Source: Bacteroidota bacterium
GTDB taxonomy: Bacteria; Bacteroidota; Ignavibacteria; Ignavibacteriales; Ignavibacteriaceae
Direction of reading: 5' to 3'
Length of the DNA: 64,000 nucleotides
NCBI GenBank assembly: GCA_021824565.1
Contig: JAKAKL010000018.1
Location: 1-64,000, forward strand
Shown: piece by piece, positions 1 through 64,000 of the stretch
Numbering within the stretch: the stretch's first letter is position 1
Layout of the letters: each line of letters opens with the position of its first letter
The notes under the pieces: generated by a model
The model's database searches: none
The model's input: only the letters and a program-made list of their open reading frames with translations
What the model was told of the DNA's origin: nothing
Program-made: the position numbers and the translations under genes

Positions 1-536
1 TTTTCCTTTAACGATTTTAAATCGCGCAGAGCTTTGTTAAGCTGATCATAGAGCTTTTTATAATCGGAGAGATCATCGTCATTGCTTCCGAACTCGTCTA
101 AAAACTCAATGTGAGTTTCAGTGCGCAGCAGCGATTGATGCTCGTGCTGACCGTGCAGATCAACAAGAAGATTGCCGACGTCCTTAATAATATTCAGCGG
201 TACGGGACTGTCGTTTATAAAGCAGCGGTTAGAGCCTTTGAGGGAAATTTCTCTTCGCATAATCAATTCAGAAAGACAATCAATTTCATTTTCTTCCAGA
301 ATGCTTTTAACTTTTTTATTACCATCTACATTAAAGATTCCTTCGACAACAGATTTAGCCGCGCCTTTGCGCACAACGTCTGTAGAAGCGCGGTCGCCGA
401 GCAAAAGGCTCATCGCATCAATTAATATAGATTTGCCCGCGCCGGTTTCGCCGGTGATAATATTTAAGCCGCCGCCGAACTCAACGTTGACGTGTTCAAT
501 CAATGCATAATCTTTTACTTCGAGCGACTTGATCAT
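1..536 (-). CDS. recN: DNA repair protein RecN, N-terminal part (runs off the left edge)
   Basis: Only the first ~178 codons are inside the window; the gene continues to the left. The translation starts MIKSLEVKDYALIE and carries the SMC/RecN Walker A motif GETGAGKS near residue 30, followed by LLLGDRA and, further on, the RecN-typical segment LLVDLHGQHEHQSLL. RecN is a cytoplasmic SMC-like ATPase acting in double-strand break repair. The ATG is the complement of 534-536 and fits the family N-terminus exactly. The NUDIX gene stops 28 bases upstream on the same strand, so the two are probably co-transcribed. Identification is firm; completeness cannot be judged. Confidence 0.93.
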   Translation of the reverse strand, partial: MIKSLEVKDYALIEHVNVEFGGGLNIITGETGAGKSILIDAMSLLLGDRASTDVVRKGAAKSVVEGIFNVDGNKKVKSILEENEIDCLSELIMRREISLKGSNRCFINDSPVPLNIIKDVGNLLVDLHGQHEHQSLLRTETHIEFLDEFGSNDDDLSDYKKLYDQLNKALRDLKSLKE

Positions 537-564
537 AAATAAAATTTAAGTATAAAAAAGAAAT

Positions 565-1095
565 TCATTTAAAATAATTTTTTGCGAGATGAAATCCGCA
601 AATAGTTTTTGAGTCGTAAATTTCACCGGAAGAAATTTTTTGCTCAACTTCATCGACAGTAAACTCATAAATTTCCATACCGTATTCTCCTTCTTCGCGG
701 TTATGATTTCCGGCTGTTAAATCTTCAGCAAGAAAAATATGAAGAATCTCCGTGCAGAATCCGGGAGTTGTGCAGATCGCTCCAAGCTTAATAAAATTTT
801 CAGCATCGTAGCCGGTCTCTTCTTTTAATTCGCGCTCCGCGCAGACTATTGGGTCTTCATCTTTATTTAATTTTCCCGCGGGAAGTTCAAGCAAAGTTTT
901 CTTCAGCGGATAACGAAATTGTTTTACGAAAATAATTTTCTTTTCTTTAGTAACGGCAACGATAACGGCGCCGCCGTTATGAACGGCAGTTTCTCTAACG
1001 CTCTTGTTTCCGCTGTTGTATTCAATCTCGTCAACTTGAAGATCGAAAACTCTTCCTCTAAAAATTGTTTCGCTTTTTATTACTTTAAAATTCAT
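565..1095 (-). CDS. NUDIX hydrolase, ADP-ribose pyrophosphatase type
   Basis: A 176-residue cytoplasmic protein with a complete Nudix box (G-x5-E-x7-REUxEExGU) at about residues 74-96: GKLNKDE followed by RELKEETGY. The N-terminal layout (FRGRVFDLQVDEIEYNSG, then VRETAVHNGGAVIVAV) is that of ADP-ribose/nucleoside-diphosphate-sugar pyrophosphatases (NudF-like), which hydrolyse ADP-ribose to AMP and ribose 5-phosphate. Length is normal for the group. The start is ATG at 1095 with a GGAA-like site upstream. It sits between a YkvA-like gene and recN on the same strand. Substrate is inferred from family only; other NDP-sugars are possible. Confidence 0.85.
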   Translation of the reverse strand: MNFKVIKSETIFRGRVFDLQVDEIEYNSGNKSVRETAVHNGGAVIVAVTKEKKIIFVKQFRYPLKKTLLELPAGKLNKDEDPIVCAERELKEETGYDAENFIKLGAICTTPGFCTEILHIFLAEDLTAGNHNREEGEYGMEIYEFTVDEVEQKISSGEIYDSKTICGFHLAKNYFK

Positions 1096-1181
1096 TCGTT
1101 TCCGTATTTAAGGCATTAATTATTAACAGAAAAGCTTTTTTAATAAATCATGTTCAAGAAATCAAAATTGCAAGCAAAGAT

Positions 1182-1544
1182 TTAATAATAAGGTACAAGC
1201 TCGCGACCTAAGAATTTTAACAAGGCAGTAATTACGCCAAGGTCATCGAGATAGCCGATGACGGGTATAAAATCGGGAATAGCATCAACAGGCGAAATGA
1301 AATAAATCAATCCGGCGACAACAATTGATTTTCTATACCAGGCAACTGCCGGGTCGCGCATGTATCTGTATAAAGCAAAAAGGTCTTTTGCAAAAGAAAT
1401 TTTCTTTTCAACTTTTGCCAGTTTGCTCCAAAGATTTCCTTCGACGAAATCAATGTTTTTATTAACTTCATCCTCGGTGGTTCCGCCGAAATCAAGTTCG
1501 CTGATTTCGGTGAAATCATCGAGATCATATTTCTGATCTTTCAT
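1182..1544 (-). CDS. DUF1232/YkvA-like small membrane protein
   Basis: A 120-residue protein. Its second half holds the DUF1232 (YkvA) signature: a hydrophobic segment VVAGLIYFISPVDAIPDFIP at about residues 75-94, followed by GYLDDLGV. The first half is acidic and charged. The family is small, membrane-associated and of unknown function. The ATG at 1544 is preceded by AGGAA at good spacing. It lies 21 bases downstream of the S9 peptidase stop on the same strand, so the two are probably one transcript. No specific function can be given. Confidence 0.8.
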   Translation of the reverse strand: MKDQKYDLDDFTEISELDFGGTTEDEVNKNIDFVEGNLWSKLAKVEKKISFAKDLFALYRYMRDPAVAWYRKSIVVAGLIYFISPVDAIPDFIPVIGYLDDLGVITALLKFLGRELVPYY

Positions 1545-1565
1545 AATTTAATTCCTTCCGGAATT

Positions 1566-3593
1566 TTATTTTTTATGTTTCTGGAACCAATCAAAAATCG
1601 TATTCCACCAAAGCTTAGCGTCTTGAGGCTTAACGACAAAATGGAACTCGTTATTGAAATATAAGAACTTGCTTTCGACTCCGAGAGTTTGAAGCGAAGT
1701 AAATAACTGGAATGCTTGTTCCTCCGGCACGCGGTAATCATGAGCGCCTTCAACTATAAGCATTGGAGTTTTTGCGTTCTGAATAAATCTTTCAGGATTC
1801 CATTTATCATAAAGCGCACGGTTTGTAAACGGCGTACCTTTAAATTCCCAGTTAGGAAACCATAGTTCTTCGGTAGTGCCCCACATGCTCACGGTATTGA
1901 AAACGCCGTCATGAGAGACAACCGCATTAAAGCGGCTCGTATGACCTTCGAGCCAGTCAATCATATAACCACCGAAAGAAGCGCCGGCTGCAAAAGTATT
2001 TTTTGGATCAATAAATTTGTAAGTCTTAATTGCGTAGTCGCAGGCTTTCATTAAATCGACATAAACCTTACCGCCCCAATCGCCTGAAATATCATTCGTA
2101 AATTTTTGTCCGTAGCCGGTGCTGCCGGTTGGGTTCGGCGCAACAACAACGTAGCCCTTGGAGGCAAACAATTCAAGATTCCAGCGGTAATGAAATTCAT
2201 CCTGCCAGTTATCCTGCGGTCCGCCGTGAATTAAGAATATCATAGGATATTTTTTTGCAGGATCAAAAAAAGGCGGCTTCATTAAAATCGATTCAATCTT
2301 TCTTCCACCAGCTCCAGTAGACCAGAAAGTTTCTACCGGATTTAATTCGAGCTTTGATAAAAGTTCTTTGTTCAAAAAAGTAATTTGATGAACATTACTG
2401 CCGTCATTGTTCATAGCGAAAATTTCGTAAGGAAGTTCTGCGCGCTGCTGCTTAAAATAAATTGTCTTTCCATCGGGTGAAATAGAAATATCGCCATTGC
2501 TGTGTTCTTTTAAAAGCACAGAAACTTTTTTTGTTTTTATATCTGTTTTATAAATAGAATTATAAATTTCATTATTGGCAGTGAAGTAAATATACCTTGA
2601 GTCGGGCGACCAGATAATTTCAGCAACAGAGCGGTCAAACTTTTCGGTAAGATTATTTATTTTTCCTGTCGAGCGGTCGTAAAGTACAAGGCATTGTTTA
2701 TCTGATTCATGTCCCGGAACAAGCATGGACGCGAACGCAATATATTTTCCATCGGGCGAATACACAGGTTCGTTATCATTTCCCGGGCTTGCTGAAATTT
2801 TCTTTGCCGGAATTTTTGAATCCGGTTTTACATCGTTAATGCTGACTGTGAAAATATCATTGTTGGTACTGTTGGCGACAACAGTATTCGGGTTCATAGT
2901 GTAGGCAATTTCTTTATCGTCGGGAGAAAAGTTAAAGTCATTTGCGCTGCCAAGGTCAAGCGGCGGAACGTCATTATGCATTAAATAATTTAAATCAACA
3001 AGCTGCTTTGAAGCGATATCAAATAAAAATAAATGGCTTCTTTTATTATTGAGCCATTCATTCCAGTGGCGAAACATTAAGTGAGTTATAATTCTCGCGT
3101 CGTATTTTTCAGCTTTCTTTTCATCATCTTTCTTCTTGTTGCAGTCCTGATTCGGGCAGTCTGCATAAACAGACGAAGTTATTAATAATTTATTTCCGTC
3201 GTTCGACCATTTGAAATCAGAGACGCCGGTATAAATATCTGTAAGCTGTTTTGCATCGGAGCCGTCGAGATTGCATGAAACAACTTGATCGTTTTCAATG
3301 TAAGAAATTCTTTTTCCGTCCGGGGAAAATCTCGGATCGCTTTCGCTTTTTTCCGAATTATTTAATTGATGTAAATCGGAGCCGTCAATGTTTACCAAAT
3401 ATATTTCTGTTTTGCCTTTATTCTCTTCCATGTTGTATGAAGTTACAGAGAATGCAATAGTTTTTCCGTCAGGTGAAAGAACAATTTGATCAATTCTTTT
3501 CATCGCCCATAAATCTTCAACAGTAATTGGGCGTTTTGTTTGAGCGGTCATAATTAGCGGAAATAAAATTAAGATAAGAAAAAGCTTTTTCAT
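1566..3593 (-). CDS. Secreted prolyl-oligopeptidase family (S9) serine peptidase
   Basis: A protein of about 675 residues with an N-terminal signal peptide (MKKLFLILILFPLIMTAQ), a beta-propeller of repeated SPDGK-type TolB/WD40-like blades, and a C-terminal alpha/beta-hydrolase domain. The nucleophile motif GASFGGY puts the serine near residue 539; an aspartate lies in VEGAHDYRVP and a histidine in EFHF, in the S9 order Ser-Asp-His. The family (dipeptidyl-peptidase 5 / acylaminoacyl-peptidase types) cleaves short peptides, here probably in the periplasm. I prefer the ATG at 3593 over a TTG seven codons upstream: GAGG sits six bases before it and the signal peptide starts there. Exact peptide specificity is not visible. 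Confidence 0.88.
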   Translation of the reverse strand: MKKLFLILILFPLIMTAQTKRPITVEDLWAMKRIDQIVLSPDGKTIAFSVTSYNMEENKGKTEIYLVNIDGSDLHQLNNSEKSESDPRFSPDGKRISYIENDQVVSCNLDGSDAKQLTDIYTGVSDFKWSNDGNKLLITSSVYADCPNQDCNKKKDDEKKAEKYDARIITHLMFRHWNEWLNNKRSHLFLFDIASKQLVDLNYLMHNDVPPLDLGSANDFNFSPDDKEIAYTMNPNTVVANSTNNDIFTVSINDVKPDSKIPAKKISASPGNDNEPVYSPDGKYIAFASMLVPGHESDKQCLVLYDRSTGKINNLTEKFDRSVAEIIWSPDSRYIYFTANNEIYNSIYKTDIKTKKVSVLLKEHSNGDISISPDGKTIYFKQQRAELPYEIFAMNNDGSNVHQITFLNKELLSKLELNPVETFWSTGAGGRKIESILMKPPFFDPAKKYPMIFLIHGGPQDNWQDEFHYRWNLELFASKGYVVVAPNPTGSTGYGQKFTNDISGDWGGKVYVDLMKACDYAIKTYKFIDPKNTFAAGASFGGYMIDWLEGHTSRFNAVVSHDGVFNTVSMWGTTEELWFPNWEFKGTPFTNRALYDKWNPERFIQNAKTPMLIVEGAHDYRVPEEQAFQLFTSLQTLGVESKFLYFNNEFHFVVKPQDAKLWWNTIFDWFQKHKK

Positions 3594-3747
3594 TTTTGCC
3601 TCGATAGGTTTCAATTTTTTGTTGATAAAAATAGCAGAACTTGCTTAGAAAGGCAATTTGACAAGCATATTCATTTCAACTAAAAAGCGCTTTATGTAAA
3701 TTGATGCTGCATTTAATAAAAATTTATTTCAATATACGGTTACGAAT

Positions 3748-4464
3748 TTGAGAACAGTTAAGCAAATTTTTCTTCCCGGAACAGACAGACAATTCGCCAT
3801 CCTTTCTTCTCAAGTGAATCTTGAAGGAAAAACAATTTTGATTATTGGCGGCAACACGTCTGAAGTAGCCGGTGAATTTATTGAATCAAAGGCTTCGCAT
3901 ATAACAATTATAGTAGAAGATAATGACTCGCTGCTTCAAACAAGGATGTTAATAAAGAATAAAGAAAACATTTCGTCTAAACTGATGGAGTTCACAAGCA
4001 CTGATTTTAGTGAAGAAACTTTTGACATAGTTTATGCGCAGGCCTCTATTTCAACAACAGGAAGAAATAAAATTATAAAAGAAGTAAAAAGAATTTTAAA
4101 ACCCTCCGGAATTTTCTGTGTTGGTGAAAATGTTATCTTTACCCAAAAGCTTCCAGTATTTGTAAAAGATATTTTCGAAAACTCAGGAACTATTCCTCTG
4201 CTTAAAGACGAGGTCCATAAATTCTATAGTGAAAAAAACTTTGAGGTCTTGTATGAACATGATCTATCTGCGACGTTAAAAGATTTCTACCGCACGGGCT
4301 CATCATTGTTAAACAACAATATTAATTCCTTATCCGAGCGGGAAAAATCATACTATAAAAAAATTCTAAAACAGATAAGCCATGAATCGAATGCATATCT
4401 AAACCTTGGCGGAGAAAATTATTTTGGTTTCACTATGCTGATATTGCGAAAGAATTCAAAATGA
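3748..4464 (+). CDS. Class I SAM-dependent methyltransferase, substrate unknown
   Basis: A 238-residue protein with a Rossmann-fold methyltransferase core: motif I region TILIIGGNTSEVAGEF near residues 29-45, an acidic residue ending strand 2 (IIVEDN), and a post-IV motif ILKPSGIFCVGE near 123-134, as in Methyltransf_11-type enzymes. Motif I is a poor match (GGNTSE rather than GxGxG), so the SAM loop is degenerate. The start is TTG at 3748; no in-frame ATG lies near the N-terminus and no good Shine-Dalgarno is visible, so the start is uncertain. The stop overlaps the start of the RlmD-like gene (ATGA), suggesting translational coupling and perhaps a role near rRNA modification. Confidence 0.7.
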   Translation: MRTVKQIFLPGTDRQFAILSSQVNLEGKTILIIGGNTSEVAGEFIESKASHITIIVEDNDSLLQTRMLIKNKENISSKLMEFTSTDFSEETFDIVYAQASISTTGRNKIIKEVKRILKPSGIFCVGENVIFTQKLPVFVKDIFENSGTIPLLKDEVHKFYSEKNFEVLYEHDLSATLKDFYRTGSSLLNNNINSLSEREKSYYKKILKQISHESNAYLNLGGENYFGFTMLILRKNSK

Positions 4465-5891
4465 AAAAGGGCGACCAGCTTGAACTGGAAATAGAAAAAT
4501 ATGCTTTTGAAGGTAAAGGGATTGCAAAGATAAATAAAGATTCTGAGCAAGAGGACTCTAAATATGTCGTCTTTGTTCACGGAGCTTATCCCGGCGATAA
4601 AGTAAAAGCGCAGCTAACGAAGATTAAAAAATCTTACGCTGAAGGAAAGGTCTCGGAGGTAATTTACCCTTCACAGTTTCGGACAAAAGCAAAATGTAAA
4701 TACTTTGGAACGTGCGGCGGATGCAAGCAGCAGGATCTTGATTATCAAGCCCAGGCAAAATTCAAACAGCAGCAGGTTGAAGAGATTTTTATTAAGCTCG
4801 GCGGGTTCAGCAATTTTAAAATTGAGGAAATTATTTCTTCAGAGAATATTTTTTATTATAGAAACAAAATGGAATTTTCTTTCGCTGATAAAAGATGGCT
4901 TACCCTGGAAGAAATAAATTCCGGCAAAGAGATAGACCGTGACTTTGCTCTTGGACTGCACATTCCGAATTTGTTTGATAAAGTTCTTGATATTGATGAA
5001 TGTTTTCTTCAGTCGGAAACCAGCAATAAAATTTTAAACTTTACAAGAAAATTTTTTAAAGAAAGATCTGTTTCTATTTATACTTCTCAAAATAATTCCG
5101 GATTTCTTAGAAACCTTGTAATAAAGCAGTCGCAGCACACAAAAGATTTAATGGTTAATCTCGTTTCGTTTTATGAAGACGAAAAGTTAATGACAGAATA
5201 TTCTGAAAACCTTTTGAAAAGCGTTCCGAAAATAACCACGATTATAAATAATATAAATTTGAAAAAGGCATTGATAGCAACGGGGGACTATGAAAAAGTT
5301 TTTTATGGGAACGGATTTATTTTTGATACGATTGGTAAATATAAATTTAGGGTAAGCGCGAATTCATTTTTCCAGACGAATACTTTGCAAGCCGAAAAAC
5401 TTTATCAAACTGCAATGGGCTTTGCAGATTTATCCGGCAGTGAAGTGGTTTACGATCTCTATTCCGGCGCAGGAACAATTTCAATTTTTATTTCTTCTAA
5501 AGCAAAGCAAGTAATTGGTTTTGAAACAGTTGAATCAGCGGTTGCAGATGCAGACGAGAATAAAAAATTAAATCAAATTGAAAATGTAAATTTTATAACA
5601 GCCGATCTTTATAAATCCTTTTTGCCAAAGCTCGAAGAAAATAATCTGGAAAAGCCTGACGTCGTAATCATAGATCCGCCTCGAAGCGGCATGCATACAA
5701 ATACCGTCGATGATGTAATAAAATTAAATCCTAAAAAAATAGTTTATGTAAGCTGCAATCCGGCAACGCAGGTGCGTGATATAAAATTATTTTGTTCGGA
5801 AAATTACAAGCTGATTAAAATTCGTCCGGTGGACATGTTCCCGCATACTTATCATATTGAAAATGTAGCACTGCTTCAAAAAGAAGAATGA
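4461..5891 (+). CDS. rlmD: 23S rRNA (uracil-C5)-methyltransferase, RlmD/RumA family
   Basis: A 476-residue enzyme with an N-terminal TRAM domain (about 1-65), a [4Fe-4S] cysteine set (C79, C85, C88 and probably C181), and a C-terminal SAM domain with DLYSGAGTISIF, DPPRSGMH and the catalytic cysteine motif VSCNPAT (C432), ending in ENVALL. It methylates a uridine in 23S rRNA at C5 using SAM. Length fits the family. Paralogues RlmD, RlmCD and RlmC cannot be told apart safely by eye, so the site (U1939 versus U747) is inference. It overlaps the preceding methyltransferase by four bases and is convergent with rsmI, overlapping its end by 16 bases. Confidence 0.88.
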   Translation: MKKGDQLELEIEKYAFEGKGIAKINKDSEQEDSKYVVFVHGAYPGDKVKAQLTKIKKSYAEGKVSEVIYPSQFRTKAKCKYFGTCGGCKQQDLDYQAQAKFKQQQVEEIFIKLGGFSNFKIEEIISSENIFYYRNKMEFSFADKRWLTLEEINSGKEIDRDFALGLHIPNLFDKVLDIDECFLQSETSNKILNFTRKFFKERSVSIYTSQNNSGFLRNLVIKQSQHTKDLMVNLVSFYEDEKLMTEYSENLLKSVPKITTIINNINLKKALIATGDYEKVFYGNGFIFDTIGKYKFRVSANSFFQTNTLQAEKLYQTAMGFADLSGSEVVYDLYSGAGTISIFISSKAKQVIGFETVESAVADADENKKLNQIENVNFITADLYKSFLPKLEENNLEKPDVVIIDPPRSGMHTNTVDDVIKLNPKKIVYVSCNPATQVRDIKLFCSENYKLIKIRPVDMFPHTYHIENVALLQKEE

Positions 5892-6565
5892 CGTTTGTTA
5901 TCTATCAGCAAAACAAACTCGCCCTTTAGGTTCATTTTTTCTGCGTCAGCAAGAATTTCTTCAGCTGTTCCCCGGTAGAATTTTTCATCTATCATTGTCA
6001 GCTGGAAAGCGAGAACACAACGGATATTTTTTCCCAATATTTTCACAACATCTGCAAGCAAGCTTTTTAATCTATAGGGTGTATCTAGGATGATAATGAC
6101 TTCATGAATGTTTTTTAGTTTTAGTAGTTGCAGACGGCGTTCATCTTTTTTAGGAGAAAGCCAGCCGAAATAATAAAATTTTTCGAAGTCTAAACCGGAA
6201 GCTGTTAAAGCAGGCAATAATGAATTTGCACCTGGAATAGGAATCACTTGAATGTTTTGAGAAATGCAAAGTTCCGCCAATAAGTGTCCCGGGTCCGAAA
6301 ATAAAGGCGTACCGCAGTCAGATATTAATGCAGCCGATTTTCCTTCCAATATTTTGAAAAGGATTTCATTTGCTGCTTCTTTCTCATTATGTTCATTAAG
6401 CGATAAAAGTTCTTTTTCAATTTTATATTCTGCAAGCAGGCGGCGCGCTTCTTTGAACTCTTCACAGATAATGAAATCAACGTCGCCGAGAATTTTTAAA
6501 CCGCGCAGAGTAATATCGTTCCAATTACCTATAGGCGTAGAAACCAAAAAAAGTTTTCCTTTCAT
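5876..6565 (-). CDS. rsmI: 16S rRNA (cytidine-1402-2'-O)-methyltransferase RsmI
   Basis: A tetrapyrrole-methylase-fold enzyme that 2'-O-methylates C1402 of 16S rRNA. Visible RsmI landmarks: LFLVSTPIGNWNDITLRGL at the N-terminus, SLNEHNE, LISDCGTPLFSDPG, IPIPGANSLLPALTASG, FYYFGWLSPKK, ILDTPYRL and KGEFVLLI at the end. I place the start at the ATG at 6565 (229 residues). The frame stays open 44 codons further to a TTG, but that extension is basic and unlike the family. The 3' end overlaps the rlmD-like gene on the other strand, so two rRNA methyltransferases are convergent here. Confidence 0.9.
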   Translation of the reverse strand: MKGKLFLVSTPIGNWNDITLRGLKILGDVDFIICEEFKEARRLLAEYKIEKELLSLNEHNEKEAANEILFKILEGKSAALISDCGTPLFSDPGHLLAELCISQNIQVIPIPGANSLLPALTASGLDFEKFYYFGWLSPKKDERRLQLLKLKNIHEVIIILDTPYRLKSLLADVVKILGKNIRCVLAFQLTMIDEKFYRGTAEEILADAEKMNLKGEFVLLIDNKRHSSF

Positions 6566-6718
6566 AACATTAAGATAATCAACAAACAGAAATAAATCTT
6601 TTGGACAAAAAAATTTTTTTGTTGTCTTATCTGCTAAAATCTTCTTAATTTTCTTTTGTCTAATTGGGGAACTAAGAAATTCAGCTTGTGTCAACAATTA
6701 AATTGAACGGGTAATATT

Positions 6719-8731
6719 ATGAGCGAAACACATATCAACGGTGAAAATTTAAAAGGACTGCCGGCAAATGCTTATACAGAACTAAAGCCAGGCGAAGAGT
6801 ACATCCCGGTAATGCCGCCCCATGTGAAGGTACCTGAGGTTAGCTTTTATTCGGTGATAACCGGATTACTAATGGCAGTACTTTTCTCAGCAGCAGCGGC
6901 GTATCTTGGACTAAAGATCGGGCAGGTGTTTGAGGCGGCTATCCCGATCGCAATTATTGCCGTAGGGCTTTCAACTGCAATAAAAAGAAAAAATGCTCTC
7001 GGCGAAAATGTAATTATACAATCAATCGGCTCAACATCGGGCGGAGTGGTTGCCGGAGCAATTTTTACTATACCAGCATTGTACATATTAAATTTAAATG
7101 CTGAATTTTATAAAATATTTTTAGCTTCACTCTTCGGCGGAATACTTGGAATTTTATTTTTAATACCCTTTAGAAAATATTTTGTTAAAGAAATGCACGG
7201 GCAGTATCCTTTCCCTGAAGCAACTGCCACTACTGAAGTTTTAGTTGCCGGTGAGAAAGGCGGAAACCAGGCGGTTGTATTAATTGTCAGCGGAATTATC
7301 GGCGGCTTGTATGATTTTATTGTTGCTTCTACAGGCTGGTGGAACGAAGTATTCACTTCACGCGTAGTGCCTATCGGAGAAAAAATTGCGGACAAGTACA
7401 AGATGATTTTTAAAATGGATATAGGTGCGGCGGTAATGGGTTTGGGATATATTATCGGGCTGCGTTATGCCGCGATTATTTGTGCCGGATCTTTTGTATC
7501 GTGGTATGTGTTAATTCCTGTTATTGCTTTTATCGGGCAAAGTCTAACCGCGCCGCTCGGCGCAAATGTTTCACTTTTAATTAAGGATATGTCTGCCGAT
7601 CAAATATTTTCAAATTACGTGCGGCACATTGGTATTGGCGGAATTGCAATGGCTGGAGTTATAGGAATAATTAGATCATCTAAAATAATCGGTACGGCAT
7701 TTTCCTTAGCAGTAAAAGAAATTCTTGGTAAGAAAGAAGCTATTGAAGATAAACTTAGAACACACCGCGATATTACAATGAAGATAATAGCAATTGCAAT
7801 TATAGCAACCGCCGTTTCTATATTTATTTTCTTCATGCTTGGAATAGTAAATACTTTTATGTATGCCTTAGTTGGTCTGCTTATTGTTTTAATAATTGCA
7901 TTCCTATTTACAACAGTTGCTGCTACTGCTACTGCAATAGTAGGAACGAATCCGGTTTCTGGAATGACTTTGATGACTTTGATATTGTCTTCAATAATAT
8001 TAGTTTCTATCGGCTTGAAAGGAACAAGCGGCATGATTGCAGCATTATTGATTGGCGGTGTTGTATGCACTGCATTATCTGTATCGGGAAGTTTCATTAC
8101 AGATTTGAAGATTGGATATTGGCTTGGTTCTTCACCATATAAACAGGAAAGCTGGAAATTTTTGGGTACATTAGTTTCCGCCGCTACTGTTGGTTATGTT
8201 ATTTTGCTGCTAAATAATATCTATGGGTTTACAGGACAAAATGCACTAGTTGCTCCTCAAGCAAACGCTATGGCTGCTGTAATAAAACCATTGATGGAAA
8301 GTCAGCCCGCCCCCTGGATCTTATATATCGCTGGTGCTATGATGTCACTGCTTTTGACCATGATCGGGGTTCCAGCATTGGCATTTGCACTTGGAATGTA
8401 TATCCCGCTTGAATTAAACACACCATTGTTGGTTGGCGGATTGATAGCATATTTCGTATCGACAAGAAGTAAAAATGAAAAGATAAACAAAGCTCGCGGT
8501 GAAAGAGGAACCTTGATAGCTTCCGGCTTTATTGCCGGAGGCGCTTTGATGGGCGTTGTTAGTGCTTTCTTACGCAAATTTAATGTTAACTTAGCTGTTA
8601 GCGCCGATTGGACGAACTCGCACTCTGGAGAATTACTGGCTTTGATTATGTTCGCTCTTCTTTGTACTTATATGATTTGGGATGCATTAAGAGGAAAGCC
8701 GGAAGAGACGGACAAAGAAATTAATAAATAA
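6719..8731 (+). CDS. OPT family oligopeptide transporter
   Basis: A 670-residue integral inner-membrane protein with about 14-16 hydrophobic segments. The N-terminus (LPANAYTELKPGEEYIPVMPP), the first helix region ending in AAAAYLGLKIGQVFEAAIPIA, the motif QSIGSTSGGVVAGAIFTIPALY and the later GQYPFPEATA are characteristic of prokaryotic OPT family proteins (TIGR00733-like). The family moves small peptides or metal-chelate ligands across the membrane; substrate here is unknown. Length is normal. The ATG at 6719 has only a weak ribosome-binding site. The gene stands alone and is closed by a strong hairpin terminator about 40 bases downstream. Confidence 0.92.
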   Translation: MSETHINGENLKGLPANAYTELKPGEEYIPVMPPHVKVPEVSFYSVITGLLMAVLFSAAAAYLGLKIGQVFEAAIPIAIIAVGLSTAIKRKNALGENVIIQSIGSTSGGVVAGAIFTIPALYILNLNAEFYKIFLASLFGGILGILFLIPFRKYFVKEMHGQYPFPEATATTEVLVAGEKGGNQAVVLIVSGIIGGLYDFIVASTGWWNEVFTSRVVPIGEKIADKYKMIFKMDIGAAVMGLGYIIGLRYAAIICAGSFVSWYVLIPVIAFIGQSLTAPLGANVSLLIKDMSADQIFSNYVRHIGIGGIAMAGVIGIIRSSKIIGTAFSLAVKEILGKKEAIEDKLRTHRDITMKIIAIAIIATAVSIFIFFMLGIVNTFMYALVGLLIVLIIAFLFTTVAATATAIVGTNPVSGMTLMTLILSSIILVSIGLKGTSGMIAALLIGGVVCTALSVSGSFITDLKIGYWLGSSPYKQESWKFLGTLVSAATVGYVILLLNNIYGFTGQNALVAPQANAMAAVIKPLMESQPAPWILYIAGAMMSLLLTMIGVPALAFALGMYIPLELNTPLLVGGLIAYFVSTRSKNEKINKARGERGTLIASGFIAGGALMGVVSAFLRKFNVNLAVSADWTNSHSGELLALIMFALLCTYMIWDALRGKPEETDKEINK

Positions 8732-8770
8732 TTCCTTTAGTTGACTAAAAATTTTATAAAATTGTAATAT

Positions 8771-8806
8771 AAAAATCCACCTGTATTAAAGGTGGATTTT
8801 TATATA
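8771..8806 (+). terminator. Rho-independent terminator after the OPT transporter gene
   Basis: A perfect 12-bp stem (8771-8782 with 8790-8801) with a 7-base loop begins 39 bases after the OPT stop codon. The stem is flanked by an A-run on one side and a T-run on the other, so it could also work for transcription from the right. Confidence 0.85.
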
Positions 8807-8913
8807 AACAGAAAAACATTATAGAAAGCATTCATACTTATTCTCTTCTCTTATAAAAAACCTGCTCAATACTAATTGACTTCACATACCACTCATACCA
8901 TCTGTGCGGAAAT

Positions 8914-9250
8914 AAATATATGTATTTGTCTGCTTATGAAAAATCAATATGCATTGAATATGTGTATTTATGGCATTTATAAAATTGAAGATGGTATAAA
9001 TACATGTATTTGTAGGTACATGAAATATGAAGATAAGGCAAATACATGTATTTGTGGGTACTTAAAAAGTAAAGGTAGGACAAATACGCGTATTTAAGGA
9101 TGCTTAAAAATCAAAGGTGGTACAAATACACGTATTTATCGGTATATGAAGTCAAAGGAAGCCACAAATACACGTATTCGTCAATACACGAACAAAAGAG
9201 ATGCGGCAAATACATTTTTTTACTTCTTCATTAATAAGAAGAACCCAGCA
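8914..9250. repeat. Tandem array of eight 42-bp units, each with a 14-bp palindromic core
   Basis: Cores begin at 8914, 8956, 8998, 9040, 9082, 9124, 9166 and 9208: an exact 42-base step throughout. The core consensus is AAATACATGTATTT, a perfect palindrome, with variants AAATATATGTATTT, GAATATGTGTATTT, AAATACGCGTATTT and AAATACACGTATTT; the last unit degenerates to AAATACATTTTTTT. Arms between cores are less conserved (GTGGGTACTTAAAAAGTAAAGG-like). Changes in the core often keep the dyad while spacing never changes. 42 bases is four turns of B-DNA, so all cores face the same side of the helix. No unique spacers occur, so it is not CRISPR. A coding origin (14-residue repeats) is possible but one unit carries an in-frame stop at 9095-9097. 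Confidence 0.9.
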
Positions 9251-9266
9251 ATTTTGCAGTAAATTG

Positions 9267-9451
9267 TTACCGGTAAATAATACATTTATTAATAAGAATA
9301 AATTCAAAGAGTTTCTACAAAGCAAAAAATCATGCTTTTTAGGATTGGTATGATATTTATTTGTAAATCCCCTGCTAGAAAAAAAATTCAGCAAAAAGAC
9401 AAAAAATGCAGAAGGAAATATTTACCGAAATCGGTAATACAAACCGGTAAA
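9267..9451. promoter_or_regulatory. Cluster of TTACCGGTAA-like palindromes before the pilin gene
   Basis: Three related elements lie between the 42-bp array and the pilin gene: the perfect palindrome TTACCGGTAA at 9267-9276, the interrupted palindrome TTACCGA-AA-TCGGTAA at 9422-9437, and ACCGGTAAA at 9443-9451. They look like sites for a dimeric regulator. No regulator can be named. Confidence 0.4.
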
Positions 9452-9645
9452 TTTTTCTATATAATAAAAATTTTATAATTAACATAAGTTTAGTTCGTTG
9501 AAATTAGAAAATGTGTTTGTGGCATATTTTTTCTTAGTTACTTGAAGTTATTCTTCATATGAATATCTTAAGCATATAAAATAAAAGCAGCTATAATTTT
9601 TTTAATTAACATTATTAACATTATTAACAATATAAGGAATCAGTT

Positions 9646-10038
9646 ATGGGTCAACAGCAACTTCTTTTAATCGTACTCGGCGTTATTATCGTCGGTATCG
9701 CAATAGTCGTAGGCATTAACCTGTTTAATGCAAACGCAATATCTTCAAACAAAGATGCGGTGGTTTCGGATTTGAATAACCTTGCGGCATTAGCGCATCA
9801 ATATTATATGAAGCCGCAGTCGATGGGCGGAGGAGGAAATTCTTATGCGGGATTTTCAATTCCAACCGGATTAAGCTCGACGGCAAACGGAACATACGGG
9901 GCAGGTACGGGCACAACAACATCAATTACATTTACCGGAACCGGCACACAGAAAGGTGCTAACGGAAGCGCAATAACTGCAACAATAGTAGTAAAAGTGC
10001 CGCCGCTGTCAGACAGCGTTGCAATTACAAATCCGTAA
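9646..10038 (+). CDS. Type IV pilin-like / pseudopilin-like protein
   Basis: A 130-residue protein beginning MGQQQLLLIVLGVIIVGIAI: a very short leader, then about 23 hydrophobic residues (5-27), then a Gly/Thr/Ser-rich polar domain (YAGFSIPTGLSSTANG and GTGTTTSITFTGTGTQ). This is the architecture of a class-III-like or minor pilin: N-terminal helix plus small beta-rich head. If MG is the leader, the mature protein would start with Gln and has no Glu at position 5, unlike canonical type IV pilins. The gene has an AAGGAA ribosome site and its own terminator and precedes pilC, pilB and pilT, which supports a role as the major fibre subunit. Function is inferred mainly from context. Confidence 0.65.
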   Translation: MGQQQLLLIVLGVIIVGIAIVVGINLFNANAISSNKDAVVSDLNNLAALAHQYYMKPQSMGGGGNSYAGFSIPTGLSSTANGTYGAGTGTTTSITFTGTGTQKGANGSAITATIVVKVPPLSDSVAITNP

Positions 10039-10075
10039 AGACTAAATCGCATATAAAAGAATTAATTTAGTTGTT

Positions 10076-10110
10076 AGGCTAGTAAAATTGCCATTACTAG
10101 CCTTTTTAAT
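10076..10110 (+). terminator. Rho-independent terminator after the pilin-like gene
   Basis: A perfect 10-bp stem (10076-10085 AGGCTAGTAA with 10094-10103 TTACTAGCCT), 8-base loop and a T-run. It separates the pilin-like gene from the pilus machinery genes, which would let the subunit be expressed at a different level. Confidence 0.85.
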
Positions 10111-10257
10111 TATTATTAAAAAAGATTATTTTATTTGTGAAATAAATTTTTGTTATTGAACATAATTTTTCTTCATTAAAAGGTGAATTTTTTATACAAT
10201 ATAGAGACTATGTTTTTTTGTAAGGAATAAGTTAAGTTTGTGGAACGATAATCATAT

Positions 10258-11631
10258 ATGATTGAATTTAAATTTACCGCTGAAAAACTGAATGGACAGA
10301 CTATAAATGGTACCCTCTCTGCCGGTACGGTGGGAGAAGGGAAGAGGAAAATTTATCAGTTAGCCGAAAAGAATCAGCTTAAGATTAAAGAAATCCAGCG
10401 GAAATCTTCCTATCTATATAAAGTAAGAAGGGGAAAAGATAAACCGATATTAGGTGAGCAAAAAGCGTTTACTAAAAAAGAAGTTGAAGAAGCTCTAGCC
10501 CGGCTCGGTTTTGATGTTGTATCTGTAAATAAAAAACTTTTGGATTTTAGTTTTAATCCGCCAACTGCTGATATTGTTACCTTTGTGAAAATCAGTGCAG
10601 AGCTTCTAGATCAAAAACTTGCGTACGGTGAAATATTAAATTTACTTATCAACGATACACAAAATAAAACGCTGAAAGACACGCTGAAAGAAATTAATAA
10701 CGATCTTAAAAAAGGAGCAGACAGCGAAACTACTTTTTTAAAATATCAAACGGTGTTTGGAAAGTTTACTGCATATATGCTTGGGCTCGCTTCCAAAAGC
10801 GGGAACATGACAGAAATATACAAGGCAACTGCAAAGTTTTTGGAACGCAGGCAGGAATTCAAAAAGAATTTAAGAAGCGCACTTATAACGCCTGCAATAA
10901 CTATGTTTGTTTTATTTATTGCGGTACTTTTTTATGTCGGTTATATTTTCCCTCAGACTGCAGGGCTGTTTGCAGAGTTTCATATCCCGCTTCCGCCAAT
11001 GACTGCTTTCACTTTAAAGATGAGCAATTTTCTTGCTGCAAATAAAATTGAAATAGCAATTGTAATATTAATTCCATTAATTTTATTCTGGAGATTTGCA
11101 AGAACAAAAAAAGGCAAATTTGTTCTTGATAGATACATGCTGAAAATCCCAATCCTTGGCTCGCTTGTTCACAAAACGTTGATTGAAGTATATTGCAGAG
11201 TATTTTTCACATTGTACAGCGGCTCTGCTGAAAGTATCGAGCCGGTAAGAATCGCTTCAGAGGCAACGGGCAATCAGTATTTTGAGGATCGTATAAAAAG
11301 CGTTGCTATTCCTTTAATGATAAAAAAAGGAGTCGGCTTAACCGAAGCATTTGAAGCAAGCGGCGTATTTACTGATACTGCAATATCAAGATTTCATTCC
11401 GGCGAGGAAACCGGTACTATTAAAAATACTGCTCTCCAACTTGCGAATTATTACGAAAGCGAAACGGTCTATAAGCTTAAAAATTTGATAGAACTGGTAC
11501 AGGTTTTTATAGCGATGATCATAATGATTGTAATGATTCTGCTTACTTTAGTTTCGGCAGAAACAGCAACCATTCATCCTAATGCGCCCGGTTTCTCGAA
11601 CGCTACATTTATTGAAAGAACAATCGCATGA
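10258..11631 (+). CDS. pilC: Type IV pilus inner-membrane platform protein PilC (GspF family)
   Basis: A 457-residue protein starting with the PilC/GspF-type leader (FKFTAEKLNGQTINGTLSAG) and containing two GspF-like helical domains (about 110-235 and 310-435), with membrane segments near 213-235, 262-278 and 408-430. The motif SGNMTEIYKATAKFLERRQEF and its second copy GEETGTIKNTALQLANYYE are typical. PilC anchors the assembly and retraction ATPases in the inner membrane. There is an extra N-terminal basic region (about 30-85) compared with short GspF proteins. The stop overlaps the pilB start (ATGA). A GTG upstream is excluded by an in-frame stop, so ATG at 10258 is the start. Confidence 0.88.
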   Translation: MIEFKFTAEKLNGQTINGTLSAGTVGEGKRKIYQLAEKNQLKIKEIQRKSSYLYKVRRGKDKPILGEQKAFTKKEVEEALARLGFDVVSVNKKLLDFSFNPPTADIVTFVKISAELLDQKLAYGEILNLLINDTQNKTLKDTLKEINNDLKKGADSETTFLKYQTVFGKFTAYMLGLASKSGNMTEIYKATAKFLERRQEFKKNLRSALITPAITMFVLFIAVLFYVGYIFPQTAGLFAEFHIPLPPMTAFTLKMSNFLAANKIEIAIVILIPLILFWRFARTKKGKFVLDRYMLKIPILGSLVHKTLIEVYCRVFFTLYSGSAESIEPVRIASEATGNQYFEDRIKSVAIPLMIKKGVGLTEAFEASGVFTDTAISRFHSGEETGTIKNTALQLANYYESETVYKLKNLIELVQVFIAMIIMIVMILLTLVSAETATIHPNAPGFSNATFIERTIA

Positions 11632-13418
11632 TAGATTCTAATCTTGAAATGACTGATAAAATCGGCTACCTTCTATTTAAGAAAGGTATTATAGATTCAG
11701 CAATGCTTGAAAAAGCATTGAATGCGAAGGCTAATGATAAAAGTAAAATCAAAAGAAACCTTGCGCAGATATTAGTCCAGGATTTTGGCTATGACCATGA
11801 CACGATTTTCAGAGAAGTCGCAATTCTTTATGCTTTCAGAGAACTTGATGTTAGACCGGATGAAATACCTCCGCAAAAATTGGAAGCCATTAAACAGATG
11901 ATAAACAATGCCGGGGATCAATTAAAAAATCAAATCCTCGAGCATAAGATCATTCCGTTTATGTACGACGAAAGAATTAAAGATAAATTAATTCTTGCCG
12001 CCATTGATCCTACCGAAAGAAATATTCCTAAAATAGCATTCGGTTTAAATGCTAAAAAGTATGAAGTAATTTATATAAGGAAAAAAGATTACGAAAAAAT
12101 AATTCAGACAATTCTTCCTCCGGAAAATGTTTACTTAAAAATGATGGAGGAAGCAACCACCGAAATACAAATTGAAAAAGATGAAGCTTCGCTTGATGAA
12201 GAAGCTCTTAATGCCGAAATTAATAAGAGCGCTTTAATTAATCTTGTTGAAGGAGCGTTGGTAGAAGGCGTAAGAAAAGGCGCAAGCGATATTCACTTTG
12301 TTCCAAAGGCGGGAAATAAAACAGAAATATTAATGCGAATTGACGGTAACCTTCAGCTCTGGCATATACAGGAAAATACCTTGCCTGAAGCAGTCGTTGC
12401 AGTTGTTAAAGACCGCTCTAAGGGAATGGATAGATTCGAAAGAGAAAGAGCGCAGGATGGTTTTATTCAAAGAGAGATTGACGGGCAAATAATTCGCTTT
12501 AGAGTTTCTGTATTGCCAATGGTGGGCACGGAATTAAAAAACAAATTTGAAAGCGTTGTATTAAGAATCCTTGATGATAGAAAAGTTATAAAAGATTTAG
12601 ATAAACTTGGCTTAACAGGATATTCCAAACAAGTTTTTACGAAAGCAATTACTCAGCCGCAGGGAATGGTTATTTTAACCGGACCTACCGGAAGCGGCAA
12701 AAGTACTACACTTGTAGCCGCACTTTACCAGGTTATAGATCCTACAGTAAATGTTTTAACAGTTGAGGACCCTGTAGAATATGTTATAGAAGGCTCACGC
12801 CAGCTTAAAATCGGATTCAAAATGAATTTTGAACAGGCTATCCGTTCAATTCTGCGTCATGACCCCGATATTGTTTTGGTCGGTGAAATGAGAGACAAAG
12901 AAACCGCCGAAATAGCGATTAAACTTGCGAACACCGGACACCTTACATTTTCCACTCTTCATACAAATGATGCACCAAGTGCAGTTGCAAGATTATATAA
13001 GATGGGCATCGAGCCATTTCTTATTGCATACGCTATTAACTTAATAGTAGCACAGCGCTTGGTTAGAAGATTGTGTCCTGATTGTAAAAAGAGAGTTGTT
13101 AATTTTGACGAATCAATTATGTCTGCCGCAGGTTTGAATATTGCAGAATGGAGAGAGTATAAAATATATGAACCTAAGGGCTGCGATAGATGCAGCGGCA
13201 CGGGCTATAAAGGCAGAATAGCAATTCACGAAGCTTTATATTTTACAAAAGAAATTAGAAAAATTATTGTAAGCTCTGGAGAGGAAGTTAATGAAGAAAA
13301 AATCCGTGTTCAGGCAAAAAAAGACGGCAGCCTGAATCTTAGAGAAGCAGGTCTTGAAAAAGTAAAGCTTGGTTTAACATCTATCGAAGAAGTGCTTGCT
13401 TCAACCACTGAAGATTGA
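11628..13418 (+). CDS. pilB: Type IV pilus extension ATPase PilB (GspE family)
   Basis: A 596-residue hexameric secretion ATPase that powers pilus polymerisation at the cytoplasmic face. Domains in order: N-terminal MshEN/T2SSE_N-like region (about 1-165), then the catalytic domain with Walker A GPTGSGKST near residue 351, an Asp box, Walker B region RHDPDIVLVGEMRD near 410-420 and a His box (TGHLTFSTLHTND). The zinc tetracysteine that distinguishes PilB/GspE from PilT is present: CPDC near 483 and CDRC near 518. It overlaps pilC by four bases and is the second gene of the pilus transcript. Confidence 0.92.
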   Translation: MIDSNLEMTDKIGYLLFKKGIIDSAMLEKALNAKANDKSKIKRNLAQILVQDFGYDHDTIFREVAILYAFRELDVRPDEIPPQKLEAIKQMINNAGDQLKNQILEHKIIPFMYDERIKDKLILAAIDPTERNIPKIAFGLNAKKYEVIYIRKKDYEKIIQTILPPENVYLKMMEEATTEIQIEKDEASLDEEALNAEINKSALINLVEGALVEGVRKGASDIHFVPKAGNKTEILMRIDGNLQLWHIQENTLPEAVVAVVKDRSKGMDRFERERAQDGFIQREIDGQIIRFRVSVLPMVGTELKNKFESVVLRILDDRKVIKDLDKLGLTGYSKQVFTKAITQPQGMVILTGPTGSGKSTTLVAALYQVIDPTVNVLTVEDPVEYVIEGSRQLKIGFKMNFEQAIRSILRHDPDIVLVGEMRDKETAEIAIKLANTGHLTFSTLHTNDAPSAVARLYKMGIEPFLIAYAINLIVAQRLVRRLCPDCKKRVVNFDESIMSAAGLNIAEWREYKIYEPKGCDRCSGTGYKGRIAIHEALYFTKEIRKIIVSSGEEVNEEKIRVQAKKDGSLNLREAGLEKVKLGLTSIEEVLASTTED

Positions 13419-13542
13419 TTATTAGTAATTATTTTATGAATAATAAAAAAAATATTTTATTTGTCCTTGTAAGAATAAATTTTAAAAATTTGTCTTTGGA
13501 GTATGTTCGTTATAATTTGTCCACAAACAAAGGAATAATTTA
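13419..13542 (+). promoter_or_regulatory. Possible internal promoter between pilB and pilT
   Basis: This 124-base gap is unusual in an otherwise overlapping operon. It is strongly AT-rich and holds TTTG near 13490 followed by TATAATTTG at 13511-13519, resembling a Bacteroidota or sigma-70 promoter, then an AGGA ribosome site at about 13531. The call rests on motif appearance only. Confidence 0.35.
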
Positions 13543-14772
13543 GTGCCTGTAACTGATACCAAAACGATTCTGAAAAATTTTGCAAGCACAATACCCGTTA
13601 CTTATTCCGGGCCTGACAGGGTTAGCTATTTATTAGACAATATTGAGAAAATGCACCCTGACGAAAGAATTATACTTCACAATCTCTTCAATAAATTTTT
13701 AACAAGCATGATTGAACGTGACGCTTCTGATATTGAAATTGGCGGACACGGCAACGATGGTTATATATGGCTGAGAATTTTCGGGAAGAAAGAAAGAGTA
13801 AAAGATTTTCCCAAATTTACCGAAGACGAATCAGCAATAATAATAATTAATTTATTGAACTCTAACCAGCGGAAGTACCTGTCGGTTGCGAGAAACCTGG
13901 ACTTTAGTTATACATATTTTTATGAGAGAAAGAAAATAAATGTCCGCTTTAGAGCCGATGCATATTTTGATCTGGACTGTCTTTCTCTGAATATGAGAGC
14001 TATTAACCTTATTATAAGACCGCTTGATTCCTACGGTTTTCATCCGAATGTTTTAAAAACTCTAAGTCATTCTTATATTAAGTTTGGATTGACGCTCATT
14101 ACCGGTATTACCGGCTCAGGCAAATCGACTACTCTCGATGCAATTATAGACGAGCACAATAGAATCGATCCATGTCATATTGTTATTATTGCTTCGCCTA
14201 TTGAATATGTGCATAATTCTAATGCAGCAATTGTAAAGCACCGCGAAGTCGGAAGAGACGTTTTAACTTTTAAGGATGGTGTCATTCAATCATTGAGGCA
14301 GGATCCGGACATTATTGTCATCGGAGAAATGAGAGACCCTGATACTATTGTAGCTGCTTTAGAAGTTACGGATACAGGTCATAAAGTTTTTTCGACATTG
14401 CACACATCCAGCGCTGTAGAATCAATAGACAGAATAGTGGGAGAAGTTCACCCAACAGAGCAGGAGAGAATAAGAAACAGACTAGCCGATGTTTTAGTTG
14501 CAATTGTTTCGCAAAAGTTAGTCCCGAGCCTTGACGGTAAAAGAGTTTTAGCGAAAGAAGTTTTAATAGTCACGCCAAGTGTTAAGGCGGCAATCAAAAA
14601 TAATAACACCAGCGAAATTTATATGATGATTAATCAAGGTTCGCAGTACGGAATGATAACGATGGAGCAGGACCTTAAGCGGCTGTATATGAGCAGAAAA
14701 ATCTCTATGGAAAATGCAATTGCTTATGCAAATAATAAAACAGTTATTCAGCAAATTTTAACAGCGGTTTAA
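13543..14772 (+). CDS. pilT: Type IV pilus retraction-type ATPase (PilT/PilU family)
   Basis: A 409-residue secretion ATPase without the PilB zinc cysteines. Walker A GITGSGKST lies near residue 186; the Asp box is IASPIEYVH; the Walker B/AIRNLIRQ-like region is SLRQDPDIIVIGEMRD; the His box is DTGHKVFSTLHTSS, followed by QERIRNRLADVLVAIVSQKL and LAKEVL as in PilT. PilT-type ATPases depolymerise pili and drive twitching. It is about 50 residues longer than usual at the N-terminus. The start is GTG at 13543 with AGGA about 8 bases upstream. Its TAA shares one base with the next ATG (TAATG). PilU-like activity cannot be excluded. Confidence 0.88.
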   Translation: MPVTDTKTILKNFASTIPVTYSGPDRVSYLLDNIEKMHPDERIILHNLFNKFLTSMIERDASDIEIGGHGNDGYIWLRIFGKKERVKDFPKFTEDESAIIIINLLNSNQRKYLSVARNLDFSYTYFYERKKINVRFRADAYFDLDCLSLNMRAINLIIRPLDSYGFHPNVLKTLSHSYIKFGLTLITGITGSGKSTTLDAIIDEHNRIDPCHIVIIASPIEYVHNSNAAIVKHREVGRDVLTFKDGVIQSLRQDPDIIVIGEMRDPDTIVAALEVTDTGHKVFSTLHTSSAVESIDRIVGEVHPTEQERIRNRLADVLVAIVSQKLVPSLDGKRVLAKEVLIVTPSVKAAIKNNNTSEIYMMINQGSQYGMITMEQDLKRLYMSRKISMENAIAYANNKTVIQQILTAV

Positions 14773-16316
14773 TGAACACAGTCATTTGTACATATTGCGA
14801 AGGTAACGATACAAAGATCGCTGTCTTTTTTAAAGAAAAAGATAAAGTCAAGCTGCTTAAAACAGGCAGTTATGACGTAATACAATCAGCCCTGGATTTA
14901 GAAGACTCGATTACAGGACTTAAGATAGAAGGTGATGAACTTTCTTTTGAAGGCGCAATGGGGAGAAAATCGCCGGAAGAAAGAAAAATTACTATCTCAA
15001 GCATCGGGCTTATAAACGATTCATTAAAAGAATTCAATTTAAAGAAGAGCATATTTATTCCGACCGTTACCGAGCCTTCTATTTATTATCATGTGGTAGA
15101 AGAAAGTAAGTTAACCGATACTTCTAAGATGACGCAGGAAATTATAGGAGATATACAAAGCGCACAGAATGTATATATTGATAAAGATAATTTAAGTTAT
15201 GTTGAACTTGCGGATAAATCAGTGCTGTCAGTTTTTCTTACCGGCGAGGTTGGTTGCATTAAGTTAGTCAGCTCTCTTGCGCATTATAACAGAAGAAGAT
15301 ATTATAAAATTCCGTCGGTAAAAAGCGCCGAGATTTCTCTTGCATATTATATAGCCAAAAGGAAAAAGTTTTTCCCGGACGATAATTCGCTTGTGGTTTA
15401 CATTGGCAGAGAATACAGCAAGCTGATTTTCCTTCATGGCAGAAAAATAAAACATATAGGCAGCACGCTTGATATCGGAACGGTTAATCTTCATACTTAT
15501 GATGTTTACTTCTCAAAGATTTTACTTGAGATGGAAAACGGCGGCATTTCATCTTTAGATAATATTGTGGTTTGCGGTGAGGATGATTCTGAAAATTTAA
15601 TCCTATCATTTTATGGAACATTTCCAGAAGCTAACGTTTCGAGATTGGAATTTTCCGATCTTGATATTTCAACAATTGACGCAAAGACCAAAGAAAAGCT
15701 TTCTTCTTTCAGTGTTCCTATAGCTGCTGCGATTGATTACTTTGACGGCGTTGATGAAGTTCATAAAGGAATTAATCTACTTCCCAAATATGTTAAAGAA
15801 GAACAAAAAATACTTCAGTTCGCATGGCACGGCTTTGCGATGTTTCCCCTGCTGTTCTTCGCTGCGTTTTTGATAACGGTGAGAGTGCTAAATAATCATA
15901 TTTTAATGAGCAAGCTGAATACCGAAATTTCGGAGCAGGCTTCATTATTAAGACAGAACCAGGAGATACTCGGAAAAATTTCCGATCTTCAGGGAAAGAT
16001 AAATGGTTTCTCACAAACGCAGGCAATATTAGACTCGGCTTCTGTAGGCACCGGTGCATGGTCTGATGTGTTAAGAAAAATTTCAAATTTTGTAGGTCAA
16101 AGAAAAGATTTTTGGCTTACAAAACTGACAAAGGCGGATAATGGCGAAGTTTCTATTGAAGGTTATTCTATTTCAAAAAGTGTTTTGACAGAGTTTGCTT
16201 ATTCGATAAAAACTGCGGAGCTGAAAAGTATAAGCTATGAAAGTCTGCGAGATAAAAGTATTTATAAGTTTAATCTTTCGTTTAATTTATCAAGCTATGT
16301 AAAAGGAGCAGAATGA
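14772..16316 (+). CDS. PilM-PilN fusion, pilus alignment complex protein
   Basis: A 514-residue protein. Residues about 1-325 resemble a degenerate PilM-like actin fold (for example SLVVYIGREYSKLIFLHGRK near 205-225, where a phosphate-binding DIG motif is expected). At residue 333 the segment INLLPKYV begins; this is the classic N-terminus of PilN, followed by a transmembrane helix (about 350-370), a coiled coil (378-420) and the PilN ferredoxin-like domain with WSDVLRKISNF and DFWLTKL. In most bacteria PilM is cytoplasmic and binds a short INLLP peptide on the N-terminus of PilN; here the two would be covalently joined. It overlaps both neighbours and lies where pilM-pilN are expected. PilN part firm, PilM part moderate. 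Confidence 0.75.
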   Translation: MNTVICTYCEGNDTKIAVFFKEKDKVKLLKTGSYDVIQSALDLEDSITGLKIEGDELSFEGAMGRKSPEERKITISSIGLINDSLKEFNLKKSIFIPTVTEPSIYYHVVEESKLTDTSKMTQEIIGDIQSAQNVYIDKDNLSYVELADKSVLSVFLTGEVGCIKLVSSLAHYNRRRYYKIPSVKSAEISLAYYIAKRKKFFPDDNSLVVYIGREYSKLIFLHGRKIKHIGSTLDIGTVNLHTYDVYFSKILLEMENGGISSLDNIVVCGEDDSENLILSFYGTFPEANVSRLEFSDLDISTIDAKTKEKLSSFSVPIAAAIDYFDGVDEVHKGINLLPKYVKEEQKILQFAWHGFAMFPLLFFAAFLITVRVLNNHILMSKLNTEISEQASLLRQNQEILGKISDLQGKINGFSQTQAILDSASVGTGAWSDVLRKISNFVGQRKDFWLTKLTKADNGEVSIEGYSISKSVLTEFAYSIKTAELKSISYESLRDKSIYKFNLSFNLSSYVKGAE

Positions 16317-17206
16317 ACAGAAAGATTAAAAATACTTTAGCTCTTTTCGGTCTGCTGGTTTTTATACTTGTAGTTGGCGGCGGATACATCTACATTTTCC
16401 AAGTCCGCGCTATTAAAAATGATCAGATAAAATTAGATCAGCTAAAGTCGAATCATTACAACACAGAGGCGCTGAAAGCACAGTACGCGGTATTTGCCAA
16501 GAAAGCTGCGGCTTTAGACTCTGTGCTTGCTGCAAGAAAATTTAACATTCCACAGAATCTATCTTCGATCAGCTTCTTCAAATTTGTAAACGACCAGAGC
16601 GCGAACTTCTCGGACAATACGCAGGCTGACGTTGAATACGTGGATCAAAAGCAGGATAAAAATTTCTTTTATTATGAATATAAAATTACCGGCGGCGGAG
16701 ATTACAACGATTTGTATAAGCTGATTTACGCAATTGAACAGAGCAAGGAATTAAAGAAAATTAAAAATATTAATTTAACAAATTATATATCGACTGATAA
16801 AGACGGCTTTCCGAAATTCCTTGTAAACTTTGTAATGAATGTAGATGTTTATTTCGCCGACAATAATAGATTTACAACGTCCGAACATATAGAAAACAAT
16901 TTATATACTTCGCCGGTTTATGATGTTTTTTATCCTTTGATCAGAAATGAAATTCCTCCAAATGTTGATAACTTATTGGATGTTCATGGTGCGAAGCTTT
17001 TAGCCTTAGTTCCCGAAGGCGCTTTTATAGCGGATAGTAAAGGCAATACATTTTTACTGTGGGAAGGTCAGCGCGTCTACCTCGGCTATCTGACAAAGAT
17101 TGATTATGATCATAATATTGTTAGCTTTATTCTTAATAAAGGCGGCATTATTGAAAAGGTCGATTTAACATTGGATAAAGAAAACGCAAGCAAAAAAATT
17201 AAGTAA
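16313..17206 (+). CDS. PilO-like protein with PilP-like C-terminus
   Basis: A 297-residue bitopic inner-membrane protein. A transmembrane helix spans about 8-30, followed by a coiled coil with KLDQLKSNH (35-70) and a PilO-like ferredoxin domain to about 190. The C-terminal part (about 222-290: LLDVHGAKLLALVPEGAFIA, then GQRVYLGYLTKID) has the pattern of a PilP/GspC-type beta domain that contacts the secretin. PilO and PilP are normally separate genes between pilN and pilQ; no separate pilP is present, which supports a fusion. It overlaps the PilM-N gene by four bases and precedes the secretin by 12 bases. The PilO role is inferred largely from position and topology. Confidence 0.65.
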   Translation: MNRKIKNTLALFGLLVFILVVGGGYIYIFQVRAIKNDQIKLDQLKSNHYNTEALKAQYAVFAKKAAALDSVLAARKFNIPQNLSSISFFKFVNDQSANFSDNTQADVEYVDQKQDKNFFYYEYKITGGGDYNDLYKLIYAIEQSKELKKIKNINLTNYISTDKDGFPKFLVNFVMNVDVYFADNNRFTTSEHIENNLYTSPVYDVFYPLIRNEIPPNVDNLLDVHGAKLLALVPEGAFIADSKGNTFLLWEGQRVYLGYLTKIDYDHNIVSFILNKGGIIEKVDLTLDKENASKKIK

Positions 17207-17218
17207 TGAGAATTTAAT

Positions 17219-18505
17219 ATGAAAAAGATTTTTTACGTTGCAATAATTTCTCTTTTATTTTCTGTGCAAATATTTTCTCAGGATTACCTGGAAAAATCAC
17301 TTCAAACATATCAGAATCCTGAACAGCTCGTTTCACTTTCCTCTAACATTCCGTTCAGTCAGGCAATATCACTGATAAGCAAAATTAGTTTGAAAGCAAC
17401 CGGCAGAAGAATTGTATCTGATGTTCAGATAGATTCCGCGATCGGATTTGAAATCAAAAACATGAATTACCTAAAAGCCCTTACTGTCCTTGTAAGGTCT
17501 CAAGGGCTTGTTTATGATGAAACTCCGGACTTGATAATAATAAAAAGACCGGGCACCGGCGAAGAGCAGCATACAAAAGATAATTATGTATCAATCAATG
17601 CGCGCGAAGTAAAAATATCAGCAGTATTTTTTGAAGCAGATGTAAATAAAGAAAGACAGCTTGGAATTAACTGGCAGTCATTATTTTCAGGTTCGACATC
17701 AAGCGTAGGCGGCAATTTAAATGGATTTGTACCGATGACAAACGCAAATTCAAGTTCGTCTACAACTGGTTCTACCGGCTCAACAGGAACAACAGGCGGA
17801 ACCGGATCTACTACGATACAGCAGTCGCCTGATTTTAATATAACTGCTTCTTCCAATTTTAACATTGGCGACTTCTACGGAAAAGCGACAGCAATATTTA
17901 AGTTATTTGAGAACGAAAATGTTGGTCAGATTATTTCAAGCCCGAACATAACGGTATTAGACGGTACAGATGCGCGGCTCCAGGACGGGCAGGATATTTC
18001 CATTAAACAAAGAGATTTTTCCGGCAACATTATAGATAATTTTTATTCAGTCGGATCAATAGTAACAGTTACTCCGCACATAATTAAAGAAGATAATATT
18101 CATTATATTCTCCTTAAGATTCACGTTGAGCGTAGTTCTTTTGTGCCAGATCCCACTAACACGATAATAAATAAGACTTCGGCTGACACGAGAGTTGTTT
18201 TACTTAACGGCGAGGAAACAGTAATAGGCGGAATGTACATTGATCAAACTACGAAAGTGAGAACCGGCGTTCCTATATTAAAAGATTTGCCGTGGTGGTT
18301 CTTCGGCCTTAGATACATTTTTGGAAGCGACGACAATCAGGTAAGCAAAAAAGAGCTTGTTATATTAATTAAGGCGTCACTTGTACCAACAATTAAAGAT
18401 AGATTGGCAGGTCCGCCAGAAAAAAATCCGCTTAAAGAGGAACTGGAAAAACAGAGAAGTAGCTTAAAATATTATCAGTTTAACGAACCAGAAGGTAATA
18501 AATAA
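17219..18505 (+). CDS. pilQ: Secretin, type IV pilus outer-membrane pore (PilQ/GspD family)
   Basis: A 428-residue protein with signal peptide (MKKIFYVAIISLLFSVQIFSQ), a short STN/N0-like domain (about 45-100), and the secretin domain: VSINAREVKISAVFFEAD, EKERQLGINW-like, then VGQIISSPNITVLDGTDARLQDG, and the signature GEETVIGGMYIDQTTKVRTGVPILKDLP near the end. A Ser/Thr/Gly-rich insert (about 175-200) is low-complexity. Secretins form the multimeric outer-membrane channel for the pilus. It is short for PilQ because extra N-domains and AMIN domains are missing. The gene is 3 bases from the following response regulator, so signalling genes are co-transcribed with the pilus. Confidence 0.9.
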   Translation: MKKIFYVAIISLLFSVQIFSQDYLEKSLQTYQNPEQLVSLSSNIPFSQAISLISKISLKATGRRIVSDVQIDSAIGFEIKNMNYLKALTVLVRSQGLVYDETPDLIIIKRPGTGEEQHTKDNYVSINAREVKISAVFFEADVNKERQLGINWQSLFSGSTSSVGGNLNGFVPMTNANSSSSTTGSTGSTGTTGGTGSTTIQQSPDFNITASSNFNIGDFYGKATAIFKLFENENVGQIISSPNITVLDGTDARLQDGQDISIKQRDFSGNIIDNFYSVGSIVTVTPHIIKEDNIHYILLKIHVERSSFVPDPTNTIINKTSADTRVVLLNGEETVIGGMYIDQTTKVRTGVPILKDLPWWFFGLRYIFGSDDNQVSKKELVILIKASLVPTIKDRLAGPPEKNPLKEELEKQRSSLKYYQFNEPEGNK

Positions 18506-18508
18506 ATA

Positions 18509-18874
18509 ATGGAATCAATTTTAATAGTCGACGACGATATTAATCTTTGCTCGGTGCTTAAAGATGAACTTATCGAAGTAGGATACGAAGCTGCTTTCGT
18601 TAATGACGGCGACGCAGTGTTCCGGTTTCTTAAAAATAATTCTGTTGATCTTATACTGCTTGATTTAAAAATGCCTGGCAAAGACGGATTCCAGGTGCTA
18701 AGAGAATTTCAAGAGCAGAAAATAAAAATAAAAGTTATTGTACTTACAGCATACGCCGATGTTAAAAGCGCAATTGAATCTGCTAAAATGGGAGCAAGTG
18801 ACTTTATCAGCAAGCCGTACGACTTTGATGAGCTTTTGATTACGATTAGAAAAGTATTACAAAGAGATGGGTAG
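18509..18874 (+). CDS. Single-domain response regulator (CheY-like receiver)
   Basis: A 121-residue stand-alone receiver domain with all key residues: acidic pocket DDD at 8-10, phospho-acceptor D52 in LLDLKMPG, T80 in VLTAYAD and K102 in ISKPYDF. It has no output domain, so it must act through protein contact or as a phosphorelay intermediate. The REC sequence resembles those of NtrC-type regulators (KPYDFDELLITI also occurs in the NtrC protein further right), suggesting a common ancestor. It starts 3 bases after the secretin stop and ends 2 bases before the hybrid kinase. Confidence 0.9.
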   Translation: MESILIVDDDINLCSVLKDELIEVGYEAAFVNDGDAVFRFLKNNSVDLILLDLKMPGKDGFQVLREFQEQKIKIKVIVLTAYADVKSAIESAKMGASDFISKPYDFDELLITIRKVLQRDG

Positions 18875-18876
18875 GT

Positions 18877-21800
18877 ATGAAAATAAGTTATCGGATATTA
18901 ATAATAAATTTTGCAATCGTTGCTTTAATCCTTGGCAGCTCGGCATTTGCATTTTATTCAATCGTATATAAAGTTCTTTCATCCCAGCAATCTAAATATC
19001 TCCTTAACTCTGCCAATGATTTTGTTTATGCATACAGCACTCAAATACAGGAAATGGACGATGAATTCCTTACTCTTGCTAATAACAATTTTAATAATTC
19101 CTTTTCGACTTCAGTAAGCAACTCTAAAAATATAGATTTCATTTTAATTACAGACGGCAGGTTTTCTAGCCTTATAAAAAACAAAGCGTGCAAAGACATT
19201 GTTCAAATTCCAAACGCGAACTTTTCTCTTAATGATTTTTTAATTGCTAATCCTTACACAATTGTAAACAGCTACAAACTTAAAGACGGCACTACTTATT
19301 ATTATGGAAAGATTGTCTCAAGCAATTTCATAAATAATATTTCCAAAAGGATTAATGCAGAGGTAGCTTTAATACAAAATTCAACTCCGGCGGAAGTATC
19401 AAACGAAACAGTAAATCAAAAATATTCTTATGTTTTGACAAAAGCGGCAAAAGAGCTGTCGAGCAAAAATAATTTTGATGTGTACTCTCACGGAGCCGAA
19501 TCCTCAGATATTATTGCAACTGTCTATAAACCGAACACCGGGATAATTAAGAGCAATAATTTTCAATTTTTGATTTTCAACACTTTAAACGAAGCGGCTG
19601 ACCTTCGCTCGAACCTAAAATATTTTTTAATTGTGATCGGCTTTGCCGGCGTTCTTCTGTCGCTGATATTAACAATGCTTTTTACGGATAAAATCAGGAA
19701 ACAAATTACCCAGCTGAGTAAGGCAACCGAAATTACAAAGGAAGGAAATTTTAAAAATAAAATTTTGGTTCAAACTAAAGATGAGCTTGGAATGCTGGGG
19801 CAGGCCTTCAACACTATGCTGGATGAGCTTCAAAAAAATGAAAAAGCAAAAAACGAATATTCGGAATTTATAACTCTTATAAATCAAAATCCTACGCTAA
19901 AAGAAATTTCTGAAGCCGCGCTCCAAAAAATTATTAAGACAGGCGGATTTATAATCGGCAGCTTGTATGCTGTGGAAGAAGATAAAGTAACGCTAACAAG
20001 TTCATACGGAATTAGAGGAGATTTTTCTTCCGAGGACGATTTAAATTTATTTAGAGCGATAATTAAAAATCAAGAACCGGTTGAAATAGTTTCGGCGTCT
20101 GATAATCTTCCTGTTATTTCTGCAGGCTCAGTTAAACTGCAGATAAAATATCTTTTTATAAATCCTATAATCTATAACGGAAGAGTAATAGCGATATTGG
20201 AACTCGGATCGTTTGAAAAACCTTCCGAAGAAGCAAAAGATTATCTCTCAAAAATTCAGGAACAGCTTGCAATCGGCTTGACAAACGCATTTGCATTTGT
20301 TCAGCTTGAAAATTTAGTAGCTGAACTTAAGAAACTGAATGAAGATTATCAGAAACAAAATATTCAGATAAGAAAGCAAAATGAAACTTTAGTTGAGCTT
20401 CATAAAAAGCTAAAAGAAAAAGCCGAAGAACTTGAAATCCAAAAAGGTAAAGCTGAAGAAGCAACGGAATTGAAGTCTCATTTCCTCGCAAGTATGTCGC
20501 ATGAGCTTCGTACACCGATGAATTCGATACTTGGATTGACGGAATTAATTCTTGAAGACACATCGCTTAAAGGAAAAAACCGGGAACGGATAGAAGTCGT
20601 TTTGAAAAGCGGCAAGCGTCTCATGGGATTAATAAATGATATCCTTGATCTCTCTAAGATTGAAGCAGGCAGAATGGAAGTTCATAATGAAGATGTATAT
20701 CTTGAAGAACTTCTAACTGAAATTGAAAATTCAGTAGCGCCGCTTGTACAGCAAAAAGGAATTGCTTTTAGAACAGTAAAGAACATAAATACTAAAATTG
20801 TAATTAACACCGACAGAGGAAAGATTACTCAAGTGCTCATCAACTTGTTGGGGAATGCTGTTAAGTTTACCGACACAGGCTTTGTTGAACTTCGCGTTAC
20901 TTCGCTTGAAAACAAGCGGCTGAAATTTGATGTGGTTGATTCCGGCATCGGCATTTCTGAAGAAGATCAAAAAATTATATTTGAAGAATTTAGGCAGATC
21001 GATGGTACAACAACGCGTAAGTACAGCGGCACCGGTCTTGGTTTGGCTATATGTAAAAAAATTGCAGACTTAATGTCCGGAACGCTTACAGTTGAAAGCG
21101 AACCCGGAAGCGGCTCAATATTTTCTTTTATTATTCCGCTAAACTTTATTAAACTAAGAGACGACGAAGGCGCGCCGAAAGTTAATGTTCAAACATTAAT
21201 TAAGAATAGAAAGAATCCGATTCTTGTTATTGATGATGATAGTGAAGTGCGCTATACAATCGGTCAGTATTTAATTTCAAAAGGATATGATGTTGCATAT
21301 GCAGAAGACGGCGAAAAGGGAATTGACATGGCAAAAAATATTCAGCCATTTGCAATTACCCTTGATGTAATGATGCCGAATAAAGACGGCTGGATGGTGC
21401 TGAAAGAACTAAAACAAAATTCACTAACGAAGGATATTCCGGTAATCCTGCTTTCAATAATGGGTGATAAGAATTTAGGATACGGTTTAGGCGCTTACGA
21501 ATATTTTGTTAAACCAATTACTCCGGATGTTCTGCTGTCGGCTTTCAGCAAGCTTGAAAGCCTAGCAAAAAAGAAAATAGAAAAAATTGTAATCGTCGAT
21601 GATGATGAAATGGAGTTTGAAAAATTTAGGAATGCTTTTAAAGACGAAAAAATTAGGATCGATTATATTAAAGACAGTGAAATCGCCTTCAGTAAGATCC
21701 TTGAAACGCAGCCCGACTTAATAATACTTGATTTGCTTATGCCGAATGTTGATGGAATAACTTTATCGTACAAACTAAAATCGAATAGAGAGACGAAGCA

Positions 21801-22425
21801 TATTCCAATAATTATAAGCACAGCCAAAGATTTAACAGATGAAGAAAAAAATTCTCTTAATAATATTGTTGAGCAAATTACTGTAAAATCCAAGGGTCAT
21901 CCTCTTGACGTGCTGAAAGTGGTAAGAGACAGAATCAAAATGCTGGAAGTTAATTTACCTAACGAACAAAAGCAGATCCAGGATACTTCCAAAGATAATG
22001 CTCTTGAGGAAGAAGCCGATTTTAAAGAAGAGGATAAGAATAATTATCAGGGCGAAGTTTTAATTGTTGATGATGATCCGGATACTTTATTTACAATTAG
22101 TGAAATAGTTAAAGCTTGTAATTGCAAAACTGTGCTCGCAAAAAATGGGCTTGAATGTTTAAGGGCGCTTGAACTAAAATTGCCTGACTTGATTTTACTT
22201 GATATTATGATGCCTGAGATGGACGGTTTTCAAACTATCAGCCGCATAAGGCAAAATGAAAAGTGGATGCATATTCCGGTCTTTGCTGTTACTGCTAAAG
22301 CTATGCTTGAAGATAAAGAAGTTATACTTCGACATGGTTTTGATGATTATATTCCTAAGCCAGTTAATTCCGGAGTGATGGCATTTAAAATTGAAAAATT
22401 ACTTTCTAAATTGAAAATAAGTTAA
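18877..22425 (+). CDS. Hybrid sensor histidine kinase with three receiver domains
   Basis: A 1182-residue membrane kinase. Order: TM1 (about 7-29), periplasmic sensor (30-248), TM2 (250-269), HAMP (268-322), GAF (330-475), coiled coil (478-530), HisKA with SHFLASMSHELRTP (H near 540), HATPase with N-box NLLGNAVKF and G-box GTGLGLAICKKIADLMSG, then receivers beginning near 780 (VIDDDSE, LDVMMPNKDG), 903 (IVDDDEM, LDLLMPNVDG) and 1058 (IVDDDPD, LDIMMPEMDG). All three receivers keep the phospho-Asp. The second has an unusual region after T in ISTAKD and only a weak KP equivalent (VKSKG). Context in the pilus operon suggests control of motility or adhesion; the ligand is unknown. Confidence 0.92.
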   Translation: MKISYRILIINFAIVALILGSSAFAFYSIVYKVLSSQQSKYLLNSANDFVYAYSTQIQEMDDEFLTLANNNFNNSFSTSVSNSKNIDFILITDGRFSSLIKNKACKDIVQIPNANFSLNDFLIANPYTIVNSYKLKDGTTYYYGKIVSSNFINNISKRINAEVALIQNSTPAEVSNETVNQKYSYVLTKAAKELSSKNNFDVYSHGAESSDIIATVYKPNTGIIKSNNFQFLIFNTLNEAADLRSNLKYFLIVIGFAGVLLSLILTMLFTDKIRKQITQLSKATEITKEGNFKNKILVQTKDELGMLGQAFNTMLDELQKNEKAKNEYSEFITLINQNPTLKEISEAALQKIIKTGGFIIGSLYAVEEDKVTLTSSYGIRGDFSSEDDLNLFRAIIKNQEPVEIVSASDNLPVISAGSVKLQIKYLFINPIIYNGRVIAILELGSFEKPSEEAKDYLSKIQEQLAIGLTNAFAFVQLENLVAELKKLNEDYQKQNIQIRKQNETLVELHKKLKEKAEELEIQKGKAEEATELKSHFLASMSHELRTPMNSILGLTELILEDTSLKGKNRERIEVVLKSGKRLMGLINDILDLSKIEAGRMEVHNEDVYLEELLTEIENSVAPLVQQKGIAFRTVKNINTKIVINTDRGKITQVLINLLGNAVKFTDTGFVELRVTSLENKRLKFDVVDSGIGISEEDQKIIFEEFRQIDGTTTRKYSGTGLGLAICKKIADLMSGTLTVESEPGSGSIFSFIIPLNFIKLRDDEGAPKVNVQTLIKNRKNPILVIDDDSEVRYTIGQYLISKGYDVAYAEDGEKGIDMAKNIQPFAITLDVMMPNKDGWMVLKELKQNSLTKDIPVILLSIMGDKNLGYGLGAYEYFVKPITPDVLLSAFSKLESLAKKKIEKIVIVDDDEMEFEKFRNAFKDEKIRIDYIKDSEIAFSKILETQPDLIILDLLMPNVDGITLSYKLKSNRETKHIPIIISTAKDLTDEEKNSLNNIVEQITVKSKGHPLDVLKVVRDRIKMLEVNLPNEQKQIQDTSKDNALEEEADFKEEDKNNYQGEVLIVDDDPDTLFTISEIVKACNCKTVLAKNGLECLRALELKLPDLILLDIMMPEMDGFQTISRIRQNEKWMHIPVFAVTAKAMLEDKEVILRHGFDDYIPKPVNSGVMAFKIEKLLSKLKIS

Positions 22426-23106
22426 ATGAAAAAGATTTTAGTTATAGACGATTTACCTGAAAATGTTTTTATGATTCAAGACAGGCTTGAACATGAAGGC
22501 TACGAAGTTATTACTGCCTATGAAGGAAAAAGCGGCATCGAAAGAGCAAAAAACGAACTGCCTGATCTGATTCTGCTTGATGTTATGATGCCAGAAATGA
22601 CGGGCTTTGAAGTCTGTAAAATTTTAGTTGATAATCCATCAACTTCGCGGATACCGATTATTTTAGTAACTGCAAAAGTTGATGCCGAAGATACAAAGGA
22701 AGGATTGGAAGCCGGAGCATTCGATTACATTAAAAAGCCATTCAACAGGGTTGAGCTGCTGGCAAGAATTAATTCCGCTCTCAAACTTTCTGAAGCACAA
22801 AAACTTCTGCTGGAAGCCGAGCAAAGAAATACTTTTACGGCAACCGTAGTAACGGCAAATCATAAAATTAAACAGCCGCTAACTTTGATGAGCCTTTCGG
22901 CAGCGGCAATTAAAAGAGAATTGAAAAGAGATGAAATTTCAGGTGAAGCAATCCTGAAAAGACTAAATTATATTGAAATCGCTATCAAAGAAATTACAGA
23001 TGTTTTAAACCAGTTAAATTCTATTAAGAAACCGACCTTTTCTGATTATTTTAAAAATATTAAAATGATCGAGTTTGATGACGATAAAAAAGACAGTTCA
23101 AATTAA
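22426..23106 (+). CDS. Receiver domain joined to a histidine-kinase dimerisation (DHp)-like helix pair, no ATPase domain
   Basis: A 226-residue protein. Residues 1-120 form a complete receiver (D8, D9, phospho-acceptor D52 in LLDVMMPE, K104 in IKKPFN). Residues about 130-205 look like a HisKA/DHp helical hairpin with the H-box-like segment ANHKIKQPLTLM (H146), then two helices (AAAIKRELKRDEIS and LNYIEIAIKEITDVL). The ATP-binding domain expected next is absent; only an acidic tail follows. It could be a phosphotransfer protein for the preceding hybrid kinase or a dimerisation adaptor. The ATG directly follows the kinase stop, and the 3' end overlaps the convergent kinase by 9 bases. Confidence 0.75.
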   Translation: MKKILVIDDLPENVFMIQDRLEHEGYEVITAYEGKSGIERAKNELPDLILLDVMMPEMTGFEVCKILVDNPSTSRIPIILVTAKVDAEDTKEGLEAGAFDYIKKPFNRVELLARINSALKLSEAQKLLLEAEQRNTFTATVVTANHKIKQPLTLMSLSAAAIKRELKRDEISGEAILKRLNYIEIAIKEITDVLNQLNSIKKPTFSDYFKNIKMIEFDDDKKDSSN

Positions 23107-25080
23107 TTTTTTAATCGTATCAAGCATTGCATCAAACTCATAAGGTTTGGCAAGCAGGCTGTTGGCTCCGAATTTTTTATAATCAAAATTTTCATTCATA
23201 GCCATACTTCCTGAAGAGAGAATAATTGGGAAGAATAAATTTTGTTCGCGAATCTTTTTAATACAGTCCAGACCATTCATCTCCGGCATATTAAAATCTA
23301 TAATTGCCAGATCCACTTTTATTTCTTCCGTCAAAACTTTAAGCGCCTCTGTACCTGAACCAACTTTTATAACGCTGTAGCCGTAAGATTCCAGAAGCTC
23401 TGCCAAAAGATCCCGGAGCATTATTTCGTCATCCGCAAGAAGAACAATTTTCTCGGCGTTGACTACAGTTTCTGTTTTAGCGGGCTCATAAGCAGGAATA
23501 AAAACGTCAAAGGTAGTTCCGCTGTTTACTACGCTTGAGACTTCGATATTGCCGTTGTGTGCTTTTACAATACCATAGGTTACATATAAACCCAATCCTG
23601 AGCCGGAATTGCTGTCGCTTGTTTTGGTTGAAAAGTAAGGATCAAAAATTTTAATTAAGTTTTCTTCTTCAATACCGCTGCCCGAATCGGAAACTGAAAT
23701 CCACACATAATTTCCTTTTGATAACAACGGATGCTGGATTAATTTCTCTTCATCTATCGTGATGTTGCGAGCTTTTAAATTAATCTCTCCGCTTTTAGAG
23801 ATTGCTTCTTTTGCATTCACACAAAGATTTAATAACACTTGATAAATTTCCGTGCTGTTGCCAAGAATATCGTAAAGGTCTTTTGCCACGCTGTCTTTAA
23901 AAGTAATTCTCTTTGGAAAAGTCTCTTTAATTACCTTTGAAATTTCCGATAGCAGAAAATTTGGCTTTATCAACTCTTTCCTTTTAGGCGTGGGCTTGCC
24001 GAAAGAAAGAAGTCCTTTTGTTAAATCTTTTGCTCTTATAGAACAGCTCTCAATATTTTCCAGCAGCTTAGCAACATCATCGCGTTCAGGAATTCTTTTT
24101 TTCAATAAGTTAAGACTTCCGAAAATACTTGAAAGAAGATTATTAAAGTCATGAGCCATGCCGCTTGAAAGCTTGCCAATCGTTTCCAATTTTTGTGCTT
24201 GAAGAAGTCTTCCCTCTAAAGCAGTATTTAATTCTCTCGAACGTATGCTCGAAATGGCAAAGGCTAATAATAGTGCAAACTGCTCAACATTACCGGAGTC
24301 TGAAGATGTATAATCTGAAATTCTTTTCCCTATTATAATTGAAGCCAGCAGTTTATCATCAAAAAGACAAGGAGTGATTATTAAATTGCTGCACTGCAGC
24401 GATTGAGCAAGATTATAGCCGATATTTTGAGGCGAACCGGAAACAACGAGTGAGCGTTTGTTATTCTTGATCCATTTATTTATGTACGAGAAATTTGCTG
24501 ATATAGTTTTTTCAATTTCTTTATTTGCTTTTAGCAAAGAGCCGGGGTCAAAAAACAAATATTCCGTTTTGTCGTCTGCGCCGCTGAAATAAATTAAGCC
24601 GAAGTCGCTATCAGTAAGAAGAGTAATTCTTTCGAGAATTCTATTGGAGATATTTTGCAGTGATTTTTCTTTTAGAAGCAGCGCAAGTATTTGCTGCATT
24701 TCCTTCTGAAAAAGAAAATTCTCTTCCAGCATTTCGTGAGAGATTTTTCCGGGTTTATCCTGTTTTTGCTCGTCAATGGTAATTAAAAAACCCCCAACAT
24801 CTTTTTGTAATTTTAAAGTTGATACAACAAGGTTTTTGTTTGAGCCGTTTAACTGAACGGGAAATCTTGCTGTATTATTTTTTAATAATGAATTTTGCGG
24901 TAGTGAAAGGCTGAAAAGTTTTAAAAATATTTTTCCTTTAATTTGAGAAGAACCTACAAGCTGCTTAAATTTTTTATTGAACCAAATAATTTTCTGATCG
25001 CGGTCTGCAATTGCCATTGCAATATTTTCAATCCCCAATAACGCTTTCGCTGCGTATTTAGAAACTATTTTTTCCGGCAT
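23098..25080 (-). CDS. Cytoplasmic hybrid sensor histidine kinase (PAS-GAF-HisKA-HATPase-REC)
   Basis: A 660-residue kinase without obvious membrane segments. Order: PAS-like domain (about 10-115), GAF-like domain (145-285), HisKA of the NtrB/DHp-4 type with KLSSGMAHDFNNLLSSI (H near 309), HATPase with NLCVNAKEAI, DSGSGIEEENL and GSGLGLYVTYGIV, then a C-terminal receiver (about 540-660) with LLADDEI and IIDFNMPEMNG. The H-box AHDFNN places it with NtrB/PilS-like kinases that partner NtrC-type regulators. It starts 6 bases after the NtrC-type gene on the same strand, so the two are a kinase-regulator pair. Confidence 0.9.
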   Translation of the reverse strand: MPEKIVSKYAAKALLGIENIAMAIADRDQKIIWFNKKFKQLVGSSQIKGKIFLKLFSLSLPQNSLLKNNTARFPVQLNGSNKNLVVSTLKLQKDVGGFLITIDEQKQDKPGKISHEMLEENFLFQKEMQQILALLLKEKSLQNISNRILERITLLTDSDFGLIYFSGADDKTEYLFFDPGSLLKANKEIEKTISANFSYINKWIKNNKRSLVVSGSPQNIGYNLAQSLQCSNLIITPCLFDDKLLASIIIGKRISDYTSSDSGNVEQFALLLAFAISSIRSRELNTALEGRLLQAQKLETIGKLSSGMAHDFNNLLSSIFGSLNLLKKRIPERDDVAKLLENIESCSIRAKDLTKGLLSFGKPTPKRKELIKPNFLLSEISKVIKETFPKRITFKDSVAKDLYDILGNSTEIYQVLLNLCVNAKEAISKSGEINLKARNITIDEEKLIQHPLLSKGNYVWISVSDSGSGIEEENLIKIFDPYFSTKTSDSNSGSGLGLYVTYGIVKAHNGNIEVSSVVNSGTTFDVFIPAYEPAKTETVVNAEKIVLLADDEIMLRDLLAELLESYGYSVIKVGSGTEALKVLTEEIKVDLAIIDFNMPEMNGLDCIKKIREQNLFFPIILSSGSMAMNENFDYKKFGANSLLAKPYEFDAMLDTIKKLI

Positions 25081-25086
25081 GAAAAA

Positions 25087-26460
25087 TTATCGTTCTTTCA
25101 GTTGATATTTTTTGATTTTGGTATATAAAGTTTTCGGACTAATGCCAAGTTTAAGTGCAGTCCGTGTTCTATCCCAGTTCAGCGAATTAAGTACTTTTGC
25201 AATATGTATTTTTTCAATTTCTTCCATGCTTAATAGCCCGGTGCCGTCATCTTCCAAAACGGCGGAAATGTTTTGTGCGATTACAGTCTGTGAAGCATTT
25301 GCCGGTAAATTTAAATCTTCCGGATCTATATGATCGTTCTCTGCAAAGATAATAGCTCTTTCAATGATATGTTCAAGCTCTCTAATGTTTCCGGGAAAAT
25401 TGTAATTTAAAAGAACTTTTTCAGAATCATGGGAAAGTTTTTTAGGAGATTTTATTGGTGACTTTACTTCAAGAAAATGATTTGCAAGCACAAGAATATC
25501 TTCTTTCCTATCCCGGAGAGGAGGAATAGTTAGAGTGATTACGTTAAGTCTGAATAAAAGATCGCGCCTGAAATTTTTATTATCAGCCTCTTCTAAAAGA
25601 TTTCTGTTGGTTGCACCGATAACACGAACATTCGAAGTTAAGTTTGTTACGCCGCCGATTCTTCGATATTCTCCATTCTCAAGAAAACGAAGGAGCTTTG
25701 GCTGAAGTGCAAGGCTCAATTCACCAATTTCATCTAAAAATAAAGTTCCGCCGTGCGCAATTTCTACCAGGCCTTGCTTGGTATTTTTTGCATCGGTAAA
25801 AGCTCCTTTTTCGTGACCGAAAAGCTCGCTCTCGATTAATTGATCCGGCAGCGAGGCACAGTTAATTACAACGAAAGGCTTATCATGTCTTGCCGATCTT
25901 TTATGAATGTACTCGGCAAAAAGCTCCTTGCCGGTACCGGTCTCGCCTTCAATCAGTATGTTGGAATCAGAAACAGCGGATTTATTTGCAAGATTAATTA
26001 CACGCTGAAGTTCTTTGCTGTCGCCGATTATCCTGGTAGAAAGTTTTTTATTTACTTGCTCGCTTAATAAAGTTGTTTTTACAATAAGATCTTTATGCTC
26101 AAGAGCTCGGTTAATCGTAATTAATAATTCATCGAAATTATACGGCTTAGTTATAAAATCATAAGCGCCAAGCTTGATACAGTCGATTGCATTTCTTACA
26201 TCCGTTTGTGCCGTTAAAATTACAACTTGGATTGAAGAATTATAATCTGTGACAAATTTTAAAACATCTTCGCCGGAAACTTCATGCATGTTTAAATCCA
26301 ACAATAACAGATCGTAATTTTTCTTTTTAATAGCCTCAATAGCAAGACTGCCGTCATAAACAGTGTCGACGATGAATCCTTCTTCAAGAAGCTGTTCTTT
26401 TAGAAGATAGCATAGTGTTTCGTCATCATCGCAAACAAGAATTTTGGAGTTTTTAAGCAT
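25087..26460 (-). CDS. Sigma-54-dependent NtrC-family response regulator
   Basis: A protein of about 457 residues: receiver (1-120; DDDE, LLDLNMHEVSG with the phospho-Asp, KPYNF), AAA+ domain (about 140-380) with Walker A GETGTGKE, the sigma-54 contact loop ESELFGHEKGAFTDA, GGTLFLDEIGEL and RLNVITLTIPPLRDR, and a C-terminal Fis-type HTH (LGISPKTLYTKIKKYQL). It activates sigma-54 promoters after phosphorylation, probably by the adjacent kinase. ATG at 26460 is preferred; a GTG two codons upstream is possible. The place next to the pilus operon recalls PilR, but targets are not known. Confidence 0.92.
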   Translation of the reverse strand: MLKNSKILVCDDDETLCYLLKEQLLEEGFIVDTVYDGSLAIEAIKKKNYDLLLLDLNMHEVSGEDVLKFVTDYNSSIQVVILTAQTDVRNAIDCIKLGAYDFITKPYNFDELLITINRALEHKDLIVKTTLLSEQVNKKLSTRIIGDSKELQRVINLANKSAVSDSNILIEGETGTGKELFAEYIHKRSARHDKPFVVINCASLPDQLIESELFGHEKGAFTDAKNTKQGLVEIAHGGTLFLDEIGELSLALQPKLLRFLENGEYRRIGGVTNLTSNVRVIGATNRNLLEEADNKNFRRDLLFRLNVITLTIPPLRDRKEDILVLANHFLEVKSPIKSPKKLSHDSEKVLLNYNFPGNIRELEHIIERAIIFAENDHIDPEDLNLPANASQTVIAQNISAVLEDDGTGLLSMEEIEKIHIAKVLNSLNWDRTRTALKLGISPKTLYTKIKKYQLKER

Positions 26461-26538
26461 AAGCACTAAAAGTAAATATCGGTTTTATTATTTGGAATAG
26501 AAATACTGAATAATTATATTTGGAACTCTTAAAAAAAT

Positions 26539-26610
26539 GGGCGCGTAGCTCAGGGGTAGAGCATCTGCCTTTTAAGCAGAGGGTCGGTGGTTCGAAACCA
26601 CCCGCGCTCA
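26539..26610 (+). tRNA. tRNA-Lys (anticodon UUU)
   Basis: A 72-base cloverleaf: acceptor GGGCGCG (26539-26545) pairs with CGCGCTC (26603-26609) with one G-U; D arm GCTC-GAGC; anticodon stem TCTGC/GCAGA around loop CTTTTAA with anticodon TTT at 26571-26573; T arm GGTGG-TTCGAAA-CCACC; discriminator A. The 3' CCA is not encoded. Confidence 0.95.
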
Positions 26611-26622
26611 CAAAAAATTTTT

Positions 26623-26650
26623 TACCACTTTTTTTAAGTGGTATTTTTTT
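26623..26650 (+). terminator. Terminator after tRNA-Lys
   Basis: Hairpin TACCACTT (26623-26630) with AAGTGGTA (26636-26643) and a T-run, starting 12 bases after the tRNA. Confidence 0.8.
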
Positions 26651-26857
26651 ATCTAAGGTAAATATTACCTTCTATCTTCACTAACCAGTCACAATTCTAA
26701 AAAATCTTGCCGATAACATAATAAATTTTAATTGAAAAAACACATTCATTATTTCGTTTTTTAATGAAAATTTATACAACTTGTTATATTTTTACAGTGT
26801 TTATAAAAAGAATTATCAATTTGTCTTTTGTGAAATCAAATTAAAATTTAAAAGCTT
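26651..26857 (+). other. AT-rich upstream region of the GH16 gene
   Basis: About 200 bases without a gene. It is very AT-rich and presumably carries the promoter for the GH16 lipoprotein (a TTG-rich stretch followed by TTATATTTTTAC near 26783-26795), but no element is clear enough to name. Confidence 0.4.
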
Positions 26858-27688
26858 ATGTTAAAAAAAATTCTGGCGTCTGCAATACTTATTATTTTAT
26901 TCTTCGGCTGCAAAAAATCCAATCCTACCGGTAATAATTCAACCACAAACAATAATCCTCCTGCTGCAATTAACGGCTGGACTTTGGTTTGGTCTGATGA
27001 ATTTAATTATAATGGGCTTCCTGATTCTACAAAGTGGACCTACGATGTCGGAAACAGCGGCTGGGGAAATAAGGAGTTAGAATATTACACCAGAGCCAGA
27101 CTTAAAAACGCAAGAGTAGCAGACAGTGTTTTAATTATTGAAGCAGATTCGGAAAGCTATAACGGAAGCAATTATACATCAGCCAGGTTGGTATCGAAAG
27201 GTACCGGAAACTGGACTTACGGCAGGTTTGAAGTAAGAGCAAAGCTTCCATTTGGAAGAGGAACTTGGCCTGCAATCTGGATGCTTCCGACAGATTGGAC
27301 ATACGGAAACGGCGGCTGGCCTGATAATGGCGAAATAGATATTATGGAGCATGTCGGCTATGATCCGGAAGTTATTCATGCATCAATTCATTGCGATAAT
27401 TCAAATGCTACAAATACAATATACATTAAAGATGCAACAGCAGCTTTTCACGTTTACGCAATGGAATGGTCTCCCGATACGATTAATATTTTTGTCGATT
27501 CGACAAAGTATTTTACTTACGTAAATAATCATAACGGATATCAATGGTGGCCATTTGATAAAGATTTCCATTTTTTGCTAAACATTGCCGTTGGAGGAAC
27601 GTGGGGCGGATTGTACGGAGTAGATCCGAAAATTTTTCCCCAGCAGATGGTTATTGATTATGTGAGAGTTTACAAAAAGGCAGATTGA
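26858..27688 (+). CDS. Glycoside hydrolase family 16 lipoprotein (beta-glucanase type)
   Basis: A 276-residue lipoprotein: signal MLKKILASAILIILFFGC with lipobox cysteine C18, a Thr/Asn/Pro-rich linker (20-45), then a GH16 jelly-roll. The catalytic motif GEIDIMEH gives E159 (nucleophile), D161 and E164 (acid/base), the intact ExDxxE motif. GWTLVWSDEFNYNGLPDSTKW, GRFEVRAKLP and GTWPAIWMLP are typical of laminarinase/beta-1,3(4)-glucanase members. It would cleave beta-glucans at the cell surface or in the periplasm. Length is normal for a one-domain enzyme. It is convergent with the WG-repeat gene, 12 bases apart. Exact substrate (laminarin, lichenan) is inferred. Confidence 0.9.
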   Translation: MLKKILASAILIILFFGCKKSNPTGNNSTTNNNPPAAINGWTLVWSDEFNYNGLPDSTKWTYDVGNSGWGNKELEYYTRARLKNARVADSVLIIEADSESYNGSNYTSARLVSKGTGNWTYGRFEVRAKLPFGRGTWPAIWMLPTDWTYGNGGWPDNGEIDIMEHVGYDPEVIHASIHCDNSNATNTIYIKDATAAFHVYAMEWSPDTINIFVDSTKYFTYVNNHNGYQWWPFDKDFHFLLNIAVGGTWGGLYGVDPKIFPQQMVIDYVRVYKKAD

Positions 27689-27700
27689 AAAATTTCGTAT

Positions 27701-28891
27701 TCAGTTTTTCCAGTATTCAACTCCGTTTAAATTTATATAGCCCAATTTTCCGTTATATTTTACAATAGCAAGTCCATTTTCAAATGCCAATGCCATATCA
27801 TATTTTATCGGAATGACTACTTTCCCATTTTTATTTATATAACCCCATTTATCTGATTTCTTAACAGCGGCTAATCCCTCTGAAAAATTTCCTTCACCGT
27901 CGTATTCAATTGGAATAACTGCTTCTCCTTTTTTATTAATGAATCCAAACTTATCATGAAGTTTTACTCTTGCTAAACCTTCGCTGAAAGAGTTTGCGTC
28001 CTGATATTTAATTGGGACCACAATTTTTCCTTCTGTATTAATGAAACCAACGGAATCTTTAACTACAACGCCAGCCATGCCTTCATGGAAGAAATAAACT
28101 TTATCAAAAATAAATGGCGTAATTTCCTGGTCCTTCTTATTTATAAATCCCCAGTATTTATCAAACATTAATTTAACGCTTGCAATTCCTTCGCTGAAAG
28201 AATTTACAGCATCATATTTCATTGGAATTATTAAATCACCTTTTTCGTTGATGAATCCAAATTTTTCATTTTGTCGTACGGCAGATAATCCATCTTTAAA
28301 AACATCTCCGAAGTAGAAAGGGATTTCGTCGAACATTAATGGAATAACAGCTTCGCCTTTGGTGTTTATAAAACCGGCTTTACCATTTAATTTTACTCCT
28401 GCAAGACCGTCTTTAAAACTATAAGCCAAATCATATTTAATGGGGATTACAACCTTTCCCTTTTTATTTATGAACCCCCATTTATCGCCAAGTTGAACAT
28501 CAGCAAGACCGTCTTTAAATGAATTCGCTTCAGTAAATATTAAAGGAATTATTTCTTCGCCATGCAAGTTGATGAAACCGGATTTACCGTTAAGCACTAC
28601 TTTTGCGAGTCCTTCGGAGAAATCGAAAATTTCATCATATTTGATTTTGCAGATTTCCTTGCCTCTCATATTTATCATGCCGGTTTTTTTATTTAAAATA
28701 ACTCTTGCATAACCATCCGAAAAAATATTTACGCTATCGTACTTGGGTTCTATTTTAATTTTTTTGTTGTTATCACAGAAGCCCCATTTATCTTTGCTGC
28801 GAAATGGCATTAGTGTAAAGTCTTGTGAATATGCTGACACTGAAAATATTATTGTAATAAAAAGAATTAAAGGGAGAATTTTCTTTATCAT
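27701..28891 (-). CDS. Exported WG-repeat protein
   Basis: A 396-residue protein with signal peptide (MIKKILPLILFITIIFSVSAYSQ) and 11 tandem repeats of about 33 residues. A typical unit reads KWGFINKKGKVVIPIKYD followed by SFKDGLAGVKLN, the WG-repeat (beta-leaflet motif) pattern. One unit carries a short insertion (DEIPFYFGDVFKDG). WG-repeat proteins are common in Bacteroidota; their function is not established, though binding roles are suspected. Nothing nearby identifies a partner. Repeat similarity at DNA level makes it a possible site of copy-number change. Confidence 0.88.
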   Translation of the reverse strand: MIKKILPLILFITIIFSVSAYSQDFTLMPFRSKDKWGFCDNNKKIKIEPKYDSVNIFSDGYARVILNKKTGMINMRGKEICKIKYDEIFDFSEGLAKVVLNGKSGFINLHGEEIIPLIFTEANSFKDGLADVQLGDKWGFINKKGKVVIPIKYDLAYSFKDGLAGVKLNGKAGFINTKGEAVIPLMFDEIPFYFGDVFKDGLSAVRQNEKFGFINEKGDLIIPMKYDAVNSFSEGIASVKLMFDKYWGFINKKDQEITPFIFDKVYFFHEGMAGVVVKDSVGFINTEGKIVVPIKYQDANSFSEGLARVKLHDKFGFINKKGEAVIPIEYDGEGNFSEGLAAVKKSDKWGYINKNGKVVIPIKYDMALAFENGLAIVKYNGKLGYINLNGVEYWKN

Positions 28892-29021
28892 AAATTTTAA
28901 TGGTTAAATCTGTGATGGATTATTTAAGTAAATACCTGGCTATTTATTATTGACAAAATGATTTATATCTTCACGCTAAAATTACTAAATAATTTTTTGA
29001 ATAATTACAAGGAAGATATAC

Positions 29022-29363
29022 TTGGGCGAAGTTGTGTTTTGGACTATAATGCGCGCAGCATTGACGATCCCTGCAGTTTGGATACTAAAAGAATATATTA
29101 ATTATCCTGTCTGGTGGTTAATAAGTGTCGCAGCTATTTACGGAATAATAATTCATCCGGCGATAATCCATTACCGCTTGTTTAAAGAAAAAAATAAAGA
29201 GACTATTGAATCGACATTATGTTCAACTTGTACAAATTTTGATAAAACTGCTGTGCTTTGCTTGCTTCATGATAAACATCCTACAAAAGATTACCTGCCG
29301 TGTGAAGGCTTTGACTGGGAGCCAAAATCAACTGAAAAAGATAATGAAGATATTTTTACCTAA
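29022..29363 (+). CDS. Small two-helix membrane protein with Cys-rich cytoplasmic tail, unknown function
   Basis: A 113-residue protein with two hydrophobic segments (about 6-20 and 27-48), then a charged stretch and a C-terminal Cys/His cluster: CSTC, LCLLHDKH and YLPCEGF, which could hold a zinc ion or iron-sulfur cluster (C-x2-C ... C ... C). The start is TTG at 29022, chosen because AAGGAAG lies 6-7 bases upstream and no other start fits. I do not recognise the family. It stands alone between the WG-repeat gene (divergent) and the FKBP gene. Confidence 0.65.
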   Translation: MGEVVFWTIMRAALTIPAVWILKEYINYPVWWLISVAAIYGIIIHPAIIHYRLFKEKNKETIESTLCSTCTNFDKTAVLCLLHDKHPTKDYLPCEGFDWEPKSTEKDNEDIFT

Positions 29364-29504
29364 AACGAATAAAACTTTTAATTAATCTTTTAGTAAATTG
29401 TGCCGCAAAAAAAAATCTGTTCCGGATAACTTATCTTTAAGACCGTTCGTTTTAAAATCATCCCTCCGGTCGCAGTAAATCAATTTAAAAAAGAAAGGAT
29501 TTTT

Positions 29505-29990
29505 ATGCCTCTGAAAAGCAATCAGGTTGTATCGATAGGGTATACATTGACCGATGATGATGGAAATATTTTAGACACTGCAAACTCTTTGTCGCCGTTT
29601 TCTTTTATAAGCGGGAAGAATCAAATACTTCCTGCGCTTGAAGAAAAATTAGGAGAGATGTTAATCGGCAGCAAGAAGATAGTTGTGCTTCAGCCTGAAG
29701 AAGGATACGGAGTTTATGATGAAATGGCTTTGCAGATAGTTAATAAATCTGAGTTTCCTGCTGATGTAAATATTGAAGAAGGAATGAGCTTTGTTGCAGA
29801 CTCGCCGGATGGAAGAGAAATGCCTTTCATCATAAAAAAAATAGATGGGGATGATGTTACCTTAGACTTTAATCATCCGCTTGCGGGAAAAACACTCACT
29901 TTTAATGTAGAGCTTTTAAGCCTACGCGATGCCAGTCAGGAAGAATTATCTCACGGTCATGTCCACGGCGGCGGCGGGCATCATCACTAA
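29505..29990 (+). CDS. FKBP-type peptidyl-prolyl isomerase, SlyD-like
   Basis: A 161-residue cytoplasmic prolyl isomerase/chaperone. It has the SlyD arrangement: FKBP strand VSIGYTLTDDDGNILDTAN, then the isomerase core, the inserted-in-flap (IF) chaperone domain (about 70-125), and DFNHPLAGKTLTFNVELLSL. The C-terminus is histidine-rich (HGHVHGGGGHHH), the metal-binding tail of SlyD. In enteric bacteria SlyD delivers nickel to hydrogenase; whether this one does is unknown. It has a strong AAAGGA site before ATG and a terminator just downstream. Confidence 0.9.
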   Translation: MPLKSNQVVSIGYTLTDDDGNILDTANSLSPFSFISGKNQILPALEEKLGEMLIGSKKIVVLQPEEGYGVYDEMALQIVNKSEFPADVNIEEGMSFVADSPDGREMPFIIKKIDGDDVTLDFNHPLAGKTLTFNVELLSLRDASQEELSHGHVHGGGGHHH

Positions 29991-30002
29991 AAATAATTTT
30001 AT

Positions 30003-30035
30003 AAAATAGCCCGAATGTTACGGGCTATTTTCGGG
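30003..30035. terminator. Bidirectional hairpin terminator between the FKBP and DinB-like genes
   Basis: A perfect 11-bp stem (30003-30013 with 30021-30031), 7-base loop, A-run on one side and T-run on the other. It lies between convergent genes and can serve both. Confidence 0.85.
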
Positions 30036-30055
30036 ATATCATAATCTTAAAAATT

Positions 30056-30520
30056 TTATTTACTTTTTTCTCTTACAAACGCAATGTAATCAGTAAGCGG
30101 CGGATTTAGATTGAGCCTTCTAATCTCTCGTGCAATTTGGGCGCGGTGATATGCGGAATGGTGGGAAACATGAGTTAATATATCTTCAATAGTATTTGAA
30201 TATTCGTTTCCTTTACTATTCTTATAATGAATAATTTTTTTTAAATTTTTTTCTTCCATTTTATTAAGATAAGAGAAATAGACAGAGGAATTGTCCTTGG
30301 CAAATTTTATGCATTCTTCTATATTTAAAGGTTTCCAAAAATCAAGGTTTTCATATTCTCCTTTCTGCATTCTAAGCATCCAGATGTGTTCCGATAAAAG
30401 AATATGAGAAAGAATTTTCATGATCGCTTCGCTGCTTATATTCTGCAATTTCAGTGAATCAATTAATATTTTATTCGCCCATTCATTATATTTTATCAGC
30501 TTTAAAAAATATTCTATCAT
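30056..30520 (-). CDS. DinB-family (YfiT/DinB fold) protein
   Basis: A four-helix-bundle protein of about 154 residues. Family landmarks: KYNEWANKILIDSL at the N-terminus, ILSHILLSEHIWMLRM, and THVSHHSAYHRAQI near the C-terminus, giving the three metal-coordinating histidines of the DinB superfamily. Members include thiol-dependent S-transferases and DNA-damage-induced proteins; activity here is unknown. I set the start at ATG 30520 because GGAGG lies 7 bases upstream; an upstream in-frame start (30562) would add 14 residues before that ribosome site. It is preceded by a divergent GNAT gene. Confidence 0.85.
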   Translation of the reverse strand: MIEYFLKLIKYNEWANKILIDSLKLQNISSEAIMKILSHILLSEHIWMLRMQKGEYENLDFWKPLNIEECIKFAKDNSSVYFSYLNKMEEKNLKKIIHYKNSKGNEYSNTIEDILTHVSHHSAYHRAQIAREIRRLNLNPPLTDYIAFVREKSK

Positions 30521-30659
30521 TTTATCCTCCAACACTATTTCAAAATTTTTTAGCATTTTCAATTATTCTAAAATAAAATTAAGAGAAGTTTAAAAAGAAA
30601 ACAATTATATTTTGGCTAAAAGTTTTTCCCCTAAAAGTTTTAACAAACAATGGTGAATT

Positions 30660-31199
30660 ATGATTGTTGTTGATTCAGAAATTACTTTGATGGACCTTGA
30701 AATGTCAAGCTCGGATGCATTGTACAGGCTTATCGACTCAAACCGCGATTATCTTGGCGAATGGTTGAGCTGGGTTGAAAATACAAGAAGTGTTATGGAC
30801 ACGATTAATTATATTTTCGCAATGTCTGAACATGACATGTATTCAAGCAGGTATGTTATGGAGATATGGTATAATAATGTACTTGCTGGTTTAATTGATG
30901 TTCATAACGGAGACAAGATTAATAAGAAGGCAGAAATAGGATATTGGCTGGCGGAACAATTTCAAGGGAAAGGAATTATGACGAGGTCGTGCAGAGCGAT
31001 TATTAATTATGCCTTTTATGACGCCAGTCTTAACAGGATAACGATTAAATGCGCTGATGGTAATATAAAAAGCCAGGCAGTTCCCAAAAGATTAAATTTT
31101 ACTTTTGAAGGAATTGAAAACGAGGGGCAATTTTTATATGACAGATATGTGAACCTTTATGTTTTTTCTATGATTAAAAAAAATTGGAGTAATAAATAA
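30660..31199 (+). CDS. GNAT acetyltransferase, RimJ/RimL type
   Basis: A 179-residue protein with the GNAT acetyl-CoA fold in its RimL-like form: AEIGYWLAEQFQGKGIMTRSCRAIINYAF (the Q/R-x-x-G-x-G/A loop is QFQGKG) and NRITIKCADGNIKSQAVPKRLNFTFEG near the end. Such enzymes acetylate protein N-termini, ribosomal proteins or small amines. Two bases separate it from the dCMP deaminase start, so they share a transcript. The acceptor cannot be told from sequence. Confidence 0.85.
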   Translation: MIVVDSEITLMDLEMSSSDALYRLIDSNRDYLGEWLSWVENTRSVMDTINYIFAMSEHDMYSSRYVMEIWYNNVLAGLIDVHNGDKINKKAEIGYWLAEQFQGKGIMTRSCRAIINYAFYDASLNRITIKCADGNIKSQAVPKRLNFTFEGIENEGQFLYDRYVNLYVFSMIKKNWSNK

Positions 31200-31201
31200 T
31201 T

Positions 31202-31699
31202 ATGAGTAACAATAAAAGACCAACGTGGGATGAATATTTTCTTAAGCTTGCAATGCTCGCATCTGAAAGATCAACATGCCCTCGTATGCATTGCGGCTGC
31301 GTTTTGGTCAAAGATAAATTCGTACTCGCAACTGGCTATAACGGATCACTTCCGGGTCTTCCGCACTGTGAAGATGTCGGCTGTCTCGTTGTAGATAATC
31401 ATTGTGTAAGAACCAATCACGCTGAGATTAATGCCCTTACTCAAGCCGTAACTCATGGGGTTACTGTAAAAGGAGCTACGGCTTATATTACAAATATGTC
31501 GTGTACTACTTGCGCAAAGGCTTTGATTGCTGCCGGAATAAAAAGAGTTGTTGTTTTTTCAGATTTCCATGATACGCTTGCTACTGAATTTTATACCGAA
31601 TCCGGCGTAGAAATTTCCAAGCTTGGTATTCCGGATAGGCTTATAAAATATGAATTGGAAAAATATTCTTCTGCCAGGAAAACGGAAAAGTCAAAATAA
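31202..31699 (+). CDS. Deoxycytidylate (dCMP) deaminase
   Basis: A 165-residue zinc deaminase converting dCMP to dUMP for thymidylate synthesis. The zinc site is complete: H73 and catalytic E75 in NHAEINA, C101 and C104 in CTTCAK. RPTWDEYFLKLAMLASERSTC at the start and GYNGSLPGLPHC are typical of the dCMP deaminase/ComEB family, with an additional zinc-like H/C set in LPHCEDVGC. It sits between a GNAT gene and an EamA transporter, 14 bases from the latter. Confidence 0.92.
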   Translation: MSNNKRPTWDEYFLKLAMLASERSTCPRMHCGCVLVKDKFVLATGYNGSLPGLPHCEDVGCLVVDNHCVRTNHAEINALTQAVTHGVTVKGATAYITNMSCTTCAKALIAAGIKRVVVFSDFHDTLATEFYTESGVEISKLGIPDRLIKYELEKYSSARKTEKSK

Positions 31700-31713
31700 T
31701 TTTCGTAGACAAA

Positions 31714-32586
31714 ATGAAAAAACTTTTAATTAAGTTTTGGGAGCCGCTTCTTGCCGTCTTCTTTTGGGGAAATTCTTTTATCGCTACAAAGATTGCTCTT
31801 AAAGAACTTGACCCACAAACGATAATTCTGCTTAGACTTTTATTGGGAAGCGCTTTCCTGATAGTAATAGCAATTTATAATAAAAAAGATTTTTCTCTTA
31901 ATTTTAAAAGTCACGGAGCAATCTTTATTCTCGCCCTGATTGCAGTCTTTCATTTGTGGATACAAATTACCGGCTTAAAATTTACTTCTGCTGTTAATAC
32001 TGGATGGATCGTAGGAACCTCGCCTGTCTTTATTGCTGTTTTAAGCGCGGTAGTTTTTAAAGAGAAATTTTTTAAGACAAAAATTGCGGGAATATTAGTA
32101 GCTTTTACTGGCTTAATACTGCTTGTAAGCAAAGGCGACATATCAAGCCTAAGTTTTATTTCTCATAAAGGTGATCTTTTAATTCTCACCAGCGCTTTCA
32201 CATGGGGCGTATATTCTATGGTTAATAAAAAAATTACTTTAGATTATTCTCCAACCATGACGATTCTATTCCTGTTTATAATGATGGCAATTATCATTGC
32301 GCCGTTTACAGTTTCCTCAAAGTCTATAAGCGTAGTAGAGCATCTTTCTTTCGGTGGATGGACTTCGATTTTTTTCCTTGGAATTTTTTGCTCCGGAATT
32401 TCTTATGTCCTCTGGGCTAATTCATTAAAAAAACTTGAGGCTTCAAAGACAGGAGTGTTTTTATATTTTGAACCTTTCATAACTGCGGTTTCAGCATGGC
32501 TGATTCTTGACGAAAAAGTAACCGGTATGGTAATCATGAGCGGAATAATAATTACCGGCGGCGTTATTTTAGTGAACAAAAAATAA
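31714..32586 (+). CDS. DMT-superfamily (EamA) transporter
   Basis: A 290-residue membrane protein with about ten transmembrane helices in two EamA repeats (about 5-140 and 150-288). Landmarks are FFWGNSFIATKIAL, VNTGWIVGTSPVFIAVLSAV and, in the second half, FTWGVYSMVNKK and EPFITAVSAWLILDEKV. The family exports amino acids, nucleosides or drugs; substrate unknown. It is the last gene of the GNAT-deaminase-EamA group and converges on gmd. Confidence 0.88.
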   Translation: MKKLLIKFWEPLLAVFFWGNSFIATKIALKELDPQTIILLRLLLGSAFLIVIAIYNKKDFSLNFKSHGAIFILALIAVFHLWIQITGLKFTSAVNTGWIVGTSPVFIAVLSAVVFKEKFFKTKIAGILVAFTGLILLVSKGDISSLSFISHKGDLLILTSAFTWGVYSMVNKKITLDYSPTMTILFLFIMMAIIIAPFTVSSKSISVVEHLSFGGWTSIFFLGIFCSGISYVLWANSLKKLEASKTGVFLYFEPFITAVSAWLILDEKVTGMVIMSGIIITGGVILVNKK

Positions 32587-32605
32587 AATTTTTTGCTCCG
32601 GAATT

Positions 32606-33733
32606 TTAATATCCTCTTTGCAGGACTTTATCGAGATCGGCTTTGATCATTAAATTAATAAGATCTTCAAATTTTGTTTTAGCTTTCCAACTTAGAACCT
32701 TTTCAGCCTTAGCCGGATTACCGATAAGCAATTCGACTTCAGTAGGGCGGTAATAATTCGGATCAACTAAAACGACAATGCTGCCTGGCTTAAGCTTATT
32801 ACTAAAATTAAATTTATAGTTTGAAAAATTCTTGTCAAATTCAATTAATTTTTTTGCCTTATCCCAGTTAATGGATTTTATAATTCCCTTTTCATTTTCT
32901 TCCTTGCCGGACCAATCCAACTCAATTCCGATTTCTCTAAAGGTTATCTCAGTAAACTCGCGAACGGTGTGTGTTTCGCCAGTTGCAAGAACAAAATCTT
33001 CGGCTTTATCATGCTGAAGAATTTTCCACATGCCTTCGCAATACTCGGGAGCAAAGCCCCAATCGCGTTTTGCGTCTAAGTTTCCAAGAGCAAGAGTCGA
33101 TTGCAGCCCGGCAGCAATTCGCGAAACGGCGCGCGTAATTTTTCTAGTTACGAAAGTTTCGCCGCGCCTCGGTGATTCGTGGTTAAATAAAATTCCGTTG
33201 CATGCAAAAATATTATAGGCTTCACGGTAATTTACAATTATCCAGTAGCCATAAAGTTTTGCAACTCCATACGGCGACCGCGGATAAAATGGAGTTTTTT
33301 CTGTTTGCGGCACCTCCTGAACTTTGCCATAAAGTTCGCTTGTCGAAGCTTGATAAAATTTTACCTGCTTTAATCCGACTTCTCTAATTGCATCTAAAAA
33401 CCTTAAAGTACCAAGCGCATCAACTTGCGCAGTGTAGTCTGGAACCTCAAAGGAAACCTTGACATGGCTTTGCGCCGCAAGGTTATATATTTCATCCGGT
33501 TCAATTTTTTCAAGCAGACGATTTAAATTACTTGTATCCACAAGGTCGCCGTAATGAAGAAACATTTTCTTGTTGAGGATTTCTTTATTGCCGTATAGAT
33601 GGTCAATTCTTCCTGTATTGAACGAGCTGCTTCTTCTAATTATTCCGTGAACCTCATAACCTTTTTCTAAAAGAATTTCGGTTAAATAACTACCGTCTTG
33701 ACCTGTTATTCCGGTGATGATTGCTTTTTTCAA
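32606..33733 (-). CDS. gmd: GDP-mannose 4,6-dehydratase
   Basis: A 375-residue short-chain dehydrogenase (extended type) that converts GDP-mannose to GDP-4-keto-6-deoxymannose. It has the NAD(P) motif [26 protein letters not shown], the [11 protein letters not shown] catalytic Tyr-Lys region, and [18 protein letters not shown], all hallmarks of Gmd. Length is normal. It is last in the nucleotide-sugar operon, directly after fcl (23 bases), the next enzyme in GDP-L-fucose synthesis. Confidence 0.95.
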
Positions 33734-33756
33734 AATCGAATCCTTTTTATTAATTA

Positions 33757-34731
33757 TTATGATTTAAAATTTTCGAGAAACCAGTTATATGTTTTTTCAA
33801 TTCCATCCTTAAGCGAAGTAGAATGCTTCCATCCAAGATTATGAATGCGGGAAACGTCCATCAATTTACGGGGCGTTCCATCCGGCTTAGAATCATCATA
33901 ATCGATTGATCCGTTAAATCCAACAACTTCGGAAATTATTTTTGCCAACTCGCGGATTGTCAAATCTTCTCCGGTGCCTATATTTAGCTGAGAAATTCCT
34001 TTCTCATATAAATCTTTTGCTTCAACATTTTCCAACAGGAAGCGAATAGCTTCTGCTAAATCTTCGACGTATAAAAATTCTCTTTTGGGCTTGCCGGTTC
34101 CCCAAAGTTTAACAGAATTATTTTCGGCTTGCGGAGTTTTTGCTTCGTGAAATTTTCTTATCAATGCCGGAAGTACATGAGAGGTTTCTAAATTAAAATT
34201 ATCAAATGGACCGTAAAGATTAGTCGGCATTGCGGAAAAAAAGTTTGTGCCGTATTGACGGTAATAACTTTCGCATAATTTTATGCCTGCAATTTTAGCA
34301 ATGGCGTAAGGTTCGTTTGTAAATTCAAGATAGTCTGAAAGCAAATATTCTTCTTTTAACGGCTGCGGAGCAAGCTTTGGATAAATACATGAACTTCCGA
34401 GGAAAATTAATTTCTCAACTCCGCTGTTATAAGCTGCATTTATTAAGTTCGCTTCGATCATTAAATTTTTATAAATGAACTCTGCGCGGTAAGTATTGTT
34501 TGCCAAGATTCCGCCGACCTTCGCAGCAGCTATTATAACGCACTCCGGCTTTTCGGAAAAGAAAAAATTTTCTACTTGATCCTGTTGAACCAGGTCCAAT
34601 TCTCTATGTTTGCGCGTAATTATATTTTTATATCCGCTGCTTTCAAGATTTCGTAATATTGCGGAGCCAACCATGCCGCTATGACCGGCAATAAAAATTT
34701 TTTTATTTAAATATTTATTTGATGAACTCAA
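33757..34731 (-). CDS. fcl: GDP-L-fucose synthase
   Basis: A 324-residue NADPH-dependent epimerase/reductase producing GDP-L-fucose from the Gmd product. Features: [11 protein letters not shown] (dinucleotide loop), [28 protein letters not shown] and the catalytic [17 protein letters not shown] (Tyr-Lys), plus MPTNLYGP. Length and order are those of WcaG/Fcl. It lies between the DegT aminotransferase (21 bases) and gmd (23 bases). Confidence 0.95.
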
Positions 34732-34752
34732 TTTATTTCCGCCATAAGAAAA

Positions 34753-35919
34753 TTAATTTTTAAGAAATTCGTTTATCTTACTCACAACAAATTCAATCTG
34801 ATCTTTAGAAAGCTCAGGATAAATCGGCAAAGCTAAACATGTATCAGCAGCCCTTTCTGCAAGAGGAAAATCGCCGGGCTTATAATTTAAATTAGAAAAA
34901 CATTCCTGAAGATGGAAAGGTACAGGATAATAAATTTCCGTTCCAATTTCATTTTTAGTTAAATACCCGCGCAGCTTATCCCGATCTTCAACCCTAATTA
35001 TATATTGGTTGTATATGTGATAATTCTTAATTGAGTCTGATTGAAAAACAGGTTTGGGAAGCAAGACTTTATTTTTGGAATCAAAAGAAATTTTTCCAGT
35101 TTGTTCAGCAAGTCCCGACCCAATAAAAAATTTATTATAAGCTTCAGCATTTTCCCTTCTCTTTTTTGACCAGTTATCTAAATGTGGAAGTTTGATTTTT
35201 AATACCGCCGCCTGAATTGCATCAAGGCGGAAATTACCGCCGATAACTTTGTGATAATATTTCGGTTCAGCGCCATGGACACGCATAATTTTCAAGCGTT
35301 GCGCAAGCTCATCATCATTAGTTACTACTAGACCGCCGTCTCCGTATCCACCAAGGTTTTTGCTCGGGAAAAATGAGAAGCATCCTGCATCGCCGATTGT
35401 TCCAGCAAACTTTCCGTCTTTATATTGAACGCCAATTGCCTGAGCGGCATCCTCTATGATTTTAATTTTATTGGCTTTGGCAACTTCCACGATTTTTTCC
35501 ATCTCACAGCTTTGTCCATATAGATGAACAGGAATAACCGCTCTAGTTTTATTTGTTATCTTTCTTTCTAATTCACGCGCGTCTATGTTAAATGTAACCG
35601 GGTCAATATCAACAACAACCGGCGTGGCGTTAAGCCTTGACACAACACCTGCTGTAGCAAAAAAAGAAAAAGTTGGAACTATAACCTCATCTCCTGGCTG
35701 AATTCCAATCGCCATCAATGCTAAAAGCAAAGCATCGGTGCCCGAAGAAACGCCAAGCGCATGTTTGCAGTTTAGGTAATTACAAAAATCTTTTTCCATC
35801 GATTCCACTTCAGGACCGAGAATAAAATACTGCGACTCGGCTACTTTTATAATTGCTTCATCTAATTCTTGTTTTAACGATTGGTATTGCGGTTTAAGAT
35901 CTAAAAGAGGAACGCGCAT
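34753..35919 (-). CDS. DegT/DnrJ/EryC1 family sugar aminotransferase
   Basis: A PLP enzyme of about 388 residues. MRVPLLDLKPQYQSLKQEL at the start, SGTDALLLALMA, EDAAQAIG and the PLP-lysine motif FPSKNLGGYGDGG are the DegT family signature. Members transfer an amino group to a keto sugar nucleotide (for example a 3-keto-dTDP sugar). I place the start at the ATG at 35919 because GGAG stands 6 bases before it; an upstream in-frame start would add 9 residues. With rfbA and rfbC upstream a dTDP-amino sugar is plausible, but the 4,6-dehydratase is not in the window. Confidence 0.92.
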   Translation of the reverse strand: MRVPLLDLKPQYQSLKQELDEAIIKVAESQYFILGPEVESMEKDFCNYLNCKHALGVSSGTDALLLALMAIGIQPGDEVIVPTFSFFATAGVVSRLNATPVVVDIDPVTFNIDARELERKITNKTRAVIPVHLYGQSCEMEKIVEVAKANKIKIIEDAAQAIGVQYKDGKFAGTIGDAGCFSFFPSKNLGGYGDGGLVVTNDDELAQRLKIMRVHGAEPKYYHKVIGGNFRLDAIQAAVLKIKLPHLDNWSKKRRENAEAYNKFFIGSGLAEQTGKISFDSKNKVLLPKPVFQSDSIKNYHIYNQYIIRVEDRDKLRGYLTKNEIGTEIYYPVPFHLQECFSNLNYKPGDFPLAERAADTCLALPIYPELSKDQIEFVVSKINEFLKN

Positions 35920-35997
35920 AAATAACTCCAAAAATTTTTTAAACAAATTTACGAAAGTATTGGTAGTAAAGGAAAAGATAAAAATCGGTAAGACTTT

Positions 35998-36546
35998 TTA
36001 ATAAAAAAAATCCTTATCAATTTCCTTAAGGAATTTTTCACGTTTGTCTTTATCTGAAAGAATATAATTATCTACTTTCCAATCTATATTCAATTCGGGA
36101 TCATTAAACCAGATAGACCTTTCGTCTGATTTGCTGTAATATGCAGTGCACTTATAATGGAAAATGACTTCGTCAGACAGTACGGAAAAGCCATGTGCAA
36201 AACCGGGCGGCACCCATAGTTGTTTATGATTCTGTTCGGAAAGCTCAATAGAAAAATGTTTTCCAAAAGTTGGCGAGTTAAATCTTATATCAAGCGCAAC
36301 ATCAAGAACTTTTCCTATAATAACCTGGCAAAGTTTTCCTTGCGCATTTTTTCCTACCTGATAATGAAGTCCTCTGATCGTTCCCCTTTTTGATTTTGAA
36401 ATATTATCCTGCACGAAATTAAAATTCACATTATTGTTTTGATATTTTATCTGGCTGTACGATTCAAAAAAATATCCTCTTCCATCCGGGAAAATATCGG
36501 GTTCAATTATAAGCAGCCCGTTGATGTTTGTTTGTGTTACTTTCAT
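35998..36546 (-). CDS. rfbC: dTDP-4-dehydrorhamnose 3,5-epimerase
   Basis: A 182-residue cupin-fold epimerase. Landmarks are GLLIIEPDIFPDGRGYFFESY, NISKSKRGTIRGLHYQ (catalytic His), GKVLDVALDIR and LWVPPGFAHGFSVLSD, matching RfbC in full length. It epimerises C3 and C5 of dTDP-4-keto-6-deoxyglucose in dTDP-L-rhamnose synthesis. It follows rfbA by 15 bases. No rfbB or rfbD lies here, so the pathway must be completed elsewhere or branches through the DegT enzyme. Confidence 0.93.
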   Translation of the reverse strand: MKVTQTNINGLLIIEPDIFPDGRGYFFESYSQIKYQNNNVNFNFVQDNISKSKRGTIRGLHYQVGKNAQGKLCQVIIGKVLDVALDIRFNSPTFGKHFSIELSEQNHKQLWVPPGFAHGFSVLSDEVIFHYKCTAYYSKSDERSIWFNDPELNIDWKVDNYILSDKDKREKFLKEIDKDFFY

Positions 36547-36561
36547 TTTTAATTTTTTTGT

Positions 36562-37434
36562 CTACTGATTTAATGATTCGCGTAATACTTTTTCAAGATA
36601 ATCACGGTATAAAGATTTCGGGATAGAATTAATTAATTTTTCAAATTGTATTTGGCTTATATATTTCATGTAGTAAGAAATTTCTTCGATGCAGGCAACT
36701 TTCAATCCCTGCCGTTCTTCAATAACGCCGAAAAAGTTAGAAGCCTGCAGAAGTGCTTCCGGAGTTCCTGTGTCAAGCCAGGCAATACCGCGTCCGATTT
36801 TTTCAACTTTCAATTTTCCTTCATTTAAATATTTTTTGTTGACATCGGTTATTTCAAGTTCTCCACGCGCTGATGGTGTTAAATTCTTCGATATTTTTAC
36901 AACTTCGTTATTGTATATATAAATTCCCGGGACGGCATAATTGGATTTTGGCTGCTTTGGTTTTTCTTCAATTGAAATAGCCTTTCCATTTTTATCAAAC
37001 TCAACTATGCCGTATCGTTCAGGGTCAGTCACCTGATATCCAAAAATCGTTGCGCCGGTATTGTTCCTAATCCCACTGTAAAAAAATTCCAATGAACCGT
37101 AAAAAATATTATCGCCGAGTATCAGCACAACACTTTCGTTATTAATAAATTTTTCTCCGATTATAAAAGCTTCCGCAATCCCATTTGGCGCTGGCTGGAC
37201 TGCATATTCGATGCTTAAGCCGAGATGTGAGCCGTTACTAAAAAGTTGTTTGTAGAGAGGAATAGTTTCTTCGTTCGAGATAATTAATATTTCTGTTATT
37301 CCACCAAGCATTAAAATTGAAAGCGGATAATATATCAGCGGCTTATCATAAATTACCGTTAATTGTTTGCTGTACACTTTTGTAATTGGATAAAGCCTTG
37401 AGCCTGATCCGCCTGCTAAAATTATTCCTTTCAT
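36562..37434 (-). CDS. rfbA: Glucose-1-phosphate thymidylyltransferase
   Basis: A 290-residue nucleotidyltransferase: MKGIILAGGSGSRLYPIT, SKQLTVIYDKPLIYYPLS, ILGDNIFYG and YGIVEFDKNGKAISIEEKP are the RfbA/RmlA signature. It makes dTDP-glucose from dTTP and glucose 1-phosphate, the entry to dTDP-sugars. It appears to be first in the five-gene sugar operon; 85 bases separate it from the dGTPase-like gene upstream on the same strand. Confidence 0.95.
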   Translation of the reverse strand: MKGIILAGGSGSRLYPITKVYSKQLTVIYDKPLIYYPLSILMLGGITEILIISNEETIPLYKQLFSNGSHLGLSIEYAVQPAPNGIAEAFIIGEKFINNESVVLILGDNIFYGSLEFFYSGIRNNTGATIFGYQVTDPERYGIVEFDKNGKAISIEEKPKQPKSNYAVPGIYIYNNEVVKISKNLTPSARGELEITDVNKKYLNEGKLKVEKIGRGIAWLDTGTPEALLQASNFFGVIEERQGLKVACIEEISYYMKYISQIQFEKLINSIPKSLYRDYLEKVLRESLNQ

Positions 37435-37519
37435 AAAACTCTTTTCATAACGAAATTAATTGAAATAAAATATTTTAAACTCCATGTGAAAATAGTAAAG
37501 ATGAATTTCCATATCAAAA

Positions 37520-38884
37520 TTATTTTCCTGGCAGAGAGATTCCTTTTATTCTTCTATATAAGGAAACTGCATAAGAGTCCGTCATGCCTGAGACAAAATC
37601 AATAATATTTAATAAGCGCTCATATAAATTATTACCGGATTTTTCATTTGCAGATATAAACTCTTCCGGCAGAAGCTTAAAAATTGTTTTGCTCTTTGAA
37701 GAAAATTTATTTAGTACAGCTTCATTTACCGGCTTGATAAAAGTATCAAGCAATCCGGCTAAAACTTCGTAGCCGGCGGCTTCTCTTTCAACCACACTTT
37801 CATAAGAGTAGATTTTTCTTATTGAAATATTTTCTATTTTCTTGAGATACTTGCCTTGTGGAATAACTGAAATCAAGTCCTTGTCAAATTTCCCCTCGAT
37901 TATATTTTTTTCTTCATCTAAAAAAATATCTGATAAATAATGCACTAAATCGCTGATGGATTTTGCGCGGAGATAACCTACCTTATCATTTTCACTTCTC
38001 TGTTTGTAGTATTTTAATCCTGCTTTATCGACAAGCGGAAATAAAAGTTCTTCGGTTTCTTTGAATGAAAGAAGCCCAAGTCGAAATCCGTCTTCAAGAT
38101 CCATAATTTGGTAGCATATATCATCTGCCGCTTCGACTAAAAATGTCAGCGGATGTCTATCGTACCATAGAATATCATCATTAAAAAATTTTTTATTTAG
38201 TCCAACTTCCTCCGCAACGTCTTTAAATAAATTTTTTTCTGATTGGAAAAATCCGAATTTTTTATAAATTTTATTTGATTTTAATTTTTCGTTATTAATA
38301 GGAATCGATTCCTTCGGATATTTAGTAAATGCGGCAAGCGTAGCGCATGTAAGACGCAATCCGCCGTTGATATTGGGATTCTGCAGCTTTGTTAAAATTC
38401 TAAAGCCCTGCGCATTGCCCTCAAACTTTGTTAAGTCGCTCCACTGTTTCTCATTCAGTTCATTCTCAAAAAGTTTTCCATTTCCGTTTTTGAAATATTC
38501 CGATATTGAATCCTCACCGGAATGTCCGAAAGGCGGATTACCTATGTCGTGAGCCAGACAAGCGGCAGCTACTATCTCGCCGAAATGAAATTCCGTAAAA
38601 TATTTTTTTAATTTTTTATTTCTTTGTAAGATTCCTTTTCCTACCAAATTTCCAAGCGAACGACCGACGCATGAAACTTCAAGGCTGTGGGTGAGCCTGT
38701 TATGAACGAAATCACTTTCCGGCAAAGGAAAGACCTGTGTTTTATCCTGCAGTCTTCTAAATGCAGAAGAAAAAACAATACGGTCGAAGTCTCTTTGAAA
38801 TTCACTTCTTCCATCGGAATTATTTTTTGAAATATTTTCTTCTTCGCCTAAAAGCTTTCTAGATAAAAGTTGTTTCCAGTTCAC
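37520..38884 (-). CDS. dgt: Deoxyguanosinetriphosphate triphosphohydrolase-like HD protein (dGTPase)
   Basis: A 454-residue HD-domain enzyme. The metal-binding set is visible: HSLEVSCVGRSLG, ACLAHDIGNPPFGHSGE (HD motif) and a later VEAADDICYQIMDLEDG. The N-terminal GRSEFQRDFDRIVFSSAFRRLQDKTQV is the usual dGTPase opening. The family hydrolyses dNTPs to nucleosides and triphosphate. Length is typical of the dgt type 1/2 group. It is divergent from recG; 98 bases lie between. Confidence 0.9.
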   Translation of the reverse strand: MNWKQLLSRKLLGEEENISKNNSDGRSEFQRDFDRIVFSSAFRRLQDKTQVFPLPESDFVHNRLTHSLEVSCVGRSLGNLVGKGILQRNKKLKKYFTEFHFGEIVAAACLAHDIGNPPFGHSGEDSISEYFKNGNGKLFENELNEKQWSDLTKFEGNAQGFRILTKLQNPNINGGLRLTCATLAAFTKYPKESIPINNEKLKSNKIYKKFGFFQSEKNLFKDVAEEVGLNKKFFNDDILWYDRHPLTFLVEAADDICYQIMDLEDGFRLGLLSFKETEELLFPLVDKAGLKYYKQRSENDKVGYLRAKSISDLVHYLSDIFLDEEKNIIEGKFDKDLISVIPQGKYLKKIENISIRKIYSYESVVEREAAGYEVLAGLLDTFIKPVNEAVLNKFSSKSKTIFKLLPEEFISANEKSGNNLYERLLNIIDFVSGMTDSYAVSLYRRIKGISLPGK

Positions 38885-38982
38885 TTGCCATCCAAAGTTA
38901 TTTTTCGCTAATGCAAAATAAAGATAAAAACTGAAAGTTCGATTGGTTTGTAAATACTCTTGCCGGGAATTATTTTTATTCT

Positions 38983-41193
38983 ATGAATTCTGAAAATGAA
39001 AAAATATTAAATCAATCTGTTCAATTTATAAAGTCGGTTGGACCTAAGCGTGCAGAATCTTTTAAGCGAATTAATATTACAACAATACGTGACTTGCTTT
39101 TTTATTTTCCATCAAGACATCTTGATCGAACAACAACATTAAACACATCAAAAGCCTATGACTATCTGCTCAACGGTTTTAATGGAGAGATTACGATAAT
39201 CGGAACTGTAGTTGAAAAAGAAAAACTCCACTTCGGCAAAAAAGAATTATTTAAAGTACAGTTTCGAGACTCAACTGGATTTTTTGAATGTGTTTGGTTT
39301 CAAGGAATAAAATATTTTACAAATGTTTTCAACGCTGGTGATATTTTTGCAGTCTCCGGCAAGCCAGTAATTTCCAAATTCAATGCCCTTCAATTTACGC
39401 ATCCGGACTTTGATAGGATAAGTGAGGATGAGTCGAAAAAATTTTTGAACACTGGAAAGATAATTCCATTTTATAGAATTCCTAAGGAACTTAAGACTAC
39501 GAATATCGGCGACTTTAGCCTTCGTAAAATAATCGGTTCCACCGTAGAAAATTATGCTAATTATCTCGATGATACTTTGCCTGAATATGTGTTGAAGGAG
39601 AATGACATTTATGGATTAGTAGAGGCTGTAAAAAATTATCACTTCCCGGAGAGCAGAGAAAAGCTTTCGTCGGCAATACAGAGATTCAAGTTTGAAGAGC
39701 TGTTTTATCTCGAGTTGCTCGTCGCGTTAAGAAAGCATAATTATAAAACGAAGTTTGCCGGGCATTCAATGAAAGTTCAAACAAACCTTGTTAGTAATTT
39801 TTTAAAAACACTTCCTTTCAAATTAACGAACGCTCAGTTAAAAGTTTTAGGCGAAATAAGACAAGATATGGAAGAACCGCAGCCGATGAATAGATTGCTG
39901 CAAGGAGACGTGGGCAGCGGGAAAACAATAGTTGCCCTTATAGCTATGCTGATCGCTGTTGACAACGGTTTCCAGACTGCGCTGATGGCGCCAACAGAAA
40001 TTTTAGCTGACCAGCATGCTAAGAATATTTCTGCGCTTTTGAAAAACATGTCCGGGATTTATTCGGGCAGAGAAATAAAAATCAGCTTGCTCCTCGGCGG
40101 ACAGAAAAAATCCGTGAGAGAAAAAAATCTTGAAGAGATAGAACTGAAAGAAGCTGACATAATCATAGGCACGCACGCATTGTTTGAAGAGAAAGTTAAA
40201 TTTCAAAAACTTGGTTTGATCATTGTAGACGAGCAACACCGCTTTGGCGTAGATCAAAGAGCAAGGCTTCAGAATAAAGGAATAACGCCGGATATAATCG
40301 TAATGAGCGCAACACCTATTCCGCGCACTTTATCTATGACAGTTTACGGCGACCTTGATGTTTCAATCATTGATGAAATGCCTAAAAACAGATTACCCGT
40401 TAAAACTATTTTGCGCGGAGACAGATCACTTCCAGATATTTATAAATTTATAGTTGATAAGTTGAAAGAAGGCTATCAGTCTTTTATTGTTTATCCCCTC
40501 GTTGAAGAATCTGAAAAACTTGAACTTAAAGCCGCGGAGACTTTTTATAAGGACTTAAAAGATTCCCATCTCAAAGATTTAAATGTCGGTTTGCTTCACG
40601 GCAGAATGTCTTGGAGGGAAAAAGAAGAAATGATGTACATGTTTCTTGCAAAAAAATTTGACGTTTTAATTGCTACCACCGTTATCGAAGTAGGAATTGA
40701 TATTCCTGATGCAAATATAATTTTAATTAATGACGCTCATAGATTTGGACTTTCGCAGCTCCACCAGCTTCGAGGAAGAGTCGGACGAGGTACTAAGCAA
40801 GCATACTGTATCCTTGTTACGAAAGATGAATACGCCGTTATAAATAATAAATACAAACTTGATCTCGACTATCTTTCCCAGATCCAATTAGATAGATACC
40901 GTGCTGCTGTCAGAATGCAGGCTATGATTAATTCTAACGACGGATTTAAAATTGCCGAAGTTGATCTAAAGCTTAGAGGACCGGGGAACATTTTCAGCAC
41001 GCAGCAGAGCGGCTTCCCGGAGCTTCGTCATGCAGATATTAGTCAAGACAGCGATCTAATTCTGAACGCAAAGCAAAAGGCTTTTGATCTTGTCAGGGAA
41101 GATCCGAAACTAACGCTTGAAAAAAATTCCATCGTGAAAAAAAACTTGCTTCAACATTACTCGCACAATCTTAAATACGCTCAGATTGCGTAA
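38983..41193 (+). CDS. recG: ATP-dependent DNA helicase RecG
   Basis: A 736-residue branch-migration helicase acting on stalled forks. Order: N-terminal helical and wedge (OB) domain (KSVGPKRAESFKRINI, LLFYFPSRHLDR), then SF2 motifs: Walker A GDVGSGKT near residue 308, DEQHRFGV, MSATPIPRTL, TTVIEVGIDIPDAN, QLRGRVGRG and the C-terminal LKLRGPGN. Size is normal for Bacteroidota RecG. It is followed by the AT-tract region before the ATP-grasp operon. Confidence 0.95.
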   Translation: MNSENEKILNQSVQFIKSVGPKRAESFKRINITTIRDLLFYFPSRHLDRTTTLNTSKAYDYLLNGFNGEITIIGTVVEKEKLHFGKKELFKVQFRDSTGFFECVWFQGIKYFTNVFNAGDIFAVSGKPVISKFNALQFTHPDFDRISEDESKKFLNTGKIIPFYRIPKELKTTNIGDFSLRKIIGSTVENYANYLDDTLPEYVLKENDIYGLVEAVKNYHFPESREKLSSAIQRFKFEELFYLELLVALRKHNYKTKFAGHSMKVQTNLVSNFLKTLPFKLTNAQLKVLGEIRQDMEEPQPMNRLLQGDVGSGKTIVALIAMLIAVDNGFQTALMAPTEILADQHAKNISALLKNMSGIYSGREIKISLLLGGQKKSVREKNLEEIELKEADIIIGTHALFEEKVKFQKLGLIIVDEQHRFGVDQRARLQNKGITPDIIVMSATPIPRTLSMTVYGDLDVSIIDEMPKNRLPVKTILRGDRSLPDIYKFIVDKLKEGYQSFIVYPLVEESEKLELKAAETFYKDLKDSHLKDLNVGLLHGRMSWREKEEMMYMFLAKKFDVLIATTVIEVGIDIPDANIILINDAHRFGLSQLHQLRGRVGRGTKQAYCILVTKDEYAVINNKYKLDLDYLSQIQLDRYRAAVRMQAMINSNDGFKIAEVDLKLRGPGNIFSTQQSGFPELRHADISQDSDLILNAKQKAFDLVREDPKLTLEKNSIVKKNLLQHYSHNLKYAQIA

Positions 41194-41464
41194 CTAAGAA
41201 TTAGAATTTGTTTTTAAAATCACCAGAACAAAAATTTTTTTCTGAAATATCTCTTCAGCTATTTGATTAATAAAATTTTTTTATTATAAATTTGTCGTGC
41301 AAAAAAAATTTTTTTCTTTGACATCATTGTTAGATAAAAAAAATTTTTCTTCAGCGAGAAAATTTTTTATTGGCGCTTGAAAAAATTTTTACTCGTGAGC
41401 AAAAATTGTTGACTTAAAAATTTTATTAGTTATATTTGTTAAAAAAATACTGAAGGAGAAAAAT
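41194..41464. promoter_or_regulatory. A/T-tract-rich intergenic region, probably bent DNA
   Basis: This 270-base spacer holds seven An-Tn tracts of 9 or more bases with A/T junctions near 41234, 41275, 41308, 41343, 41362, 41385 and 41420. Such tracts bend DNA and bind nucleoid proteins. The spacing is only partly in helical phase. No hairpin terminator for recG is obvious. Confidence 0.5.
41409..41438 (+). promoter_or_regulatory. Promoter of the ATP-grasp/KamA operon
   Basis: TTGACT at 41409-41414 and TATATTTG at 41431-41438 match both sigma-70 (-35/-10) and the Bacteroidota -33/-7 (TTG, TAnnTTTG) pattern. The AAGGAGAA ribosome site follows at 41453-41460. Confidence 0.5.
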
Positions 41465-42547
41465 ATTTTATCCTCTTTGTTCAATGTTAGATTGAACGTT
41501 GCGTTAAGTTTTAATGTCAAGCCTGAAAGTCAACCTTTCCCTGAAATCGTACCCCCTAATTTGAAAGATCAGCCTGCACAGCTTCAAAAGTCAATAGATA
41601 CTTATGCAGAATGGGATACATGGGATACTATAAACGCACTTAAAGAAGCTCTCGAATGCTATAATGATGTTGCTTTAATCGAAGCAGATGACTTTGCCTT
41701 CGATAAATTTAAGGAAGCAGACCCCGACATTGTATTTAATGTTGCTGAAGGTTTTGCCGGATCAAGCCGAGAGGCGCAGATACCGGCAATACTTGACATG
41801 CTTAGAATTCCTTACAGCGGTTCGGATCCACTAACGCTTACAACATGCCTTGACAAAGCCCGCACAAAGGAAGTTTTATCTTATTATAATATTCCTAATG
41901 CAAAATTTTTAATTGCGTTTACTCCGGACGACGCTAAAAATATTAAATTAAAATTTCCGCTTGTGGTTAAGCCGATTTGCGAAGGATCAAGCAAGGGAAT
42001 TTTTTCATCTTCGTTTGTTAGAAATCAAAAAGAGCTTGATGATGAAGTTGAACGTGTTGTAGTCGAATACAGCCAGCCGGCTTTGATAGAACAATTTCTT
42101 CCGGGCAGAGAATTTACGGTTGCTGTTATTGGAAATGGCGCTGAAGCAGAAATCCTCCCTATCGTAGAAATTAATTATAAAGATTTTCCCGAAGATTTTA
42201 TTCCGCTTTATTCCTACGAAGCAAAATGGATTCTCGATACAAAAGAAAATCCCCTCGATATTTTTTCATGTCCGGCTAAAATCAATTCTTCACTTGAAAA
42301 TAAAATAAAACAAACTGCGCTTAGGACTTTTAATGTACTTCGCTGCAAAGATTGGGGGAGGATTGACTTAAGACTAGATGAAGATGGAATGCCGAATATA
42401 ATTGAAGTAAATCCGCTTCCTGGAATTCTTCCCGATCCGAAAGATAATTCTTGCTTTCCTAAAGCAGCAAGAACAAGCGGTTTAGGGTACAATGATATGA
42501 TCAACAAAGTTCTTTTTGTCGCGGCCAAGAGACATAACCTGTTATGA
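41465..42547 (+). CDS. ATP-grasp ligase, D-Ala-D-Ala-ligase-like (first of two)
   Basis: About 356-360 residues, cytoplasmic. The N-terminal domain has FNVAEGFAGSSREAQIPAIL and IPYSGSDPLTLTTCLDK, as in D-Ala-D-Ala ligases; the ATP-grasp part has PLVVKPICEGSSKGIF, LIEQFLPGREFTV and the Mg-binding end EVNPLPGI. Such enzymes join a carboxylate to an amine using ATP. The start is unclear: a TTG at 41477 is 18 bases from the AAGGAGAA site, whereas an in-frame ATT at 41465 is 6 bases from it, and no ATG fits. I give the ATT as start. It overlaps the next gene (ATGA) and heads the operon. Confidence 0.85.
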   Translation: MLSSLFNVRLNVALSFNVKPESQPFPEIVPPNLKDQPAQLQKSIDTYAEWDTWDTINALKEALECYNDVALIEADDFAFDKFKEADPDIVFNVAEGFAGSSREAQIPAILDMLRIPYSGSDPLTLTTCLDKARTKEVLSYYNIPNAKFLIAFTPDDAKNIKLKFPLVVKPICEGSSKGIFSSSFVRNQKELDDEVERVVVEYSQPALIEQFLPGREFTVAVIGNGAEAEILPIVEINYKDFPEDFIPLYSYEAKWILDTKENPLDIFSCPAKINSSLENKIKQTALRTFNVLRCKDWGRIDLRLDEDGMPNIIEVNPLPGILPDPKDNSCFPKAARTSGLGYNDMINKVLFVAAKRHNLL

Positions 42548-43605
42548 AAACCGACGCAAAGATATTGATCTGCTATAATTCCCCTGTTGCTGTTTTTTCT
42601 ATATACAATGGCAAACCGGACAGCGATAATGAGCCTTCAAGCGATCTTTCGGAGAGCGGTTTCACTAAAGAAATTTCAAAAATCAAGAAAAATCTGTTAC
42701 AAAATTACTCCGAAGTAAAAACACTTGCGATTGATAAAAATATTGAACGCACTATAAAAGAAATAAACAATTACTCGCCTGATATAATCTTTAACTTTGT
42801 CGAGTCGGTTGAAGGTATAGCCGCTTACGAATATTGTATGGCGGGAGTTTACCAGCTTCTCGATTATAATTTTACAGGCAACATGCCGGCTACTCTTGGT
42901 AATTGTCTTAACAAAAAAAGGGCGAAAAATATTTTGAGATCATTTGGTATTGATACACCCCAATCCTCTGTAGTAAAAATATCTGACAGCTTTCCTGATA
43001 TGGAATTTAATCTGAGCTTCCCGGTCATTCTAAAATTGCTCAAAGAAGATGCGAGCATAGGCATTTCCGAATACTCGGTTGTAAAAGATATTAACTCTCT
43101 AAGAAAACATTTAAAGTTCCTGCAAAAAACTTATAAGCAGGATATTATGATAGAAGAATACATCGAAGGTCGCGAGTTGAACGCGGCAATACTCGGCGGC
43201 ACTGTTCTTCCTCTCTCAGAAATAAATTTTGAAGGTCTTCCCGAAGACTTACCTAAGATAGTAACATACGACGGTAAATGGATTGAAGAAAGTATTTATT
43301 ATAAACATACTAAACCCGTTTGTCCGGCAAAAGTAAATGCTAAACTGAAAAATAAAATTGAAAAAACCGCTTTGCGGGCATATGAAGCAATGGGGTGCAG
43401 AGATTACGCGCGCGTAGATATTCGCGTTGATAAAAATAATGTTCCTTTTGTAATTGAAATAAATCCTAATCCGGATATTTCAAAAGACTCAGGCTTTGCG
43501 CGGGCCGCTCAGGCAGCAGGTATCTCGTACGATATGCTGCTCAAGCGGATAGCTGATTTTGCTTTATTAAGAGAAAAAAATGATTCGCAGAATAAAGCAA
43601 GCTGA
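42544..43605 (+). CDS. ATP-grasp ligase, D-Ala-D-Ala-ligase-like (second of two)
   Basis: A 353-residue paralogue-like ligase, clearly different from its neighbour. It has IIFNFVESVEGIAAYEYCMAG, NFTGNMPATLGNCLNKKRAK, the ATP-binding loop LKLLKEDASIGISEYS, MIEEYIEGRELNAAILGG and the Mg-binding motif EINPNPDIS. The glycine loop EGSSKG of the first enzyme is EDASIG here, so substrates probably differ. It overlaps the preceding gene by 4 bases and the GNAT gene by 26 bases, a sign of tight co-expression. Confidence 0.85.
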   Translation: MKTDAKILICYNSPVAVFSIYNGKPDSDNEPSSDLSESGFTKEISKIKKNLLQNYSEVKTLAIDKNIERTIKEINNYSPDIIFNFVESVEGIAAYEYCMAGVYQLLDYNFTGNMPATLGNCLNKKRAKNILRSFGIDTPQSSVVKISDSFPDMEFNLSFPVILKLLKEDASIGISEYSVVKDINSLRKHLKFLQKTYKQDIMIEEYIEGRELNAAILGGTVLPLSEINFEGLPEDLPKIVTYDGKWIEESIYYKHTKPVCPAKVNAKLKNKIEKTALRAYEAMGCRDYARVDIRVDKNNVPFVIEINPNPDISKDSGFARAAQAAGISYDMLLKRIADFALLREKNDSQNKAS

Positions 43606-44068
43606 TGCTGTTGCGATTGAAAAAATGTTGAAAAAGATTTCCAACTTCACTGAAACTGAAGTAGATGTGGCTATGGAGCTGGTAAATATAGCGGCTAATA
43701 ACCAGCTGCAGAATGATTATAATATTTTTATTTATGAGCATGAAAATAAAATATTAGGTTATCACTGTACGGGCAGAAGACCTTTAACAGATGGCGTATT
43801 TGATTTATACTGGATTGTTGCCGATCCGGAATCCACTGTAAAAGGCATTGGCAAAAAACTTCTTGAACATGCAGAAGATCTTGTTAAAGAAAATAAAGGA
43901 AGATGGCTTCTTGCGGAAACGTCTTCCAAAGCTGGATATGAAAAGACAAGAAGTTTTTATTTAAGGAACAATTTTTCAATTATCGCGCAGATAAATGATT
44001 TCTATACTGTTGGCGATGGTATGATTATATTCGGAAAATATTTTTATCAAAAACAAACTGAGGCTTAG
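43580..44068 (+). CDS. GNAT acetyltransferase in the ATP-grasp/KamA operon
   Basis: A 162-residue GNAT: acetyl-CoA loop region WIVADPESTVKGIGKKLLEHAE (KGIGKK), preceded by GYHCTGRRPLTDGVFDLYW and followed by LAETSSKAGYEKTRSFYLRNNF and DFYTVGDGMIIFGKYF. These conserved-looking blocks differ from RimI and suggest a dedicated small-molecule enzyme. Next to a lysine-aminomutase-like gene it recalls the ablB beta-lysine acetyltransferase, but it is much shorter than archaeal AblB and the role is inference. Overlaps its upstream neighbour by 26 bases; 2 bases before KamA. Confidence 0.8.
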   Translation: MIRRIKQADAVAIEKMLKKISNFTETEVDVAMELVNIAANNQLQNDYNIFIYEHENKILGYHCTGRRPLTDGVFDLYWIVADPESTVKGIGKKLLEHAEDLVKENKGRWLLAETSSKAGYEKTRSFYLRNNFSIIAQINDFYTVGDGMIIFGKYFYQKQTEA

Positions 44069-44070
44069 TC

Positions 44071-45234
44071 ATGGAACTGTGGCAGCAAATGATCCGAGAC
44101 AGTGTTCACACTGTGGATCAGCTTGTAGAAAAATTTAATATAGATCGAAAAGTTGCCGAGGATCTGGATGAATTTTTCCAGGCGCGAATAAATCCATATT
44201 ATTTAAGTTTAATTAGATATCCGGGCGATCCTATCTGGCGTCAATGCGTCCCGGATAAAGTTGAACTTGATGATATCGATTCTGAAGAAGATCCGCTGAT
44301 GGAAGATGCTATGAGCCCCGTTCCCAACATTACTCACCGCTATCCAGATCGCGCTCTCTTCCTTGTTACAAGCCAGTGCGGTTTGTATTGCCGTTTTTGC
44401 ACACGCAAACGCAAAGTAGGCGATTACGAAAAAATTTCTATGAAAGGATTAGAAAGTGCCTTTCAATATCTTGAGCAGCATACGGAAATAAGAGACGTAA
44501 TTATGTCGGGCGGCGATCCGTTGATGCTTACGGATGCTATGCTTGAAAAAATTTTAGAACGTTTGCGTTCAATTCCGCATATTGAAATTATTCGTCTCGG
44601 TTCAAAAATGCCATGCGTTCTTCCCCAGAGAATTACTCCGCAGCTTTGCAACATGCTGAAAAAGTATCATCCGATTTATCTCAACACTCACTTTAATCAT
44701 CCTTGGGAAATAACCCCTGAAAGTTCCAAGGCATGTACAATGCTTGCCGATGCGGGTATTCCGGTAGGCAACCAAATGGTTCTGATGAAAGACGTGAACG
44801 ATGATCCGGCAGTAGTTAAAGAATTAATGCAAAAGCTTCTTAAGATTCGCGTTCGACCTTACTATATGTATATGGCTGACGAAACAAAAGGCGCTAATCA
44901 TTTTAGAACATCGATAGAGACCGGGTTAAATATAATTGAAAATCTGCGAGGACATACCAGCGGACTTGCAATCCCTCATTTTGTAATTGACGCACCAGGC
45001 GGAGGAGGAAAAATTCCTCTCCTGCCAAATTATGTAGTTCATTTTGACGAAGAAAAAATTATTCTCCGCAATTACCAGAAAAAAATTTATTCTTATAAGA
45101 ATTATCACGATAAAAATAATCCTGTTAAGAAAAACGGAATTAACGGTAAAAACGGCAAGAACGGCAGAAGTAAACCGAAAGAAATTAAAATAACTAAAAT
45201 TGAACTGCCTGTTCTGGAAGAGGTGGAAAATTAA
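44071..45234 (+). CDS. Lysine 2,3-aminomutase-like radical SAM/PLP enzyme (KamA family)
   Basis: A 387-residue enzyme with the radical SAM cluster motif C103-x3-C107-x2-C110 (CGLYCRFC), SGGDPLML, HFNHPWEITPES and the PLP-lysine motif DAPGGGGK (K314). Both aspartates that bind the lysine side-chain amine and mark lysine aminomutase appear kept: D270 in YMADETKG and D307 in DAPGGGGK. EpmB-type proteins lack the second motif, so conversion of L-lysine to beta-lysine is plausible. The C-terminal ~45 residues are a Lys/Asn/Gly-rich tail (NGINGKNGKNGRSK) of unknown use. Last gene of the operon, closed by a terminator. Confidence 0.85.
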   Translation: MELWQQMIRDSVHTVDQLVEKFNIDRKVAEDLDEFFQARINPYYLSLIRYPGDPIWRQCVPDKVELDDIDSEEDPLMEDAMSPVPNITHRYPDRALFLVTSQCGLYCRFCTRKRKVGDYEKISMKGLESAFQYLEQHTEIRDVIMSGGDPLMLTDAMLEKILERLRSIPHIEIIRLGSKMPCVLPQRITPQLCNMLKKYHPIYLNTHFNHPWEITPESSKACTMLADAGIPVGNQMVLMKDVNDDPAVVKELMQKLLKIRVRPYYMYMADETKGANHFRTSIETGLNIIENLRGHTSGLAIPHFVIDAPGGGGKIPLLPNYVVHFDEEKIILRNYQKKIYSYKNYHDKNNPVKKNGINGKNGKNGRSKPKEIKITKIELPVLEEVEN

Positions 45235-45243
45235 TATTAACAG

Positions 45244-45272
45244 AAGGAGCGGTTCAAGCCGCTCCTTTTTAA
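45244..45272 (+). terminator. Terminator of the ATP-grasp/KamA operon
   Basis: A 9-bp G+C-rich stem AAGGAGCGG (45244-45252) with CCGCTCCTT (45259-45267), 6-base loop and T-run, 9 bases after the KamA stop codon. Confidence 0.88.
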
Positions 45273-45395
45273 ATAAAAACTTCAAGAGCCAATCTCAAAT
45301 TTTCCTTCTTTTATTTTTGAGAAGTATTTTAGCTTAAAGCCATAATAAGCGAATTTCTTAAATTTAAAGTGTAAAATTAATTTCGTTTAGAGAAC

Positions 45396-46535
45396 ATGAA
45401 TTTAGTAGTAGATGAAAATATTTCATTCGGTCAGGAAGCATTTTCACAATTTGGAAATGTCAAACTCCTTCACGGAAGAAAAATAATTAATGAAGAGTTA
45501 AAGAATGCCGATGTCTTGATAGTCAGATCTATCACGAAAGTAAACAAAGAACTGCTCGAAAATACTCCGGTGAAATTTGTAGGGACGGCAACGATTGGGA
45601 CAGATCATATAGATTTAGAATATTTAAACTCAAGAGGAATTTATTTCAAAGATGCTGCTGGATGTAATGCTGATGCAGTTACTGAGTATGTTTTCACATC
45701 AATTTTAAATTTTGCTGTCGATAATTCATTTTCAATTGAAGGGCAATCCATCGGAGTTATCGGCATCGGCAATATAGGCAGCCGGATTTCAAGGCTTGCA
45801 GAATGGCTCGGAATGGATGTCCTTAAAAACGATCCGCCGCAGCAGCGGAAAACCGGCGATCAAGATTACGTTTCTCTAGAAGAGGCGCTGAGAGCGGATA
45901 TAATTACTTTTCATGTTCCATTAAATCTTGACGGGATAGATAAAACCTTCCATCTAATCGATGAAAGAAAATTATCAACACTCCGAGAAAAACAAATTAT
46001 AATAAATGCTTCACGCGGGCAGGTAATTGACAATCCTGTCCTTCTGAAATTTATTAGTGAAAAAAACTTACTTGTAAATCTTGATGTTTGGGAAAATGAG
46101 CCGGCAATAAATGTTAATTTGTTGAACTGGGTTCATTTAGCGTCCCCGCATATTGCCGGTTATTCTCTTGAAGGAAAAATAAATGGAACTGTAATAATAT
46201 ATAAGGCACTTTGTAACTTTCTAAATGCTGCGGCAACCTGGTCGCCTTTTTTACCAGAAGTTCAGAATAACGAAATTAAAATTAATTATGACGGCAATTT
46301 AACGAAGACTTTGCATGAAATATTTAATTCTGTTTATCCTATTAAAGAAGATGATTCAAGGATGCGTGCTATGAAAAACATGAAAGATAAAGATCGTGCA
46401 GCTTACTTTGATAAATTACGGAAAGAATATCCTTTGCGCCGGGAGTTTAAAAATTATAAAGTAACGTTGTCAAATGCGGATGAAAAAATTGTGAATGCTT
46501 TGAGAAAGTTCCGATTTTATGTTGAAGCAAATTAG
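45396..46535 (+). CDS. pdxB: Erythronate-4-phosphate dehydrogenase
   Basis: A 379-residue D-2-hydroxyacid dehydrogenase. MNLVVDENISFGQEAFSQFG, GTATIGTDHIDLEYLNSRGI and AAGCNADAVTEYV are PdxB-specific; the NAD loop is GVIGIGNIGSRI; catalytic Arg, Glu and His are in INASRGQVID, WENEPAI and ASPHIAGYSLEGK. PdxB oxidises 4-phosphoerythronate in de novo pyridoxal-phosphate synthesis. The C-terminal dimerisation domain is present (length equals the enterobacterial enzyme). Single gene, convergent with the YwqK-TonB gene. Confidence 0.92.
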   Translation: MNLVVDENISFGQEAFSQFGNVKLLHGRKIINEELKNADVLIVRSITKVNKELLENTPVKFVGTATIGTDHIDLEYLNSRGIYFKDAAGCNADAVTEYVFTSILNFAVDNSFSIEGQSIGVIGIGNIGSRISRLAEWLGMDVLKNDPPQQRKTGDQDYVSLEEALRADIITFHVPLNLDGIDKTFHLIDERKLSTLREKQIIINASRGQVIDNPVLLKFISEKNLLVNLDVWENEPAINVNLLNWVHLASPHIAGYSLEGKINGTVIIYKALCNFLNAAATWSPFLPEVQNNEIKINYDGNLTKTLHEIFNSVYPIKEDDSRMRAMKNMKDKDRAAYFDKLRKEYPLRREFKNYKVTLSNADEKIVNALRKFRFYVEAN

Positions 46536-46547
46536 TTATTTAGAAAA

Positions 46548-47315
46548 TTATTTTAATTTGAACTCAACATGAATTTTTGTTTCAACCTTTACAGGCTTGC
46601 CTTTAATCATGCCTGGCTTGAACATCGCATAGAACACAGCTATCTTTGCGGCTTCATCGCAGCCATAACCAATTCCCTTTAGAACTTTTGCATAATTTAC
46701 TTCCCCGTACTCATCAATGTCTGCTAAGATTAAGACGGTACCTTCAATTTTATTTTTTTGAGCTGCAAGCGGATATACCAATTTATTTTCAATCGCATTC
46801 ATTCCGCCCACTGGTTCCGGCATTATGTCCGCAGCTGTTAGATAATCGGAATTATCAAATTCGTTTTTAGTCTTTTGTACTTGTACCGAGTCATTAGGGG
46901 GATTCTTCTTGGAAGTACTATCAGAAGAAGTAATTGCAGAAAACAGTGTCGTCGTGTCTACTTCTAAGTGCTGTAATATACCTGCTTCGTAATTATTATC
47001 TTTCAAGTAATCACCGTCTTGAGAATATTCCGACGCAGCTCCTTCTCGCCTACCATTTTGAATTGTATAAAGCTCTTTGAGTTTTCCATTTTCATAATAC
47101 TCTTTAACCACTCCGTCAACAGCTCCGTTTACGTAACTTAATTCTTCTTTTAAATTCCCATCCGGATAATAAAACTTAGCGGCACCTTCCCGAACATTAT
47201 TTGAATAATTTATTTCGGATTTTACTTTGCCGTTATCGTAATACGTTTTGATCAGCCCCTGCTGTGCGTAAGCGCTGGTAAGCGTTATGAACATTAAAAG
47301 AAAAATTTTAATCAT
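46548..47315 (-). CDS. Exported YwqK/MORN-like repeat protein with TonB C-terminal domain
   Basis: A 255-residue protein with signal peptide (MIKIFLLMFITLTSAYAQ). Residues about 20-115 hold four YwqK/MORN-like repeats (YYDNGKVKSEINYSN, YYPDGNLKEELSY, YYENGKLKELYTI, YSQDGDYLKD). After a polar linker, residues about 165-255 form a TonB_C domain: MPEPVGGMNAIENKLVYP, GTVLILADIDEYGEV and PVKVETKIHVEFKL. It lacks a transmembrane anchor and Pro-rich spacer, so it is not a standard energy transducer; it is more like exported TonB_C proteins of Bacteroidota. It is last on the strand of the envelope operon, 21 bases after the HEAGH protein. Confidence 0.8.
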   Translation of the reverse strand: MIKIFLLMFITLTSAYAQQGLIKTYYDNGKVKSEINYSNNVREGAAKFYYPDGNLKEELSYVNGAVDGVVKEYYENGKLKELYTIQNGRREGAASEYSQDGDYLKDNNYEAGILQHLEVDTTTLFSAITSSDSTSKKNPPNDSVQVQKTKNEFDNSDYLTAADIMPEPVGGMNAIENKLVYPLAAQKNKIEGTVLILADIDEYGEVNYAKVLKGIGYGCDEAAKIAVFYAMFKPGMIKGKPVKVETKIHVEFKLK

Positions 47316-47336
47316 AATTTAAGACGGTTTAAAAAT

Positions 47337-47816
47337 TTATTCACGAATGATAAATGGCATTAAAATAGCCGCAGTAAAAATAATAATAGCGCCTCCAAAG
47401 AAGAAATAACCTACCTGGGTATCAAGGTCTAGCATATTTAATGAACTCAAAATATAATTCCAGTCGTGATGTACTGAATTTCCTCCGAGCAGAGGAAGGC
47501 TTTGTGTGCGGGCATCAGCTGCATACACGCTGATATTGATCAGATTTTGTCCGAGCCAAAGGAGAGAAATTTGTACTCCTGTTTTATAATAGTTTCTAAA
47601 AAAGAACCATGCGATCAAAGAAGGGAGAAAAATTTGCATTATAGTTCCGCCGCACATATAAACAAAATGACCAAAGGGAGAGAAGAAAAAATGTCCCGCT
47701 TCGTGAATTACAAGATCAGCATTATCTATCCAGCTATAATCACCGCGGGAAGACAAAAGATAAAGACATACCGGCAATAAAATAATTGAGAGTAACCATC
47801 TTTTGATAAAAGCCAT
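47337..47816 (-). CDS. Four-helix membrane protein with HExxH motif, possible metalloprotease
   Basis: A 159-residue membrane protein with hydrophobic segments near 8-24, 47-72, 80-100 and 135-157. Between the first two lies NADLVIHEAGHFFFSPFGHF, an HEAGH zinc-binding motif (HExxH) as in M50/M48-type membrane peptidases. The usual distant third ligand (NPxDG or ExxxD) is not obvious; HHDWNYIL is a candidate. I do not recognise a named family. ATG at 47816 is chosen because GAGG lies 8 bases before it. Same strand as the barrel and ABC genes, 88 bases downstream. Confidence 0.65.
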   Translation of the reverse strand: MAFIKRWLLSIILLPVCLYLLSSRGDYSWIDNADLVIHEAGHFFFSPFGHFVYMCGGTIMQIFLPSLIAWFFFRNYYKTGVQISLLWLGQNLINISVYAADARTQSLPLLGGNSVHHDWNYILSSLNMLDLDTQVGYFFFGGAIIIFTAAILMPFIIRE

Positions 47817-47904
47817 GAAGGACACCTCTAATTTTGTGTAAGAAGAACCGGGTACAATGCTGAATTAAATTTTAACAGTAAAACTAATTTAGATTTTTCC
47901 TATT

Positions 47905-49098
47905 TCAAAAGAACATTTCAGCTTCGAGATAATAAGAAGTCGGGTAGTACCAATATTCTGAAAACATATTTCCGTACGGAATTAATCCGCCGGCAGTTAA
48001 TGAAGAATTATCCGATAGTGAATAAACTCCGCTGATATTTAAATACCCGCTGCCGTCATTAAGATTGGAATTATTTGAAACCGTGGGTGTAAACAGTGAT
48101 GTAAGCTGATAGCTTGCGCTTACCACAACGTAATTTCTGCTGAGGTTTATAATTCTTCCTTCAAGAAGTCCAAGCAAATCATAATTTAATTTATCTAAAG
48201 CTCCTTCTCCGTTGAACTGGTACTCAATCATCCCATAAAGTTTAGAAGTGAATTGATTATCCATTCCGAAAACCAACTTTAAAAAATTATTATTTAGATT
48301 TTCTTTATCCATCGAAACGATTCCTTCACCGCGAATGCCAGCATCAAAAAAATTTCCGGCAAAGTCTCCGCCCGCAACAATTCTTTTATCGAAGTAACCG
48401 CCAACCAGTGCAAAATCATATTGGAAAAAATTTGTTCTCAACCTAAAACCGGCATTACTGTTAACGAACTTATCCTGCGGATTATAAACAACATTTAGAT
48501 CGGTAAAATTGCCAAAGTTGTAGGTTAATGAAGCGGCATCAACGCCATCCTTCTCGATCTTTCCAAAGTTGGCTGGATTAATCGGATTGAAAAGATCTGT
48601 TGGGCTCCAAACTCTTCCGACTCCCCACGCGATTCTTTGCCGTCCAATAATAATATTTCCCTGATCGAAACCTTGCCGGAAATACAGTCTGTCAATGTAA
48701 TGCGTAATATTGATATTGTCTTGATTAAGCAACTGCCATTTCAAATTGACTGTTTGTCTATTTACGCTCGTTTGATTGAGCAGCGAAAAAGGATTTGCCT
48801 TTGAGTAAAGGATGTCCGCTTCATATTCAAGATTAATTCTGCCGTTTTGCCAGAGATGAATTTCAGGTCGAAGCCTTAAGCGGGTAAGATTGAGGAACTG
48901 ATTTTGATTAATACCGGCAAGGCTTGAAAGCATGCCGTTATTTATTGAGTAAGTTGGAAGATCAACAATATATCCGGAGAATGAATAATCTACTTGTGCG
49001 ATAGTCGGGAATGCGAATAAGATTAATATAATAATTAATTTTGCCGAGGATTTTTGATTGAGCAAGGATATTAATTTCTTAATTATCAATTCTTCCAT
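47905..49098 (-). CDS. Outer-membrane beta-barrel protein of the ABC operon
   Basis: A 397-residue protein with an internal signal-like segment (LIIILILFAFPTIAQ, about 20-35) and then alternating amphipathic strands, many ending in aromatic residues (RLYFRQGFDQGNIIIGRQRIAWGVGRVWSPTDLFNP), ending EAEMFF, a typical barrel C-terminal Phe. It resembles DUF1302/porin-like barrels. The start overlaps the end of the ATPase gene by 20 bases, so expression is coupled. It may be the outer-membrane part of the exporter; that is inferred from context. Confidence 0.75.
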   Translation of the reverse strand: MEELIIKKLISLLNQKSSAKLIIILILFAFPTIAQVDYSFSGYIVDLPTYSINNGMLSSLAGINQNQFLNLTRLRLRPEIHLWQNGRINLEYEADILYSKANPFSLLNQTSVNRQTVNLKWQLLNQDNINITHYIDRLYFRQGFDQGNIIIGRQRIAWGVGRVWSPTDLFNPINPANFGKIEKDGVDAASLTYNFGNFTDLNVVYNPQDKFVNSNAGFRLRTNFFQYDFALVGGYFDKRIVAGGDFAGNFFDAGIRGEGIVSMDKENLNNNFLKLVFGMDNQFTSKLYGMIEYQFNGEGALDKLNYDLLGLLEGRIINLSRNYVVVSASYQLTSLFTPTVSNNSNLNDGSGYLNISGVYSLSDNSSLTAGGLIPYGNMFSEYWYYPTSYYLEAEMFF

Positions 49099-49750
49099 CT
49101 TTCAGTATAATTAATCTTTTTGCCCTGTCAATTACATTTTTATCATGAGAAGAAAAAATAAAAGTAATATTTTTTTCACTGTTCATTTGTTCCATCAGAT
49201 CAAGCAAATGCCCCGCAGTTACTGAATCGAGATTTGCAGTAGGTTCATCAGCGAGTACAACGGATGGATTATTTACAATCGCGCGCGCTACGGCAACTCG
49301 CTGCTGCTGCCCGCCGCTCATTTCATTTGGACGTTTATTCGCTAATTCTTTAATGCCCAACTCATCCATAAGAGCAAGAGCTTTTTCTTTTCTTTCTTTA
49401 TCTGAAATTCCAAGCAGCATCATACTGAATTCTATGTTTTCAATTGCTGTGAGAACCGGAATTAAATTATATGCCTGAAAGATAAATCCAAGTTTATGAA
49501 GTCTAATTTTTGAAAGTTCGTTTTTGTCTTTAGTAGTTATATCTTCGCCTTCAAAATAAATTCTACCTTCAGTCGGTTTATCAAGTGCACCGAGGAGATT
49601 AAGCAGCGTTGTTTTGCCTGAGCCGGAGGGGCCGGCAATAACAACATATTCTCCTTTAGAAACTGTTAGGTTAATATTGTTTAAGGCGCTTACAGGAACT
49701 CCGTTATCCTGATATATTTTAACTAATCTTTCTGCTTTTAATATTTCCAT
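49079..49750 (-). CDS. ABC transporter ATP-binding protein, LolD/MacB type
   Basis: A 223-residue ATPase with Walker A GPSGSGKTT, Q-loop FQAYNLIPVLTAIENIE, signature MSGGQQQRVAVARA, Walker B VVLADEPTANLD and H-loop FSSHDK. It belongs to the LolD/MacB/FtsE group working with FtsX-type permeases, which here are the three genes just upstream. It would drive extraction of lipids or lipoproteins from the inner membrane rather than transport through a channel. Confidence 0.92.
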   Translation of the reverse strand: MEILKAERLVKIYQDNGVPVSALNNINLTVSKGEYVVIAGPSGSGKTTLLNLLGALDKPTEGRIYFEGEDITTKDKNELSKIRLHKLGFIFQAYNLIPVLTAIENIEFSMMLLGISDKERKEKALALMDELGIKELANKRPNEMSGGQQQRVAVARAIVNNPSVVLADEPTANLDSVTAGHLLDLMEQMNSEKNITFIFSSHDKNVIDRAKRLIILKDGRIDN

Positions 49751-49796
49751 AATTATTCCAAATTAATGTTATACAGCGTTGCTGTTATAAAAAAAA

Positions 49797-51011
49797 TTAA
49801 ACATAGTTTATTGCGTAAATCGGTTCCAGTTTTATTGCTTTGTAAGCCGGATACAATGCTCCGAGCACTGCTACAAATGGCATGAACAAAGCGGCGTTTA
49901 TTAAATTGCCGACTGAAAGAACCGGATAAATAATTGCTCCAATTCCAAACGATTCCAATCCGGTTGCGAATAAACTTAAATTTATTCCGGAGTGCGCAAG
50001 AGGTATATCAAGAAGTAATCCACAAACCAAACCAACCAGGGTTCCTAATATTCCCAGCATAAATGCTTCAAACAATATCATTAAATAAAGTTTGCTGTTC
50101 CTCATGCCGATCGCCATCAGCACGCCGAATTCGCGTATCCTTTCGAACACAGACATTAACATTGTGTTGACGATTCCAAATATTAATGCCAAGCCAATAA
50201 TGATATTTAATATCATCATAGATTCTTTGTATAGATCCATCTGAAAAATAAATAAAGGCAGCAAATCTTTATAAGTGAATACTTCGTATCTGCTTCCGAG
50301 AGCCGACTCAAGCTTGCTTTTAATAGATGTAACGTTATTATAATCTTTAAGTATCACTGCAAACTCATGATAATTATCCCCGGTATTAAGCATTTCCTGT
50401 TCGGCGCCCGCAACAATGTAAACAGTCATCTTATCAAACTCAGAGTTTGCAGTTTGAAATATTCCTGCGACTCTAAAAGCATCTGAGCCGATATCTCCTT
50501 TTAGAGTATTCGACATGGCAACAACTTTATCGCCAACATCTACGCCTAATTTTTCAGCCAGCTTTTTGCCTATTATAATTTCTCTTTTGCTGCCGCTGAG
50601 ATATTTACCTTCAACGATCGAGCTTTTAATTATGGAAACTCTTGCTTCTTCTTCGGGATCAATTCCATAAATTATTACTCCGGAAGAATTATTAGCGCTG
50701 CTCAAAATTCCGGTTGCAAAAACTCTTTTGCTGTAAGCTGCTACTTCCGGATTAGATTTTAGTATTGATTCAACGTGCTGATAATCCGGAATAAAATTCT
50801 TTATGACCTTGTTGCTGTTGAATCCGGCTTTATGAATTTGCAAATGTGAAATATCAAGATTGACTTGATTGAATAGCATCTGCCTTATCATACCATTTGA
50901 TAATCCGTCTGTCAAAACTATTGCGGTTAGTCCGACAACAATTGAAATAAGGACAATAATCGAACGCCTCTTATTTCTCCAGATATTTCGCCATGCTAAT
51001 TTTAATAACAT
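49797..51011 (-). CDS. FtsX/MacB-type ABC permease (third of three)
   Basis: A 404-residue permease with the MacB/LolC topology: N-terminal TM helix (LAWRNIWRNKRRSIIVLISIVVGL), large periplasmic domain (about 45-270), then three TM helices (near 275-295, 315-340 and 370-395). The segment SVFERIREFGVLMAIGMRN is the coupling helix of FtsX permeases. It is more diverged than the two following permeases, so it may form a heterodimer with one of them. Co-directional with ATPase, 46 bases upstream of it. Confidence 0.9.
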   Translation of the reverse strand: MLLKLAWRNIWRNKRRSIIVLISIVVGLTAIVLTDGLSNGMIRQMLFNQVNLDISHLQIHKAGFNSNKVIKNFIPDYQHVESILKSNPEVAAYSKRVFATGILSSANNSSGVIIYGIDPEEEARVSIIKSSIVEGKYLSGSKREIIIGKKLAEKLGVDVGDKVVAMSNTLKGDIGSDAFRVAGIFQTANSEFDKMTVYIVAGAEQEMLNTGDNYHEFAVILKDYNNVTSIKSKLESALGSRYEVFTYKDLLPLFIFQMDLYKESMMILNIIIGLALIFGIVNTMLMSVFERIREFGVLMAIGMRNSKLYLMILFEAFMLGILGTLVGLVCGLLLDIPLAHSGINLSLFATGLESFGIGAIIYPVLSVGNLINAALFMPFVAVLGALYPAYKAIKLEPIYAINYV

Positions 51012-51046
51012 ATTTTTCTAATTTTGAATTTATAATTTTTGATTGA

Positions 51047-52270
51047 TTAAGTATGTCTTATTCCTTTCAAAGCTTCTAGCTTATAAACTTTATAAGCCGG
51101 GTACAAGCATGAAAGTAACGATATAGTTAAAATTGATAAAGAAACATTTAAGAAAATTGAAGGCTCCAGGGTTGATCTCAACTGCGGCAGAAAATGATAA
51201 ATTTCATAAAGCTGTTTAAGCTCTCCGCCGAATGTTATAGGATGAATAATTAGAAAATAATTTACAGCTGCACCCAGAACGTTTCCAATAAATAAACCAA
51301 TGAATGTAAGTAACAAAGTTTCTATATAGACAAGGTAAGTAAGATTCATCTGCGGCATACCGATGGCAAGTACGACACCAAACTCTTTGAATCTCTCAAT
51401 AACAGACATTAAAACCGTATTTAAAATTCCAAATGCAACAATAACAATCAAGATTCCAAGGAAAAATATTCCGCTGACATTGTCAAGCTGAATTGCCTGC
51501 TCAAGTTCGGGGTTAACTTTATTCCACGTCAAGATTCTTAGATCAGGGTTTTTTATTTTTTCGGACAGAGAATTTTCAATCGCCCCAAGATTTTTTAAAT
51601 TGTCTGCTTTAACAGCTATAACATTCACTTTGCCGCCCATTATTAATAATGATTGAGCTGACTTTAGCCCCATAAATATCAAAGAAGCTTCAAGTTCCTG
51701 AACTCCTAATTTGACAGTTCCAACAATTTTAAATTTCTGATTTCCAAGAGTGCCGTCATAACATTGTGCAAGTAGGACAACTTCATCGCCTATTTTTGCA
51801 TCTAAATTTTTTAAAAGCTGTTCACCCACCACAATTTCATTCGATGAATCAGACGTAAAAAATTTTCCCGAGTTAATATTTTGAACGAAGGTAGTTACAT
51901 TTTTCTCTTTATCCGGTTCAATTCCGAATATTGCAGCGCCGCGGGAATTATCTTTATAACTTATCAAGCCGTCGGCATAAATCCTTGGCGCATATCCAAG
52001 AATTCCTTTAGTTGTTTTTAGTGCATTGATAATATTATTATGTACTGAAAAGTTCGCGGATAAAGAAGGATTATTAAGATAATTTTTATTTTGAATCTGC
52101 AAGTATCCTGAAAACAATTCAACTACAGACCTGATATTTAATGCATAAGTTCCAAGTTGAATTCCTCGCATGGCGATTGCCATTACAGCGGCAAATACAA
52201 CGGCGGCAAGCGTTATCAGCGATCGCCTTTTATTTTTCCAGATATTTCGCCAGGCTAATTTTAATAACAT
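51047..52270 (-). CDS. FtsX/MacB-type ABC permease (second of three)
   Basis: A 407-residue paralogue of the next upstream gene. The N-terminal LAWRNIWKNKRRSLITLAAV and AIAMRGIQLGTYALNIRSVV, a periplasmic domain with VVGEQLLKNLDAKIGDEVVL, and the coupling helix SVIERFKEFGVVLAIGMPQ match its neighbour nearly block by block, showing a tandem duplication. Four TM helices in the MacB/LolC arrangement. Ends in LKGIRHT, like the other copy. Confidence 0.9.
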   Translation of the reverse strand: MLLKLAWRNIWKNKRRSLITLAAVVFAAVMAIAMRGIQLGTYALNIRSVVELFSGYLQIQNKNYLNNPSLSANFSVHNNIINALKTTKGILGYAPRIYADGLISYKDNSRGAAIFGIEPDKEKNVTTFVQNINSGKFFTSDSSNEIVVGEQLLKNLDAKIGDEVVLLAQCYDGTLGNQKFKIVGTVKLGVQELEASLIFMGLKSAQSLLIMGGKVNVIAVKADNLKNLGAIENSLSEKIKNPDLRILTWNKVNPELEQAIQLDNVSGIFFLGILIVIVAFGILNTVLMSVIERFKEFGVVLAIGMPQMNLTYLVYIETLLLTFIGLFIGNVLGAAVNYFLIIHPITFGGELKQLYEIYHFLPQLRSTLEPSIFLNVSLSILTISLLSCLYPAYKVYKLEALKGIRHT

Positions 52271-52282
52271 AATTTTAATTGA

Positions 52283-53512
52283 TTAAGTGTGTCTTATCCC
52301 TTTCAGCGGTTCGAGCTTGTATACCTTGTAAGCGGGATAAATACATGAAAGCAATGAGATAAAAATTATTGAAATTGAAACATTAATGAAAATTGAAAAC
52401 TGCACCGAAGACTGCGCCTGCGGAAGAAAGTGATAAGTCTCGTAAAATTTTTTTAACTCACCTCCAAACATTATCGGATGATGAACAATATAAGAATTTA
52501 AAATATATCCAGAAATATTTCCGAGAACTATACCTACCAGTGTTATGAAGAACGTTTCAAGATAAATTAAATAAGCGAGCTTAATTTGCGGCATCCCGAT
52601 TGAAAGTACTACGCCGAATTCTCTATACCTTTCTGTAACCGACATCAGAACAGTGTTTAAAATTCCAAACGCGACTATCACGAATAGTATACCTAGGAAA
52701 ACTATACCTCTAACATTGCTGAACTCCAATAATTGCTCAAGCCCGGGATTTATGCTTTCCCAGGAAAGTACACTAAGGCTCGAACTTTTTATTTTGCCTG
52801 CAAGCGAAAATTTAACTTTTTTAAGCTGCTCGATATTCTGAATTTTAATTGCTATAGCATTAACATGATTCTCCATTGCAAGCAGTGACTGAGCAGTTTT
52901 TATTCCCATAATTACAGTCGCGGCTTCCATTCCAGGTGCGCCGAACTTTACTGTTCCAACAATTTTAAATTTATTATTTTCCAAAGCTCCATCGTATCCC
53001 TGCGCAAGTATAATAACATTGTCACCGACTTTAGCGTTTAAATTATCAAGTAATTCCGAGCCCAGAACAATTTCATTTGAAGAATCAGAAGAGAAAAATT
53101 TCCCTTTGTTTACATTCTTCATAAAGCTTGTAACCTGGCTTTCCGCTCCTGGCTCGATTGCAAAAATAGAAGCACCGCGCGATTCATCTTTGTAACTTAT
53201 TAAGCCGTCGGCATAAATACGCGGAGAAAATCCGGAAACTCCTTTAGTATCTTTTAATGCATTAATAATATTTGTGCTTACTTGAAAACTCGAATTCAAA
53301 TTAGGATTGTCGTTGTAGCCCTTCTCCTGAATCTGCAAATAGCCTGAGAAAAGCTCAACTACATTTTTTATATTTAAATCATAAGTGCCTAATTGGATGC
53401 CTCGCATTGCGATAGCAAGTAATGACGCAAACATGATTGCCGCTAAAGTTAAAATTGATCTGCGCTTATTGCGCCATATATTCCGCCATGCAAGTTTTAT
53501 TAATAACTTCAC
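52283..53512 (-). CDS. FtsX/MacB-type ABC permease (first of three)
   Basis: A 409-residue permease, tandem paralogue of the one at 51047-52270. It shares LAWRNIWRNKRRSILTLAAI, GYLQIQEKGYNDNPNLN, YADGLISYKDESRGASIFAI, SVTERYREFGVVLSIGMPQ and the ending LKGIRHT. TM1 near 22-42, periplasmic domain, three C-terminal helices. It follows the LolA-like gene by 2 bases. Two similar and one diverged permease with a single ATPase imply two alternative or mixed dimers. Confidence 0.9.
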   Translation of the reverse strand: MKLLIKLAWRNIWRNKRRSILTLAAIMFASLLAIAMRGIQLGTYDLNIKNVVELFSGYLQIQEKGYNDNPNLNSSFQVSTNIINALKDTKGVSGFSPRIYADGLISYKDESRGASIFAIEPGAESQVTSFMKNVNKGKFFSSDSSNEIVLGSELLDNLNAKVGDNVIILAQGYDGALENNKFKIVGTVKFGAPGMEAATVIMGIKTAQSLLAMENHVNAIAIKIQNIEQLKKVKFSLAGKIKSSSLSVLSWESINPGLEQLLEFSNVRGIVFLGILFVIVAFGILNTVLMSVTERYREFGVVLSIGMPQIKLAYLIYLETFFITLVGIVLGNISGYILNSYIVHHPIMFGGELKKFYETYHFLPQAQSSVQFSIFINVSISIIFISLLSCIYPAYKVYKLEPLKGIRHT

Positions 53513-53514
53513 TC

Positions 53515-54267
53515 TTAATTTCCGCGTTCAAGTTCCTGATAGGAAAATATTTTGTCCGGAATTTTTGTATCGAAGTGCATGTCGTCTACAATGATAGCCG
53601 TAGAATGACCTTTCTTTGCTTCGTTGTACATAACCCATTTTGAAGGCATTATTCTTCCGTGGAAATTTTTTACATCTGAATAGACCATGTACCTTACCAT
53701 ATTTCCTTTTTCATCAAAATATTGGACAACAGCCGGCAGGTAATCGGCTTTACAAACCCAATAATAAATTTTTCCCCAAACAACGGGCGCGTCCGGCTTC
53801 GGTATTAATTGAATTTTCCAGCAAGGTTCATTATTAATTTTTTCTACGGCTAAAATTTTTAAATCATAATCTTTTACTAAATTCGATTCACGCACTAAAT
53901 CATCATTTGTAAAATCGGAACCGTTCCACGACTGGAGCATCATCGACGGCGGAATTTTGATTGTAGTTTCCGTGTTGCGAAGGTAAGTCCAGATTTCGTT
54001 ACCTATCTTAAGAGTTTTGTTGCCTGCTTCTTTCGCAGGCGAGGTGGTCCATATTAAAGCCTTCTTATTTCCTATCCACCATGATTCCATCTTTAAAGCG
54101 CGTGTATAATCAGGCGTAGTAATTACCATCTCAATCGTTCCATAGGATGATTTCCCCTTAACGTCATTTTCGGCTTTGCTGACTATTTCTTCTGCAGTTT
54201 GAGCGTGCAGTTCCGGAGTAATTAATATTAATATAGATAGAATAATTCCCGCAAATATTTTTTTCAT
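53515..54267 (-). CDS. LolA-like outer-membrane lipoprotein-sorting protein
   Basis: A periplasmic protein of about 250 residues with signal peptide (MKKIFAGIILSILILITPELHAQ). The mature part (GTIEMVITTPDYTRALKMESWW, KEAGNKTLKIGNEIWTYL, SWNGSDFTNDDLV, GRIMPSKWVMYN) is the LolA/LolB-like fold family often called outer membrane lipoprotein-sorting protein. It probably carries a lipid or lipoprotein between the permease and the outer membrane. I chose ATG 54267: the signal peptide starts there and the extra upstream codons overlap the TetR-type operator. First gene of the operon, divergent from the TetR gene. Confidence 0.88.
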   Translation of the reverse strand: MKKIFAGIILSILILITPELHAQTAEEIVSKAENDVKGKSSYGTIEMVITTPDYTRALKMESWWIGNKKALIWTTSPAKEAGNKTLKIGNEIWTYLRNTETTIKIPPSMMLQSWNGSDFTNDDLVRESNLVKDYDLKILAVEKINNEPCWKIQLIPKPDAPVVWGKIYYWVCKADYLPAVVQYFDEKGNMVRYMVYSDVKNFHGRIMPSKWVMYNEAKKGHSTAIIVDDMHFDTKIPDKIFSYQELERGN

Positions 54268-54289
54268 ATTGCTCTCTATAAATTTACTA

Positions 54290-54309
54290 TTGACTAAACG
54301 TTCGGTCAA
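54290..54309. promoter_or_regulatory. TetR-type operator before the LolA-like operon
   Basis: TTGACTAAACGTTCGGTCAA: 20 bases, 8 of 10 dyad positions pair (TTGAC/GTCAA and AACGTT intact). It closely resembles classic TetR/AcrR-family operators built on TTGACTGAACGTTCAGTCAA-like dyads. It overlaps the expected start of the minus-strand transcript. Confidence 0.65.
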
Positions 54310-54337
54310 ACATAAATATTAATTATTATTAAGTCAA
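54307..54337 (-). promoter_or_regulatory. Promoter of the LolA/ABC operon
   Basis: On the minus strand TTGACTT (54337-54331) and TATGTTTG (54314-54307) fit the Bacteroidota TTG / TAnnTTTG pattern with an 18-base gap counted from TTGAC. The TetR-type operator begins within its -7 element and covers the likely start site, as expected for repression. Confidence 0.5.
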
Positions 54338-54415
54338 ATTCAGTCAGGAATTTTTTGGGATTAGTGATTATAATCAGAAATAACCCTTGATTTAATAGAA
54401 ATTTACAGATAATTT

Positions 54416-54435
54416 TTGACTGAACATTTAATCAA
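54416..54435. promoter_or_regulatory. Second TetR-type operator, before the TetR gene
   Basis: TTGACTGAACATTTAATCAA: a 20-base imperfect dyad related to the site at 54290 (the left half TTGACTGAAC matches the ideal). It sits 18 bases before the regulator start and just after a TAATTTTTG -7-like element, so it is a candidate for autoregulation. Confidence 0.5.
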
Positions 54436-54453
54436 TCAAATAATTTTTATCCA

Positions 54454-55059
54454 ATGCCTCGTTCAAAAGAGCAATTTGAAGAAATAAGAAAAAAAACTAA
54501 AGAGAACATTCTTAAGGCGGCTCTTAAACTTTTCGCAAAGAAAGGCTATCACGGTACATCCATAAATGATATAGCTAAAGCGGCGAAAATTTCTAAGGGC
54601 TTGGCGTACAATTATTTTGAAAGCAAACAAAAAATAATTGATGCAATATTTGAAGAATATTTTGAAGAGGGCGCACAGTTTATTGAGATCATGGATTCAA
54701 TTAAAGACCCGTATGAAAAGCTAAGACTTATGATTGAGTTTACTTTTAAATATTATGAGGAAAATGAAGAGCAGTGGCTGCTTTATGCTTCATTCATTTT
54801 CCAGCCGGAGGTTTTGAAGAAAGGGAAAAAACTTGCAGCGAAATTCAATCAGAAATATTTAGAAAAAATGGAAGAAGTTTTTAAGGCGCTTGGATTTAAA
54901 AACCCCAAAATGGAATTACGTTTTCTTGGCGCTTTGCTTGATGGAGTGGGGGTTGATTATTTTTTTGATAAATCTTTTTTCCCTCTGAACGAGATGAAAA
55001 TATTTCTTCTTGAAAAATACAGCAAAGAAGAAATTATGAGGATAGTAAATTCTAATTAG
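54454..55059 (+). CDS. TetR/AcrR family transcriptional regulator
   Basis: A 201-residue repressor. The N-terminal HTH (about 12-62) has ILKAALKLFAKKGYHGTSINDIAKAAKISKGLAYNYF, followed by ESKQKIIDAIF as in TetR proteins; the remainder is an all-helical ligand-binding domain ending with VDYFFDKSFFPLNEMK. It is divergent from the LolA/ABC operon, and both flanks of the intergenic region hold matching operators, so it probably represses both. The ligand is unknown; a lipid-like molecule would suit the operon. Confidence 0.92.
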   Translation: MPRSKEQFEEIRKKTKENILKAALKLFAKKGYHGTSINDIAKAAKISKGLAYNYFESKQKIIDAIFEEYFEEGAQFIEIMDSIKDPYEKLRLMIEFTFKYYEENEEQWLLYASFIFQPEVLKKGKKLAAKFNQKYLEKMEEVFKALGFKNPKMELRFLGALLDGVGVDYFFDKSFFPLNEMKIFLLEKYSKEEIMRIVNSN

Positions 55060-55065
55060 ATTTTT

Positions 55066-55953
55066 TTATCCAAAATATCTGTTACGCTTGAAAGGGGAAT
55101 TACGGCATTCTTCAGAGCAGCAGTAATCGTTTTCAGTTTTACATTTGTTGCATGATACCAAAATTTTATCGCATTTCAAGTTGTGGCAATTAATGTAATA
55201 CGACGTCGGCTCGCCGCAAAAATAGCAATTGGAAATATATTTTAATTGCGGTTTTGAATTCGGATTAACAACCCTTCGCTCGTCAAAAACAAAAATTCCA
55301 CCTTCCCAGTATGTATCGGGAAATTTTTTTGCGTATGTGACGATGCCGCCTTCAAGCTGATAAACATCCTTAAATCCGTTTTCAACCAAGTATGCAGAAG
55401 CTTTCTCGCACCTTATTCCGCCGGTGCAATAAGTAACTATTGTTTTATCTTTATGTTCCTTGAGCGATTCAGCGGTAAGAATCCATTCTCTAAAATTTTT
55501 CATTTGAGGTGTAACTGCGTTCTTAAATTTTCCTATTTTACTTTCGTACCAATTTCTTGCGTCTACAATTACGAAATCTTTTCCATCTTGGTAGAATGTT
55601 AAAAGTTCCTCCGGAGATAATCGTTTACCGCCATTCTTTAACGAAATTCCTTTCAGATCTGAATGAACAATTTCATTTTTTATCCGCACATGAATTTTAT
55701 TAAAAGCATGCTTATCCTCTTCATCTTCTTTAAAGATTATGTCACTAAACTCCGGATAACTTCTCAGAAACAATTTATATTTTTCAATGTTATATACGCT
55801 GCCTGAAATCGTTCCGTTTATTCCTTCAGTAGCAATAAAGACTCTGCCTTTAATATCATTTTCAGTACACCATGATAGATGGTCGTTCATAAATTTTTCC
55901 GGCTCTTTAAAATGAACGTACTTATAGAATAATAAAACTTTAAATTTCTTCAT
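55066..55953 (-). CDS. trhO: tRNA uridine(34) hydroxylase TrhO (YceA), rhodanese-fold
   Basis: A 295-residue protein with an N-terminal acylphosphatase-like domain (YKYVHFKEP, GRVFIATEGINGTISG) and a rhodanese domain with VDARNWYESKIGKFKNAV and the active loop TYCTGGIRCEKASAYL (C176; second Cys C182). The C-terminus has extra cysteines (CYFCGEP, CNKCKTENDYCCSEEC), probably zinc-binding. TrhO makes 5-hydroxyuridine at tRNA position 34 independently of prephenate. Length is normal; convergent with the TetR gene, 6 bases apart. Confidence 0.9.
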   Translation of the reverse strand: MKKFKVLLFYKYVHFKEPEKFMNDHLSWCTENDIKGRVFIATEGINGTISGSVYNIEKYKLFLRSYPEFSDIIFKEDEEDKHAFNKIHVRIKNEIVHSDLKGISLKNGGKRLSPEELLTFYQDGKDFVIVDARNWYESKIGKFKNAVTPQMKNFREWILTAESLKEHKDKTIVTYCTGGIRCEKASAYLVENGFKDVYQLEGGIVTYAKKFPDTYWEGGIFVFDERRVVNPNSKPQLKYISNCYFCGEPTSYYINCHNLKCDKILVSCNKCKTENDYCCSEECRNSPFKRNRYFG

Positions 55954-56130
55954 CAGATTTTTGTAACGATTAAAAACGGGAGCAAATCTAATAAATCTTA
56001 TATTACGGGCAAATACAATTTTTTATTCTTTGCGCAAAAACCTTGCATCATTTGATCTGAAACATTTCATTAATAATAATTTAATACGAACTTAAAAATC
56101 CAAAGTGAAATAAATTAAGGAAAAAATATT

Positions 56131-56826
56131 ATGCCAAGTACACCGCATTCAGAAAAACACTTTACTGCGTCGGAAGCCGTTAGAGATGTTGTAATAGGAA
56201 TGTCCGACGGGCTAACAGTACCCTTTGCATTAGCTGCGGGTCTAACTGGCGCTGTGGCAGCCACTAATGTCGTTGTTACTGCAGGCTTTGCCGAAATTGC
56301 TGCCGGATCGATTGCTATGGGACTTGGCGGTTATCTAGCCGCAAAGACTGATCTGCAGCATTATAATTCTGAACGGCAAAGAGAAATTGAAGAAACTATT
56401 AAATTACCGCATGTTGAAATTGAAGAAGTCGAAGAAATATTTCAAGGCTATGGATTAAGCGATGAACAAATAAAGCCGATCTCTGCCGCTCTTTCACAAA
56501 ACCAGGAAAAATGGGTTGACTTTATGATGCGCTTCGAGTTAGGTCTTGAAGAACCGGATCCGAAACGTGCTTTAAGAAGCGCTTCTACAATTGCGTTCTC
56601 CTACATTGTCGGCGGACTAATTCCTTTAGCCCCATATATTTTCCTAAAGAATATCATAATAGCTCTTTATGTTTCCATTGCAGTTACCTTAGCTGCTTTA
56701 TTTGCGTTTGGATTTGTAAAGGGAAAGTTTACCGGCATTAACCCGCTTCGTGGTGGGATTCAAACAATTACCATTGGCGGGCTTGCAGCCTCCGCAGCCT
56801 TTTTAATAGCAAGATTAATCTCTTAA
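56131..56826 (+). CDS. VIT1/CCC1-family metal transporter
   Basis: A 231-residue membrane protein with about five TM helices. SEAVRDVVIGMSDGLTVPFALAAGL and GFAEIAAGSIAMGLGGYLAAKTDLQHY are the VIT1 signature; the middle cytoplasmic region (about 75-140) with E-rich EEVEEIF and MMRFELGLEEPDP is the metal-binding helix bundle; the last helices include SYIVGGLIPLAPYI. The family moves Fe2+ or Mn2+. Starts with ATG after AAGGAAAA. Terminator follows. Confidence 0.92.
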   Translation: MPSTPHSEKHFTASEAVRDVVIGMSDGLTVPFALAAGLTGAVAATNVVVTAGFAEIAAGSIAMGLGGYLAAKTDLQHYNSERQREIEETIKLPHVEIEEVEEIFQGYGLSDEQIKPISAALSQNQEKWVDFMMRFELGLEEPDPKRALRSASTIAFSYIVGGLIPLAPYIFLKNIIIALYVSIAVTLAALFAFGFVKGKFTGINPLRGGIQTITIGGLAASAAFLIARLIS

Positions 56827-56865
56827 ATTGCATCTTGTGAAAGGTAAAATATTTTTCTTTATATA

Positions 56866-56906
56866 AAAAAGCCTCAAAGACTTTGTGAATCTTCAAGGCT
56901 TTTTGT
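56866..56906. terminator. Terminator between the VIT1 and GH13 genes
   Basis: AAAAAGCCT (56866-56874) pairs with AGGCTTTTT (56896-56904) around a partly self-complementary loop. Lying between two convergent genes, it can serve both. Confidence 0.75.
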
Positions 56907-56928
56907 TGTCGAGGTGAGTACTAAAAAT

Positions 56929-59900
56929 TTATTTTATCATAATCATCTTCTTAACATCAGAATAAATTCTTCCTCCCGAATTAGATGTTGCTTCAATTCT
57001 ATAAATATAAACACCCGAAGCAAACCTTGAAGCATTCCAAACGGCAGTATGAGTGCCAGCAGATTCGACATTATTAACAAGCTCAATAATTCTTTGTCCG
57101 AGTATATTATAAATATCCAGCTTCACTTTGCTGTCGACTGGTAAATCATATTTGATTACAGTTGATGGATTAAACGGATTCGGATAATTCTGGAACAAAG
57201 TAAATGTTGATGGAACATTAATAGGCTTATCATTTACTAATGTCAATTCACTATCAGACAAAACCAAAATTTGTGCGCTAGTTGCCGGAATCGTTACCTG
57301 ATAGTTTCTTAATGCTGTTCCTGAGACGGGATATGAAACCCGGTTAAGCTCATCGTTCAAAAAATAAGAAGACGTGGAGTCAAATGACAGTTTATTTAAA
57401 GGTACAGAAATGTTTGCTGTTTGAGAAGAAGGGCTAAAATTAATATTAACGATTACGTCGTTTCCGCTGCTGGTTCTTAAATAGGAATATACCTGCGTTG
57501 GTGCCGTATTATTCAAACGCAAATAATCTCCTCTTGTTAAAGCTGGATTATCCTTTCTAATATTTATAAGCCTTGTATAAAACGGACGTAAATTATCCGG
57601 ATCGCCCCAGCTAATATTTCCGCGGTATGTTAGCTCTCCTACTTCCTGCCCGGCATACAATTCCGGAACACCTGGGCTTGTCAGCAAAAGATCTGCAGCA
57701 GCTTTCGTGTCCGCAGCGCCGAACTGGTTTATAAATCTCTGCTCATCCTGGTTTTCGAGATATCTAAACTGAGTAACGTTCGGAGTAAAATTGCTATTAT
57801 TTAAATAATAATCTGTTGTTGAATCAAGTTGATTAATACTGCCTGTACCGTTGAACAAACCTTTCATCTGTGCAAACCAATTCCAATCATAACCAGCATC
57901 AAACTTAGCGTTGAAATATTGCGGCTTCGACGCGTCCGCTTCACCTAATAAAAATATATCGGGTTTAATAGCTTTAAGCTGAGCGCGGAAAGCCTGCCAA
58001 TAAGCTGGTCCGGAAGGACGAAGATCATTTACACCCCACGCAACGTCGCACCTGAAGCCATCGATATTATAAGTTTCAAGCCAATACTTTGCCATACGCA
58101 GCAAATATTCTCTTGTCGATGCAGCTTCATAATTAATTGAAGGAAGATCAACCCAGGTTGCATAATATTCATAGTTATTATTTTGATCCCATTCGTAGAA
58201 AGGATAATAAGGGGAATTTTGTTTATACTTGTTCGCATCAATCATGAACGGATGTAAATCGGATGTATGATTTACTACATAGTCCATCATTATTCTTATT
58301 CCATATTGATGAGCAGTTTGTACAAGATTTTTAAAATCCGCTTTTGTCCCGTACTGCGGAAGAATTCCATAGTAATCTGTTATAGCGTAACCGGGATTAT
58401 CCGGACCTAAATTTCCTGTCGTTGGATGAATTGGTAAAAGCCAGATGCAGTTAATTCCCAACTGCTGAAGCTGAGGCAATTCAGCGGTTAGAGCGTTAAT
58501 GGTTCCTGAAGAACTAAATGTTCTTAAGAAAACACAATAAATAACTGCGCTTTCAACCCATGCAGGACGCCATGTACTCATATTTGGTATATAAGCCGAG
58601 TCTCCTACGATAAAAACGCTTCGTGCCCAGCCGGTGTCATTAGCGGCATTAACGGCATTAAGAGTAAAATAATATTCTCCTTTCACCGATGGAGCAGTAA
58701 ATGAAATTGAAGAACTTGTCTGATTAGAAATAGTAACTTGAGTCGGATTGCTTGCATCCTGACTCCAGTGATAACTAAGTGTTGTCCCGTCCGGATCAAC
58801 AGTGCTGTCGCCGTTCATTGTAACAGTGCTTCCATTTACTGAAGAATAAATTTTTACTACCGGTATATGATTAACAATGTAATTATAAACGATAGACTTG
58901 CTGACACTAAAGCCGCTGCCGAAAGCGGTCGAAGCGGTTATCAAATTATTTCCCGCTTTAAGATTTACAAGAATGTGAAATTCTTGAGAAGTATTTGTTG
59001 TTGAAGTATAAGTTGTATCATTAACTTTTAAATAAACAGTATCTCCGGCAGGTTTTCCTACATACCCTGAAACTGTAACCGTGTCATAATAAAGAGGACC
59101 GCCGTTAGCGTAGATTTGAACTGGTGGTACTTGACCAAGAAGTGAATCAATATCGGCAGGCATGATTCCGATGTATCCCCTTTGATTGCTCCCAATAACA
59201 GCTTCGGTTGGTCCGCCGATTTGCGCACTTGAACTATAATTTGCAAGAAGTCTTTGCTGAATTTGTGTCTTTGCAAAAAAAGCGACATCGTAAACCAAAG
59301 GATTGTTTGGATATCCTACGCCAGCTTCACTCGGTCCAGGATTGATTGCACCATTTTGATTTTTTAAATATGAATAGACTCCCAAATACCATGCATTTTG
59401 ATATGTGCCCATAATACTCTGAAGAAGAGAAAGAGGCAGAGTAAATTTAAATTCTCCATTTACAGCAGCAGTGGAATCCAATTTAATTTTTAAAGAGGAT
59501 TGAAGCGGTATTCTCGAAGTATATAAATCGTTTTCCACAGCGGTATCTAGATAGGCTGACGTAGGTGAGGATAGGATTGCAAAAACTCCTCTTCCATTCC
59601 ATTCGGGGATTCTTAAATTAATATTTTGTGAAGCATCTACATAAGTATTGTCAAGCGTATTTACTATGCTGAAACCCAATCTCGTGTAACTAGAAATCTT
59701 TCCCATCTTAATAGAAAAATTAAGAGAGTCCTTTCCTGGATTGTCGGTAATTGTAACTTCTTTTATATCTGCAGAAGCCGAATCAATACCCGCTGGATAT
59801 TTATATGTCCCAGGACCATTATCATCATTATCGCCGTCGACGTAGTGATAGCCTGTTTTAGGCGGATAAACTCCAAACACAAGTGTCATTGGCGGGGCAG

Positions 59901-61158
59901 CTCGCCCTGAAAAATCTTTTCCATAAAATGTAACGACATGGCGTCCAGCAGTAGGATTATTAATCGTCAAGTTAATATCTATATCATTTCCTGAATAGAC
60001 TGCATTTTGTGTTGCAGGCGAACCGTCCACTATTGTTTTAAGAGATGAAAAATCCAAAAAACCTTTTAAATCACTTTGACTTAAAACCAACGAAACATTT
60101 ACTGATGAAACCGGATAGTTATAAATAATTCCGGATTTAGGAGTTAAATTATGAAATCTTGGAAATGAATCAACAACTGCGGCTGCAATAGTTTCGTGAT
60201 TTACTGATAAGTTTGGATTGTCGGGATCATTCGTGTAAAGACCACCGTTAATTACGTAAACATATTCAAATTGCTGATCAAGATTTAAGTTTGTTGTAAA
60301 CGTGTAAACCCCAGTGCTGTCGGCATCAATAAGAGGATCAGCGCCAAAAGAGTTGAAAGAAGATTTTACAGTTACACTTGTTATGTTTCCAAGAAATTTG
60401 AAGTTGGGGCTCTTGGAATCAAACTGAAAAGTATACGGCGCCGACAGAAGTCCGCCAGCACTGACCTTAAATGTTGTGGTTAACGAAACTGTATCTCCGC
60501 CTGTTGTCTCAACAAATAAATAAGCAGTATGGCTTGCCGCTGTAAGACCTTGATTCGGTATATAAGTTAACACTCTGGTTGTCGTATCGAAGAATTGTTG
60601 GGGATTAGAAATAACCGTTCCGTCGATACTAAAAACCATTTTTGATAAATCAAGCTGATCTTTATTTGCCCAGGAAACATTGGCTCTAATGGTTGGTTTA
60701 TTATTTGAAACAGTAGTTCCTGTCATTGGCAAAAAATAATAAATCATCGGGCTTTTAACATTAATGACTGAATTATTAAAATTTGAACTTATCTTTGGGT
60801 TAAGTGGATCTGAATAATAATTAATAACACCGCTTTGACCAACCGTATCTTTATATGTAACGAATTTATATTCATAACCTAAAGGAAGTACCTGAATGGT
60901 AGTTGTCCAATATCCCGGAGTAACTTGCTTCATTTTAAAAACTCCATTAGTCCAACTATTAAATGCCCCGTTCAATCCAACACCTGAATCTCCCTGTGCC
61001 AGGGTATAATTAAACATGAAGAAGACAGGAATAGCATTTGGATCACCGGGTGCTACCTGTGCAAATAAATTTGAAAACTGGGTTGTCTGTAGAACAAACA
61101 ACAACAAAAAAATTTTTAATCCTCTTATATTAAAAATCATGTGGTAAAATTTTTTCAT
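56929..61158 (-). CDS. Large secreted alpha-amylase-family (GH13) protein with type IX secretion signal
   Basis: A 1409-residue protein. Signal peptide (about 10-34, ILLLLFV-like hydrophobic run ending FAQ), N-terminal starch-binding/E-set domain (YEYKFVTYKD, near 85-100), further E-set and DOMON-like regions, a PKD/Ig-like domain (about 765-850), the GH13 barrel (about 860-1230) and a C-terminal Por sorting domain starting NYPNPFNPSTV near 1322. Catalytic residues are intact: D1038 (GFRCDVA), E1073 (LLGEAD), D1138 (ENQDE); DYVVNHTSD is region I. It would hydrolyse starch- or glycogen-like polymers at the cell surface after T9SS export. Ribosome site AAGGAG. Exact linkage specificity is not visible. 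Confidence 0.9.
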   Translation of the reverse strand: MKKFYHMIFNIRGLKIFLLLFVLQTTQFSNLFAQVAPGDPNAIPVFFMFNYTLAQGDSGVGLNGAFNSWTNGVFKMKQVTPGYWTTTIQVLPLGYEYKFVTYKDTVGQSGVINYYSDPLNPKISSNFNNSVINVKSPMIYYFLPMTGTTVSNNKPTIRANVSWANKDQLDLSKMVFSIDGTVISNPQQFFDTTTRVLTYIPNQGLTAASHTAYLFVETTGGDTVSLTTTFKVSAGGLLSAPYTFQFDSKSPNFKFLGNITSVTVKSSFNSFGADPLIDADSTGVYTFTTNLNLDQQFEYVYVINGGLYTNDPDNPNLSVNHETIAAAVVDSFPRFHNLTPKSGIIYNYPVSSVNVSLVLSQSDLKGFLDFSSLKTIVDGSPATQNAVYSGNDIDINLTINNPTAGRHVVTFYGKDFSGRAAPPMTLVFGVYPPKTGYHYVDGDNDDNGPGTYKYPAGIDSASADIKEVTITDNPGKDSLNFSIKMGKISSYTRLGFSIVNTLDNTYVDASQNINLRIPEWNGRGVFAILSSPTSAYLDTAVENDLYTSRIPLQSSLKIKLDSTAAVNGEFKFTLPLSLLQSIMGTYQNAWYLGVYSYLKNQNGAINPGPSEAGVGYPNNPLVYDVAFFAKTQIQQRLLANYSSSAQIGGPTEAVIGSNQRGYIGIMPADIDSLLGQVPPVQIYANGGPLYYDTVTVSGYVGKPAGDTVYLKVNDTTYTSTTNTSQEFHILVNLKAGNNLITASTAFGSGFSVSKSIVYNYIVNHIPVVKIYSSVNGSTVTMNGDSTVDPDGTTLSYHWSQDASNPTQVTISNQTSSSISFTAPSVKGEYYFTLNAVNAANDTGWARSVFIVGDSAYIPNMSTWRPAWVESAVIYCVFLRTFSSSGTINALTAELPQLQQLGINCIWLLPIHPTTGNLGPDNPGYAITDYYGILPQYGTKADFKNLVQTAHQYGIRIMMDYVVNHTSDLHPFMIDANKYKQNSPYYPFYEWDQNNNYEYYATWVDLPSINYEAASTREYLLRMAKYWLETYNIDGFRCDVAWGVNDLRPSGPAYWQAFRAQLKAIKPDIFLLGEADASKPQYFNAKFDAGYDWNWFAQMKGLFNGTGSINQLDSTTDYYLNNSNFTPNVTQFRYLENQDEQRFINQFGAADTKAAADLLLTSPGVPELYAGQEVGELTYRGNISWGDPDNLRPFYTRLINIRKDNPALTRGDYLRLNNTAPTQVYSYLRTSSGNDVIVNINFSPSSQTANISVPLNKLSFDSTSSYFLNDELNRVSYPVSGTALRNYQVTIPATSAQILVLSDSELTLVNDKPINVPSTFTLFQNYPNPFNPSTVIKYDLPVDSKVKLDIYNILGQRIIELVNNVESAGTHTAVWNASRFASGVYIYRIEATSNSGGRIYSDVKKMIMIK

Positions 61159-61460
61159 GATAGCCGTTCTCCTTGCAATTATTTTTCGGATGGGAAGAAA
61201 ATTTTATAGTAGAATTAAATCAATAGGATAATAATGTTAATCAACGTTTAACACGGCTAACCTATCAATTTGTTCAGCGCCGTTCCACTACCTAAATGTA
61301 GGTTTTTTCTTTTTTATTATTTAAACTGGGGTGAATATACTACCTATTTGGGTAGTAATTTAGTTTAAATTGATGTTTAACACAAAATGATTAAATAGAG
61401 AGATTTAAATAATTTCTTCTTTTTATTTAATTATTTTTGTAATTGTTTTTAAAAAATTTT
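61159..61460. promoter_or_regulatory. Divergent intergenic region with paired dyads upstream of the GH13 gene
   Basis: About 300 bases. Two related dyads lie 51 bases apart: ACCTA-AATG-TAGGT at 61290-61303 and TACTACC-TATTTG-GGTAGTA at 61338-61357, sharing CTACCTA. A further interrupted dyad GTTAA-N7-TTAAC is at 61236-61252, and TTTAACAC occurs at 61247-61254 and again near 61376-61383. These are candidate sites for a sugar-responsive regulator of the GH13 gene. A T-run follows the first dyad. No terminator or RNA gene is convincing. Confidence 0.4.
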
Positions 61461-62447
61461 ATGTCATTCAAACCATCATACATAGACCTATTTGATTCAG
61501 GCGAATTAAAAAAAAGAGTAATTGCCGCTGAAGAGATTCTTAAGTCATGCACAAGCTGTCCGAGAAACTGTCTGACCGACAGAACCAAAAATGAATTTGG
61601 AAAATGTCTAAGCGGATATCTTCCGATTGTTTCTGCATACACACCGCATTTTGGAGAAGAGCCTGTTTTAAGCGGAACTAATGGGGCAGGAAATATTTTT
61701 TTCGGAAATTGCAATCTTAAATGCATATACTGCCAGAATTCGGACATAAGCCAAAACTGGAAATCTGAAATCAAAAATCAGGTCAGCTTTGAAAGACTTG
61801 CAAATATTATGATCGAACTTCAGAAAAAAAATTGTCATAATATCGGACTCGTTTCACCGACGCATTTTTCCGCTCAGATTCTTAAGTCAATTGAGATAGC
61901 AATCAGCCAGGGACTTCACCTTCCCATTATTTACAACACGAACGGATATGATTCCGTCGAAATGTTAAAGCTCTATGAGAACATTGTTGATATTTATCTT
62001 CCTGATTGTAAATACGGCAACGACGAATACGCAAAGAAATATTCTAAGGTTGATGATTATTTTGAAAAGACTAAACTTGCTTTAAAGGAAATGTACCGGC
62101 AAATAGGCGACGAATTAATATTTGACGGAGAAGTTTTAGTTAGAGGAATGATAATACGTCATCTTGTTTTGCCGAATGAACTTTCAGAAACCGAGGAAGT
62201 TTTAAAATTTATTTCAAAAGAACTAAGCAATAAAGTTCATCTTTCTATAATGTCGCAATATTATCCGGCTTTTCATGCGAACAGAGATATATTAATTAAT
62301 AGGACTATTCGAGAATCTGAATATGATAGAATACTAAGACTGCTTGACAAATACGGATTTGAAAATGTTTTTACTCAGGAGATAGAAAGCTTTGAATCCT
62401 ATCGTCCCGATTTTGCTGGCAACAGGGAGAAACCATTTTCGTTTTAG
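61461..62447 (+). CDS. Radical SAM protein, PflX/pyruvate-formate-lyase-activase-like
   Basis: About 328 residues. The N-terminal CTSCPRNC and CLSGYLPIVSAYTPHFGEEPVLSG resemble COG1313 (PflX) proteins; the radical SAM cluster motif is in GNCNLKCIYCQNSDIS (C-x3-C-x2-C). NIGLVSPTHFSAQI, IIYNTNGYDSVEML and DIYLPDCKYGN complete the family pattern. The reaction is not known. I prefer ATG at 61461 over a TTG six codons upstream; neither has a clear Shine-Dalgarno. Followed by the MFS gene, 35 bases on. Confidence 0.85.
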   Translation: MSFKPSYIDLFDSGELKKRVIAAEEILKSCTSCPRNCLTDRTKNEFGKCLSGYLPIVSAYTPHFGEEPVLSGTNGAGNIFFGNCNLKCIYCQNSDISQNWKSEIKNQVSFERLANIMIELQKKNCHNIGLVSPTHFSAQILKSIEIAISQGLHLPIIYNTNGYDSVEMLKLYENIVDIYLPDCKYGNDEYAKKYSKVDDYFEKTKLALKEMYRQIGDELIFDGEVLVRGMIIRHLVLPNELSETEEVLKFISKELSNKVHLSIMSQYYPAFHANRDILINRTIRESEYDRILRLLDKYGFENVFTQEIESFESYRPDFAGNREKPFSF

Positions 62448-62482
62448 TCCATCAAATGAATTCAAATTTATAAGGAAGTTGA

Positions 62483-63874
62483 GTGAATAAACAACCGGAT
62501 ATTGAAAAAAAATTTAGAAATAAACTTCTTGCACTTCTTTTTGTAGGGGTACTAATGGCGGCGCTTGATATTGCAATCGTTGGACCGGCGTTGCCTTCAA
62601 TCCAAAAACAATTTAATATTGATGAAAGAACTATAGCGTGGATTTTTTCGATCTACGTATTGTTTAACTTAGTGGGCACACCTCTTATGGCTAAACTTGC
62701 AGATACAGTTGGAAGACGAACAATTTATATAGCTGATATAAGTTTGTTTGCAATTGGTTCTTTAGTCGTAGCTATTTCACCTACGTTTTCTATTTTGCTT
62801 TTAGGAAGAGCAATTCAGGGATTCGGTTCTGGAGGAATATTTCCTGTTGCAAGTGCGGTAATTGGCGATACTTTTCCAGAAGAAAAAAGAGGAAGCGCTC
62901 TTGGGCTTATTGGAGCTGTCTTTGGAATAGCTTTTATTATCGGTCCAATTATAGCGGGAATAATATTACTCTTTAACTGGCACTGGCTTTTTATAATTAA
63001 TATACCTATCGCAATTCTTGTCATTGTAGTAAGTATGAAGATGCTGACTAATAATAATAAAGTTTCCAAAGGAAAATTTGATTTAACGGGAATGATATTA
63101 CTTGGAGTAATATTAGCTTCACTTGCATATGGCTTTAACCAAATTAATTCAAAAGAAATATTTCAAAGTATATTTTCGTTCAGCGTATTACCTTTCATTC
63201 TGATTCCAATAATTTTAATAGTTCTTTTCAAAAGTATTGAACAGAAAATTGCTAATCCGGTTTTGCGTGTAAAATTATTTTCATCCAGGCAGGTTGTTCT
63301 TGCATCTGCTCTTGCTGCCGGCGCAGGAATTGTTGAAGCGGCAATTGTTTTTGTTCCTCCATTGCTGGTGTCTACTTTTAAAGTTACAAGTTCAACTGCA
63401 AGCTTTATGCTCTTTCCGGTTGTACTAACCATGGCGGCGGGTTCTCCGCTTGCAGGAAGAATGCTTGATAAAGTTGGATCAAAAATAGTTATAATTACCG
63501 GAACAATTTTATTAACGATCGGGATGTTTGGTATTGCGGAGAACAGCGGAAGTCTAATTTTGTTTTATGCTGCTGCATCTATCTGCGGTATAGGAATGGG
63601 TTTTTTGCTTGGCGCACCTCTTCGTTATATAATGTTGAAAGAAGCATATGAAACAGAGCGTGCATCTGCTCAGGGAGTTTTGACTTTGTTTACCGGTATC
63701 GGGCAGCTATTGGGAAGCGCTCTTGTGGGTTCAGTCGCAAGTTCTCAAGGAGGCGGTGCCGCCGGTCTTCAAATTGCTTATGGAATGGTGGGAGCAATTA
63801 TATTTTTGTTAATGATAATTTCTTTAAATCTAAAAAACCGTCCTGAAGAACTAAAAACTGTAGCAGAAAATTGA
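62483..63874 (+). CDS. MFS exporter, DHA2 (14-TM) type
   Basis: A 463-residue membrane protein with about 14 TM helices. The DHA2 motifs are visible: DIAIVGPALPSIQKQFN in TM1, LADTVGRRTIYIADI (motif A), LLLGRAIQGFGSGGIFPVASAVIGD and GAVFGIAFIIGPIIAGI (motif C). This subfamily exports drugs, amino acids or bile-like compounds by proton antiport. GTG start at 62483 preceded by AAGGAAG. Possibly co-transcribed with the radical SAM gene. Substrate is unknown. Confidence 0.9.
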   Translation: MNKQPDIEKKFRNKLLALLFVGVLMAALDIAIVGPALPSIQKQFNIDERTIAWIFSIYVLFNLVGTPLMAKLADTVGRRTIYIADISLFAIGSLVVAISPTFSILLLGRAIQGFGSGGIFPVASAVIGDTFPEEKRGSALGLIGAVFGIAFIIGPIIAGIILLFNWHWLFIINIPIAILVIVVSMKMLTNNNKVSKGKFDLTGMILLGVILASLAYGFNQINSKEIFQSIFSFSVLPFILIPIILIVLFKSIEQKIANPVLRVKLFSSRQVVLASALAAGAGIVEAAIVFVPPLLVSTFKVTSSTASFMLFPVVLTMAAGSPLAGRMLDKVGSKIVIITGTILLTIGMFGIAENSGSLILFYAAASICGIGMGFLLGAPLRYIMLKEAYETERASAQGVLTLFTGIGQLLGSALVGSVASSQGGGAAGLQIAYGMVGAIIFLLMIISLNLKNRPEELKTVAEN

Positions 63875-63882
63875 TGGCATTA

Positions 63883-64000
63883 TTACCATGCATGATCTAT
63901 TGAAAAAATTTCTTTTACAACAGGATGATGCAGAGTATAAATTTCATTTATTTTATCTGCATTGACTTCATATAATTTTTGATCATCGCATTTTAATTTT
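63883..64000 (-). CDS. 3' end of an unidentified gene (runs off the right edge)
   Basis: The last 39 codons of an open minus-strand frame end at TAA (63885-63883) with the sequence YEVNADKINEIYTLHHPVV then KEIFSIDHAW. It has no stop inside the window and converges on the MFS gene 8 bases away. The composition looks coding, but too little is present to name a family. Confidence 0.5.
   Translation of the reverse strand, partial: KLKCDDQKLYEVNADKINEIYTLHHPVVKEIFSIDHAW

Follow-up and report, generated by a model that had tools for sequence, protein, structure and literature searches.

The question that this locus raises is what two Ddl-like ATP-grasp ligases, a GNAT acetyltransferase and a KamA-family radical SAM aminomutase would make together. 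The four genes lie on the + strand of the window (the whole stretch of 64,000 nucleotides that was analysed), in the order G1 (41465..42547), G2 (42544..43605), GNAT (43580..44068) and KamA (44071..45234). G1 and G2 overlap by 4 bases and G2 and GNAT by 26 bases, while GNAT and KamA are separated by a gap of 2 bases, so the description in an earlier sequence-only reading of four genes that overlap or nearly touch was borne out by the coordinates. Pfam placed Dala_Dala_lig_C in both G1 and G2, Acetyltransf in GNAT, and Radical_SAM with LAM_C in KamA. NCBIfam, alignment and AlphaFold models were also used for the two ligases, sequence comparison for GNAT, and profile scores and alignment for KamA. 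That reading had also placed a single terminator at the operon end. We could see by eye a stem (GGAGCGG/CCGCTCC) with a run of five T, a probable terminator, at 45246..45270 (+ strand), but the terminator scan did not list it, and its two terminator-like sites were both on the opposite strand. A known RNA element at the locus was rejected, as Rfam gave 0 matches at the gathering threshold within 38000-47000. Defence genes were also rejected, the one PADLOC match being a weak similarity of KamA to a viperin model (E 3.1e-4).

We consider the chances evenly balanced that the product is a small beta-lysine-containing amide, i.e. an acetylated di- or tripeptide or a similar conjugate. KamA would convert L-lysine to beta-lysine; G1 and G2 would each activate a carboxylate with ATP to an acyl phosphate for coupling to an amine, so that two ligations would take place; and GNAT would acetylate one amine. 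The substrates, the order of these steps and the product are what we infer from the gene families, residues and genomic distribution that were observed.

We examined how consistently the genes occur together. The order G1-G2-GNAT-KamA was complete in 71 of the 80 named Ignavibacteria-type loci, or in 72 if L149 is included, the second ligase of which scores best as G3, a third ligase copy present in many genomes. The remaining 8 loci show fewer of the genes, contig ends being a possible reason. Among the named loci is one (L127) of Stygiobacter electus, a cultured relative. The four-gene arrangement is thus not a matter of chance. The order was also complete in 13/13 contexts from other orders of the same class, and so the conservation outside close relatives on which the earlier reading had staked its pathway was indeed found. 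The whole-genome searches of relatives covered this phylum. In a sample of 395 genomes, a close KamA was present in 65 of the 67 genomes with a strong G1 (counted by hand). G1 and KamA are unlinked in three families belonging to other classes, and these dispersed-gene genomes had the GNAT ortholog in 11/11 cases and a close KamA in 10/11; the ortholog was found in 0/19 genomes without the operon. Both the conserved order and this co-occurrence support a beta-lysine conjugate. Seven relatives do not have the operon, indicating that it is dispensable, which weakens the same reading. The gene recG lies upstream of the operon in 77/80 named loci, the other flanking families being mixed, and these neighbours gave no functional clue. 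No description of the four-gene cluster was found in literature searches.

The ligases share their fold and C-terminal domain with the Ddl/VanA superfamily. All 50 matches listed for the AlphaFold model of G1 (pLDDT 82.4) were Ddl structures, and all 50 listed for that of G2 (pLDDT 88.0) were Ddl-type structures. Against TIGR01205 (cut-off 245.65) G1 scored 157.9 and G2 132.8, and against PRK01372 (cut-off 243) they scored 185.4 and 152.8. Both fell below the cut-off of every Ddl model among the families listed (25 of 42 for G1 and 25 of 39 for G2), and a separate gene elsewhere in the genome passes the Ddl cut-off with 319 bits. We therefore rejected ordinary Ddl as the identity of G1 and G2, a counter-possibility that the earlier reading had itself raised. 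The motif alignment with Ddl was misaligned in the N-terminal region and usable for the C-terminal motifs; these are NPLPG in G1 and NPNPD in G2, in agreement with the differing substrate loops proposed earlier. G1 and G2 have Trp where Ddl has Tyr after the conserved Lys, and in G2 an Asp replaces the oxyanion Gly. A ligase tree separated G1 from G2 with moderate support; its root is meaningless, since the outgroup was an AAA ATPase and not a Ddl. One relative encodes a fusion of a Ddl-like ligase with a peptidase of family S58, to which beta-aminopeptidases belong. Fold, motifs and fusion again favour the conjugate. Ddl as the closest fold for both ligases, and the third copy G3, would also fit ligases that make a part of the cell envelope or peptidoglycan (e.g. 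a beta-lysine cross-bridge or cap), with GNAT acting on that part. This appears distinctly improbable to us, as the true Ddl is encoded elsewhere and no Mur, transporter or envelope gene was a conserved part of the operon among the flanking families of the named loci.

KamA scored 309.6 against TIGR00238 (KamA family), over the cut-off of 199.2, and 468.5 against TIGR03820 (lysine 2,3-aminomutase AblA), under the cut-off of 525.4. Its D270, D307 and K314 align with the lysine 2,3-aminomutase 2a5h, the two Asp being lysine-binding residues and the Lys the PLP lysine. These residues had been pointed out in the sequence-only reading, and we observed that both aspartates and the PLP lysine were kept in 16/16 aligned operon KamAs, with lysine-type residues also in 4/4 dispersed KamAs, which supports beta-lysine as the building block. 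The zinc cysteines, a structural feature of the classical lysine 2,3-aminomutase, are not kept in the operon KamAs: a Cys is replaced and the C-terminal cysteines are missing. Their loss, along with the score under the AblA cut-off, weakens the case for beta-lysine. Some ablA-annotated rows are also without zinc cysteines, e.g. Cytobacillus at the first site.

We also evaluated KamA-ligase pairs in other lineages. When 20 contexts were chosen by KamA position, a G1-type ligase was present within 1 kb (<=1 kb) on the same strand in 6, which favours the conjugate, and was not found near KamA in 14, which counts against it. In other families, the KamA adjoining a ligase has Gln (L212-L216) or Arg (L189, L190) at the first aspartate, so ligase pairing alone is no argument for lysine. 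L189 and L190 are rhizobial contexts in which a KamA relative with non-lysine residues is present. No annotated aminomutase was found in 7/9 contexts of rhizobial plasmid ligases (L185, L186, L187, L191, L192, L221, L223), or in 8/10 with L222 added. The non-lysine pairs weaken the beta-lysine reading and, together with the score below the AblA cut-off, lend weight to the same logic with another substrate, in which KamA would act on another amino acid or on an already-joined lysine and the conjugate would contain a different beta-amino acid. We regard this as unlikely, given the two aspartates and the lysine in 16/16 operon KamAs.

EpmB is also a KamA-family enzyme, and the operon KamA, with 235 bits against the EpmB model, might on that account be the EpmB of EF-P modification, the ligases being unrelated passengers. 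That score does not reach the EpmB cut-off (369.3), the best EpmA match (256.9, cut-off 286.9) is in a 513-aa frame that we infer to fit a lysyl-tRNA synthetase, and KamA is found together with the ligases and GNAT. EF-P modification, one of the roles suggested earlier, was rejected on these scores and is very improbable. KamA opens lysine fermentation in clostridia, but the same role here is hardly credible in view of the strict linkage of KamA to the ligases and GNAT. Lysine 5,6-aminomutase (PF09043) had no match in the genome; the control genomes were equally silent.

The closest solved relative of GNAT is 2r7h (E 4.5e-31), a putative D-alanine N-acetyltransferase, for which a literature search found no functional test. 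As in ablAB, which makes N-epsilon-acetyl-beta-lysine, a KamA with lysine-type residues occurs here with a GNAT. However, the operon adds two ligases, its KamA does not reach the AblA cut-off and lacks zinc cysteines, and its GNAT is not AblB. An AblB-type GNAT was rejected, since AblB (TIGR03827) had no match in the genome (control matches in 5 genomes) and was not among the family matches of 16 GNATs (25 of 30 families listed). In N-acetylglutaminylglutamine amide synthesis, an acetyltransferase and an ATP-grasp ligase produce a dipeptide solute. A GNAT and ATP-grasp enzymes are common to both, but the operon has no amidotransferase, and that synthesis is not known to involve an aminomutase. 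Plasmid-borne GNAT relatives had no annotated ligase nearby in 3 contexts (of 7 records).

The start of G1 is unusual. Conservation among congeners indicates a probable promoter, TTG-N19-TATATTTG, at 41409..41438 (+ strand), of the Bacteroidota type; its elements TTGACTTA and TTATATTTG were invariant across 11 aligned congeneric sequences. A Shine-Dalgarno-like AAGGAG follows at 41453..41458 (+), and an AAGGA/AGGAG-like site precedes G1 in most loci listed. ORF finders start G1 at TTG 41477, which is not conserved in congeners, or at TTG 41492, which is. The sequence-only reading had begun the gene at 41465, and we retain this position although its codon, ATT (41465..41467, +), is no ordinary start: it is ATT in 11/11 congeners and is probably the true start. 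AUU, AUC or AUA stands at this position, after a Shine-Dalgarno-like site, in 55/57 distinct named loci. The control with the G2 start gave 21/74 ATG, its search pattern being too loose for this figure to be of use. A special fold of the inverted repeat after the G1 start was not supported, as many shuffles fold equally well (z -1.54; 13/200 as good). The gene infC is a known case of an AUU-type start codon, and in this genome its start appears to be AUC. One report describes a GTC start of sigR that is repressed by IF3 (PMC5472188). A conserved non-AUG start is common to infC, sigR and G1, but G1 belongs to a metabolic operon, and IF3 control of its translation is a possible hypothesis. Initiation at AUU would hold expression down and allow such control.

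A protective solute is our first guess for the role of the product, and a rather doubtful one. Equally tentative is a broader picture, in which an acetylated beta-lysine peptide, formed in two ATP-grasp ligation steps, would be a core small molecule in Ignavibacteria and some sister lineages, within a wider, undescribed kind of pathway where beta-amino acids from KamA-type aminomutases would be passed to a G1-type ligase, with AUU start and IF3 tuning, like infC, in one order. That so deeply conserved a pathway has no described product hints at a new metabolite in this widespread group, most of which is uncultured, and suggests the feeding of peptide ligases as a general use of KamA enzymes. 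If real, the AUU start would make this a rare metabolic operon with a start codon of the infC kind, and G1 would be truncated by the usual gene callers.

The four genes of the window overlap or nearly touch, as the sequence-only reading had described. By ORF annotation, and all on the forward strand, the gene for the first ligase, G1, runs to 42547 and is followed by the second ligase gene, G2 (42544-43605, 4-base overlap with G1), the GNAT acetyltransferase gene (43580-44068, 26-base overlap with G2) and the lysine-2,3-aminomutase-like gene, KamA (44071-45234, after a 2-base gap). A GC-rich, terminator-like stem with a T run closes the set (45246-45270); this was found by eye, and the terminator scan did not list it. 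Upstream lies a candidate promoter of the Bacteroidota type (TTG, 19 bases, TATATTTG; 41409-41438), assigned by the consensus of this phylum, and its two boxes are invariant in 11 aligned congeners. The operon is flanked by recG upstream and a pdxB-like gene downstream, and an Rfam search of the operon region gave zero matches.

We surveyed 59 genomes (the window's own and its relatives, with G2 counted by hand). A close G2 was present in 52 and a close KamA in 50, each on the contig of G2 by coordinates, and 7 genomes had neither. The two genomes having only G2 were G021, where the contig end falls inside GNAT (L026), and G045, where G2 itself is cut short. The survey of genome context that the sequence-only reading had proposed found the complete order G1-G2-GNAT-KamA in 71 of the 80 named loci (72 including L149) and fewer genes in 8, and the order was also complete in 13/13 contexts fetched from other orders of the class (L156-L164, L167-L170). 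In a phylum sample of 395 genomes, counted by hand, 67 had a strong G1 (E < 1e-120), and 65 of these had a close KamA (E < 2e-119), the exceptions being G045 and G370.

In families f24, f39 and f51, which belong to other classes, G1 and KamA were unlinked. When the GNAT ortholog was searched for in 38 genomes, it was found in all 11 searched from these families and in the variant genome G416. It was not found in any of the 19 searched genomes without the operon, in 4 of 5 searched from families with KamA-ligase pairs (the fifth, G291, gave a weak match) or in the 2 searched from family f26. Since the four genes are kept despite being scattered, this is good evidence for a single pathway. In f39, where G1 is solitary, the gene directly ahead of it encodes a small protein that is probably membrane-bound and has no Pfam match (L151 7528-8007, reverse strand; L155 5762-6187, forward strand).

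The 80 named loci yielded 57 distinct readable G1 start regions. For the conserved strand that comes first in G1 (LNVALTFNVKPE), these loci show no usual start codon at a constant position. ATG, GTG and TTG were absent from the in-frame stop through to the strand in 11/57, occurred only upstream of an AAGGA/AGGAG-like site in 8/57, and were limited to a TTG at the first codon of the strand in 24/57; a GTG or TTG lay between site and strand in 12/57, and an ATG lay nearby in 2/57. Two further sequences (L103 and L032) carry ATG at the strand itself. An Ile codon, some 4-9 bases past the AAGGA/AGGAG-like site, was seen nine codons 5' of the strand in 51/56 loci (19/22 after thinning) and within codons -8 to -10 in 55/57, and none of 56 loci had ATG, GTG or TTG at that ninth codon. 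The same kind of count gave an ATG start in 55/55 for KamA and 56/61 for GNAT. Since the residues ahead of the strand are conserved (Ser at -7 in 45/56, Arg or Lys at -1 in 53/57), and the first residue of the strand is Leu in 54/57 through several different codons, translation of G1 should begin further upstream. The probable start codon in the window is the AUU at 41465 onward, and it is conserved across the named loci. Of 14 contexts from other orders and classes, 11 could be read, and in these ATG or TTG stands directly at the strand.

Just after the AUU, positions 41479-41485 and 41491-41497 form a perfect inverted repeat of 7 bases, the arms of which are invariant in 11 aligned congeners; its folding was not significant. 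The infC gene of the same genome (L231 1477-2016, reverse strand) likewise lacks a usual codon (ATG, GTG or TTG) at the start; its first codon seems to be an ATC preceded by AGAGG. Streptomyces sigR, which has a GTC start, is repressed by IF3 (PMC5472188). We hypothesize that IF3 may control the G1 start.

Both ligases matched the Ddl C-terminal domain, and the 50 structure matches listed for each AlphaFold model (mean pLDDT 82.4 for G1 and 88.0 for G2) were Ddl-type ligases only. However, an ordinary Ddl identity was rejected, since both score below all Ddl cut-offs listed in NCBIfam and the Ddl of this genome is a separate gene that passes the cut-off with 319 bits. The different substrate loops noted earlier were upheld on alignment: G1 has retained NPLPG as well as a serine in front of PKAAR, whereas G2 and its paralog G3 have NPNPD, and the acceptor sites of G1 and G2 should therefore differ. 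This third ligase, G3 (L031 7892-8947, reverse strand; ~40% identity to G2), is of the G2 type and stands alone, away from the operon; next to it is a divergent gene whose product has a C39-peptidase-like domain. Many relatives have G3-like matches.

KamA could be aligned to the lysine 2,3-aminomutase structure 2a5h across residues 4-343. The two lysine-recognition aspartates and the PLP lysine are retained in 16/16 operon copies, in agreement with the sequence-only reading, and in 4/4 dispersed copies of the aligned set; KamA has no counterpart of the zinc cysteines. The closest structure to GNAT was 2r7h (E 4.5e-31; next match 1.2e-05), deposited under the title putative D-alanine N-acetyltransferase. 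The operon GNAT is not AblB, the GNAT of ablAB, as judged by model searches.

Among 20 KamA contexts chosen by KamA position from 122 genomes, a G1-model ligase lay within 1 kb on the same strand in 6 (L210, L212-L216), and none was nearby in 14, several of which resemble ablAB as judged by eye only. L165, located via its ligase, has another pair. The plasmid contexts, a biased sample as they were located via ligase matches, include a Thioflavicoccus mobilis plasmid with a ligase beside diamino-acid genes and a convergent KamA 29 bases away. A KamA relative is paired with a ligase on plasmids of two rhizobia, and no annotated aminomutase was seen in the remaining rhizobial contexts examined. 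As the first aspartate is replaced by Gln in the KamA of L212-L217 and by Arg in the rhizobial pair, the common theme of these pairs would be beta-amino acids, beyond lysine alone. On rhizobial plasmids, KamA relatives also adjoin another ATP-grasp type (L188 4485-7092 and L197 5950-8409); for the one in L188, the match is to an L-amino acid ligase domain.

Two variants were seen in genomes without the standard operon. L210 (4257-9798) has the order KamA-G1-G2, a GNAT fused to a histone-deacetylase-like domain, and GNAT; L229 (4906-8063) has a peptidase S58 fused to a Ddl-like ligase, followed by a histone-deacetylase-like gene. S58 peptidases include enzymes that release beta-amino acids from peptides. 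The deacetylase-like protein was matched in 2/395 genomes, so the deacetylase-containing variant is rare.

Neither the four-gene cluster nor the combination of ligase, histone deacetylase and GNAT was found described in the literature searched, the coverage of which leaves out most subscription journals. A description of the cluster was likewise not found in the accessible text of papers on beta-lysine with ATP-grasp, nor in that of the best 25 of 125 matches listed for KamA, ATP-grasp and aminomutase; the term lysine 2 3-aminomutase with ATP-grasp gave zero matches, probably an artefact of its spelling. As far as the text available goes, the single aminomutase match tied to Ignavibacteri concerned glutamate-1-semialdehyde aminomutase, and none of the best 12 of 3,157 solute-related matches listed involved Ignavibacteri.

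In the pathway that we propose, KamA would make beta-lysine, G1 and G2 would form amides through acyl phosphates, and GNAT would cap one amine. Any particular role for such a conjugate is rated below the product reading itself, to which we give an even chance: that the operon makes a beta-lysine conjugate.
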